Below the pieces are notes generated by a model, which was not told where the DNA came from, made no database searches, and was given only the letters and a program-made list of their open reading frames with translations. A program made the position numbers and the translations under genes. This document shows positions 1 through 35,159 of a stretch of DNA of 35,159 nt, one piece after another (position 1 is the stretch's first letter; the number at the start of each line of letters is the position of its first letter). The DNA is taken from NCBI GenBank assembly GCA_029984855.1, contig JARQZL010000033.1, positions 1 to 35,159 on the forward strand, in the 5' to 3' direction. This stretch comes from Archaeoglobales archaeon (GTDB taxonomy: Archaea; Halobacteriota; Archaeoglobi; Archaeoglobales; Archaeoglobaceae).

Positions 1-64
1 CAGCAGTCAGTCCGGCAATGCCTCCTCCAATAACCAGTATGTACCCTCCAGCCTTTTCACTCAT
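1..64 (-). CDS. qmoA: QmoA, N-terminal fragment (quinone-interacting membrane-bound oxidoreductase subunit A)
   Basis: Only the first 21 codons are inside the window. They encode a short polar start followed by a hydrophobic beta strand and the dinucleotide-binding glycine motif VIGGGIAGLTA, as in HdrA-like flavoproteins. The start ATG is preceded by the ribosome binding site GGGAGG. In sulfate reducers the gene that follows aprBA is usually qmoA, whose product passes electrons from the quinone pool to APS reductase. The identity therefore rests on a GGGxxG FAD motif plus position 84 bp behind aprA. Any other HdrA-like flavoprotein would look the same over this length. Confidence 0.75.
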   Translation of the reverse strand, partial: MSEKAGGYILVIGGGIAGLTA

Positions 65-148
65 AGTTTACCTCCCTGCTGTTTTTGCCAAAACACCCAA
101 AAGATAGAAGAAAAAAACGAGAAAAAATGTAAGGCATGCTCACCAGCC
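65..148 (-). other. aprA-qmoA spacer with T-rich stretch
   Basis: After the aprA stop the minus strand carries T-runs (about 103-126) interrupted by a few C and A bases, then a small inverted repeat GTTTT-TGCC-AAAAC (79-92) and the qmoA ribosome binding site. The T-runs could cause partial termination between aprA and qmoA. No convincing TATA element for qmoA is visible, so read-through from the apr genes is likely. Confidence 0.35.
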
Positions 149-2032
149 TTACGAAACAAGCTGGACGTAGGGTCTCTTGGTAAGAGTCCATTCATCCTTT
201 TCCGCATCGTATGTGCTGTTAACAAACACTTTCCAGTTATCGTCGTCGATCTTCGGGTAGTCAGTCCTGTAGTAGTAACCGGGCCATCTTGTTTCCTGCC
301 TGAAGAGCATGTGCCTGACGTGTGCCTCTGCGGTCAGGAGTCTGTGATGCATCTCCCAGCATCTCAGGAGCTCGTGCAGGTCTCTTGCGGCAAGCTTCTC
401 ACAGTCCTCCTTCAGCATCTGAAGGAGCTCGAGAGCCCTCTCAAGCATCTTCTCGTTCGTCTTATACCAGGTTGTGGCTCCAGCAGCATACTCATCCATG
501 ATCTTCTGAAGTCTCCAGAGTGCCTGCTTGGGCAGGAGGTAGTTCGGGTTAACATCCTCTCTTGTTGAGGCATTCTTGTTCTCTTCAAATATCTTGAACG
601 GTCTGTAAATGAGCTCCTTCAGCTCATCAACCTTTGCCTCATCGATCTCCGGGGTTGGATTCTGCTCGACGATGTACTTGACTGCTGCCTTGCCAGCAAG
701 CCTGCCCTCTGTGAATGAACCGCTCGAGAACTTATGCGGGTTTGCTCCAGCGTTGTCACCAACTGCGAACAGTCCCTTGACAGTTGTCATTCTGTTGTAC
801 ACAAGCGGGAATGTCTTCTTGTACTCCTCAGGCATAACATCCTCTGGCCCGCAGACCCAGAAACCGGAACATCCGGAGTGGGAACCCATGATGTACGGTT
901 CAGCCGTGTAAGCTTCAGATGGAGATTCTGCAGGATCAATGTTCTGGGCTGCCCAGAGCAGTGCCTGGCTGACAGTCATGTCAAGGAAGTCTTCCCATGC
1001 CTCGTTGAGCAGGTGCTTCAGGTCAGCACCCTCCTCTTTGAGTTTCGCTATTGCCAGGTCAGTCCTCATGTATACTGGCCCCCTGCCCTCTGTCAGCTCA
1101 ACAAGGAACTGGTGGTTTCTGAGTGGGGTTGGTGTTGGTGTTGCGGATGCATATGGCTCATACTGTGCAATTGTTTCAGTCTTCTTTATGTACTCCTCTC
1201 CGTAAGCATTCGTTGCCGTGCACTTGAAGAACAGGAACCACGCACCGACAGGCCCGTATCCATCCTTATACCTGAACGGAATGAATCTGTGCTCCATCTG
1301 CGTCAGCTCTGCCCCCGCCTGAATACCCATTGCATAACCGCTGCCTGTGTTGAAGACAGCATACCATATTCTGCCCATTCCTTCTCCGGTGCTCCTCGGT
1401 CTGAACAGGAGTGTTGCTCCGCCAGTTGCGATTATTACTGCCTTGGCCTTGAACACATAGAATTCATCCTTTCTTACGCTGAAACCTACTGCTCCGGCAA
1501 CTCTCTTCGGATCATTCTTGTCCATGAGCAAATGCGTGATCATTATCCTCTCGTAGATGTTTTCCTCACCGATTGCCATCTTCGTTGCTTCAGCAATGAT
1601 GGGTTTGTAGGACTCACCGTGTATCAGCAACTGCCACGGCCCCTCTCTGATGTACTTCCCGTTCTCATCTTTGAATATGGGCAGACCCCATTTCTCAAAG
1701 AGGTGTACGGTTCCGTCAACATGCCTTGCGATATCGTAAGTGAGATCCTCTCTTGCAATACCCATCATGTCTGTTGTGACATACTTCACAAAGTCCTCTG
1801 GCTGGTTCTGACCGTACTCTGCCTTTCCTGACATTCCCATGTATGTGTTTATAGCGGAAAGACCCTGAGCAACTGCACCACTTCTTTCAACTGCAGCCTT
1901 CTCGACAAGTGTAACCTTCAGGCCGGCAGCCTTGGCCCAGTATGCTGCCTCGTATGCAGCACCACATCCAGAGAAACCACCACCAATTATCAAAATGTCC
2001 GTCTCAACTCTTTTAACTTCTGGCTCACCCAT
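149..2032 (-). CDS. aprA: Adenylylsulfate (APS) reductase, alpha subunit
   Basis: A 627-residue flavoprotein that reduces APS to sulfite and AMP in the cytoplasm as a heterodimer with AprB. The FAD-binding GGGFSGCGAAYEAA motif lies at residues 17-30 and the second FAD segment (ERSGAVAQGLSAIN) at 49-62. By analogy with the Archaeoglobus fulgidus enzyme, Arg254 (in FRYKDGYGP) and His385 (in GSHSGCSG) correspond to the active-site Arg and His that bind the APS sulfate group. The length is close to the roughly 640 residues usual for the family. The start ATG has a strong site (GGAGGTG) 6 bases upstream. It lies 16 bp behind aprB, so the two are co-transcribed. Identification is very secure. Confidence 0.97.
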   Translation of the reverse strand: MGEPEVKRVETDILIIGGGFSGCGAAYEAAYWAKAAGLKVTLVEKAAVERSGAVAQGLSAINTYMGMSGKAEYGQNQPEDFVKYVTTDMMGIAREDLTYDIARHVDGTVHLFEKWGLPIFKDENGKYIREGPWQLLIHGESYKPIIAEATKMAIGEENIYERIMITHLLMDKNDPKRVAGAVGFSVRKDEFYVFKAKAVIIATGGATLLFRPRSTGEGMGRIWYAVFNTGSGYAMGIQAGAELTQMEHRFIPFRYKDGYGPVGAWFLFFKCTATNAYGEEYIKKTETIAQYEPYASATPTPTPLRNHQFLVELTEGRGPVYMRTDLAIAKLKEEGADLKHLLNEAWEDFLDMTVSQALLWAAQNIDPAESPSEAYTAEPYIMGSHSGCSGFWVCGPEDVMPEEYKKTFPLVYNRMTTVKGLFAVGDNAGANPHKFSSGSFTEGRLAGKAAVKYIVEQNPTPEIDEAKVDELKELIYRPFKIFEENKNASTREDVNPNYLLPKQALWRLQKIMDEYAAGATTWYKTNEKMLERALELLQMLKEDCEKLAARDLHELLRCWEMHHRLLTAEAHVRHMLFRQETRWPGYYYRTDYPKIDDDNWKVFVNSTYDAEKDEWTLTKRPYVQLVS

Positions 2033-2048
2033 TTTTTACACCTCCGAT

Positions 2049-2492
2049 TTACTTGAGCGTGGGTAGCTCGCTAACTTCCAGAATATCAGGCTCACCGCAG
2101 AGCAGTTCGTTCTTCAGCCCGTCAGTGCTCGGCTCTGGCATACCCTCGAAGGGCTGGATTGAGCCCCATGGAGTTGTCCTGATCGGGAACTTGAATCTCA
2201 GAATCTTACCATTTCTGAACTTCACCGTCCACATTATTGCGTCCGTACCTCTCATTGGAGTGCAGCTTGCACCCAGTGGCACAAAGTCCACGTAGCCTCT
2301 TGCCTCAATAGCGCCCTGCGGGCAGATTTTAATGCAGCTGTAGCACTCCCAGCACATGTCTGGCTCCTGGTTGTACGCTTTCATCAACTCCTCGTTCAGT
2401 TTCATCAGGTCGTTGGGGCAAATATACTGGCATGCAGTTTTATCCAACGCCTTACAACCGTCGCACTTTTCCGGATTTACATAGCTCGGCAT
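2049..2492 (-). CDS. aprB: Adenylylsulfate (APS) reductase, beta subunit
   Basis: A 147-residue two-[4Fe-4S] ferredoxin-like subunit that relays electrons to the FAD of AprA. The eight cluster ligands are visible: Cys10, Cys13, Cys21 and Cys25 in the first set and Cys47, Cys50, Cys53 and Cys57 in the second. Trp48 lies between clusters in the position of the tryptophan proposed to help electron transfer in the A. fulgidus enzyme. The C-terminal tail (about residues 68-147) is the extension that embraces AprA. The start ATG follows GGAGGTGG with a 5-base gap. Length and ligand spacing match the family exactly. Confidence 0.97.
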   Translation of the reverse strand: MPSYVNPEKCDGCKALDKTACQYICPNDLMKLNEELMKAYNQEPDMCWECYSCIKICPQGAIEARGYVDFVPLGASCTPMRGTDAIMWTVKFRNGKILRFKFPIRTTPWGSIQPFEGMPEPSTDGLKNELLCGEPDILEVSELPTLK

Positions 2493-2588
2493 TTTTCCAC
2501 CTCCGATATATTCAAACTTCCTTCTTTCTTACTTTCTCACTCATACCAACATCCTCTCAATATTTTAAAAAATTTAAACTTTACTTTT
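2493..2588 (-). promoter_or_regulatory. Candidate internal promoter and leader of aprBA
   Basis: This 96-bp gap is larger than the others in the locus. On the minus strand it holds two overlapping A/T-only boxes (plus-strand 2561-2570 and 2571-2582) that fit an archaeal TATA element, followed by a purine-rich leader and the aprB ribosome binding site. A 10-codon reading frame (2544 to 2512, MSEKVRKKEV) lies in the leader. An extra promoter would let aprBA be made in excess over sat. This is inferred from sequence only. Confidence 0.4.
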
Positions 2589-2936
2589 TTATTCAATCTC
2601 CGGTGGCGGTATATATTCCGCTTCCTTCTTTGCAAGCTCCTGAATTTCAGGCAACCTTTGCAATACGTTGTCGATAACATCCAGCGACTTGGCTTTAGCT
2701 ATTTCCTCGAACACAGCTCTCCTGAACGCAACCGGGACATCCTCAATAAATCCCCTCGAGTCAATCCTCGCTCTCTCAAATTCCTTGAGTATCTGCTGGG
2801 ATTTCTCATCCGGCACCTCTACTACGAGCATTTTAAGAGTTCCACCGAAGATTGGCTGGATTTTCTCTTCAACCGGTGTACCCTTCACCTGTTCAAGCCT
2901 CTTCTCATCCAGAATTATACCTATATAGTGCGGCAT
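2589..2936 (-). CDS. Conserved protein of the sat-apr locus (ORF2-type), function unknown
   Basis: A 115-residue soluble protein with no membrane segment, signal peptide or cysteine cluster. It begins MPHYIGIILDEKRLEQ and ends in an acidic, proline-rich tail (EAEYIPPPEIE). An unnamed gene in this place, between sat and aprB, is known from Archaeoglobus fulgidus, and this is very likely its counterpart. The ATG at 2936 is chosen over an upstream start in the same frame because GAGGTGA sits 4 bases before it and the start then clears the sat stop by 10 bp. Co-transcription with sat suggests an accessory role in sulfate activation, but I can assign no activity. Confidence 0.85.
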   Translation of the reverse strand: MPHYIGIILDEKRLEQVKGTPVEEKIQPIFGGTLKMLVVEVPDEKSQQILKEFERARIDSRGFIEDVPVAFRRAVFEEIAKAKSLDVIDNVLQRLPEIQELAKKEAEYIPPPEIE

Positions 2937-2946
2937 TTGAATCACC

Positions 2947-4311
2947 TCACGCTGGAACTTCCATCGGTGGCAGGTCAATCTCAAGCTCTCTGTCCAGGTT
3001 CTCCAAGTACTTGTTGTTCACGAACGGGTAGTTGAATACCTTCCACCATTTCACTATTGCCTTATAAACCTCTGGCCTCATGACAACCGTTGGAGGCATG
3101 ACACCCTCTGCAACCATACCTCTCAGGAAAGACCCGCTGAACTTCTGCTTCGCATCCGTATGACCGCAACTCTCACTGTACGCAATCTCCTGGCAGATCG
3201 GGCAGTACCAGAACTCTGCCATGTTCTGCGGGATTATCCTCAAGCCAAGATCGACTTCGTTTGGTGGAGCTTCAAATCCAAAGCTGGGAATACCCTCAGT
3301 CCAGAGTATCTGCGTTGCGAACTTGTCGTAGTACTCACCAACTGCAGCGTGGTCTCTGCCAAACATGTGGTGCGTGCATCCCATGTTCTGCCTGATTATA
3401 CCGTGCAGAAGGGACTCAATCGGATTGCCATATCTCATGTCCCAGAGCGTGAAGGTAACCATGTGTCTGGACGGCTTTATGTAGCCATACTTGTTGACAG
3501 CCTCATGCCCCTCGAGTATTGCCTCGTTCGGATAATCACCCTTCCTCTTTGCTCCGATTATAGCGTTTACGAGGATTCCATGGCAGGGTTCAATATCTCC
3601 TGTATAAGCAGCATTCTTCATCAACGCTTCATGGCCTGTATGCGGCACATTCCTCGTCTGGTGAGCAATTACTGTTCTCCACTTCTTCTCATTCTTCATA
3701 ACCTCCCTGCACTTGGCAGGCGGGAACCAGAATCTGTCGTATGGCTCTTTAAACTTGGGCTCGTTTACTATCGTCCACTTTCCAGCGATCACATACGGAT
3801 TCATGCACTTGTAGATAACCCATCCCGGATGCTTCTCGTTAAATGCCTCTCTTACGACTTCCGGGTTCTTTTCTGGCGTACCGAATGTCCTCGTTGCAAC
3901 ATCTAACGGATCGATCTTGTAAATCTCTTCCACATCCGTAACTGCAAAGGGCTGCCCTTTGAGCTTTAAAAGCAGTCTGTCACCCTCTTTTACATCTAAA
4001 GACTTCAGATCCTCCTCGCTTATGTCGAAGAGAATGGGATATGGAAAAACCCACCCGTTTTCCAGTCTCCTCTCATTGAGAACGCCCTCAAGGTCGTTCT
4101 GTGTCATCGAGCCCTCAACGGGGCTGAAGAAACCATAGCAAACAGACATTATCTCTCTGTACACATGCCTTATTGGCACGCCTTTTGGATCGGTTGTTGG
4201 CTTCAGATCGTATTCTATGCAGCCAGCAGCCATCTTTTCGCCAATCTCTCTCTTTTTAACTACTCTTTCTACAAGCCTACCACCATGCGGTGGTGGAGTC
4301 TTGACAATCAT
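2947..4311 (-). CDS. sat: Sulfate adenylyltransferase (ATP sulfurylase)
   Basis: A 454-residue homo-oligomeric ATP sulfurylase that makes APS from sulfate and ATP, the activation step of dissimilatory sulfate reduction. The family motifs are visible: the QTRN plus HTGHE region (HQTRNVPHTGHEALMKNA) that binds ATP and sulfate, and GRDHAAVGEYYDKF, the HAGVG-type loop. Near the C-terminus a Cys-x2-Cys ... Cys-x2-His cluster (YCPICQEIAYSESCGH) is the zinc site seen in archaeal forms. There is no APS-kinase domain. The ATG at 4311 has TTAGGAGGGAG just upstream and lies behind a strong TATA box. It is the first gene of the locus. Confidence 0.97.
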   Translation of the reverse strand: MIVKTPPPHGGRLVERVVKKREIGEKMAAGCIEYDLKPTTDPKGVPIRHVYREIMSVCYGFFSPVEGSMTQNDLEGVLNERRLENGWVFPYPILFDISEEDLKSLDVKEGDRLLLKLKGQPFAVTDVEEIYKIDPLDVATRTFGTPEKNPEVVREAFNEKHPGWVIYKCMNPYVIAGKWTIVNEPKFKEPYDRFWFPPAKCREVMKNEKKWRTVIAHQTRNVPHTGHEALMKNAAYTGDIEPCHGILVNAIIGAKRKGDYPNEAILEGHEAVNKYGYIKPSRHMVTFTLWDMRYGNPIESLLHGIIRQNMGCTHHMFGRDHAAVGEYYDKFATQILWTEGIPSFGFEAPPNEVDLGLRIIPQNMAEFWYCPICQEIAYSESCGHTDAKQKFSGSFLRGMVAEGVMPPTVVMRPEVYKAIVKWWKVFNYPFVNNKYLENLDRELEIDLPPMEVPA

Positions 4312-4358
4312 ACACTCCCTCCTAACAATGTTTAGTGGATTGGCCTGATTTGTGCAGC

Positions 4359-4374
4359 CTATATAAGCATTTCG
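4359..4374 (-). promoter_or_regulatory. sat promoter (BRE and TATA box)
   Basis: Read on the minus strand the sequence is CGAAATGCTTATATAG: a purine-rich TFB-recognition element followed by an excellent TATA box. The predicted start of transcription near 4338 gives a leader of about 27 nt that contains the GGAGGGAG ribosome binding site (4316-4323). This is the most canonical leadered promoter in the window, in keeping with a highly expressed catabolic operon. Confidence 0.75.
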
Positions 4375-4442
4375 AAATAATTTTTTGAATGATTAACAAT
4401 AAAAGATGTCCCCCTTTTCCAGATGACGGTAAACAGCGCCAG

Positions 4443-4470
4443 GGTTCTCCAAATCCAAGGTTCTCCAAAT
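4443..4470. repeat. Tandem direct repeat GGTTCTCCAAAT, period 16
   Basis: Two perfect 12-bp copies (4443-4454 and 4459-4470) lie about 50 bp upstream of the lipoprotein start and 80 bp upstream of the sat TATA box, in the divergent spacer. The 16-bp period is not an exact helical turn. A duplicated regulator-binding site is possible, for either gene. Confidence 0.55.
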
Positions 4471-4516
4471 ATCGGAACCCTTAAGTAATTGGTGCAAGAA
4501 TGATATTGGTGATATC

Positions 4517-5488
4517 TTGAGACCAACCCGGGTTTTACTTATTCTGCTGCTGGCCTCCCTCATTCTTGGTTGTGGAGGAGCAGGAGACGTGATAAAAAAG
4601 GTAGAAGAAAAGCACAAAGGGCTTTCCGACTACAGTGCAAGTGTTGAAGTGATAAACTCCATGACCGGGCATTCGTACACTGCCAATTTCTGGGTTAAAG
4701 GAGAGAAACAGAAGATTATCTATACCAGCCCTGCAAAAATTTCTGGAAGTATCCTCACCAACAACGGAAGCTGTGTATGGTACTACAACCCCTCGGAGAA
4801 CAGAGCAATTTACGCCAAACCCACCGATGTTAGTATCAACTTTGACTACGGTGAGCTTTTCAGAAACATAGTCCAGAATTCCACAACCAAGGTTGAAAGG
4901 CATGGGGACGGTTACATTATAAGGGCAGCTCAGAGCAATAATGTAACTGTAGAGATTGACATAACAAAGGACTATTGGCCTTCTGAGATAAGGTGGCTTC
5001 TCAACGGTACTGAAGTTATAAAAATAGCTTACTTCAATTTCACATTTAACACCGGGATAAACGATAGCTTTTTCGAGTTCACGCCGCCAGAGAATGCAAC
5101 AGTTTCAAGTATAGAAGACCTGAAACAGAGAATCGTCATTTTCACGAACATTACTGAGGCTGAAGATTCTGCAGGCTTTAAAGCATGTATTCCCGAATAT
5201 GTGCCCACCAGCTTCAATCTGACAATTTCCGTACTCAAACCACTCAATGTCCTCGTGCTGACATACTCAAACAATACAGATGTACTCGAGGTGAAGGAGA
5301 GAACAGGTAATCCTGCAGAAATAAAGGGAGCTGAAGAGATTACGATCGGAAACAGAACTGCACACTTTCTTGATACGGGTTACGCCAGAGTAATCTCCTG
5401 GAGGGAGGGGGAGCTGGATATAACAATAACTACCACACTGAGCAAGACCGAGTTGATGAAGGTTGTGGAATCGTTCAAATGTGAATGA
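4517..5488 (+). CDS. Secreted lipoprotein with LolA-like fold and DUF4367-like C-terminal part
   Basis: A 323-residue predicted lipoprotein. Residues 2-18 form a basic plus hydrophobic signal ending in the lipobox LILGC, so Cys19 would be the lipid-modified residue. Residues 25-200 resemble the LolA/LolB/RseB-type beta fold found in many archaeal envelope proteins (sequence features YTANFWVKGEKQK, CVWYYNPSENRAIY, FFEFTPPENATV). Residues 215-323 resemble the DUF4367 domain that often follows it. Many N-x-S/T sequons suit an extracellular location. The start is TTG at 4517, with GGTGAT three bases upstream. An in-frame ATG is not available, and the ATG at 4500 runs into a stop. The ligand is unknown. 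It converges with the next gene and overlaps it by 14 bp. Confidence 0.8.
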   Translation: MRPTRVLLILLLASLILGCGGAGDVIKKVEEKHKGLSDYSASVEVINSMTGHSYTANFWVKGEKQKIIYTSPAKISGSILTNNGSCVWYYNPSENRAIYAKPTDVSINFDYGELFRNIVQNSTTKVERHGDGYIIRAAQSNNVTVEIDITKDYWPSEIRWLLNGTEVIKIAYFNFTFNTGINDSFFEFTPPENATVSSIEDLKQRIVIFTNITEAEDSAGFKACIPEYVPTSFNLTISVLKPLNVLVLTYSNNTDVLEVKERTGNPAEIKGAEEITIGNRTAHFLDTGYARVISWREGELDITITTTLSKTELMKVVESFKCE

Positions 5489-6518
5489 CGTCAAATCCAA
5501 GGTTTTTTAGAATCCAGGCCACTCGCCTGTCTCTTTTTTTCCAGTCTTTTTCTCTGCTTGCAATCAGGATTCTGCCCTTCGAGTAGCACTCAATGAGCTT
5601 GCATAACCCGAAAAGATACTCCTTGCTCCTCATCGGGTTTTCCGGCTCAAGTTCTGCGATATAATTGTACTTTTCAATCTCGCCTTCTAAATCACACCCA
5701 ATATCAACAACAGATGCTTCAAGCTTTTCTGCAATTTCGACAATTCTGGCAGGCGAGCCACCGGCAGTGTATACCTTCATATCGAGTAGAGCATTTCTAA
5801 GAGGAGAACAGAAAAAGTTATAGGGCAAAATAGAGCTGTTAAGTCCCTTAACCCATCCAAACCAGTAGACGATGTATCCATCACCAAACATCTCCTCATA
5901 GCGGGAGAACTGCTTCTTATTGTAGAGCCAGTGAGTCCTCGGATCTCCAAACAGAGCCTTGCTTTCAATCCACCTGACTTTCTTGCCTCTGACTTCTATC
6001 GGTTCATCAAAATAGAAATCCGGTGTTTTTTCAAATTCCTTCCTCAAAGCTTTCTCATCCCTGAATTCTATACCTCTCTCCTCAAGCCATCTCCTGATTA
6101 TTTCCTCCCCCAGCTTTCCCCTCGCAAATTGATGCTTCACGGCAAGAGGAGAATAGATGAAATCGGTAAAAAGTGCATTCCAGACCTCTTCCTCGACACT
6201 GTTGGATTCGGCCCTTCCCGGATCCCTGAGTATTCTTCCGGTCTCGGCCTTTGAATAACCAAGGGCTTTTAGAAGGACTCTTACTCTCATAACCGGAGTT
6301 AGCTTCAGCCATGACGGGAAACTGCGTTCTTTATTCCAGAATGATGCTATCTCGTCCAGTCTTTCCACTGCCCGTGGATAGAACTTCTTTACAGTATCCA
6401 CTTTTTTCTGAGACAGGACTGTGAAGAGCATGCCCCTCGGGTAGCCCGGCTGATTTAAGTCCCTGATACCTCTCAACCTTCTTCTTATCTCCTGAAATTT
6501 AGCAACGTCGATTATCAT
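5475..6518 (-). CDS. TPD-type PD-(D/E)XK nuclease family protein (CDIN1/C15orf41-like)
   Basis: A 347-residue protein. The N-terminal half (about 1-115) is helical with basic stretches and could hold an HTH-like fold. The central part carries the family signature: Gly-x2-Gly-Glu (GKLGEE, Glu139), then TPD at 165-167 and WIESKA with Glu185 and Lys187. This makes a D-...-E-x-K nuclease core like those of Holliday-junction resolvases. The family is known in archaea and as the human CDIN1 (C15orf41) protein linked to a congenital anaemia; its substrate is not established to my knowledge. It is the last gene of a minus-strand operon, one base behind the 92-residue gene. The domain call is firm; nuclease activity is inferred from residues. 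Confidence 0.8.
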   Translation of the reverse strand: MIIDVAKFQEIRRRLRGIRDLNQPGYPRGMLFTVLSQKKVDTVKKFYPRAVERLDEIASFWNKERSFPSWLKLTPVMRVRVLLKALGYSKAETGRILRDPGRAESNSVEEEVWNALFTDFIYSPLAVKHQFARGKLGEEIIRRWLEERGIEFRDEKALRKEFEKTPDFYFDEPIEVRGKKVRWIESKALFGDPRTHWLYNKKQFSRYEEMFGDGYIVYWFGWVKGLNSSILPYNFFCSPLRNALLDMKVYTAGGSPARIVEIAEKLEASVVDIGCDLEGEIEKYNYIAELEPENPMRSKEYLFGLCKLIECYSKGRILIASREKDWKKRDRRVAWILKNLGFDVIHI

Positions 6519-6519
6519 A

Positions 6520-6798
6520 TCAAAACCTTAAACAGTAAACAAACAGTGTTCTCACTCTCCCGTATCTTAACCCGGCATACTTTGTGCTCATCTTGATGCT
6601 TACCCTCGCAAGCTTCTTTACCTTGGAGATTACGACCCTTGCCTCGTTGACATCAGGAACATAAATGTTATCATCCTCCACCTCAAAATCACCGCATACT
6701 TTTTCAACTATCTTTAAAATGTCTCCAACCCTGTCCCCAACATCTCCCCTCAACTGGATTATTGCGGGGTGCTTTACTCCTGTTTTGCTCACTTTCAT
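6520..6798 (-). CDS. Unknown 92-residue protein
   Basis: A small basic soluble protein that I do not recognise. It starts MKVSKTGVKHPAIIQLRGD and has a mixed alpha/beta pattern (helix about 18-36, strands 43-48 and 62-70) with a hydrophobic, aromatic end (VRTLFVYCLRF). Its ATG overlaps the stop of the GTPase gene by 4 bp (ATGA), and its own stop is one base from the TPD nuclease start. Translational coupling on both sides supports a real protein. The size and fold pattern would fit a small RNA- or nucleotide-binding protein, but that is only a guess. Confidence 0.75.
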   Translation of the reverse strand: MKVSKTGVKHPAIIQLRGDVGDRVGDILKIVEKVCGDFEVEDDNIYVPDVNEARVVISKVKKLARVSIKMSTKYAGLRYGRVRTLFVYCLRF

Positions 6799-7961
6799 CT
6801 GGCACTAACTATTTTAATCACATCGTTGTGCTTGAGCTCGTAATCTTCAGCAATTCTCATCTTTCTCTTTGCGTCGAGAGCATATATAAACCCCTCGCCG
6901 ATTTCTGTATGTATCATATATGCGAGCTGTTTTGCTGTTGTTCCATTCTTCACGAGCATCGCATCCGGCAAGATATTGCCCTTGGAGTCTGTGAACTTGT
7001 TCTCATCTTCAACCGGATAAACCACAATGTAATCAAGCAGATCAAAGACGACAGTGTTTATGGCTTTCTGAACGCCTGTACCCCCATACTTCTCCATGAA
7101 TTCTCTTATCATCCCAAGTGCCTTTTTCTGCTTTTCATTGAGCTCCCTAACCACTTCAAAGTCACTGTCACCGGGAATGTATTTAATATAACCGTTCTTC
7201 GCAGCCATTCGAAGCGTGAATTCAAATGCTGCAGAAGTGGGAATTACTATTTCATCGATGGAGAGAAGCTTTTTCACAAATTCTTCTGGGGCTTTGTCTG
7301 CCTTGTTTGCGGCAATGACGGCTCCCAGTCTTCTTCTTCTCAGCTCTCCCGCAAACCTCCTGAGCTCTTCATCACCGAATTCCATAACCTCACTTCCAAC
7401 AGTTCTAAGTGCTTCTCTCACCTGCCACTCCTTAAAACCAAGACCGGCAAGCTGTTCGGTAATGTATCTGGCAGGATCTCTCTTCTCAAGATGGATTCTT
7501 CTGGCTATCCTGTCCCAGTTCCTCTTCAGAATCCCAAAAAGCCACATATCCAGCTCTCTGTAGAGAAACTCAACATCACTGCAAGGATCGTGCTCTCCAA
7601 CGCCAATCTCGTTTCCTTCCTCGTCTGTTGAACCAGAAGCGTCAATAACATGAATTACAGCTTCGCTCTGCCTGAGGTTGTCCAGAAATTCGTTTCCCAG
7701 ACCTCTCCCTCTGTGCGCTTCAGGCACGAGGCCGGCAACATCAATGAGCTTTACTGGGATGAATCTCCAGCCTTCAATGCAGTTATTGCATTCAATACCG
7801 AGTTCTCTGCATGCACACTCAACACGGACATGGGCAACACCCACGTTCGGTTCGATTGTTGTAAAGGGGTAACTGGCAATTTCAACGTCTGCAAGCGTTG
7901 CAGCCTTAAAAAAGGTTGATTTACCAGCATTCGGCTTTCCGGCGATACCTATCTCAATCAA
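6795..7961 (-). CDS. YchF/Obg-related GTPase with C-terminal TGS domain
   Basis: About 388 residues. The G1 motif GKPNAGKS is at residues 8-15, the G2/G3 region (PFTTIEPNVG, then DVAGLVPEAHRGRGLGNEFL) follows, and G4 is NKAD. NKAD predicts GTP, unlike the bacterial YchF/OLA1 ATPases that carry a divergent G4. The C-terminal 60 residues form a TGS domain (TTAKQLAYMIHTEIGEGFI ... HNDVIKIVSAR). Family members bind ribosomes or RNA. I prefer the TTG at 7961 because GGAG lies 8 bases upstream; a GTG at 7970 would sit inside that site. The gene overlaps both neighbours in the operon. Confidence 0.9.
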   Translation of the reverse strand: MIEIGIAGKPNAGKSTFFKAATLADVEIASYPFTTIEPNVGVAHVRVECACRELGIECNNCIEGWRFIPVKLIDVAGLVPEAHRGRGLGNEFLDNLRQSEAVIHVIDASGSTDEEGNEIGVGEHDPCSDVEFLYRELDMWLFGILKRNWDRIARRIHLEKRDPARYITEQLAGLGFKEWQVREALRTVGSEVMEFGDEELRRFAGELRRRRLGAVIAANKADKAPEEFVKKLLSIDEIVIPTSAAFEFTLRMAAKNGYIKYIPGDSDFEVVRELNEKQKKALGMIREFMEKYGGTGVQKAINTVVFDLLDYIVVYPVEDENKFTDSKGNILPDAMLVKNGTTAKQLAYMIHTEIGEGFIYALDAKRKMRIAEDYELKHNDVIKIVSAR

Positions 7962-8214
7962 TAATACCACTCCTCTCGTATTCCCCTCTTTCTCTCGTCC
8001 CCATTATTCCAAGTTTTTTTACATTTAAGCGAAGAAAAGAAGCATATTCAGGAGTTATTTCCCCAATCCGCTCAAAGTAATTTATCACTTCAGTTGCCTC
8101 TTCTTCTGTTCTACACACCTCGAGGTGATCGAGAACTGTGGGTATTTTACTGCCTTCAAGTTCGTGAAAGAGGTTAGGAAACATCCTCCTGAACTTTTTC
8201 CTGTTCCATTCCAT
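7954..8214 (-). CDS. Small DUF2095-like protein
   Basis: An 86-residue helical, highly charged protein that starts MEWNRKKFRRMFPNLFHELE. It resembles the archaeal DUF2095 family of unknown function, whose members open with a similar charged FP-x-L-x-x-E motif. The ATG at 8214 is preferred to one at 8220 because GGAG ends 6 bases before it. It overlaps the end of the bactofilin-like gene by 41 bp and the GTPase start by 8 bp, so it is translated as part of the operon. The family assignment is from recall of the motif and is tentative; the gene itself is well supported. Confidence 0.7.
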   Translation of the reverse strand: MEWNRKKFRRMFPNLFHELEGSKIPTVLDHLEVCRTEEEATEVINYFERIGEITPEYASFLRLNVKKLGIMGTRERGEYERSGIID

Positions 8215-9181
8215 CTGCATCTCCTTCCGGTGTTTCTTTCGTTTCCTTTACTCTTTCTACCTTTTTCACTTTCCCCGTTTCCATCTTTACCTTCTCTACC
8301 TCTTTTTCCTCATCACTTTCTTCGCTCTCTTCTGGTTCTTCTTTTCTCAGCTTCTTCAGCACTTCCGCAACATCCACCTTTGGTTTTATCAGTACTCCAG
8401 CCCTGCCTATTATCGTGCCCTCAACAGCGCATTTCTCCTCCATGTATACCCTATCAGCTTTCACATGACCAAATACCTCGCTACCATTTACTATAAACAC
8501 TGTCCTGCCTTCTATGGCCCCATGGATTCTGCTGCCGTCAACTACGATCTCCCTCCCCCTTAAACTGCCAAAGACTTCACTTCCCTCAACACTGATGTTC
8601 CTTGCTCTGATGTTGCCGAGAACCCTGCTTCCTACGATTTCGACATCGGTGTTCGTCTTTATCTGCTCAAGATTGAGAGTTGCGCCTTCAGGGATTATTA
8701 AGGGAGAGATAAACTCCTCTTCACCAAAGAGTTTTTCTGCCTCTTCCAGCCTGCCAAGACGCAGCAGTTCAAGCAGATAAAAGAAGACAAAAAGAATTAC
8801 AGGAAGCGGGTCCTGAATTGTAATCAATCCCTTTGCTTCAAAACCTTCTTTTATCCTAACGTTTCTACCTATCTCCAGATTGCCAAAGACTGTAAGTTTT
8901 CCATCAATTGATGTAAACTCACCGATATAGGCGTCGCTCTTGCTGAGCACACTGCCTTTAATGTTACTCCACGCATCCAGCCTTACCTCCTCTCCTACAA
9001 CATTCCCGTTTATGCTTGCCCTCTCTCCGGCTACAACCTTTCTCCCTATCACGCCATAACCGAGACTTGCTGAGGAGCAGATAATCACATCTCCCTCAAC
9101 AACCAGATTACCTTCTTCAAACTTCGTATTTGCAGGAATTACAAGCCTATCAAGCTGCATATCTGCACCCTTTTCTTCCAT
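8174..9181 (-). CDS. Bactofilin-like polymer-forming protein with internal hydrophobic segment
   Basis: About 335 residues. Two blocks of short beta-solenoid repeats (roughly residues 16-120 and 160-285, with periodic G-x-V/I-x-G patterns such as VEGSEVFGSLRGREIVVDGS) flank a strongly hydrophobic stretch, PLPVILFVFFYLLELL (about 125-140), followed by a charged helix. The last 65 residues are a lysine/glutamate-rich tail that is probably disordered or coiled. Bactofilins polymerise through such solenoids and can be tethered to membranes. The start is uncertain: GTG at 9193, ATG at 9181 and ATG at 9160 (with AAGGGTG upstream) are all open. It is the first gene of a five-gene operon. Confidence 0.75.
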   Translation of the reverse strand: MEEKGADMQLDRLVIPANTKFEEGNLVVEGDVIICSSASLGYGVIGRKVVAGERASINGNVVGEEVRLDAWSNIKGSVLSKSDAYIGEFTSIDGKLTVFGNLEIGRNVRIKEGFEAKGLITIQDPLPVILFVFFYLLELLRLGRLEEAEKLFGEEEFISPLIIPEGATLNLEQIKTNTDVEIVGSRVLGNIRARNISVEGSEVFGSLRGREIVVDGSRIHGAIEGRTVFIVNGSEVFGHVKADRVYMEEKCAVEGTIIGRAGVLIKPKVDVAEVLKKLRKEEPEESEESDEEKEVEKVKMETGKVKKVERVKETKETPEGDADGMEQEKVQEDVS

Positions 9182-9217
9182 CCTTCTCTGCACTCCTTTC
9201 TACAGTAGTCCTTCTTT

Positions 9218-9232
9218 CTTTAAAAGTTTGCC
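9218..9232 (-). promoter_or_regulatory. Promoter of the bactofilin-to-TPD operon
   Basis: On the minus strand this reads CGGCAAACTTTTAAAG, a BRE-like purine run followed by a TTTTAAAG TATA box centred near 9222. Transcription should begin around 9196, only a few bases before the GTG at 9193 and 15 bases before the ATG at 9181. It would serve all five genes down to 5475. The rest of the 9194-9333 spacer shows nothing else clear. Confidence 0.55.
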
Positions 9233-9333
9233 GCTATCCCTATCAAGCCCTGCTACACTGCTATACAATCCTTCACTAAAAAGAATTTCAGTGAAAAGGA
9301 TATTTGATGTTTTGATATGCAAAACATGAAAAA

Positions 9334-10566
9334 CTAAGCTCCAAACTTCTCCATTCTGTCTATCAGATCAAGAGCTATGTTCATTGCGTCTTTTCCCTGT
9401 ATCCTGCACAGCCCGCCTTTATATGCTTCAAACTCCGAGAATGCTTTAACTTCATCAGTCCTCACGCCCTCATGCACTACTGCTATGGGTACGGGATCTC
9501 CTGTGTGCTCTCTGATGGCCACTGGCGTCGAATGGTCGGCGGTGAATATCATGCAAACCTCTGAGAAGTTCAGTTCAAGGAGGGGTCTAATAGCCATATC
9601 GAGGTTTTCTATAAACTCCTTTTTACCATCAAAGTCTCCATCATGGCCAAGTTCATCAGTTGCTTTGAAGTGAAGCAGTACAAAATCGTGTGTCTTCAGG
9701 GCATTTACAGCCGCTTCAACCTTCCCCCCAAGGTTAGTGTATCTATTGCCAGTCGCCCCTTCAACCTCTATTACATCCCCGCCAACTATCCTTCCAACAC
9801 CCTTTATAAGCGTGGTTCCTGCAATAACAGCAAGCTTCATCCCGTACTTCTCTTCAAAGGATGGTACGTGAGGGCACATGCCAGCCCCCCTGAGCAGGAT
9901 TGCATTTGCCTTCAGCAACCCCTTCTTTGCCCGCTCAGCATTGAGAGGGTGTGATTCAAGGATTCGATGACTCTGCTCCATGAATGAGTTGACTATCTCA
10001 GCAGTCTTCTCTGCTTCCCTGCTGCTGTCCAAAGCTTTGCACTTTAAAACCTTTGCCCCCATCTTATGTGGATCCGTATCTCCAATCCTGTCGGAGAGGT
10101 GCTCACCTCTGAGAACAAGGGCTCCTCTGTGTCCACTTCCCCTCCTCAATATGAATTCAACATCAAGCTCCACTCCCTTAATAACTGCTTTAACAAGTTC
10201 GTCCGTATCGCTTATTCTTCCAGCCCTCCTGTCCACAACAACCTTATCAAAAATGCTTCCTTCTCCCTCAACAGTCCCGAAGTTAACTCGAAACGCCACA
10301 TCTCCCGGTTTTACGTCTATTCCTGTTCCTGCAGCTTCTATCGGACCTCTGCCGGAATAGTAACGGTGGGGATCATAGCCAAGCAGGGCTAAATGGGCGG
10401 TATCACTTCCAGGCCTTATACCCGGAGCGATTGTGTCCATAATCCCGTTAATACCAATTGCAGCAATTTTATCCATGTTCGGTTTTTTTGCAATGCTTAA
10501 CGGTGTTTTTCCATCGACCGGTCTATCGGCAAGCCCGTCAACGATTACCATCAGAATTCGCTTCAT
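9334..10566 (-). CDS. apgM: 2,3-bisphosphoglycerate-independent phosphoglycerate mutase, archaeal type
   Basis: A 410-residue enzyme of the alkaline-phosphatase superfamily that interconverts 3- and 2-phosphoglycerate in glycolysis and gluconeogenesis. The metal-binding start MVIVDGLADRP, the nucleophile region GIRPGSDTAHLALLGYDP (Ser in GSD), FKATDELGHDGD and the late metal motif FTADHSTP are all present. The length is typical for archaeal ApgM. The ATG at 10566 sits about 25 bp from the TATA box with no ribosome binding site, so a leaderless mRNA is likely. It is transcribed alone and divergently from the Lrp-type gene. Confidence 0.95.
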   Translation of the reverse strand: MKRILMVIVDGLADRPVDGKTPLSIAKKPNMDKIAAIGINGIMDTIAPGIRPGSDTAHLALLGYDPHRYYSGRGPIEAAGTGIDVKPGDVAFRVNFGTVEGEGSIFDKVVVDRRAGRISDTDELVKAVIKGVELDVEFILRRGSGHRGALVLRGEHLSDRIGDTDPHKMGAKVLKCKALDSSREAEKTAEIVNSFMEQSHRILESHPLNAERAKKGLLKANAILLRGAGMCPHVPSFEEKYGMKLAVIAGTTLIKGVGRIVGGDVIEVEGATGNRYTNLGGKVEAAVNALKTHDFVLLHFKATDELGHDGDFDGKKEFIENLDMAIRPLLELNFSEVCMIFTADHSTPVAIREHTGDPVPIAVVHEGVRTDEVKAFSEFEAYKGGLCRIQGKDAMNIALDLIDRMEKFGA

Positions 10567-10567
10567 G

Positions 10568-10582
10568 GTGTACTGTTTACAC
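10568..10582. repeat. Palindrome GTGTA-CTGTT-TACAC between apgM start and TATA box
   Basis: Five-base perfect arms around a 5-base spacer lie directly beside the apgM start codon, between it and the TATA box. A protein bound here would block RNA polymerase. The neighbouring Lrp-type regulator is an obvious candidate to bind, but nothing in the sequence proves it. Confidence 0.4.
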
Positions 10583-10586
10583 GGCG

Positions 10587-10600
10587 CTTTAAAATGTTTC
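10587..10600 (-). promoter_or_regulatory. apgM promoter
   Basis: On the minus strand GAAACATTTTAAAG places a BRE-like GAAAC before the TATA box TTTTAAAG (plus-strand 10587-10594). Its centre is 25 bp from the apgM ATG, so transcription should start on or next to the start codon. Confidence 0.65.
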
Positions 10601-10633
10601 TTTCAATGTGATCGAAAGTTGCACGCTGCAAAT

Positions 10634-10647
10634 GGAAAATTTAAATA
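10634..10647 (+). promoter_or_regulatory. Promoter of the Lrp-type regulator
   Basis: GGAAAATTTAAATA combines a BRE-like element with the TATA box TTTAAATA (10640-10647), centred 25 bp upstream of the ATG at 10668. The intervening bases hold no Shine-Dalgarno sequence, so a leaderless transcript is predicted. The apgM and lrp promoters are divergent and about 50 bp apart. Confidence 0.65.
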
Positions 10648-10667
10648 CAAGCCGCCAGAGTTCGAGT

Positions 10668-11177
10668 ATGGATGCAGTGGAGAAGAACAGAGAAAAAACA
10701 CTTGAAGTTCTCAGGATACTTGAGGACAACGCAAGACTGAGCAGTGAGGAAATATCCGAAATGACCGGCTACACAGCTCAGGAGATTGAAGAAGTTATAA
10801 AGGGTGCGGAGGAGAAGAGTATTATACTAAAGTACAAAACTCTCGTTGACTGGGAGAAAGCTGGAGAAGAGATCGTTTACGCTGTTATAGATGTGAGAGT
10901 TACCCTCACAAGGGAGAAAAGCTACGATGATATAGCCAAGAGGATAGCCAAGTTTCCGGAAGTTCACGCAGTAAGGCTTGTAAGCGGTGATTACGATTTT
11001 CAGGTTGTCGTGAAGGGAAAGAGTCTCAAGGAAGTGGCTTTCTTCGTTGCAGAAAAGATCTCAACAATTCCTGAAGTTCTCACAACTGTAACTCACTTCG
11101 TGCTGAGAAGCTACAAGGAAGAGGGTGTTTTGCTCTTCAGCGACGAGGAGGACAGGAGGCTCGCAATTGTCCCATGA
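10668..11177 (+). CDS. Lrp/AsnC-family transcriptional regulator
   Basis: A 169-residue protein with an N-terminal winged helix-turn-helix (about residues 4-58, SSEEISEMTGYTAQEIEEVI as the helix-turn-helix core) and a C-terminal RAM/ligand-binding domain (about 70-150, with VHAVRLVSGDYDFQVVVKG). The RAM domain of this family binds amino acids and drives oligomerisation. The ATG at 10668 fits the promoter position; an upstream start would lie ahead of the TATA box. The aminotransferase gene overlaps its 3' end, which suggests that the regulator senses or controls the substrate or product of that enzyme. Confidence 0.9.
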   Translation: MDAVEKNREKTLEVLRILEDNARLSSEEISEMTGYTAQEIEEVIKGAEEKSIILKYKTLVDWEKAGEEIVYAVIDVRVTLTREKSYDDIAKRIAKFPEVHAVRLVSGDYDFQVVVKGKSLKEVAFFVAEKISTIPEVLTTVTHFVLRSYKEEGVLLFSDEEDRRLAIVP

Positions 11178-12315
11178 GAGGGTTTCGAGAAGGGTTCAGG
11201 GGTTAAAGCCCTCTGGCATAAGGAGATTTTTCGAGCTGATAATCGGGAGAGATGACGTCATCAGTCTTGGCGTGGGTGAACCAGATTTTGCGGTTCCTTG
11301 GAGAATAAGGGAAGAGATAATATATGCTCTCGAGAAGGGGATGACATCCTATACATCGAATTTTGGCCTGAAAGAGTTGAGAGAGGCAATTTCAGAATAC
11401 TACAGGAAGTTCGGGGTTGAGTGCGATGCAAAAAACGTGCTCGTCACAACTGGTGTGAGTGAGGGTGTGGACATAGCTCTGAGGGCGATTCTGAATGAAG
11501 GTGATGGTGTTCTCATCCCTGAGCCGTGCTACGTGTCCTACTCACCCCTTACGTCTCTCACCGGAGGAGAGGCTGTTGCGATTCCCACTACCCCGAATTT
11601 CAGGCCAAGTTACGAGCTTATAAACGAGTATGCGAGACTTACAAAACCGAGAGCCATCGTCATCAACTACCCCAACAACCCCACAGGCGTGAGCTATTCG
11701 AAGAAGGAGCTTGAAGAGATTGCAGATGCTGCAATTGAGCACGACATGATTGTAATTTCAGATGAAATTTATGCAGAACTGAGTTACACCTTCAAGCACA
11801 TATCCATCGCATCGCTTAATGGCATGCAAGAAAGGACGATCATTCTGAACGGCTTTTCAAAGGCATTCGCAATGACGGGCTTGAGGATTGGTTACGCTAT
11901 TGCTCCTGCAGACATACTGGAAGGTATGCTCAAAATCCACCAGTACTGCATGCTCTGTGCCCCCGTTACGGCTCAGATTGGAGCTCTCGAAGCGCTGAGA
12001 AATGGCGAAGACGAACTCGAGAAGATGCGAGCCGAGTACATCAGGCGCAGAAACTTCTTCGTAAAAAGGATCAGAAAGGTGCTCGACATTAAAATGCCAG
12101 ACGGGGCATTTTACGCATTTCCAAGTATCAAATCAGCAGGACTGAGCAGCGAAGAGTTTGCAGAAAGGCTGCTGTTCGAGAAAAATGTTGCAGTCGTTCC
12201 GGGAAACGCATTCGGGGAGTGCGGAGAAGGATATATCAGGTGTGCGTATGCAGTAGATATGGAGAAGCTGAGGGATGCAGCAGACAGGATCGTGGAGTTC
12301 GTTGAGGGGCTTTGA
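11167..12315 (+). CDS. PLP-dependent class I aminotransferase (aspartate/aromatic type)
   Basis: A 382-residue fold-type I aminotransferase. Visible motifs are LGVGEPDF near the N-terminus, NYPNNPTG (substrate/PLP-contacting Asn), SDEIYAELSY (Asp and Tyr that contact the cofactor) and SKAFAMTGLRIGY with the PLP-binding Lys at about residue 232. The C-terminal Arg that binds the carboxylate is in GYIRCAYA. The start is TTG at 11167, seven bases after AGGAGG; it overlaps the regulator's stop by 11 bp. Substrate preference cannot be read from the sequence. Coupling to the Lrp-type gene points to amino-acid metabolism under that regulator. Confidence 0.92.
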   Translation: MSHERVSRRVQGLKPSGIRRFFELIIGRDDVISLGVGEPDFAVPWRIREEIIYALEKGMTSYTSNFGLKELREAISEYYRKFGVECDAKNVLVTTGVSEGVDIALRAILNEGDGVLIPEPCYVSYSPLTSLTGGEAVAIPTTPNFRPSYELINEYARLTKPRAIVINYPNNPTGVSYSKKELEEIADAAIEHDMIVISDEIYAELSYTFKHISIASLNGMQERTIILNGFSKAFAMTGLRIGYAIAPADILEGMLKIHQYCMLCAPVTAQIGALEALRNGEDELEKMRAEYIRRRNFFVKRIRKVLDIKMPDGAFYAFPSIKSAGLSSEEFAERLLFEKNVAVVPGNAFGECGEGYIRCAYAVDMEKLRDAADRIVEFVEGL

Positions 12316-12449
12316 TTCTAACTTTTGCCACCTCATTCTTTACCAAATTTATAAAAATTTTTAATGTCCAGTTGGCAGTGTCAAAACAACCTATGCAGCC
12401 CGCGATAGACACAACTTGCATATAAGATTAAAATATAATTAAGATAGTT

Positions 12450-12790
12450 TTTACTTTTTACTTCCAGTGCTGTTATCCGCATTGTCTGGTTAGGGGAAAA
12501 TTTCGAAAGGTTGAAAAGCTTTACCAGCCTGTATGTCAATGTCCCCTCTACTACTTTAGCTCCTTCAGGCGGAGTGAGTTCGAATTCTCTATCGTAACAC
12601 TTCCGTTGATGACGACTGTTGAGTTCTTGACTCCATCTTCCACTTATCAGGCTTCTTGTACCAGAACTTTTGTTCTATAACGTACTTTTTACCACCAAGT
12701 TCCGTCGTCGTAACCACTATTCCTTTCATGTCCTCGATTTTCTCGTATTTCTTCTGCACCTGATTCATTACCTGCTCCACCTTTTCTTAA
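12450..12790 (-). pseudogene. Decayed LolA-like lipoprotein gene
   Basis: Three frames on the minus strand carry pieces of one family in the right order. Frame A (from about 12787) gives EKVEQVMNQVQKKYEKI and FWYKKPDKWKME. Frame B (12631-12550 region) gives GVKNSTVVINGSVTIE. Frame C (12580 leftward) gives EFELTPPEGAKVVE. These parallel DVIKKVEEKHKGL, FWVKGEKQK, NNGS and FFEFTPPENATV of the intact lipoprotein at 4517. The signal peptide and lipobox are missing, and so is much of the middle. At least two frame changes and a deletion are needed. A short frame (12874-12689) with its own AAAGGAGAT site runs into the remnant and may be another fragment. Confidence 0.65.
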
Positions 12791-12966
12791 CAGATCTGAA
12801 AGTATAGCAATGTAAATCTTCAAGCTAAATGCTTCTTTCCCTAATTTTATTACATCCTCTATTATCGATCTCATAGTCTTTAGATCTCCTTTAATCCTTT
12901 AAACAACTCGTTAACTTTTCAACATCACTGAAACTTTTCACCGTTTTCTTTCATATCACAAGCCTG

Positions 12967-12986
12967 CTCGTGTATGTGTGCACGAG
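12967..12986 (-). terminator. Hairpin downstream of trmO
   Basis: CTCGTG (12967-12972) and CACGAG (12981-12986) form a perfect 6-bp stem with an 8-nt loop, about 20 bp beyond the trmO stop. No T-run follows on the minus strand, so terminator function is uncertain. It may instead stabilise the mRNA end. Confidence 0.3.
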
Positions 12987-13004
12987 TACACAAATCTTGC
13001 CGAG

Positions 13005-13481
13005 TCAAAATCTACCGTCAGACACCGTCCTCCTCGCCTCGCGCACCCTCTTTTCAAGCCAGCCAGCCCTTGCATCGCTATGGCAGTCGAATTCAGGAAC
13101 GTAAGGCTTGATATCGAGCAGAGGAGTGCCGTCAACGATGTCAACGTCCAGAATGCGCAGTATGTTACCATCCACCTCTTTCAACCTCACAATCGACAGG
13201 CCTACAGGGTTCGGTCTCCTTGGTGCCCTCGTCGCGAACACTCCACGAAGTCTGTCATCGAGGAACGGCCTGACAAGAAGACTGTATCCCTCAGAGAGGT
13301 GAAGGTGGTAGATGAGGAAGATGTGGGAGAAGCCCTCGATGTCCTTCAAACCCTCAGTATACCTGGAAAAGAGCTCAATATATCCTTCCACATCCCTCGC
13401 AAAAGCCGGCTGAATCGGCACACCCTCCTTCGACCTGAAGGGAGAATGAATGATGCCTACAGGTTTGTAAACAATCTGCAT
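13005..13481 (-). CDS. trmO: TrmO/TsaA-family tRNA N6-methyltransferase (UPF0066)
   Basis: A 158-residue beta-barrel SAM-dependent enzyme family. In bacteria TrmO methylates N6 of the t6A37 base in tRNA-Thr(GGU). The family hallmarks are the start VYKPVGIIHSPF, DIEGFSHIFLIYHLH, the highly conserved FATRAPRRPNPVGLSIVRL and LDVDIVDGTPLLDIKPYVPEFD. The ATG at 13481 is supported by the TATA box 25 bp upstream and matches the usual N-terminus. It stands alone, apparently with a leaderless mRNA. The family is certain; the exact tRNA substrate in archaea is inferred. Confidence 0.9.
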   Translation of the reverse strand: MQIVYKPVGIIHSPFRSKEGVPIQPAFARDVEGYIELFSRYTEGLKDIEGFSHIFLIYHLHLSEGYSLLVRPFLDDRLRGVFATRAPRRPNPVGLSIVRLKEVDGNILRILDVDIVDGTPLLDIKPYVPEFDCHSDARAGWLEKRVREARRTVSDGRF

Positions 13482-13501
13482 GGCAAAAGTTTGTCGGAGT
13501 G

Positions 13502-13515
13502 TTTTAAATTCTTTT
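13502..13515 (-). promoter_or_regulatory. trmO promoter
   Basis: On the minus strand AAAAGAATTTAAAAC puts a purine-rich BRE before AATTTAAAA (plus-strand 13502-13510), centred 25 bp from the ATG at 13481. No ribosome binding site is present, so a leaderless start is predicted. Confidence 0.6.
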
Positions 13516-13576
13516 GAATATTCCGTTTGCTCTGCCAACATTTCTCTACTGTATCCGATTCAATTCTTCCACAATC

Positions 13577-13599
13577 TTGGGTAAACATCGTTTACCCAA
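13577..13599. repeat. Perfect 23-bp inverted repeat TTGGGTAAAC-ATC-GTTTACCCAA
   Basis: Two perfect 10-base arms around a 3-base centre lie between the divergent trmO and permease genes, about 75 bp upstream of trmO's TATA and 100 bp upstream of the permease TATA. The symmetry and length suit a dimeric regulator. As RNA it would make a stable hairpin, but both known promoters point away from it. Confidence 0.65.
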
Positions 13600-13691
13600 T
13601 TTCGAATGCTATAATTATAATTAGTAAGAATATTAATCCCAAAGCTGTGCTTGACTTGGTACAGGCATCCAGAGATTACAGATACACCCAA

Positions 13692-13705
13692 GATAAAATT
13701 TAATA
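13692..13705 (+). promoter_or_regulatory. Promoter of the ArsB/CitM-like permease
   Basis: GATAAAATTTAATA gives a BRE-like stretch and a TATA box TTTAATA (13699-13705) centred 25 bp before the ATG at 13727. No Shine-Dalgarno sequence is visible before the ATG, again indicating a leaderless mRNA. Confidence 0.6.
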
Positions 13706-13726
13706 CCACCGTGCCAGCAACCCACA

Positions 13727-14809
13727 ATGAATTGTATGGAAATCGTAAAGCGTGAAGCTGTTGTTTTACCCTTTTTAATCTTGCTTATCATATTATCAAC
13801 TCTCATCCCTCATAGAGCAGAGGAGTACCTCACTTTCGTTGACTGGAGAACAATTACAGCTCTTGCAGGACTGCTTATTGTTGCAACGGGCATGGAAGAG
13901 AGTGGCTTTTTCAATGCTGCTTCGAAGAGAATTCTTCGTCTGAGATCGAGACGGAGGCTTGCTATATCATTAATTCTACTCACGGCATTTCTTTCAACTT
14001 TCCTAACAAACGATGTAGCTCTGTTCATAGTTGTGCCCTCCACACTGAGCCTTCCGTGCGAAGTAGAAGAGACCTGCAGGTTCGTCGTCTTTGAAGCAAT
14101 GGCCGCAAACGCAGGTTCTACGCTAACACCCATCGGTAATCCCCAGAATTTATTTTTATGGCACCACTGGGGTATCTCTTTCCTCGATTTTGTAACGAAG
14201 ATGTTTCCCGTTTCTGCCGTTTTGATGCTCTTGCTTCTCATTCTCGCAGCGTTCGTTTTCAAAGACTCCTGCTTGTACAGCGAAGTCAACGACAAAGAAA
14301 TCAAAGGAAGACTTGCAACCCTTTCTTTAATTCTAATGCTTGTATACATAATCGCACTGGATGCTGGACGTGCAACGTACATTCTCCCGCTGCTCGTTGT
14401 CGTTTATGCTATTCCATACAGAAACGTGCTCAGAAAAGTGGACTGGATGCTGTTGCTGGTCTTCGCTGTGATGTTCATAGACTTTCACCTGCTCTCTGAG
14501 ATTGAGCCAGTATCACGGCTCGTACATTCGTTCAGCTTAACAGCCGGCAATGTGTTTGTTCTGTCGATTCTCACATCGCAGATAATGAGTAACGTTCCTG
14601 CAGCAATATTTCTATCCAAGTTCACACACAACTGGCTTGCAGTAGCGTACGGCGTGAACGTTGGTGGTAATGGCTTGTTTGCGGCCTCTCTTGCAAATAT
14701 AATTGCTTTAAGAATGGCTAAAAACAGAAAGATCTGGATTTACTTTCACAAGTACTCTATTGTGTATCTGCTGTTAACTTCTGCTCTGACCTGCATCCTA
14801 TTCTTCTAA
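13727..14809 (+). CDS. Ion transporter of the ArsB/NhaD/CitM superfamily
   Basis: A 360-residue integral membrane protein with about 9-10 hydrophobic segments. The superfamily signatures are LTNDVALFIVVP (about residues 99-112) and NAGSTLTPIGNPQNLFLW (about 129-146), two re-entrant-loop motifs repeated in inverted halves; a second partial NVPAAIFLS lies near residue 290. Members move arsenite, dicarboxylates or exchange sodium for protons. I cannot assign the substrate. It is shorter than the 420-450 residues of most family members, mainly at the N-terminus and between the halves. It is a single-gene unit. Confidence 0.8.
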   Translation: MNCMEIVKREAVVLPFLILLIILSTLIPHRAEEYLTFVDWRTITALAGLLIVATGMEESGFFNAASKRILRLRSRRRLAISLILLTAFLSTFLTNDVALFIVVPSTLSLPCEVEETCRFVVFEAMAANAGSTLTPIGNPQNLFLWHHWGISFLDFVTKMFPVSAVLMLLLLILAAFVFKDSCLYSEVNDKEIKGRLATLSLILMLVYIIALDAGRATYILPLLVVVYAIPYRNVLRKVDWMLLLVFAVMFIDFHLLSEIEPVSRLVHSFSLTAGNVFVLSILTSQIMSNVPAAIFLSKFTHNWLAVAYGVNVGGNGLFAASLANIIALRMAKNRKIWIYFHKYSIVYLLLTSALTCILFF

Positions 14810-14823
14810 AATTTCTTCTAAAA

Positions 14824-15282
14824 TCAGAGGTACATCGCATCCACGTCTCCCTTTCTGTCGAACTCATGATGGAGATTCCATATAACGTATAGTTTGCACT
14901 TGAATATTTCCCGCAACGCCTCAAAGAGCTTCGGCTTCGTCAGTTCCTCCAGATAGATCGGTATGGAAAAGTCTATCCTCTGCACATTTTCAGCATCAGG
15001 CATCATTCTGAATTCTGCCTTTCTGAAAAGCAAGTCCATCTTCCATTTGTGGATTAAATTCCTCTTCTTATCGGCAGGAAGAGAGTGTAAGGCTCTGTAA
15101 TGATTTTCAGCAAGAACCAATCCGCTTATGATCAGAACAATATTCTTCCCCTTCGGCTTGATTATGTCAGTAACCTGCCTGGAATCCGGTGGAAACTCAA
15201 CAACATAGTGCCATTCCGCAACTTCATCGGGAAGTTCTGACTTGAAAATTCCCTCCTCAACGAGCCAGTTTTTCACGTCCAT
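14824..15282 (-). CDS. DUF2299 family protein
   Basis: A 152-residue soluble alpha/beta protein beginning MDVKNWLVEEGIFKSELPDE and including WHYVVEFPPDSRQVTDIIKPKGK, the pattern of archaeal DUF2299 proteins. These are predicted to have a fold like type III secretion chaperones; no activity is known to me. The ATG at 15282 is chosen because the TATA box is about 24 bp upstream; a longer frame would start inside or before the promoter. It is convergent with the permease and divergent from the EF-like gene, with which it shares a 72-bp promoter region. Confidence 0.8.
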   Translation of the reverse strand: MDVKNWLVEEGIFKSELPDEVAEWHYVVEFPPDSRQVTDIIKPKGKNIVLIISGLVLAENHYRALHSLPADKKRNLIHKWKMDLLFRKAEFRMMPDAENVQRIDFSIPIYLEELTKPKLFEALREIFKCKLYVIWNLHHEFDRKGDVDAMYL

Positions 15283-15300
15283 AGCGCAACTCTGATGTGA

Positions 15301-15334
15301 TAAATAAAAGCTTTGGGGCGAAAAAGTAAAAGAG
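15301..15334. promoter_or_regulatory. Shared divergent promoter region of DUF2299 and EF-like genes
   Basis: On the minus strand CAAAGCTTTTATTTA (TATA at plus-strand 15301-15310) lies 24 bp from the DUF2299 ATG. On the plus strand GGCGAAAAAGTAAAAG (15317-15331) has a good BRE and a weak A/T box about 25-28 bp before the ATG at 15355. Both starts look leaderless, and the two pre-initiation complexes would nearly touch. Confidence 0.5.
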
Positions 15335-15354
15335 CCTGAGATATAACCAACTCT

Positions 15355-15597
15355 ATGGAGGAGGTCGGAAGGGTCACACACTACTTCAGCCGGATAGGTG
15401 TTGCAGCCATCGTCCTATCGTCCTCCTTAAAGTTAGGGGACAAAATCAGGATAAAGGGAAAAACAACAGATTTTGAGCAGGTTGTGGAATCAATGGAGAT
15501 AGAACACCGGCCTGTAGAACATGCGGTTGCAGGAGACATCGTTGGCATCAGGGTCAGAGAAAAGGTGAGGCCAAAGGATGTGGTTTACCGCCTTTGA
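15355..15597 (+). CDS. Small translation elongation factor-like protein (EF-1A domain II fold)
   Basis: An 80-residue protein that resembles only the beta-barrel domain II of EF-Tu/EF-1A-type factors: RVTHYFSRIGVAAIVLSSSLKLGDKIRIKG, then FEQVVESMEIEHRPVEHAVAGDIVGIRV and a closing KPKDVVYR-like strand. There is no GTPase domain. Stand-alone proteins like this are common in archaea and annotated as translation elongation factor-like; the function is unknown. Its end overlaps the HemK2-like gene by 13 bp in a convergent arrangement. Confidence 0.8.
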   Translation: MEEVGRVTHYFSRIGVAAIVLSSSLKLGDKIRIKGKTTDFEQVVESMEIEHRPVEHAVAGDIVGIRVREKVRPKDVVYRL

Positions 15598-16118
15598 ATT
15601 CTCAAGACATAGAGCTCTTCGAAGAACAGTTTTCTCCTGCCAGCAATACTGTAAGTGTAACCCATCCGCCTTATTTCCTCAAAAATGGACTTATTAAGCG
15701 AGGAGACTACAAGAAGTATTCTTCCGCTCTCTGCAAGAACATCCTTAACTTCATCAAGAAATCTAACCATAACCTCTACACCATTTTTTCCTCCATTCAC
15801 GGCCTTTTCAAGCCAGCCTCCTTTTTTCTCTTCCTCGCTCAACTCGAGATACGGAGGATTGAAGAGTACAAGTGTGAACTTCTTTTTTATTCCTCTGCAA
15901 AGGTCCGTTCTTACAGTATCTATCCCCTTACTTTTCGATTCTTTCACTGCATGGGGCGAAATATCAGTTGCCACAAGGAATTTGCACAGACCCTTAATTC
16001 TTTCCGAGACAAAGCCGCTTCCAACACCTACTTCAAGTACCTCGTCGTCCAGACTTATCTCCCTCATAGCAACCTCAAGCAGCAGCTCAGAGTCCTCTGA
16101 CGGCGGATAGACCTCCAT
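15585..16118 (-). CDS. HemK2/Mtq2-like class I methyltransferase (release-factor glutamine methylase type)
   Basis: A 177-residue SAM-dependent methyltransferase. It starts VYPPSEDSELLLE, has the SAM-binding EVGVGSG (29-35), acidic residues at TDIS and the catalytic NPPY at 87-90. A short N-terminus and NPPY place it with eukaryotic N6AMT1/Mtq2 and archaeal relatives that methylate glutamine in the GGQ motif of aRF1. It is the last gene of the archaeosortase operon, one base behind mptD. The methylase fold is certain; the release factor as substrate is inferred from the family. Confidence 0.88.
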   Translation of the reverse strand: MEVYPPSEDSELLLEVAMREISLDDEVLEVGVGSGFVSERIKGLCKFLVATDISPHAVKESKSKGIDTVRTDLCRGIKKKFTLVLFNPPYLELSEEEKKGGWLEKAVNGGKNGVEVMVRFLDEVKDVLAESGRILLVVSSLNKSIFEEIRRMGYTYSIAGRRKLFFEELYVLRIQRR

Positions 16119-16119
16119 T

Positions 16120-16443
16120 TTATACCAGCCTCATAAGGGGATATCCTGCATCCTCGTCCCATTTCAGAATCGCTACAGCCTTCTTACCTTCAAGCTCAAC
16201 GCATACCCTTGCATACAGCATTTCTGGACTTAAAGAAGTGTACCCGAATGATGATACAGCATTTCTCAGCTTTTCTCTATCTATTCTGACCTCTGCTTCC
16301 ACAACATACGGCTGAAGTTTCATGCAGCTCTCCATTGCCTTTTCGAGCAGCTCAGCATTGGATTCATTAACAGGGGCTCCTACAAACTGGTGAAAAACAG
16401 CCGCAAGCTTTATTCCCGCCTCAAACTCAGCTTCACCACACAT
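16120..16443 (-). CDS. mptD: MptD-type dihydroneopterin aldolase
   Basis: A 107-residue protein of the archaeal DUF372 family, shown in Methanocaldococcus to be the dihydroneopterin aldolase of tetrahydromethanopterin synthesis. Matching features are FEAGIKLAAVFHQFVGAPV, KLQPYVVEAEVRIDREKLR and SPEMLYARVCVELEGKKA. The ATG at 16443 overlaps the end of pssA by 11 bp and follows GGAG closely. This agrees with an organism that uses methanopterin as C1 carrier, as the fwd genes at the other end also show. Its place in a lipid operon appears to be a matter of co-expression. Confidence 0.88.
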   Translation of the reverse strand: MCGEAEFEAGIKLAAVFHQFVGAPVNESNAELLEKAMESCMKLQPYVVEAEVRIDREKLRNAVSSFGYTSLSPEMLYARVCVELEGKKAVAILKWDEDAGYPLMRLV

Positions 16444-17026
16444 ACTCCTTCTTCCCCCATATCGGGCTGAGAACGTAGAGTACAACTGCAAAAAAGACAG
16501 CATAAGCTGCATCAGTTATAAAAAACGATGCGGTTATAATCGCCGCTCCAATTGTGAGAAGTCTGTAGTCCTTAACTCTCAAATATCTGATGTCACTTAC
16601 CATCAAAAGAGATGAGAGCAGTGCAAGAATGCAAACGAGCTGATTGCTAAATCCGAGCAGAATTGCAGGAGAGACAAGAAGTGCTGATGCTGTAACTGGC
16701 AGACCAACGAAATATTCTACTCCAAGAACGTTAAACCTGGCAAGCCTTAAAGCAGAGGTAATTGCATAAAAGCACGCAATTGCAGGATTGTACGGGGCGA
16801 TGAAAAAAGCAGGAAAAACTCCAAAAGAGGTGAGGTCTGCAAGAGAATCAAGCTCTTTTCCGAGTTTTCCGGCAGATTTTCCAGCAATAATGCCGTCAAT
16901 TCCGTCGAAAATGGCTGCAACAAAAACAAAGGAGAGATTGTGAGTGCAAATGCCATAAAATCCGGCAAACAGGTTAAGAAGACTAAATACGTCCGCAAAT
17001 TTCACTTCTCGCAGTATGCTGAACAT
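16433..17026 (-). CDS. pssA: Archaetidylserine synthase (CDP-alcohol phosphatidyltransferase family)
   Basis: A 197-residue integral membrane enzyme with about 6-7 hydrophobic segments that would join serine to CDP-archaeol. The metal-binding region is FDGIDGIIAGKSAGKLGKELDSLAD, with the GKELDSLADLTSFG half typical of PssA-type enzymes. The first half departs from the canonical D-G-x2-A-R: DGIIAG has glycine in place of arginine and the spacing to the second half is unusual. It overlaps asd upstream by 25 bp and mptD downstream by 11 bp. GGTGA lies before the ATG. Archaetidylserine is the expected product, given the adjacent decarboxylase. Confidence 0.88.
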   Translation of the reverse strand: MFSILREVKFADVFSLLNLFAGFYGICTHNLSFVFVAAIFDGIDGIIAGKSAGKLGKELDSLADLTSFGVFPAFFIAPYNPAIACFYAITSALRLARFNVLGVEYFVGLPVTASALLVSPAILLGFSNQLVCILALLSSLLMVSDIRYLRVKDYRLLTIGAAIITASFFITDAAYAVFFAVVLYVLSPIWGKKEYVW

Positions 17027-17592
17027 GATTTCACCGCCACAGTCTCTCCGGCCTTAACTTTTTCCCCCACTTTTCTTACAAATTCATAGCCTTCAGGTAT
17101 CTCAATGACAGTACGTGATCCAAACTTGATGATGCCTATCCTCTGCCCTTTTCTTACAATATCCCCTGCACCGATATAGCAGACTATGCGTCTTGCAAGA
17201 AAACCGGCCACCTGTACAACCTTGAACACTCCATCTTCCGCCTCAATAAGTATCTCGTTTCTCTCAGCCCTGTCGTTTCTCCTGTACGCTGGAGGGAAAA
17301 CTCCCTTCATGTATCTCGTTCTAAGAACAACCCCGGCAACTGGAGAGCGGTTAATGTGGCAGTCAAATGGTCCCATAAATATCTCCATTCTCCTGCCATG
17401 GATATAATCTATTTTACCATCTGCGGGAGCGACAACTCCTTCCTGTATCTCCCTCGGCGGGTCTCTGAAGAAGAAAAGAGTGAAAGCAATGATAAGAGTG
17501 ACGAGGATGCCAAGGTGCGGTGAGTAGCCAAAAAATAATACTGCCAAAGCCCCCTCAACCACCACAAGCCTCAAGCAGCTTCTCTCAATCAT
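17002..17592 (-). CDS. asd: Archaetidylserine decarboxylase proenzyme (Psd-related)
   Basis: A 196-residue pyruvoyl enzyme that turns archaetidylserine into archaetidylethanolamine. Residues 5-42 form one or two membrane segments ending FFRDPPRE. Typical Psd features follow: VVAPADGKID (53-62), FMGPFDCHINRSPV (72-85), RAERNEILIE (108-117) and the self-cleavage site GSR at 158-160, where Ser159 would become the pyruvoyl group. It is the short form of about 200 residues found in archaea and some bacteria. The ATG overlaps the archaeosortase stop by 4 bp (ATGA). Confidence 0.9.
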   Translation of the reverse strand: MIERSCLRLVVVEGALAVLFFGYSPHLGILVTLIIAFTLFFFRDPPREIQEGVVAPADGKIDYIHGRRMEIFMGPFDCHINRSPVAGVVLRTRYMKGVFPPAYRRNDRAERNEILIEAEDGVFKVVQVAGFLARRIVCYIGAGDIVRKGQRIGIIKFGSRTVIEIPEGYEFVRKVGEKVKAGETVAVKSCSAYCEK

Positions 17593-18344
17593 CTTCCCAC
17601 CATAGCTTCTTTCATAGCTTCTTTTAGAGAAAATATAAGCTCTTCGAGTTCCGGCAAAAACCTGAAAACTGCAAAAGATATCAGAATGAGTGCAATCGTT
17701 GCCAGAACTTTCGAAATCACATGATGGGCTATGTAAAAGCTGTTTTCCCCGAACCAGCTATAAGCATAACTTGCCGCAACGAAAACGTTCCTGAGCAAAT
17801 TGAGAATGTATATGACGGGAACTGAGACGGCAAAGGCTTTGAGTTTTCTCTTCCATTCAGCCCTCAAGCCCATCGTTGCACCAAAGAAAAGAGCCATGCT
17901 TTCAATTCCCGTACATGCAAGTACTATCTCAACTTTTCTGGAGTTGGCGTAAACGTGAAATCCATCACTGGTCATCTTAAAACCAAGTATAGAGCCTATA
18001 AACGCAGTTTGAGATGAAACTATGGCGATCAGTATCCTGCCAAGGGATGTAAGGGCGAAGAGGAAGTATGCGATGATTGCAAGAACAGAGAAACCTGTAA
18101 CTTCAACAAAAACACTACTGTTCTTCCTCAAAATAGAAATTGCCAAGCCTGCAAAGAAGAAGAATGCAAGAAACGAAATAATTACGTTGTAGTAATCTGA
18201 TATAGACAGGTAGTACGGTATCTTGAGCAACCACACAAGAGAGAATGCCAGCCATGCAAGGGCTCCAGCCACTTTCAGTTCTGAGAGAATATAGGCCAGC
18301 ATGAGCACAATGGAGAGCACCACAAGGATACCCGATAAAGCCAT
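17589..18344 (-). CDS. artA: Archaeosortase (exosortase-family transpeptidase)
   Basis: A 251-residue polytopic membrane protein with about 7-8 hydrophobic segments. The exosortase/archaeosortase triad is visible in order: Cys144 in VLACTGIESMALFFG, Arg185 in LNLLRNVFVAASY, and a His pair around 207-208 in FYIAHHVISK. Such enzymes cleave PGF-CTERM-like tails and attach the protein to lipid. The ATG at 18344 is preferred to one at 18356 because it lies 26 bp from the TATA box. It heads an operon with asd and pssA. No PGF-CTERM substrate is encoded in the window. Confidence 0.88.
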   Translation of the reverse strand: MALSGILVVLSIVLMLAYILSELKVAGALAWLAFSLVWLLKIPYYLSISDYYNVIISFLAFFFFAGLAISILRKNSSVFVEVTGFSVLAIIAYFLFALTSLGRILIAIVSSQTAFIGSILGFKMTSDGFHVYANSRKVEIVLACTGIESMALFFGATMGLRAEWKRKLKAFAVSVPVIYILNLLRNVFVAASYAYSWFGENSFYIAHHVISKVLATIALILISFAVFRFLPELEELIFSLKEAMKEAMVGR

Positions 18345-18366
18345 GTCTGGCAGCATAATTATGCTG

Positions 18367-18379
18367 TATATAACTTTGC
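18367..18379 (-). promoter_or_regulatory. Promoter of the artA operon
   Basis: On the minus strand GGCAAAGTTATATA has a BRE-like GGCAAA and a TATA box (plus-strand 18367-18373) centred 26 bp before the ATG at 18344. It is expected to drive artA, asd, pssA, mptD and the methylase gene, giving a leaderless first gene. Confidence 0.65.
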
Positions 18380-18417
18380 CTCCAAAAGTATAAATGCATC
18401 CCGGGAGGAGGTTGAAT

Positions 18418-19041
18418 GTGTACGATATCCATATACACTCCCGTTACTCGGATGGAGAGGCAGAGGTAGGCGAAATAGCAAGAAGAGCTAAGGAAAGAGG
18501 GCTCAAGGTCATAGCCATAACCGATCACTCCATAGAACACCCGTTGGGGCTGTCGGAGGGAAAAGCAAAGAGGAGGCAGGAAGAAATAGATGCTGCAAGG
18601 TCAAGATACGATATTGAAATCCTGAGTGGCGTTGAGTGCGGAATAGGAGGCGATGGCGAGATAGCCATGCCTGACTTCGAGTTCGATGTCGTGATCGCAT
18701 CAATTCACGAATGCCTGCCTCCGGAGGAGTACTACAGAAGAATAGAGTTATGCATCAAGAAGTACGAGTTTGATATTCTCGGCCACTTTCACTCAAACAT
18801 CTTCAACAGCTACGAAAGAATTCCTGAGAAAGATGCAGAAATTCTTGATATGCTTGCAGAGCATGATATCGCCCTGGAGATCAATACAGCCCATAGAGCG
18901 CCCCCTCTTGACCTGCTCAATCCAGAGAAAAAGCTGAAGTATTCAATCGGCAGTGATGCACACACACTTTCGAGGGTTGGTGATATTGACTGGGCTCTCA
19001 AAACTGCAAGAGGACTAAGGGGCTGGAGGTTTTTGCTTTGA
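18418..19041 (+). CDS. PHP-domain metal-dependent phosphoesterase
   Basis: A 207-residue PHP protein. The metal-binding motifs are DIHIHSRYSDG at the N-terminus, AITDHSIEH, a mid-chain VECGIG (Glu), HEC and GHFH, and the terminal IGSDAHTLSRVG. This domain hydrolyses phosphoesters; relatives include histidinol phosphatase and nucleoside bisphosphate phosphatases, so the substrate is open. GTG at 18418 is preferred because AGGAGG is 6 bases upstream; an ATG at 18394 would precede that site. The Nudix gene starts inside its last codons, so the two are coupled. Confidence 0.88.
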   Translation: MYDIHIHSRYSDGEAEVGEIARRAKERGLKVIAITDHSIEHPLGLSEGKAKRRQEEIDAARSRYDIEILSGVECGIGGDGEIAMPDFEFDVVIASIHECLPPEEYYRRIELCIKKYEFDILGHFHSNIFNSYERIPEKDAEILDMLAEHDIALEINTAHRAPPLDLLNPEKKLKYSIGSDAHTLSRVGDIDWALKTARGLRGWRFLL

Positions 19042-19451
19042 AATGCATAACACTGACAGTTGATGCAATAATACCCTACAGAGGTAAAATCGTGCTGGTA
19101 AAAAGAAAGAACGAGCCCTTCAGGGGTTGCTATGCCCTGCCCGGAGGAATAGTTGAATATGGAGAGAGCGTTGAAAGTGCTGTCCTGAGAGAGACAAAAG
19201 AAGAAACGGGAATTGACGGAAAGATTTATAAGCTTGTTGGCGTTTATTCTAAGCCCAATCGGGATCCGAGAGGACATTTTGTATCCGTGTGCTTTATAGT
19301 AGTGCCCGAGAAGGGAGAGCTTAAAGCGGGGAGCGATGCAGAGGATGTCGCTTTGTTCTCCATTGACTCCCTGCCAAAACTTGCGTTCGACCATGAAAAA
19401 ATGATAAAAGATGCGGAGGCGATGCTGTATGGAATTCTGTCCGAAATGTAA
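19038..19451 (+). CDS. Nudix hydrolase
   Basis: A 137-residue Nudix enzyme. The Nudix box begins at Gly37 (GIVEYGE, then SAVLRETKEETG), with catalytic glutamates at about residues 52, 55 and 56. The preceding DAIIPYRGKIVLVKRKNEPF strand is like those of archaeal ADP-ribose pyrophosphatases, a likely but unproven substrate. It starts at a TTG that overlaps the PHP stop by 4 bp, with GGAGG upstream. The next gene starts 23 bp before its end. Confidence 0.9.
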   Translation: MKCITLTVDAIIPYRGKIVLVKRKNEPFRGCYALPGGIVEYGESVESAVLRETKEETGIDGKIYKLVGVYSKPNRDPRGHFVSVCFIVVPEKGELKAGSDAEDVALFSIDSLPKLAFDHEKMIKDAEAMLYGILSEM

Positions 19452-19746
19452 ATCAATTATGATATATCAGGGAAATAAAGTGATATGCAGAAAATGTGGA
19501 TATGAGAAAGAATGCAGTGATGAAGATAAAGAAGATATTATGATAGTGGCAAAGAGAAATGAGGAGGAGGTTCCGGTCATAGAGGGAGAGGACATAAAGG
19601 TTCTCCCAACAACAAATGCAATCTGCCCGGCATGTGGGAATAGAGAAGCATACTGGTGGCTAAGGCAGCTCAGGGCTGCAGATGAGAGTGAAGTACGCTT
19701 CTTCCGCTGTACGAAGTGCGGCAAGACCTGGCGAGAATATGATTAA
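19429..19746 (+). CDS. tfs: Transcript cleavage factor TFS (RNA polymerase-associated, TFIIS/Rpb9-like)
   Basis: A 105-residue protein with two zinc ribbons. The N-terminal ribbon uses Cys4, Cys7, Cys20 and Cys23; the C-terminal one Cys66, Cys69, Cys94 and Cys97. The acidic pair Asp85-Glu86 in RAADESEVRFF is the catalytic loop that stimulates RNA cleavage by stalled polymerase, so this is a cleavage-competent TFS and not an inactive paralogue. The ATG at 19429 overlaps the Nudix gene by 23 bp. Length and motif spacing match the family. Confidence 0.93.
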   Translation: MEFCPKCKSIMIYQGNKVICRKCGYEKECSDEDKEDIMIVAKRNEEEVPVIEGEDIKVLPTTNAICPACGNREAYWWLRQLRAADESEVRFFRCTKCGKTWREYD

Positions 19747-19800
19747 TCGAATTGTATTATACGAACATGAATATATGCAGAAATCGAGGTATGGGTAAGG

Positions 19801-19808
19801 TATATATG
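19801..19808 (+). promoter_or_regulatory. rps15 promoter (TATA box)
   Basis: TATATATG after GG makes a good TATA box centred near 19804. Transcription should begin around 19830, leaving a leader of about 23 nt that contains the site GGTGATG (19843-19849). Unlike many units in the window, this ribosomal protein gene has a leader. Confidence 0.55.
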
Positions 19809-19829
19809 CATCTCAAATATGCATCTCAA
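19804..19829. repeat. Two tandem copies of ATATGCATCTCAA
   Basis: A perfect 13-bp unit is repeated without a gap (19804-19816 and 19817-19829), running from inside the TATA box to the predicted start of transcription of rps15. Each unit contains the palindrome ATGCAT. A related ATATATGCA occurs once more at 19771-19779. Confidence 0.7.
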
Positions 19830-19852
19830 AAAAGCTCCGAAAGGTGATGCTC

Positions 19853-20311
19853 ATGGCAAGAATGCATGCAAGAAGAAGAGGTAGCTCGGGATCGAAAAGA
19901 GTTTACAGAGATGCACCACCTGAATGGGTGGAGTTGAGCGCTGAGGAGATTGAGAAGAAGGTAATCGAGCTCTTTAATGAAGGTTACGAACCCAGTATGA
20001 TAGGTATGATTCTCCGTGACAGATACGGGATTCCATCCATAAGGCAGATAACCGGCAAGAGAATACTGCAGATCCTGAAAGAGAAGGGTGCAGATATCTC
20101 TCTACCAGAGGACCTCAAGTCACTTATCAAGAAAGCTATAAAGCTCAGACAGCATGTTTCAGTTCACAAAAAGGATTACCACAATATGAGGGGGTTAAGG
20201 CTCACCGAGGCAAAAATATGGAGGCTTTCCAATTATTATAAAGAGAAAAAAGTTCTACCTGCAGACTGGAAGTACGACCCAAACAAGCTCCGCATTGCCC
20301 TCAGCAAGTAG
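19853..20311 (+). CDS. rps15: 30S ribosomal protein S15 (uS15, archaeal/eukaryotic type)
   Basis: A 152-residue ribosomal protein. The archaeal N-terminal extension MARMHARRRGSSGSKRVYRD and APPEWVELSAEEIE are followed by the conserved S15 core (about residues 75-150: LRQHVSVHKKDYHNMRGLRL, then WRLSNYYKEKKVLPADW). The family length of about 150 residues is met. ATG at 19853 is chosen because GGTGATG lies 3 bases before it and MARMHARR is the standard archaeal start. It has its own promoter but follows tfs in the same direction. Confidence 0.96.
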   Translation: MARMHARRRGSSGSKRVYRDAPPEWVELSAEEIEKKVIELFNEGYEPSMIGMILRDRYGIPSIRQITGKRILQILKEKGADISLPEDLKSLIKKAIKLRQHVSVHKKDYHNMRGLRLTEAKIWRLSNYYKEKKVLPADWKYDPNKLRIALSK

Positions 20312-20385
20312 TTTCAACCTTTTCAGCCAGCTTTTCACTTTCTGCTGGTTAACATTCAATAGACAGAATAAAAGTTAATCTAAGG

Positions 20386-21621
20386 CTAAATCTCAAAAAG
20401 CTCGAGAGACGTTGCATTTCTCATGCTCCTGTCCACAACAGAGAGAGCTTCGAGCCTGTAATCCTCAAGCAAAGACCGCTTTATCGGCTCTATTGGAACA
20501 TCAAGCCTGATTTCCCTCGTTCTTCCGTATCGACCCTTTGATATCACTATTGAGTTAATTATACCCAGCATGTCCAGTTCAGATATCAAATCGCTCACTC
20601 TCCGCTGTGTCAGGCAGTCAAGATTGAGCTTTCTGCACAGAGTTCTGTATATTGCATAAACCTCCCCGGTAGTGAATTTTCTCATCCCGGATTCTGCCAG
20701 TACGATCATACCAAACAGCAGAACTTTGCTCTGCGTAGGCATGGTTCTTACAGCTTCCACAACATGATCCGTTTCTATTTTTCTCACAGCCTTTTTTACA
20801 TGTTCTCTTGTTATCCTTCCGGTATTTTCTTTTTCAGCAATTTCCCCACTTACTCTAAGCAAATCAAGAGCTTTTCTTGCATCTCCATGCTCCTGAGCTG
20901 CCAGAGCTGCGCAGTAAGGAATTACATCGTCATCGATTACACCCTCATACAGAGCGAGTTCCGCCCTCTGCTCCAGTATGTCCTGCAATTGTTCCGCATT
21001 ATAAGGAGGAAATATCAGCTCTTCCTCACTTAATGAGCTTAAAACTCTCGGATCCAGAAAACTCTTGAACTTCAGGTCGTTTGAGATTCCAATTATGCTC
21101 ACTCTCGCATTCTTCAGCTCCGCATTGATGCGGGAGAGATTGTACAGTACATCATCGCCCTTTTTTACCAGCTTGTCTATCTCGTCAAGTACTATAACTA
21201 TTGTCTGATCTCTGGAATCGATTGCACTTCTGACCTCCTCATATACCTGATCCGTAGGCCATCCGGTCATGGGCACATTTCTGCCAAGTACCTTTGCAAG
21301 AGTTGCAAGAACCCTATACTGCGTATCTATCAGCTCACAGTTGAGGTAATGCACATAGCAATGTACCTTGAGCTTTCTGCTCATTTCCTCAAGCTGTTTG
21401 CCCACAAATTTCACCGTAGCTGTTTTTCCTGTCCCGGTCTTTCCGTAAATGAGTGCATTTGACGGTGTTTCACCCTTCAGAGCTGGAACAAGTATTGAAG
21501 CGAGGCTTTCGATCTGCTCATTTCTGTGCGGGAGGTAACCAGGTGTGTATGAGTGTCTCAACACGTCTCTGTTGCGGAAAATTTTTGGAGATGCTATTAA
21601 AGACTCGAAGACATTCTGCAT
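20386..21621 (-). CDS. cdc6: Orc1/Cdc6 replication initiator
   Basis: A 411-residue initiator that binds origin DNA and helps load the MCM helicase. The AAA+ domain has Walker A GKTGTGKT (60-67), Walker B VLDEID (about 145-150) and sensor-1 IIGISND. The C-terminal winged helix (about 310-405) includes GRYGRTREIRL, the wing. The ATG at 21621 is taken because AGGTGAT lies 5 bases upstream; a TTG two codons earlier is less likely. Its end faces rps15 across a 74-bp gap. The long non-coding tract just before it is a candidate origin. Confidence 0.95.
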   Translation of the reverse strand: MQNVFESLIASPKIFRNRDVLRHSYTPGYLPHRNEQIESLASILVPALKGETPSNALIYGKTGTGKTATVKFVGKQLEEMSRKLKVHCYVHYLNCELIDTQYRVLATLAKVLGRNVPMTGWPTDQVYEEVRSAIDSRDQTIVIVLDEIDKLVKKGDDVLYNLSRINAELKNARVSIIGISNDLKFKSFLDPRVLSSLSEEELIFPPYNAEQLQDILEQRAELALYEGVIDDDVIPYCAALAAQEHGDARKALDLLRVSGEIAEKENTGRITREHVKKAVRKIETDHVVEAVRTMPTQSKVLLFGMIVLAESGMRKFTTGEVYAIYRTLCRKLNLDCLTQRRVSDLISELDMLGIINSIVISKGRYGRTREIRLDVPIEPIKRSLLEDYRLEALSVVDRSMRNATSLELFEI

Positions 21622-21995
21622 AATCAATCACCTTAACACTGATGCATCCAGAAGACACTTTAAGAACTTTACCATTCCCGCCTAAATTTATTTATATGGA
21701 ATAAATAACGTCCAGAAAAGTTTTATCTCATAAACTCATAATTAATAAGATGTTACAAGTGTGTTGATTGAGTATTGTGATAATAATAGCGCTTTACTTC
21801 CACTGGAGTTGCTGACGACAGGTTATGTAAAGCACTTGCTACGGCATGTCTTTTAAAACCTATCAGGAGTTCCCGAGAATGGAGATCAAGAGCTTAAACT
21901 GTCCTGTCGCATAATCGGAGTTCTCAGCCGGATGCGCACTTTTCTGTCTCCGGGTAAACAACATGCAGCTAAACAAAAATAAAGCATGCAGAGCT
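21622..21995. other. Non-coding tract beside orc1/cdc6: candidate replication origin
   Basis: This 374-bp spacer holds no convincing gene. It has an AT-rich part (21680-21760, including TAAATTTATTTATATGG) that could unwind easily. A near-palindromic TTCCACTGGAG at 21798-21808 resembles the core of archaeal origin recognition boxes (TTCCAn-TGGAAAC). It is flanked by an inverted pair GCTTTAC (21791-21797) and GTAAAGC (21827-21833). CGACAGG (21816-21822) and CCTGTCG (21903-21909) form a further long-range inverted pair. Only one good box is seen, so this stays a candidate. Confidence 0.4.
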
Positions 21996-22985
21996 TCATT
22001 CTCCCCTCTGAATTTTTGCATGTGCCCCAACTATCGAGCCACTGAGATCGATGTTTCTTATCTCACAGTTTTCATCAATTATACTCCTCCACACCTTCGT
22101 CCTCTTCAAAACAACGCTATCGAAGACGACGCTCTCGCATATATCTGAATTTTTAATCAGACAGTTTCTACCGATGTAGGTATATGGGCCGACTATGGAG
22201 CGCCCGATAATTCTCACACCCCTCTCAATCGTGACAGGTTCTATAATCTTGGCTGCTTCGTCCACTTCAACCGCTTCAACGCTGTTTTCTATAACAGACC
22301 TCAGAGCCATAATATATGAATCGGGACTTCCAATATCGTACCAGTTTCCCTGAAAGGTATATCCGTAAAGCTCGTCCCTCTGGCAGAGCCAGCTTATGAA
22401 GTCGCCAACGTTATCCGCTCTTTCACCCCCTGCATATTCAGAAAGCATCTCACAAACGGATACCGGGAAGGCATATATCCCCACTCCAACAATGGTTGAT
22501 TGCGGGTTTGCAGGTTTTTCGGTAAATTTAACTATCTTAGAGTTTTCCAGCTCTGCAACTCCATACCTCTTCGCCATTTCAAGGTCTTTTACATCATAAA
22601 GGCCAGTCAGGGGCTTCTTTTTTTCTCGATAAAAGCTAACAAACTCATCAAGGGTGAAGGAGAACAAGTTATCCCCGGCGACAACAAGAACTTCATCGTT
22701 CAGTACCGAGGCGACCTCAGCAAGAGCTCTTACCGCCCCGAGCTTCTCCTCTTCACGGGTACTCTCTTCAATAAAAAGCTCAACGTCCTTTCCATTGGCC
22801 CACTTCCTGAATTCCGGCTCAAACCTGCGATTTGTCGAAATGATAACGGGGCCGAAATTCCCGACCTTCTCGTAGATTATGTCAATAATTTTCTTTTTTC
22901 CAACCGGAAGTAACGGTTTTGCCTTTGTCTTTGTTATAGGCCACAGCCGAGTTGCATAACCACCGGCCATGATTACAACTTTCAT
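21996..22985 (-). CDS. NDP-sugar pyrophosphorylase (nucleotidyltransferase plus left-handed beta-helix)
   Basis: A 329-residue enzyme that would activate a sugar-1-phosphate with an NTP. The N-terminal Rossmann-like nucleotidyltransferase domain (1-230) shows MAGGYATRLWPITKTKAKPLLPV (residues 6-28, with the catalytic G-G-x-x-T-R-L-x-P-x-T pattern), AGDNLF and FTEKPANP. The C-terminal part (245-325) has isoleucine-rich hexapeptide repeats of a left-handed beta-helix. It may make dTDP-glucose, UDP-GlcNAc or GDP-mannose; I cannot choose. It supports surface glycan or N-glycan synthesis. Its promoter lies within the end of ksgA. Confidence 0.88.
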   Translation of the reverse strand: MKVVIMAGGYATRLWPITKTKAKPLLPVGKKKIIDIIYEKVGNFGPVIISTNRRFEPEFRKWANGKDVELFIEESTREEEKLGAVRALAEVASVLNDEVLVVAGDNLFSFTLDEFVSFYREKKKPLTGLYDVKDLEMAKRYGVAELENSKIVKFTEKPANPQSTIVGVGIYAFPVSVCEMLSEYAGGERADNVGDFISWLCQRDELYGYTFQGNWYDIGSPDSYIMALRSVIENSVEAVEVDEAAKIIEPVTIERGVRIIGRSIVGPYTYIGRNCLIKNSDICESVVFDSVVLKRTKVWRSIIDENCEIRNIDLSGSIVGAHAKIQRGE

Positions 22986-23007
22986 AAATACTGGTGTATT
23001 TTGGCAG

Positions 23008-23020
23008 ACTTAAACCTTTG
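23008..23020 (-). promoter_or_regulatory. Promoter of the NDP-sugar pyrophosphorylase
   Basis: CAAAGGTTTAAGTC on the minus strand gives a BRE-like purine run and TATA box centred 27 bp before the ATG at 22985. It overlaps the last codons of ksgA. The leader would be nearly absent, and no ribosome binding site precedes the ATG. Confidence 0.5.
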
Positions 23021-23762
23021 CGCTTTGCAGGATGGCGGCAAAGTCCTCTGGTGATAACTCTTCCGGACGGAAGTTTTCAAATTTCTCGGGCACGGTGAGA
23101 GATATGCCCTCCTTAGCAGTCCATTCTCTAACTATCTTCCCAAACTTTTTTCTCCTCTTTGAAAAGCAGAAACGGATGAAGTTTTCAAAAAGCTCAACAT
23201 TTTCAACCTCAATTTCCGGTTTTTTGACCAGCATGACGATTGCGGAGTTAACAGAGGGGACTGGCTTAAACGCTCTTCTATCAACAATTTCGAGTACTTT
23301 TGGCGTTGCGTATGCTCTTATGGCAACGCTCAGCCTTCCGTATTTTCTCCCTCTGCGTGCAACGAGCCTTTCTGCAAATTCTTTCTGGTACGTAACAACA
23401 GCTATTTTGAAATCATGTTTGAGTAGCTTGAATGTGAGGGGTGAGGATATTGAGTAAGGTATGTTCGAGACAAATTTGTTAAAGGGCGGAAAATCGACCT
23501 TCAAAGCATCTCCATGAATGAGAACAAAGCGTTCTTCTTCAATTTCCTTCCTAAATTTTTTTTCAAGCAGGTCAACAAACCTCGCATCGACTTCTATTCC
23601 ACAGACTTTCCCTGCCTTTTCAAGGAGTGAAGAAGTAAGCACACCCGTACCGCACCCAACCTCGAGTACGGTATCATCACGACAGATTGATGCATACTCT
23701 GTAATTCTTCTGGCTACCGCCTTCGCCACTATATACTGGCCTTTCGACCTGAAAAGCTTCAT
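23010..23762 (-). CDS. rsmA: 16S rRNA adenine dimethyltransferase KsgA/Dim1
   Basis: A 250-residue methyltransferase that dimethylates two adjacent adenines near the 3' end of 16S rRNA. Motif I EVGCGTG is at 34-40, the acidic ribose-binding residue follows at GIEVDA, and motif IV NIPY is at 100-103 followed by SISSP. The N-terminal SKGQYIV corresponds to the conserved region that in most members reads GQ-x-F/L. The ATG overlaps the DUF655 stop by 4 bp. It is the last gene in the pus10-rpl21e-rpoF-DUF655-ksgA block seen in many archaea. Confidence 0.95.
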   Translation of the reverse strand: MKLFRSKGQYIVAKAVARRITEYASICRDDTVLEVGCGTGVLTSSLLEKAGKVCGIEVDARFVDLLEKKFRKEIEEERFVLIHGDALKVDFPPFNKFVSNIPYSISSPLTFKLLKHDFKIAVVTYQKEFAERLVARRGRKYGRLSVAIRAYATPKVLEIVDRRAFKPVPSVNSAIVMLVKKPEIEVENVELFENFIRFCFSKRRKKFGKIVREWTAKEGISLTVPEKFENFRPEELSPEDFAAILQSAKV

Positions 23763-24337
23763 ACGGTAAACAGCTTGTACTTTGCATTTGGGTTCCGAAG
23801 TTCGTATATTATTCTATTTACTATGAGCTTCTCGGGTTTTTGCAGACCTTTAACTCTTGCGGCTATATCCTCAAAACTCCTGAATGGATTGTTTTTTCTC
23901 TCATCCAGTATTGCCCACATTGTCTTTTTTCCCACGCCGGGCAGGAGTTCGAGCTGATGAAGCCGGGTTGTAATTGGCTCCGCCTTATTGAAGAAATCAA
24001 CATACCTCTGCTCGTTCTGCTTCACCATGTATTCAAGCACGTATGGAATCTCTGATTTCGCAGCGGGAGTCAGATCATCAAATCTCAGCTTTCTCTTAAT
24101 TTTATGAACAATATCACGCTCACCCTTTCCTATATAAAGCCTGTCCATCACAAGAGGTGAGGAGCCCTTCTTGAGACTTATTTCAAGCAGCGTGAAATAC
24201 TTCTCACCGACAACCTGAGCGAGAGGCTCACGCCTGTGAATCGGTCTTCTATCATCCGGATGACCGTAAGGCATGAAATCGAGAACGTAAGCATAATCTT
24301 CAAGCTTTCCCTTTAACTTCTCTCTTCTTTCCTCCAT
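23759..24337 (-). CDS. DUF655 family protein with helix-hairpin-helix motif
   Basis: A 192-residue basic protein. The N-terminal half (about residues 13-90) is a beta-rich domain (YAYVLDFMPYGHPDDRRP; PLAQVVGEKYFTLLEI). The C-terminal part holds a helix-hairpin-helix motif, LELLPGVGKKTMWAILDERK (residues 132-151), that binds nucleic acid without base specificity. It is almost always found next to ksgA and rpoF in archaea, which suggests a role in rRNA processing or ribosome assembly, yet no activity is established. It overlaps ksgA by 4 bp. Confidence 0.92.
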   Translation of the reverse strand: MEERREKLKGKLEDYAYVLDFMPYGHPDDRRPIHRREPLAQVVGEKYFTLLEISLKKGSSPLVMDRLYIGKGERDIVHKIKRKLRFDDLTPAAKSEIPYVLEYMVKQNEQRYVDFFNKAEPITTRLHQLELLPGVGKKTMWAILDERKNNPFRSFEDIAARVKGLQKPEKLIVNRIIYELRNPNAKYKLFTV

Positions 24338-24388
24338 TGTAAGACCCCTTCAAATAGAAAAAACAGCAATTATATTAATTTTTTCAAA

Positions 24389-24739
24389 CTACCTGTATTT
24401 GTCTATTACCTCCAGAATCTCCTGTATCTGCTCCGGAGTCAGGGTAAAGCGCTCTTTTGCAAAAATGGTTCTTATTTCGTCGGGAGTTCTTGGCATTATA
24501 TCAACCAGCTTTATAGCCATCTCTCTTCTTCCAATCGCATCCATAGATTCGAGCTCTTTAACAAGCTTTTTTGCTTCTTCAGGTTTAAGTTTAGAAAAAG
24601 TCCGAAGGTGCTTCAAAGCTCTTCTGGTCTCAAAAAGTAACTCAGCACTTTTTTTCCTCTCCTCAGCTATTTTCTCCATTATCTCCTTCGCTTCGGGTAT
24701 TGTGATATACTCAAAATCCTTAACTTCCTTAAATGTCAT
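24389..24739 (-). CDS. rpoF: DNA-directed RNA polymerase subunit F (Rpb4 homologue)
   Basis: A 116-residue helical protein that with Rpo7/E forms the stalk of archaeal RNA polymerase. The sequence shows YITIPEAKEIMEKIAEERK near the start, then FSKLKPEEAKKLVKELESM and the C-terminal HRDC-like part (MPRTPDEIRTIFAKERFTL, then PEQIQEILEVIDKY). Length is typical. AAGTGAT precedes the ATG, 20 bp behind rpl21e. Confidence 0.94.
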   Translation of the reverse strand: MTFKEVKDFEYITIPEAKEIMEKIAEERKKSAELLFETRRALKHLRTFSKLKPEEAKKLVKELESMDAIGRREMAIKLVDIMPRTPDEIRTIFAKERFTLTPEQIQEILEVIDKYR

Positions 24740-24759
24740 ACTATCACTTTCAAGCTCAA

Positions 24760-25041
24760 CTATTTCAAATGCTCGGGTCTCGTAATGATGGTTTTATATT
24801 TCTCACCATCTCTCACCTCAACGAGGTAGGCTCTGCCCCTCCGGCCAATGACTCTGCCTGTTCTTCCCTGAAAACGGGGATGAGGCATTCCCCTGTGAAC
24901 TGCAGGTTCTATATCTATGTGAACATACTGACCAACTTCAAATGTCTGAAGAGATTTCCAGATTCTTACTCCCTTTTCCCTGATTCCTTTTTTCAGCTTT
25001 CTTCCAGACCTGAATCTGAAACCATGAGACTTCCAGCCCAT
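24760..25041 (-). CDS. rpl21e: 50S ribosomal protein L21e (eL21)
   Basis: A 93-residue basic ribosomal protein: SHGFRFRSGRKLKKGIREKG at the start, then FEVGQYVHIDIEPAVHRGMP, HPRFQGRTGRVIGRRGRAY and the closing IITRPEHLK. These are standard for archaeal L21e. The ATG at 25041 is preferred because AGGTG lies 6 bases upstream; a GTG three codons earlier would lie within that site. It follows pus10 by 24 bp in the conserved block. Confidence 0.96.
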   Translation of the reverse strand: MGWKSHGFRFRSGRKLKKGIREKGVRIWKSLQTFEVGQYVHIDIEPAVHRGMPHPRFQGRTGRVIGRRGRAYLVEVRDGEKYKTIITRPEHLK

Positions 25042-25065
25042 TCTAAACACCTCTTGCTTAAATTA

Positions 25066-26190
25066 TCAAAACTTCTGATCGATGCCACCCTCTACTCTGA
25101 CTACATCGAGCTTAGCAACCCTCGCTTGGCTATTTAAAACTTCCGACAGGCTTGGCTTTGTCCTTCCCTCGTCTCCACTTACAAATTCCTTTATATACAA
25201 ACCGCTTTCCGCCTCGATCTCAATTACCGCTTTTTTATTTCGATGTACAAGCAGTCTGATGCTGTATGTTCTTCTTTTCCTTAAAAGCTTTGCCCTTCTG
25301 TGCTCAACCCTCTTTGGAGTGTACTGCTCTATAACTCTATTCCCAAGTTCTTTAAGAGCGTTTTCAAGTTCCTCGCTGCTAATCTCCCTCTCAAATTCAA
25401 CCACAGCTCTGTATGTCTTTCTGAACTTTCCGCTCTTTATGTATTTCACATCTTCTGCTCCAGCAAGCTTCAGGCAGCAAACAACCACCTTTCCTCCTGC
25501 TTCCCTGTTGATGGCCATTTCAATCTCCCTGAGATTTAGCCGCCTTCTTCTCGGCTCTCTGACCTCGATTATGAATGGCCTCCCATTTCCAAGCATTCTT
25601 GCATCAATGTCCTCTCTACCGGCCCCATGCATAATAGCAGAACTTCCTCCAGCCACCTTCATACACGGCTCCGCTATGAGTTCTTCCACTGAAGTTGCAT
25701 ATCTCTTTCCCGTAAATCCACATTCTTTGCAGCCCTCTCCTCCACATGAAGAACAAAGCCACCTCGTTTGAGGAATGCCTCTGATCCTTTTCTTATATCT
25801 TCCGTATATAAAGAGGGGTGAAATCCGGAAGGTGTAGTTTTCTTTTTCAACGTTATAGATTATTGTAACGTCAGCATCGTAAGCAAACTTCTTTCCGGAA
25901 ATCCTTGCAATTTCCCGGGACAGTTCCCGGTTAAACTGAAACTTCAGGCTCTTCTCTTCTCCAACTCCGTACTTCTCGAATATATACTCCTCAAGAGCTT
26001 TTACGCTTCCTTCAAGTCTGCATCCAACGTTAAATGTTTCGAACTCATAATCTTTCAGGTTTTCAAGGATTTTGCCTGCTATTTTTTCCATTTTCCAAAG
26101 CAGACCGGAGCAGAGCATGCACTCAACGCTTTCAACTTCCTTTGATTCTACTCCAAGTCTTTCGATGCATTTTCTGCACAACTCAAGCAC
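25066..26190 (-). CDS. pus10: tRNA pseudouridine synthase Pus10
   Basis: A 374-residue enzyme that makes pseudouridine at tRNA positions 54 and 55 in archaea. The N-terminal THUMP-containing part has Cys pairs at 5/8 and 24/27, and a second cluster is at 146/149/154/157 (CSSCGGEGCKECG). The catalytic region is GREDIDARMLG with Asp196, preceded by HGAGRE and followed by GNGRPFIIEV. The GTG at 26190 is 24 bp from the TATA box and has no ribosome binding site, so a leaderless GTG start is likely. It heads the conserved rpl21e-rpoF-DUF655-ksgA block. Confidence 0.94.
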   Translation of the reverse strand: MLELCRKCIERLGVESKEVESVECMLCSGLLWKMEKIAGKILENLKDYEFETFNVGCRLEGSVKALEEYIFEKYGVGEEKSLKFQFNRELSREIARISGKKFAYDADVTIIYNVEKENYTFRISPLFIYGRYKKRIRGIPQTRWLCSSCGGEGCKECGFTGKRYATSVEELIAEPCMKVAGGSSAIMHGAGREDIDARMLGNGRPFIIEVREPRRRRLNLREIEMAINREAGGKVVVCCLKLAGAEDVKYIKSGKFRKTYRAVVEFEREISSEELENALKELGNRVIEQYTPKRVEHRRAKLLRKRRTYSIRLLVHRNKKAVIEIEAESGLYIKEFVSGDEGRTKPSLSEVLNSQARVAKLDVVRVEGGIDQKF

Positions 26191-26210
26191 CAGAAGGCGT
26201 AGACGGGAGG

Positions 26211-26226
26211 TTATAAAAAATTAGTA
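26211..26226 (-). promoter_or_regulatory. pus10 promoter
   Basis: On the minus strand TTTTATAA (plus-strand 26211-26218) makes a TATA box whose centre is 24 bp from the GTG start. It probably drives the whole block down to ksgA. Confidence 0.55.
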
Positions 26227-26515
26227 CTTCATGTCCGACAGTAACTTCAGTATCTCGTACTTCAGTCCCGTATCTCGTGGGCTACAACTTCAATCCCCAA
26301 CAGAAAAGTTTTTGTACTTTGGGCAATTATAATTGTAGTAATAATGGCGGATGGCGGAAGGTGCATAAACCTACAAGAAGCGAAGCCTATGGGCTTACGA
26401 ACAGGAATGCACGAATGGAGATGTCGGAGGAAGTTCTGGTGACAGGAAAAGTCATCCGAATAGGAAGAAGAACCAGCAGAATACGGTAGTGGGAAGAAAA
26501 GGTTGGAGAGGTTGC
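26227..26515. other. Long spacer upstream of the orphan histidine kinase, with short ORF and repeats
   Basis: The left part holds imperfect direct repeats: ACTTCAG at 26244-26250 and 26259-26265, and TATCTCGT at 26251-26258 and 26271-26278. A palindrome CAATTATAATTG (26324-26335) contains a possible TATA box. A 32-codon frame from ATG 26344 to 26442 ends at TGA and contains INLQEAKPMGLRTGMHEWRC; I do not recognise it. Its tail-like character could mark the end of a lost transposase gene, but there is no transposase core or terminal repeat. Confidence 0.35.
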
Positions 26516-27169
26516 ATGAGTGTAAATATAACAGATACTGCGATTGCTGGAAGAGGAGGAGATGAGTTAAACAAACAGCTCAGAATACTCAACAGTATCC
26601 TCAGACATGATCTGAAAAACACGCTTACAACAGCAAGGCTGTGTCTCGAAATGCTCAAAGAGAGAGCCCCTCATGAGCTCGCTGAAAGACTTGAAATACA
26701 GCTCGAGAAGGCATTTGACATAATTGAAGATATCAAACACGCTGAAATAATGCTCAACTCGGGGGAGCTCCATCCAGTAAATTTGGGAGAGGTTGTAAGA
26801 GACGTCGCATCATCCTTCGGTATCGAGTGCAACGTTCCAGATGTCTGCGTTCTTGCTGATTCTGCAATAAAATCCGTCGTTTACAACCTGATTCACAACG
26901 CTGTTATTCACAACGACGAGGTTGATATAAAGGTTACCATAAGAAGACGCAGGAACTGGGTGGAGCTCAGGGTTGCGGATGATGGAAGAGGGATACCAGA
27001 TGAGTTAAAGCAAGTGATTTTCGAAGAAGGTTTTAAAGGAGATACCGGCAGAACCGGACTCGGGTTGTACCTTGTGAGAGAGACTGTAAAGAGATACGGG
27101 GGAACAGTGTACGTTGAAGATAATAAGCCAAAGGGCAGTGTTTTTGTAGTCAAATTCAGGGCCTGCTGA
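26516..27169 (+). CDS. Orphan sensor-less histidine kinase
   Basis: A 217-residue kinase with a DHp helix carrying the phospho-acceptor His31 in SILRHDLKNTL and a HATPase domain: N-box NLIHNAVIHN (124-133), G1 box ADDGRGIP (154-161), G2 box RTGLGLYL (179-186). There is no membrane segment, PAS or GAF domain before the H-box, only about 25 residues. No response regulator is encoded nearby. Sensory input must come from a partner protein, or the gene is a truncated copy. ATG at 26516 is preferred to GTG at 26489 because GAGAGG lies just upstream. It converges with trmY, overlapping by 14 bp. Confidence 0.88.
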   Translation: MSVNITDTAIAGRGGDELNKQLRILNSILRHDLKNTLTTARLCLEMLKERAPHELAERLEIQLEKAFDIIEDIKHAEIMLNSGELHPVNLGEVVRDVASSFGIECNVPDVCVLADSAIKSVVYNLIHNAVIHNDEVDIKVTIRRRRNWVELRVADDGRGIPDELKQVIFEEGFKGDTGRTGLGLYLVRETVKRYGGTVYVEDNKPKGSVFVVKFRAC

Positions 27170-27755
27170 CTCTATCAAACCTGACTCTATCAAGCTCACT
27201 GTGGACTACAACAATACACTGGTCAGCCTGAAGACTTATTGGAGCGACTCTCACAACCCTCCAGGCTCTTTTCAGCACCTCATTTTCATCGTTTTCAGCA
27301 AGACCGAGGTGGTCGCCCAGAACAAATAGGCAGTTCTCAAGATCCGGTGCAATACACCTTATGTCCTCTCCGTCTTCTCTGAGATAAACGATTTTACAGG
27401 ATGTGCTATCCAGTACCTCTGTTAAACATCTTCTTGCTACATAAACACCTGGACTGCTCTTTCTCCACTCTTTCCCGGCTTTAACTCCAAGAGCTTTTCT
27501 GATTATCCCTGCTATATTCCTCTCATCCGGCGCCATGTACCTGACCTCACTTCCTCTGATAAGTATGGTCTTTGGGGGATCAGGCTCGCCGAGAAGGACA
27601 AGATATACTTCCACATCCTTTCTTATGCCGTGCGATATAAAGAGAGCCTGTGCTACACATCTGCAAAGGACGTCCATTCTACCAGCCCCCGGTAAATCGT
27701 TGAGGTTAAAGGGGGCAGTCGTAGTTCTATTCCCAACAACAAGGAAAGCCCTCAT
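27156..27755 (-). CDS. trmY: tRNA (pseudouridine54-N1)-methyltransferase TrmY
   Basis: A 199-residue SPOUT-class methyltransferase (DUF358) that makes N1-methylpseudouridine at tRNA position 54. It opens MRAFLVVGNRTTTAPFNLND and has LPGAGRMDVLCRCVAQALF, then the trefoil-knot region LFVLGDHLGL and the C-terminal ADQCIVVVHSELDR, a family hallmark. The ATG at 27755 overlaps the stop of the upstream membrane-protein gene by one base (TGATG), so translation is coupled. Its substrate base is made by Pus10, encoded 1.0 kb away. Confidence 0.93.
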   Translation of the reverse strand: MRAFLVVGNRTTTAPFNLNDLPGAGRMDVLCRCVAQALFISHGIRKDVEVYLVLLGEPDPPKTILIRGSEVRYMAPDERNIAGIIRKALGVKAGKEWRKSSPGVYVARRCLTEVLDSTSCKIVYLREDGEDIRCIAPDLENCLFVLGDHLGLAENDENEVLKRAWRVVRVAPISLQADQCIVVVHSELDRVRFDRVSRP

Positions 27756-28399
27756 CACTCGAGAAATGGTCTCGACATTACGTAAATTTTTGCAAGGACA
27801 TAGAACACAACCAATGCCGCCATGAGTATTGAGAGACAGCATACACTGCTTTCAAAGTAACTTCCAAGAACGCTTAGCCCTATGAGATACACTACGATAT
27901 ATGAACATGAGATAACATCTTCAGACCCATTTGGGAAGAACCCCGTTTTTAGCTTTCTCACATTGAAAACGACATAGAAGATTATGAAAGCCACAGGGAA
28001 AGTAACAATCCCCGCAATTATACACGGAGCCGGCTGAAATGAGTGTAAGAGGTCGTAGTACCCATGATCGAGTTCTTTACCAACAAGCCATAAAATGGCG
28101 CCATAGACGAGTGCATTCCTGAATCTTACTGCTGAAAACCTGATTCTACCCACCGTGCTGTAAAGGAGATACAACGCCGCTATAATTGAGACTATTCCAA
28201 CAAAGGGATTGAGATATACAAGCGGTACTCCGGCAATATAGCCAAATGCACGACAGAGAAATGCGAATGTTGCCAGCATATAGAATATGAGGAGTGCCCT
28301 GAGGTCACTCTCCCTGTAGCCAAAGTCCGGGGGTGGAATTACTGAATAGCCAAGAAGACCGGAGAAAAAAGTTGCTAAGCCAACGACCAGATACAGCAT
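27755..28399 (-). CDS. Membrane protein, tandem paralogue 1
   Basis: A 214-residue integral membrane protein with about 7 hydrophobic segments and no recognised domain. It shares with the next upstream gene the motif RFRNALVYGAILWLVGKEL (residues 91-109), the early GLLGYSV and a similar segment order, so the two are paralogues. Polar loops are short and rich in Arg and Lys. A leaderless ATG fits the TATA box 27 bp upstream. It is coupled to trmY by a one-base stop/start overlap. The function is unknown; transport or sensing are both possible. Confidence 0.75.
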   Translation of the reverse strand: MLYLVVGLATFFSGLLGYSVIPPPDFGYRESDLRALLIFYMLATFAFLCRAFGYIAGVPLVYLNPFVGIVSIIAALYLLYSTVGRIRFSAVRFRNALVYGAILWLVGKELDHGYYDLLHSFQPAPCIIAGIVTFPVAFIIFYVVFNVRKLKTGFFPNGSEDVISCSYIVVYLIGLSVLGSYFESSVCCLSILMAALVVFYVLAKIYVMSRPFLE

Positions 28400-28422
28400 T
28401 GACTCTCATCTATTTAAACACT

Positions 28423-28435
28423 CATAAATGTTTCG
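28423..28435 (-). promoter_or_regulatory. Promoter of membrane protein 1 and trmY
   Basis: CGAAACATTTATG on the minus strand gives a clear BRE (CGAAAC) plus an ATTTATG TATA box, centred 27 bp from the ATG at 28399. It is separate from the promoter of the upstream paralogue, so the duplicated genes have individual control. Confidence 0.6.
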
Positions 28436-28436
28436 A

Positions 28437-28994
28437 CTAAATTAAAAATCTCACACTACTGTACAGGCGGTAAAAAATATAGAGAATAAGCGCAGATGAT
28501 ATGACAAGTGCCGTATGCATGCTTTCAACCGCTATTCCTCCAATAAGGATTACAAGAAACGCTGTATAAACAATATCGGTCTCATCAAAGAAATAGAATT
28601 CGTTTCTGTCAAGCTCTCTCACAGACCTCACAGCGAAGTAAAATACCGGAAGAGCCGTCATAACTATTAATGCTGGAATATATACTCCAACATACAGGTT
28701 TCTGGCAATGAGCCATACCAGTGATGCATACACAAGACCGTTTCTGAATCTCTCGGGATTTATGCCTTCTATCCTGAAGTTCACCAAGAGATATAAACCC
28801 GAAAAAGAGAGAAGGAGCGCAAAAGCGTAATCCGCCAGTGAGAAGTTGATAAGATAAATGACTCCATAAAGCAGGAATGCAGAGCTCATAAGCACACAGA
28901 AGACCAGATTTGTCCTCAAGTTCTTGGTGTAGTCCTCTGCAAGAACTGTGCTGTATCCCATAAGTCCAATAAGTGATACCATTATTCCAATCAT
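28437..28994 (-). CDS. Membrane protein, tandem paralogue 2
   Basis: A 185-residue integral membrane protein with about 6 hydrophobic segments, paralogous to the gene at 27755-28399. Shared features are LIGLMGYS near the start and ERFRNGLVYASLVWLIARNL (residues 80-99), both aligning with its neighbour, and a charged loop followed by two C-terminal membrane helices. It is about 30 residues shorter. No domain is recognised. The ATG at 28994 lies 26 bp from a strong TATA box and has no ribosome binding site. Confidence 0.75.
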   Translation of the reverse strand: MIGIMVSLIGLMGYSTVLAEDYTKNLRTNLVFCVLMSSAFLLYGVIYLINFSLADYAFALLLSFSGLYLLVNFRIEGINPERFRNGLVYASLVWLIARNLYVGVYIPALIVMTALPVFYFAVRSVRELDRNEFYFFDETDIVYTAFLVILIGGIAVESMHTALVISSALILYIFYRLYSSVRFLI

Positions 28995-29016
28995 TACAAT
29001 GCAATTGCCACCATAT

Positions 29017-29033
29017 CTTAAATATTTTTCGAC
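29017..29033 (-). promoter_or_regulatory. Promoter of membrane protein 2
   Basis: On the minus strand CGAAAAATATTTAAG combines the BRE CGAAAAA with the TATA box TATTTAAG (plus-strand 29017-29024), centred 26 bp from the ATG at 28994. This predicts a leaderless transcript. Confidence 0.65.
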
Positions 29034-29063
29034 GAAAATAGAATAATGAAATTCAAATGCAAA

Positions 29064-29282
29064 CTACTCTTCTGGAGGTTTTCTCCTTTTCTTAGGCATA
29101 TCCTTCTCACAAACTGGCACTACTTCAACATAATCTCTGTAAAGCCCACGCCTCCAGATACCCATGTAGTGAAGGTGGTCAAAGCAAACAGGCTTCTTAC
29201 AGATTGCACACCTCCTCCAGGTCTTGCCCTCGTCTTCTGGCCTCAAAGGCTTTCCGCAAATGGCACATTTCAGCTCCTCCAT
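29064..29282 (-). CDS. Small zinc-ribbon protein
   Basis: A 72-residue protein with two Cys-x2-Cys pairs (CAICGKPL near residue 7 and CAICKKPVC near 25), a nearby HLHY and a later lone Cys, consistent with one or two bound zinc ions of a treble-clef or B-box-like type. The tail is basic (KKRRKPP). The ATG at 29282 is chosen because GAGGTG is 6 bases before it; it follows the CBS gene by 10 bp. Such small zinc proteins often bind nucleic acids or proteins; no specific function can be given. Confidence 0.75.
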   Translation of the reverse strand: MEELKCAICGKPLRPEDEGKTWRRCAICKKPVCFDHLHYMGIWRRGLYRDYVEVVPVCEKDMPKKRRKPPEE

Positions 29283-29292
29283 TATCATCACC

Positions 29293-29670
29293 TCAAAGCT
29301 TGCAACTTTCAGCAAATACCTTTGCGAGATCTGAAGAAGTAAATACTCCTCTCAGTTCCTCGCCCTCCATAACAACAAGGCGCTTTATCTTCATGTCAAC
29401 CATTATCCTCGCTGCCTCTTTGACGTCGTAGTCTGGAGAGATCACGATAAGAGGCGTTGATGCATACTTTCCAACCTCTTCCTCAAGACTGCCCTCAAGC
29501 AAAACCTTCGAAAGCAGGTCTCTCTCAGTAAAAATCCCATACGGCTTTCCTTCCCTTGTAACTATAATACTCCCTATTCTTTTTTCTCCCATCACTTTGC
29601 ACGCTTCCTTTACCTGTGTTTTGTAATCCACAGAAACTACTTCTTTCACCATCACATCTCCTATCCTCAT
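29293..29670 (-). CDS. Protein with a pair of CBS domains
   Basis: A 125-residue protein made of two CBS motifs and nothing else. CBS1 runs from about 1-60 (MVKEVVSVDYKTQVKEAC; GSIIVTREGKPYGIFTERDLL) and CBS2 from 68-122 (STPLIVISPDYDVKEAARIM; KRLVVMEGEELRGVFTSSDL). Bateman modules of this type bind AMP, ATP or SAM and act as energy or metabolite sensors. It is co-transcribed with the zinc-ribbon gene, which might be its effector. A leaderless ATG fits the TATA box 27 bp upstream. Confidence 0.92.
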   Translation of the reverse strand: MRIGDVMVKEVVSVDYKTQVKEACKVMGEKRIGSIIVTREGKPYGIFTERDLLSKVLLEGSLEEEVGKYASTPLIVISPDYDVKEAARIMVDMKIKRLVVMEGEELRGVFTSSDLAKVFAESCKL

Positions 29671-29693
29671 GCTACAAAGTTTGTTGGAAACAC

Positions 29694-29709
29694 AAATAAA
29701 CAGTTTTCG
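29694..29709 (-). promoter_or_regulatory. Promoter of the CBS-protein gene
   Basis: CCGAAAACTGTTTATTT on the minus strand gives BRE plus TATA (plus-strand 29694-29701), centred 27 bp before the ATG at 29670. The 135-bp spacer 29671-29805 also holds a weaker box (CTTGAAATAG, 29776-29785) for the divergent metallo-hydrolase gene. Confidence 0.6.
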
Positions 29710-29805
29710 GTTTTCATCGTAGTCTTTTGTTTCATTTTGTTTTCATCAACATGTACACCCAATAGATACCGTAGCCTTGAAATAGACGACAGCTAAATTC
29801 CAAAC

Positions 29806-30669
29806 ATGAAGATTGTTCCGCTTGCCTTCGATTCCTTTGGTGCAAGAAGTATGGCAACGTTCATTGAGGCAAAAACACCGGTTATAATTGATCCCGGAGT
29901 TGCGTTAGGTCCAAGTCGCTACAGACTGCCACCACACCCTATCGAATACCAGCGTGAAGCTGAATTGTGGAAAAAAATAAAGGAGTACGTTTCGAGAGCG
30001 GAAGTCGTTGTAATCACACACTACCACTACGACCACCACAATCCAAATGAGGTGGAGATTTTCAGAGGAAAAAAGCTGCTGATAAAGCATCCAGAAGATC
30101 ACATAAACCGCAGCCAGATGAAGAGGGCTGCTTTTTTCCTCAACCAGCTTAAAGGTATAACCGGAGATATAGAGTATGCCGATGGAAATAGATACGAACT
30201 TGAAGGGATTGAACTTACAATTTCGAAACCCGTGTTCCACGGAACAAACAACAGACTGGGTTACGTCATAGAGGTCTGTGCAGACGATGGAGAAGAGAAA
30301 TTCCTTTTCTCCTCCGATGTTGAGGGGCCAGCGGTTCAGCATCAGCTTGAGTTCATGATAGAGTGTAATGCAGAAACTGTCTTTATTGATGGGCCAATGA
30401 CCTACATGCTTGGCTACCGGTACTCCGCAAGATCTCTGCAGGAATCCATAAAGAATCTGATTACACTAATTGAAAAAACGAATATCAGAACTCTTGTTCT
30501 TGATCATCACCTTGCAAGAGATTTGAAGTGGAGGGATAAGCTCAAGGACGTTTTTCAGCATGCTGATGGAGTCAGGGTTTGTTCTGCAGCAGAATATGCC
30601 GGAATCAAAGAAGAAATGTTAGAGGCTCTCAGAAAAGAACTGTACGCCAGATATCCAGTTAATTGCTAA
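29806..30669 (+). CDS. UPF0282-type metallo-beta-lactamase-fold hydrolase
   Basis: A 287-residue MBL-fold protein. The metal site [10 protein letters not shown] (His72, His74, Asp76, His77) is followed by [10 protein letters not shown] (His), SSDVEGP (Asp bridging) and [10 protein letters not shown], the final His. The archaeal UPF0282 family has this size and order of motifs; no substrate is known to me. RNA or phosphodiester hydrolysis would be in line with the fold. The ATG at 29806 has no clear ribosome binding site. It is followed by the fwd operon in the same direction, which has its own promoter. Confidence 0.85.
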
Positions 30670-30688
30670 GTAGGCTGTCGAAAAATAG

Positions 30689-30719
30689 TTATGGAAAAAA
30701 TACCATAATTATTAAATAC
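30689..30719 (+). promoter_or_regulatory. fwd operon promoter with overlapping inverted repeat
   Basis: The TATA box TTATTAAATAC (30709-30719) predicts transcription from about 30740, giving a leader of about 17 nt with the site GGGTG (30746-30750) before the ATG at 30757. Immediately upstream, TTATGG (30689-30694) and CCATAA (30703-30708) form an inverted repeat with an A-rich 8-nt centre that covers the BRE position. A regulator bound here could exclude TFB. Confidence 0.55.
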
Positions 30720-30756
30720 TTTTAACCGATGCGTGTAAAAAACCCGGGTGTTTGAT

Positions 30757-31140
30757 ATGGTAGATGTTATAGTTATTACCGGACGAACCACCGAGCAGGG
30801 AGTGTCCATTGACGAAAAGCTGACTGATGAGTACACTAAGGCCGTTGCCCTCTGTGAGATGAATGAGGAGGATATGAAAGCAATTAATGTTAAAGAGGGC
30901 GACAGGGTGAAGGTCAAGACGGATTCTGGTGAGGTGGTTCTCTTCGCAAAGAAGGCAGTTATAAAAGATCTCGAACTGCCAGAGGGTGTTGTTTTCATCC
31001 CCATGGGGCCGTACGCCAATCAGGTTGTTGGCAGGAGCAATGGCTCCGGCACTCCTCAGTTCAAGGGAATAAGGGGTAGTGTCGAAGCAACTCATGAGAA
31101 CATAAAGCCAGTAGAAGAACTTCTGAAGGTGGTTAAATGA
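30757..31140 (+). CDS. fwdD: Formylmethanofuran dehydrogenase subunit D
   Basis: A 127-residue molybdopterin-dinucleotide-binding domain, the C-terminal part of the formate dehydrogenase-like catalytic unit, here a separate subunit as is usual in FwdD/FmdD. Features are ITGRTTEQGVSIDEKLTDEY, INVKEGDRVKVKTDSGEVVL and VFIPMGPYANQVVG. The ATG at 30757 follows GGGTG by 6 bases; GTG at 30748 is less likely. It overlaps fwdB by 4 bp (ATGA). It is the first gene of the operon. Confidence 0.93.
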   Translation: MVDVIVITGRTTEQGVSIDEKLTDEYTKAVALCEMNEEDMKAINVKEGDRVKVKTDSGEVVLFAKKAVIKDLELPEGVVFIPMGPYANQVVGRSNGSGTPQFKGIRGSVEATHENIKPVEELLKVVK

Positions 31141-32390
31141 GAAATGCCATATGCACATTCTGTGGAAATGCCTGTGATGATATAGAATTCGATGGTTTTG
31201 TTGGTAAAAACCTCTGTCCTCTCGGAGAGGCAAAGTTTTCAGCAAAACAAAGAATTGAGGGGCCGGTAGTAAATGGCGAGAGGGTCAGCTATGAAGAAGC
31301 AATAGATAGGGCTGTAGAGATCCTTGTTAATGCAAAAAGACCCCTTCTCTATGGCTTCGCTTCAACAGTAAACGAAGCAATAAGGCTTGGAGTAATTCTT
31401 GCCGAAAAACTTGGAGGAATCTACGATCAGTGTTCAAGTGTTTGCCATGCTCCTTCCACCCTTGCAATGATTGAAGAAGGGATTCCGGGGGGAACACTTG
31501 GGCAGGCTAAGAACAGAGCAGATGTTGTGGTCTTCTGGGGATGCAATCCTGTCGAGGCGCATCCAAGACACCCTTCACGCTATTCTGTTATGGCAAAAGG
31601 CTTTCTTACAAAAGGCAGGCAGTACAGACATGTGATTGTTGTTGACGTCAGAAAGACTGCTACCGCCTATCTCGCAACCGAATTCTATCAGGTAAAACCC
31701 GGTTATGACTATGCCATATTTTCGGCGCTTCGTTCGATAATAAACGGGCATGAGGATGCAGTTCCCGATGAAGTTGGAGGAGTGAGCAGAGAAAAGCTGA
31801 AGGAATTTGCAGATATTCTCGTGAATGGAAAGTACGGGGTTATATTCTATGGCCTGGGTTTAACGCATACAAGAGGCTCAGACAGGAGTGTTGAGAACCT
31901 TGTAAAGCTGGTTCAAACCCTCAACAGACATACCAGATACATCATACAGCCAATGAGGGGGCACTTCAACGTTGTTGGCGCAAGTGCCGTTGCAGCATGG
32001 GAGGCCGGCTACGAGTATGCGATCGACTTCAGCAGAGGCCATTCTCGCTTTTTCCCGAGCGAGTTCACCGCAGTAGAGGCTCTGATCAGAAGAGATTGCG
32101 ACGCAGCGTTAATAATAGCGAGCGATCCTGCCGCACACTTCCCAAAGAGAGCAGTAGAGAGGTTAACAGAGATTCCCGTAATCCAGATAGACCCGCATCC
32201 AAATATAACAACGCTCATAGCCGATATTGTTATACCATCCGCATTGGTAGGAATAGAGGCTGAAGGAACAATCTATCGCATGGACGGAATACCTCTCAGA
32301 GTTAAAAAGTTCAAAGAGACAGAATACTGGAGTGACTACGAGATACTAAAGCTCATGCTTGATAAGGTTATAAGGCTAAAAGGTGAATAA
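31137..32390 (+). CDS. fwdB: Formylmethanofuran dehydrogenase subunit B (tungsten/molybdenum catalytic subunit)
   Basis: A 417-residue member of the molybdopterin oxidoreductase family that reduces CO2 to formate within the Fwd complex (or runs in reverse in Archaeoglobus C1 oxidation). Cys6, Cys9, Cys13 and Cys27 bind a [4Fe-4S] cluster. The metal ligand is Cys103 in SSVCHAPSTL; a cysteine codon is used, not selenocysteine. VVFWGCNPVEAHPRH and MRGHFNVVGA are further family motifs. Whether it uses tungsten or molybdenum cannot be read from the sequence; tungsten is usual for hyperthermophiles. Confidence 0.95.
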   Translation: MRNAICTFCGNACDDIEFDGFVGKNLCPLGEAKFSAKQRIEGPVVNGERVSYEEAIDRAVEILVNAKRPLLYGFASTVNEAIRLGVILAEKLGGIYDQCSSVCHAPSTLAMIEEGIPGGTLGQAKNRADVVVFWGCNPVEAHPRHPSRYSVMAKGFLTKGRQYRHVIVVDVRKTATAYLATEFYQVKPGYDYAIFSALRSIINGHEDAVPDEVGGVSREKLKEFADILVNGKYGVIFYGLGLTHTRGSDRSVENLVKLVQTLNRHTRYIIQPMRGHFNVVGASAVAAWEAGYEYAIDFSRGHSRFFPSEFTAVEALIRRDCDAALIIASDPAAHFPKRAVERLTEIPVIQIDPHPNITTLIADIVIPSALVGIEAEGTIYRMDGIPLRVKKFKETEYWSDYEILKLMLDKVIRLKGE

Positions 32391-32391
32391 A

Positions 32392-34062
32392 ATGGCCCTT
32401 CAGATTAAAAATGGAATCGTTGTTGATCCGAAAAATGGAATTTCGGGAGAAAAGATGGATATTTTCATCAAAGACGGAAAAATAGTGGAAGAGGTAAAGA
32501 AAAACTGCAGGGTTATCGATGCCACCGGAAAACTCGTTGTTGCTGGAGGAATTGATCTCCATGCTCATATTGCCGGATGCAAGATAAATACAGGCAGAGC
32601 GATGAGGCCGGAGGAGATGAGATTTGTCAGACGAAAAAGCAATGGGCTGAGAGCAGCAGTGGGTAGAACACTGCTGACTTCTCCGGCGATAGGTTATGAG
32701 TATGCAAAAATGGGCTATACCACTGCAGTTGACCCTGCAACTCCCTCCCTCTATGTAATACACACTCATGAGGAGCTGGATTCAATACCTATCATCGACA
32801 AGGCAACTCTTCCTCTCTTCGGCAACTGGCATCAGGTCATGAGGTACTCTGCAGATAAGGACATAGAGAAACTGAAGTCCTTCGTTGCCTGGGTTCTTGA
32901 GAGAACGAAGGGTTATGGAGTTAAACTTGTCAATCCGGGAGGTGTTGAAGCGTGGATGTATGGGGGTAACGTTCATACTCTCGATGATGCTGTTCCCGGG
33001 TTTGGTGTCACTCCGAGAGAAATAATAACTTCACTTATTGCAGCCGTCGAAGAGTTAAACCTTCCTCATTCCGCCCACATTCACTGCAACAATCTCGGTA
33101 TGCCGGGCAACTATGAAACCACCATGGAAACAATAAAGCTGGCAAAGGGCTTTGAAAACAGGGATAGACAGGTTTTACATGTAACGCATGTTCAGTTCAA
33201 CGCCTATACCGGAAGCTCCTGGAGAGACATTGGAAGTGGGGCTGAGGAGATTGCAAAGCTCGTCAACAGGATTGAGAGTGTTACAATAGACATGGGGCAG
33301 CCAATATTTGGACATGCCACGACAATGACTGCAGACTGTCCCTGGCAGTTTGAACTCCACAAACTTGCGAAGGCAAAGTGGTGTAACAGGGATATTGAGC
33401 TTGAGACAGGTGGTGGCATAGTCCCGTATGTCTACAGAGCGAAAAATGCCGTCAATTCAGTACAGTGGGCCACAGGTCTCGAACTCGGGCTGCTCGTTGA
33501 TGCTGACAAAATTGCCATTTCAACCGACTATCCAAACGGCGGTCCATTCAATTCCTACCCGTACATAGCAACACTCCTCATGAGCAAGAAGTTCCGGGAT
33601 GAGGAGATGAAGAAGGCGCATCCGTACATAGAGAAGGCCACGTCCCTCCCGTCCATAGATGCGGAGAGAACAATAGAGGACATTGTTAAAATGACACGTG
33701 TAACGCCTGCGAGAGTTCTTGGGATGAAGAACAAAGGTCATCTCGGCACTGGAGCAGATGGGGATGTCGCTGTTTACGATATAAATCCTATGGACTATAA
33801 CTCCAGCAACTTCCAAGCAATCCTCAAAGCTCTCAAAAATCCGCTTTACACAATAAAGAGTGGTGAGATAGTTGTAAAGGATGGAGATGTTGTCAGCGAG
33901 GTCTGGGGGAGAACATACTGGGTTGATGTCCGGGATAAAACGACGACCGAGCTTATAGAGAGGGATCTCGAGGAGTACTTTAACTACTATACTGTAAACA
34001 GGGAAAACTACGGTGTGGAGGAAAGATGGCTTCAAAACCCGTTGCGGGTTATGGCGGGGTGA
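32392..34062 (+). CDS. fwdA: Formylmethanofuran dehydrogenase subunit A (amidohydrolase subunit)
   Basis: A 556-residue amidohydrolase-fold subunit that joins formate to methanofuran in a binuclear metal site. His57 and His59 (GGIDLHAHIAG), carboxylated Lys178 in GVKLVNPGG, His229/231 (HSAHIHCNN), His263/266 (VLHVTHVQF) and Asp379 (ISTDYPNGGPF) form the site known from the Methanothermobacter complex. The ATG at 32392 is taken because GGTG is 6 bases before it; a GTG three codons upstream is less likely. Length matches the family. Confidence 0.95.
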   Translation: MALQIKNGIVVDPKNGISGEKMDIFIKDGKIVEEVKKNCRVIDATGKLVVAGGIDLHAHIAGCKINTGRAMRPEEMRFVRRKSNGLRAAVGRTLLTSPAIGYEYAKMGYTTAVDPATPSLYVIHTHEELDSIPIIDKATLPLFGNWHQVMRYSADKDIEKLKSFVAWVLERTKGYGVKLVNPGGVEAWMYGGNVHTLDDAVPGFGVTPREIITSLIAAVEELNLPHSAHIHCNNLGMPGNYETTMETIKLAKGFENRDRQVLHVTHVQFNAYTGSSWRDIGSGAEEIAKLVNRIESVTIDMGQPIFGHATTMTADCPWQFELHKLAKAKWCNRDIELETGGGIVPYVYRAKNAVNSVQWATGLELGLLVDADKIAISTDYPNGGPFNSYPYIATLLMSKKFRDEEMKKAHPYIEKATSLPSIDAERTIEDIVKMTRVTPARVLGMKNKGHLGTGADGDVAVYDINPMDYNSSNFQAILKALKNPLYTIKSGEIVVKDGDVVSEVWGRTYWVDVRDKTTTELIERDLEEYFNYYTVNRENYGVEERWLQNPLRVMAG

Positions 34063-34067
34063 TAATC

Positions 34068-34775
34068 TTGCTGGTGATGAAACCGAGGGTCGATTTTGAG
34101 GTCAATGTTGAAGCTGAAATTACACCTGAGCTCGCTGCAAAGCCCTTTGAAGAGATAAAGCAGTTCAAAGTTTATTACGGTAACCGCCTTGTCCCTCTGG
34201 AGGAACTCTTCGAGATTGAAAAAAAAGGAGATGATGAGATCCTCATTCTTGAAGGGGATTTCAGCAGAGTCAAATGGATAGGAAAAAGTATGGAAAAGGG
34301 CGAAGTCGTGATAAAAGGAGATATCGGTGCGCACTGCGGGGCTTTCATGAAGGGTGGGAAAATAACCGTAGAAGGCAACGCCGACGACTGGCTTGGGGCT
34401 GAAATGGAAGGTGGGGAGATAGCGGTCAGAGGGAATACCGGAAACCTCGTTGCTTGCCCCTACTGGGGCAATCTCAAAGGAATGAAAGGCGGCAGGATTA
34501 CAGTATATGGTAACGCCGGCAACTACATCGGGGAGAAAATGTGCGGTGGAGAGATTGAGATCAGAGGTGATGCAGGAGACTTCGTTGGAACCGAGATGAA
34601 GGACGGTAAAATAACAATACACGGAAACTGCGGGTATGTAGGAGGAGACATGAAAGGGGGGGAGATTTTCATTGGCGGCAGCTTTGAGGTTGTACCGGCA
34701 TTCATAAAGACCGACGATGGCTTTATAGGAGATGTAAATGTTAAAGGAAAGGGGAAAGTTAAAGCTTTAAAGTGA
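34068..34775 (+). CDS. fwdC: Formylmethanofuran dehydrogenase subunit C
   Basis: A 235-residue beta-helix subunit like the C-terminal domain of glutamate synthase. Repeats of the form G-x2-G-x3-G fill residues 85-215 (GDIGAHCGAFMKGGKITVEG, GNTGNLVACPYWGN, GNAGNYIGEKMCGG). It bridges FwdA and FwdB/D in the complex. The start is uncertain: TTG at 34068 has GGGGTGAT four bases upstream, while ATG at 34077 is the next standard codon. The genes for the ferredoxin subunits (fwdF, fwdG) and fwdE are not in the window. Confidence 0.93.
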   Translation: MLVMKPRVDFEVNVEAEITPELAAKPFEEIKQFKVYYGNRLVPLEELFEIEKKGDDEILILEGDFSRVKWIGKSMEKGEVVIKGDIGAHCGAFMKGGKITVEGNADDWLGAEMEGGEIAVRGNTGNLVACPYWGNLKGMKGGRITVYGNAGNYIGEKMCGGEIEIRGDAGDFVGTEMKDGKITIHGNCGYVGGDMKGGEIFIGGSFEVVPAFIKTDDGFIGDVNVKGKGKVKALK

Positions 34776-34823
34776 TTTAGCCATCGATATACTCGCAATT
34801 ACAATTCAACTTCTGAACCAAAA

Positions 34824-34835
34824 CACCTATTAATC
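34824..34835 (+). promoter_or_regulatory. Promoter of the secreted COG1750-like gene
   Basis: The BRE-like run CCAAAACAC precedes CTATTAATC (34828-34835), centred 26 bp upstream of the ATG at 34857. A GGAG at 34847-34850 is also near the ATG, so whether the transcript is leaderless is open. Confidence 0.5.
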
Positions 34836-34856
34836 AGAGCAGTATGGAGTTGCTCC

Positions 34857-35159
34857 ATGAAGAAACTGTTCATAGTACTCGCACTGATGGTACTTGCCAC
34901 TCCATCATATGCTCAGTTTGTGAATCCCGCAAGAGCAAGCATTAAGGCTGTTGCGGTAACAAGCGGTGAGCAGCCGAGAGGGGTGGCAATAGACATATCC
35001 GTTGTTGTCACGGATGGTGATGGCAGCGTATATGTTTCAACAACGCCATACACTGAGATAGACATGCAGGGAAGTGCGCAGCTTGCTGCTCTAACTGCAT
35101 GCGATTTGCTTGGAATCGACTTCATGCAGCACGACTTCTTCTACACGATAAAAGCAGAT
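34857..35159 (+). CDS. Secreted Lon-like (S16/COG1750) protease-family protein, N-terminal part
   Basis: The first 101 codons are present and run off the window. Residues 1-19 form a signal peptide (KKLFIVLALMVLATPSYA). The mature part begins with a beta-rich domain: RASIKAVAVTSGEQPRGVAI, then SVYVSTTPYTEIDMQGSAQL, AALTACDLLGID and DFFYTIKAD. This order recalls the archaeal extracytoplasmic Lon-like proteins of COG1750, where an IDMQGSA-type strand comes before the S16 serine-lysine catalytic domain. The catalytic residues would lie beyond the window edge. The family call rests on recall of that motif. Confidence 0.7.
   Translation, partial: MKKLFIVLALMVLATPSYAQFVNPARASIKAVAVTSGEQPRGVAIDISVVVTDGDGSVYVSTTPYTEIDMQGSAQLAALTACDLLGIDFMQHDFFYTIKAD

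Follow-up and report, generated by a model that had tools for sequence, protein, structure and literature searches.

The closest described counterpart of the locus analysed here is the archaeosortase pathway of Haloferax volcanii. In this organism, ArtA-dependent cleavage requires both PssA and PssD, lipid labelling requires PssA, PssA and PssD co-localise with ArtA, and the pssA and pssD deletion mutants are viable (PMC7157517). Archaetidylethanolamine and archaetidylserine are minor lipids in Haloferax (PMC8305020), and artA, pssA and pssD are unclustered in more than 70 haloarchaea (PMC7157517). In Methanosarcina and several methanogens artA lies beside pssA (Haft 2012, as cited in PMC7157517), and pssD has been added to the Methanosarcina synteny (PMC7157517). 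Among the Methanomicrobiales, an S-layer protein of Methanospirillum bears a PGF-CTERM domain (PMC11641113), aminopentanetetrol lipids are present, and one member was reported to lack a headgroup found in other methanogens (PMC2686161, PMC6423904, PMC11346949). The haloarchaeal genetics had been cited in a sequence-only reading of our locus, and the published record bears this out (PMC7157517).

Structure of the predicted operon and identity of its products

We analysed a stretch of 35,159 nucleotides from an Archaeoglobales archaeon (the window), in which artA, asd and pssA follow one another on the same strand (Table 1). The overlaps of 4 bp between artA and asd and of 25 bp between asd and pssA, claimed in the sequence-only reading together with a single promoter upstream of artA, were confirmed by the coordinates. 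The same-strand run goes on through a dihydroneopterin aldolase gene, which overlaps pssA by 11 bp, and a HemK2/MTQ2 gene, so the span of the finding extends to position 15585. Because folate-type and methyltransferase genes are thus also included, the operon is not dedicated to anchoring. An upstream box, GGCAA[A/T]GTTATATACAGCA, is common to the window and two congeneric loci (L011 and L012) and places the TATA-like element, and the sole usable artA start in both congeners is the ATG equivalent to position 18344; the artA mRNA is therefore probably leaderless or nearly so. These comparisons uphold the start at 18344 and support the prediction that artA, asd and pssA form one tight operon behind a genus-conserved TATA box. 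A longer ORF starting at 18356 (255 aa) was dropped in favour of 18344, given the usable ATG of the congeners and the TATA spacing of about 25 nt; ArtA residue numbers below follow that 255-aa ORF. The PHP-domain gene next to artA is divergent from it in many relatives too.

Table 1 Features of the artA locus in the window (L011, L012, L040 and L060 are loci of relatives).
Feature	Coordinates	Strand	Evidence
artA, archaeosortase A, 251 aa	17589..18344	-	TIGR04125; genus comparison for start
asd / pssD, archaetidylserine decarboxylase family, 196 aa	17002..17592	-	PF02666, NF003685
pssA, archaetidylserine-synthase-type CDP-alcohol phosphatidyltransferase, 197 aa	16433..17026	-	PF01066; best match PssA
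Dihydroneopterin aldolase (PF04038), probable fourth operon gene	16120..16443	-	PF04038, 127.5 bits; after pssA in most relatives
HemK2/MTQ2-family protein methyltransferase, probable fifth operon gene	15585..16118	-	TIGR00537, 195.7 bits (cut-off 87); equal place in L040 and L060
TATA-box-like element TTATATAC	18366..18373	-	about 25 nt upstream of artA start; shared by the window, L011 and L012
PHP-domain gene, divergent neighbour outside the system	18394..19041	+	PF02811, 64.5 bits; start possibly GTG at 18418

ArtA scored 208.7 bits against TIGR04125 (cut-off 75) in a profile search, which places it in this family. The catalytic residues are kept, with Cys148 and Arg189 invariant and H211/H212 conserved in an alignment of 20 divergent ArtA sequences; at the third active-site position the haloarchaea-like rows have Arg, and our ArtA, like that of most lineages, has His (His212). 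Searching the genome for PGF-CTERM tails, as the sequence-only reading had proposed, gave five TIGR04126 matches above the cut-off in six frames, three of which were also at or above it in an hmmscan of the predicted proteins; examples of the tails are KKQPGFEAVFAIAGLLAVAYLVRRR and RPVPGFEALFAIAGLITAAYLLRRR.

Asd was above the cut-offs of PF02666 (126 bits) and of NF003685 (230 bits, cut-off 183), as expected of a PS-decarboxylase, and scored 203.5 bits against the NCBI equivalog TIGR00164 (cut-off 230). PssA exceeded the cut-off of the CDP-alcohol phosphatidyltransferase profile PF01066, and its motif residues D41, D44, G45, G56, D60 and D64 were invariant in an alignment of 24 PssA sequences. 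The Arg that normally follows the motif Ala is absent from the PssA of the window. The scores of this PssA were below the curated cut-offs (in brackets) of TIGR00473 at 99 (107), NF038087 at 94.8 (240) and TIGR04217 at 94.1 (200). Since the PssA-type call comes from the best match and the conserved place beside asd rather than from a cut-off, the substrate is putative.

Distribution of the artA-asd-pssA linkage

Of 80 named loci, chosen as those with the ArtA most similar to that of the window and hence biased toward near relatives, 75 have artA, asd and pssA in this order, and the remaining five run off the contig; the arrangement is thus not due to chance. The record names of these loci include Archaeoglobus, Geoglobus, Ferroglobus, Methanocellales, Methanoperedens, Methanococcoides, Methanohalophilus and Argoarchaeum. 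The order was also found in Methanosarcinales-type loci in a profile scan, and the dihydroneopterin-aldolase gene usually comes after pssA in relatives. Each of the three genes is essentially single-copy in 60 relatives, and within Archaeoglobaceae, where every genome has one copy of each, they occur together. The order is present as well in the genome that we take to be A. fulgidus (G033, 2,178,400 bp) and in other long-sequenced species, presumably A. veneficus (G001, 1,901,943 bp), A. profundus (G023) and Ferroglobus placidus (G012).

Across the phylum, artA and asd were both mapped in 128 genomes, and in 91 of these they lie no more than 1.5 kb apart, including all mapped genomes of 11 families, among them 34/34 Archaeoglobaceae, so the linkage is not limited to one strain; none of the mapped genomes of haloarchaea-like families had asd within this distance. 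The artA-asd linkage is ancestral and widespread, with the genes held close together in Archaeoglobi and in many lineages of methanogens. One exception inside the family is G025, in which artA and asd remain together and pssA has moved jointly with the aldolase gene, about 1.6 Mb away in record coordinates. Because linkage was lost in this genome and in haloarchaea, where the function is kept, co-transcription is not required. The sequence-only reading had presented the genetic linkage as the novelty; it had, however, already been published for Methanosarcina and several methanogens (Haft 2012, as cited in PMC7157517), and the present analysis adds how far it extends and that Archaeoglobi have it too.

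A proposed lipid-donor mechanism

We consider it probable that the operon encodes an archaeosortase together with two enzymes for its likely lipid donor, by which PGF-CTERM proteins would be fixed in the membrane. PssA would join serine to CDP-archaeol to give archaetidylserine, which Asd would decarboxylate to archaetidylethanolamine. The Cys-Arg-His site of ArtA would cut the C-terminal PGF tail off exported proteins and hand the new C-terminus to archaetidylethanolamine, presumably via its amine, so that S-layer-type proteins would be fixed in the membrane; co-transcription would hold the sortase and the lipid donor in step. That the PssA and PssD products serve ArtA here is drawn by analogy from H. 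volcanii, and we infer the amine as nucleophile and archaetidylethanolamine rather than archaetidylserine as final donor. Either of the two lipids is a plausible anchor in this organism.

As the genome has a single pssA/asd pair, linkage cannot tell whether its product is a donor for ArtA or a lipid of the bulk membrane. The main alternative is that the cluster is an ancestral housekeeping group, in which PssA and Asd feed bulk archaetidylserine and archaetidylethanolamine and stand beside artA for reasons of history, with no special donor role. Such a group would fit the single pssA and single asd per genome and the unrelated genes within the same run. Other archaea not known for ArtA also make these lipids, as the Methanothermobacter enzymes cited in PMC7157517 indicate, and Methanocaldococcus matches PF02666 without a match to TIGR04125. 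However, the order and the overlaps are retained across 11 families, beyond expectation for unrelated genes, and ArtA processing in H. volcanii, with its unlinked genes, still requires PssA and PssD, the deletion mutants being viable (PMC7157517). We regard a purely housekeeping group as unlikely.

ArtA in genomes without PssA and PssD

The sequence-only reading had extended archaetidylethanolamine or archaetidylserine as the attachment lipid beyond the haloarchaea, which is plausible for the organism studied here but too broad as a general statement. Of 197 genomes drawn from the phylum, 165 were of good quality, and all 165 carried ArtA; the PS-decarboxylase was present in 121 of these and absent from 44, and the same numbers (121 and 44) were obtained for the PssA-type synthase. 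An anchor of this kind therefore cannot hold everywhere, and about a quarter of the ArtA-bearing genomes in the phylum are without both PssA and PssD. In the 197-genome draw, PssA was absent from nine families (f6, f9, f11, f13, f16, f17, f23, f24 and f25), and so was the decarboxylase, except in G099. PGF-CTERM proteins scored above the cut-off in 30/30 tested genomes, including members of each of the nine families, so that ArtA seems to function in these families with neither archaetidylserine nor archaetidylethanolamine. Any lipid that ArtA attaches in such lineages would have to be a different one, and the best candidate for its maker is CapX, described below.

CapX, a candidate substitute for PssA

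We use the label CapX for a distinct CDP-alcohol phosphatidyltransferase family. In f6, f13, f16, f23, f24 and f25, here called Methanomicrobiales-type, the CapX gene lies tail-to-tail with artA, often overlapping it, in 29/30 loci. This label and "Methanocella-type", applied to f11, rest on the presumed identities of four genomes, which we assume to be Methanoculleus marisnigri (G151), Methanoregula boonei (G089) and Methanocella (G047 and G056). The tail-to-tail gene was considered as a divergent PssA and rejected, as its best match was archaetidylinositol-phosphate synthase and it forms a separate family. This synthase (NF040950) is the nearest named relative, sharing the motif D..DG..AR and D...D, and CapX proteins scored 97-120 bits against it, below the cut-off of 180. 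Unlike the synthase, CapX has a near-invariant stretch, NTFIKPV.YAE...GKI.DPLEGVGFFGRPET; aligned with AIPS-like paralogs it showed 26-34% identity, and in both genomes checked a separate AIPS-like paralog was found alongside CapX. In the open-licence literature, PssA was the only CDP-alcohol phosphatidyltransferase that we found reported as linked to an archaeosortase.

A CapX profile detected the family in 45/197 genomes and PssA was present in 145/197, with both in 0/197 genomes against 33 expected if independent; the corresponding Fisher value of 2e-37 ignores kinship and is not readable as a probability. Nearly all PssA-less genomes in the draw carry CapX, and only 7/197 have neither, six of them f7 drafts. 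In f9, f11 and f17, CapX was not found beside artA, and none of the neighbours checked there was a lipid-donor gene. The neighbours of artA in these families are thiamine genes (f11), Cdc6 and TYW2 (f17), and ACT/DUF5612 and AsnC genes (f9).

We tentatively suggest two donor routes for ArtA. In most Halobacteriota, PssA and PssD would supply archaetidylserine or archaetidylethanolamine, often from one operon with artA, and in the Methanomicrobiales-type families, the Methanocella-type genomes and two other groups, CapX would have replaced the pair and may supply an amino-lipid anchor, of the aminopentanetetrol type or another kind. CapX is a candidate donor-lipid maker where PssA is absent, by a correlation of complementary distribution and adjacency.

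The exclusivity of PssA and CapX may possibly be a matter of lineage: PssA and PssD would have been lost in a few clades of methanogens, and CapX would serve another purpose there. The CapX/PssA label needs three changes on the ArtA tree, of which well-supported branches force only one, so that independent events were few, as this explanation expects, and it would also account for CapX lying away from artA in f9, f11 and f17. However, CapX occurs in four separated PssA-less groups (Methanomicrobiales-type, f11, f9 and f17), with PssA lineages between some of them, and the adjacency to artA in 29/30 loci argues against an unrelated purpose.

It is also conceivable, though we think it rather unlikely, that ArtA is not lipid-specific and uses the dominant membrane amino-lipid, with PssA and PssD or CapX as the local route to archaetidylethanolamine or an aminopentanetetrol-type lipid. 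The lack of any genome with both PssA and CapX is consistent with this, as are the lipids recorded from Methanomicrobiales, namely the aminopentanetetrol lipids and the member without a headgroup known from other methanogens (PMC6423904, PMC11346949, PMC2686161). However, PssA and PssD are required in Haloferax although their products are minor lipids there (PMC8305020), and the CapX-artA adjacency in the Methanomicrobiales-type families hints at a role beyond supplying the membrane as a whole.

The complementarity of PssA and CapX is the most interesting outcome of the survey, as the finding otherwise extends a known linkage. It bears on the chemical identity of the archaeosortase anchor lipid, for which the existing evidence is the Haloferax genetics: the survey names lineages in which the archaetidylethanolamine model cannot apply and, in CapX, a specific gene to examine in them, and the lipid question becomes a direct comparison of two groups of organisms.

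Comparison with known systems

The locus shares with the ArtA-PssA-PssD pathway of Haloferax volcanii (PMC7157517) the three protein families, the PGF-CTERM signal and the invariant Cys and Arg positions. It differs in that the genes are clustered here and scattered in haloarchaea, in the third ArtA position (His here, Arg in the haloarchaea-like rows), and in being known from sequence alone. With the Methanosarcina synteny (Haft 2012, as cited in PMC7157517) it has the three-gene neighbourhood in common; in the window, by contrast, the genes overlap, the aldolase and HemK2 genes come after them, and the lineage is another one.

Conservation and rearrangement of the artA-asd-pssA linkage

The dihydroneopterin aldolase gene is a stable companion of the artA-asd-pssA set, and across the phylum it was observed to follow pssA in most linked loci. 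In the Archaeoglobaceae genome G025 (loci L046 and L047), artA and asd still adjoin, and pssA and the dihydroneopterin aldolase gene have been relocated jointly, to a site some 1.6 Mb distant by record coordinates. In a genome of the same genus (locus L073), an additional gap separates asd from pssA.

Features in the window and in other loci
Feature	Position	Strand	Observation
PssA	window 16433-17026	minus	Arg normally after motif Ala missing
Dihydroneopterin aldolase gene	window 16120-16443	minus	directly after pssA
pssA, Methanohalophilus	L116:7370-8053		two ORFs, 7370-7525 and 7535-8053
asd ORF and artA, genome G133	L155:5871-7306		overlap of ~170 bp
Protein tail MPEFGAILAIIAMLAALVVRKEY	L008:1058-1105 (G000, contig C29)

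Variation in PssA and the decarboxylase

The missing Arg is a trait of the Archaeoglobus-type PssA: alignment A2 has three Archaeoglobaceae rows, and in these the position after the motif Ala is occupied by Gly, Thr or Lys. The broken pssA frame in the Methanohalophilus record reflects a frameshift or else an error in sequencing. G133 carries a second, larger PS-decarboxylase at another site (contig C3, 428-aa frame).

In two haloarchaea-like genomes of family f15, G055 and G132, ArtA was present together with a match of PssA type, which in G055 was weak, and no PS-decarboxylase was found; because of this combination, archaetidylserine itself or a different decarboxylase may serve there.

C-terminal tail signals

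In the genome encoding the tail MPEFGAILAIIAMLAALVVRKEY, the archaeosortase A profile TIGR04125 detected a single archaeosortase, and the tail itself looks like a PEF-CTERM signal rather than PGF-CTERM.
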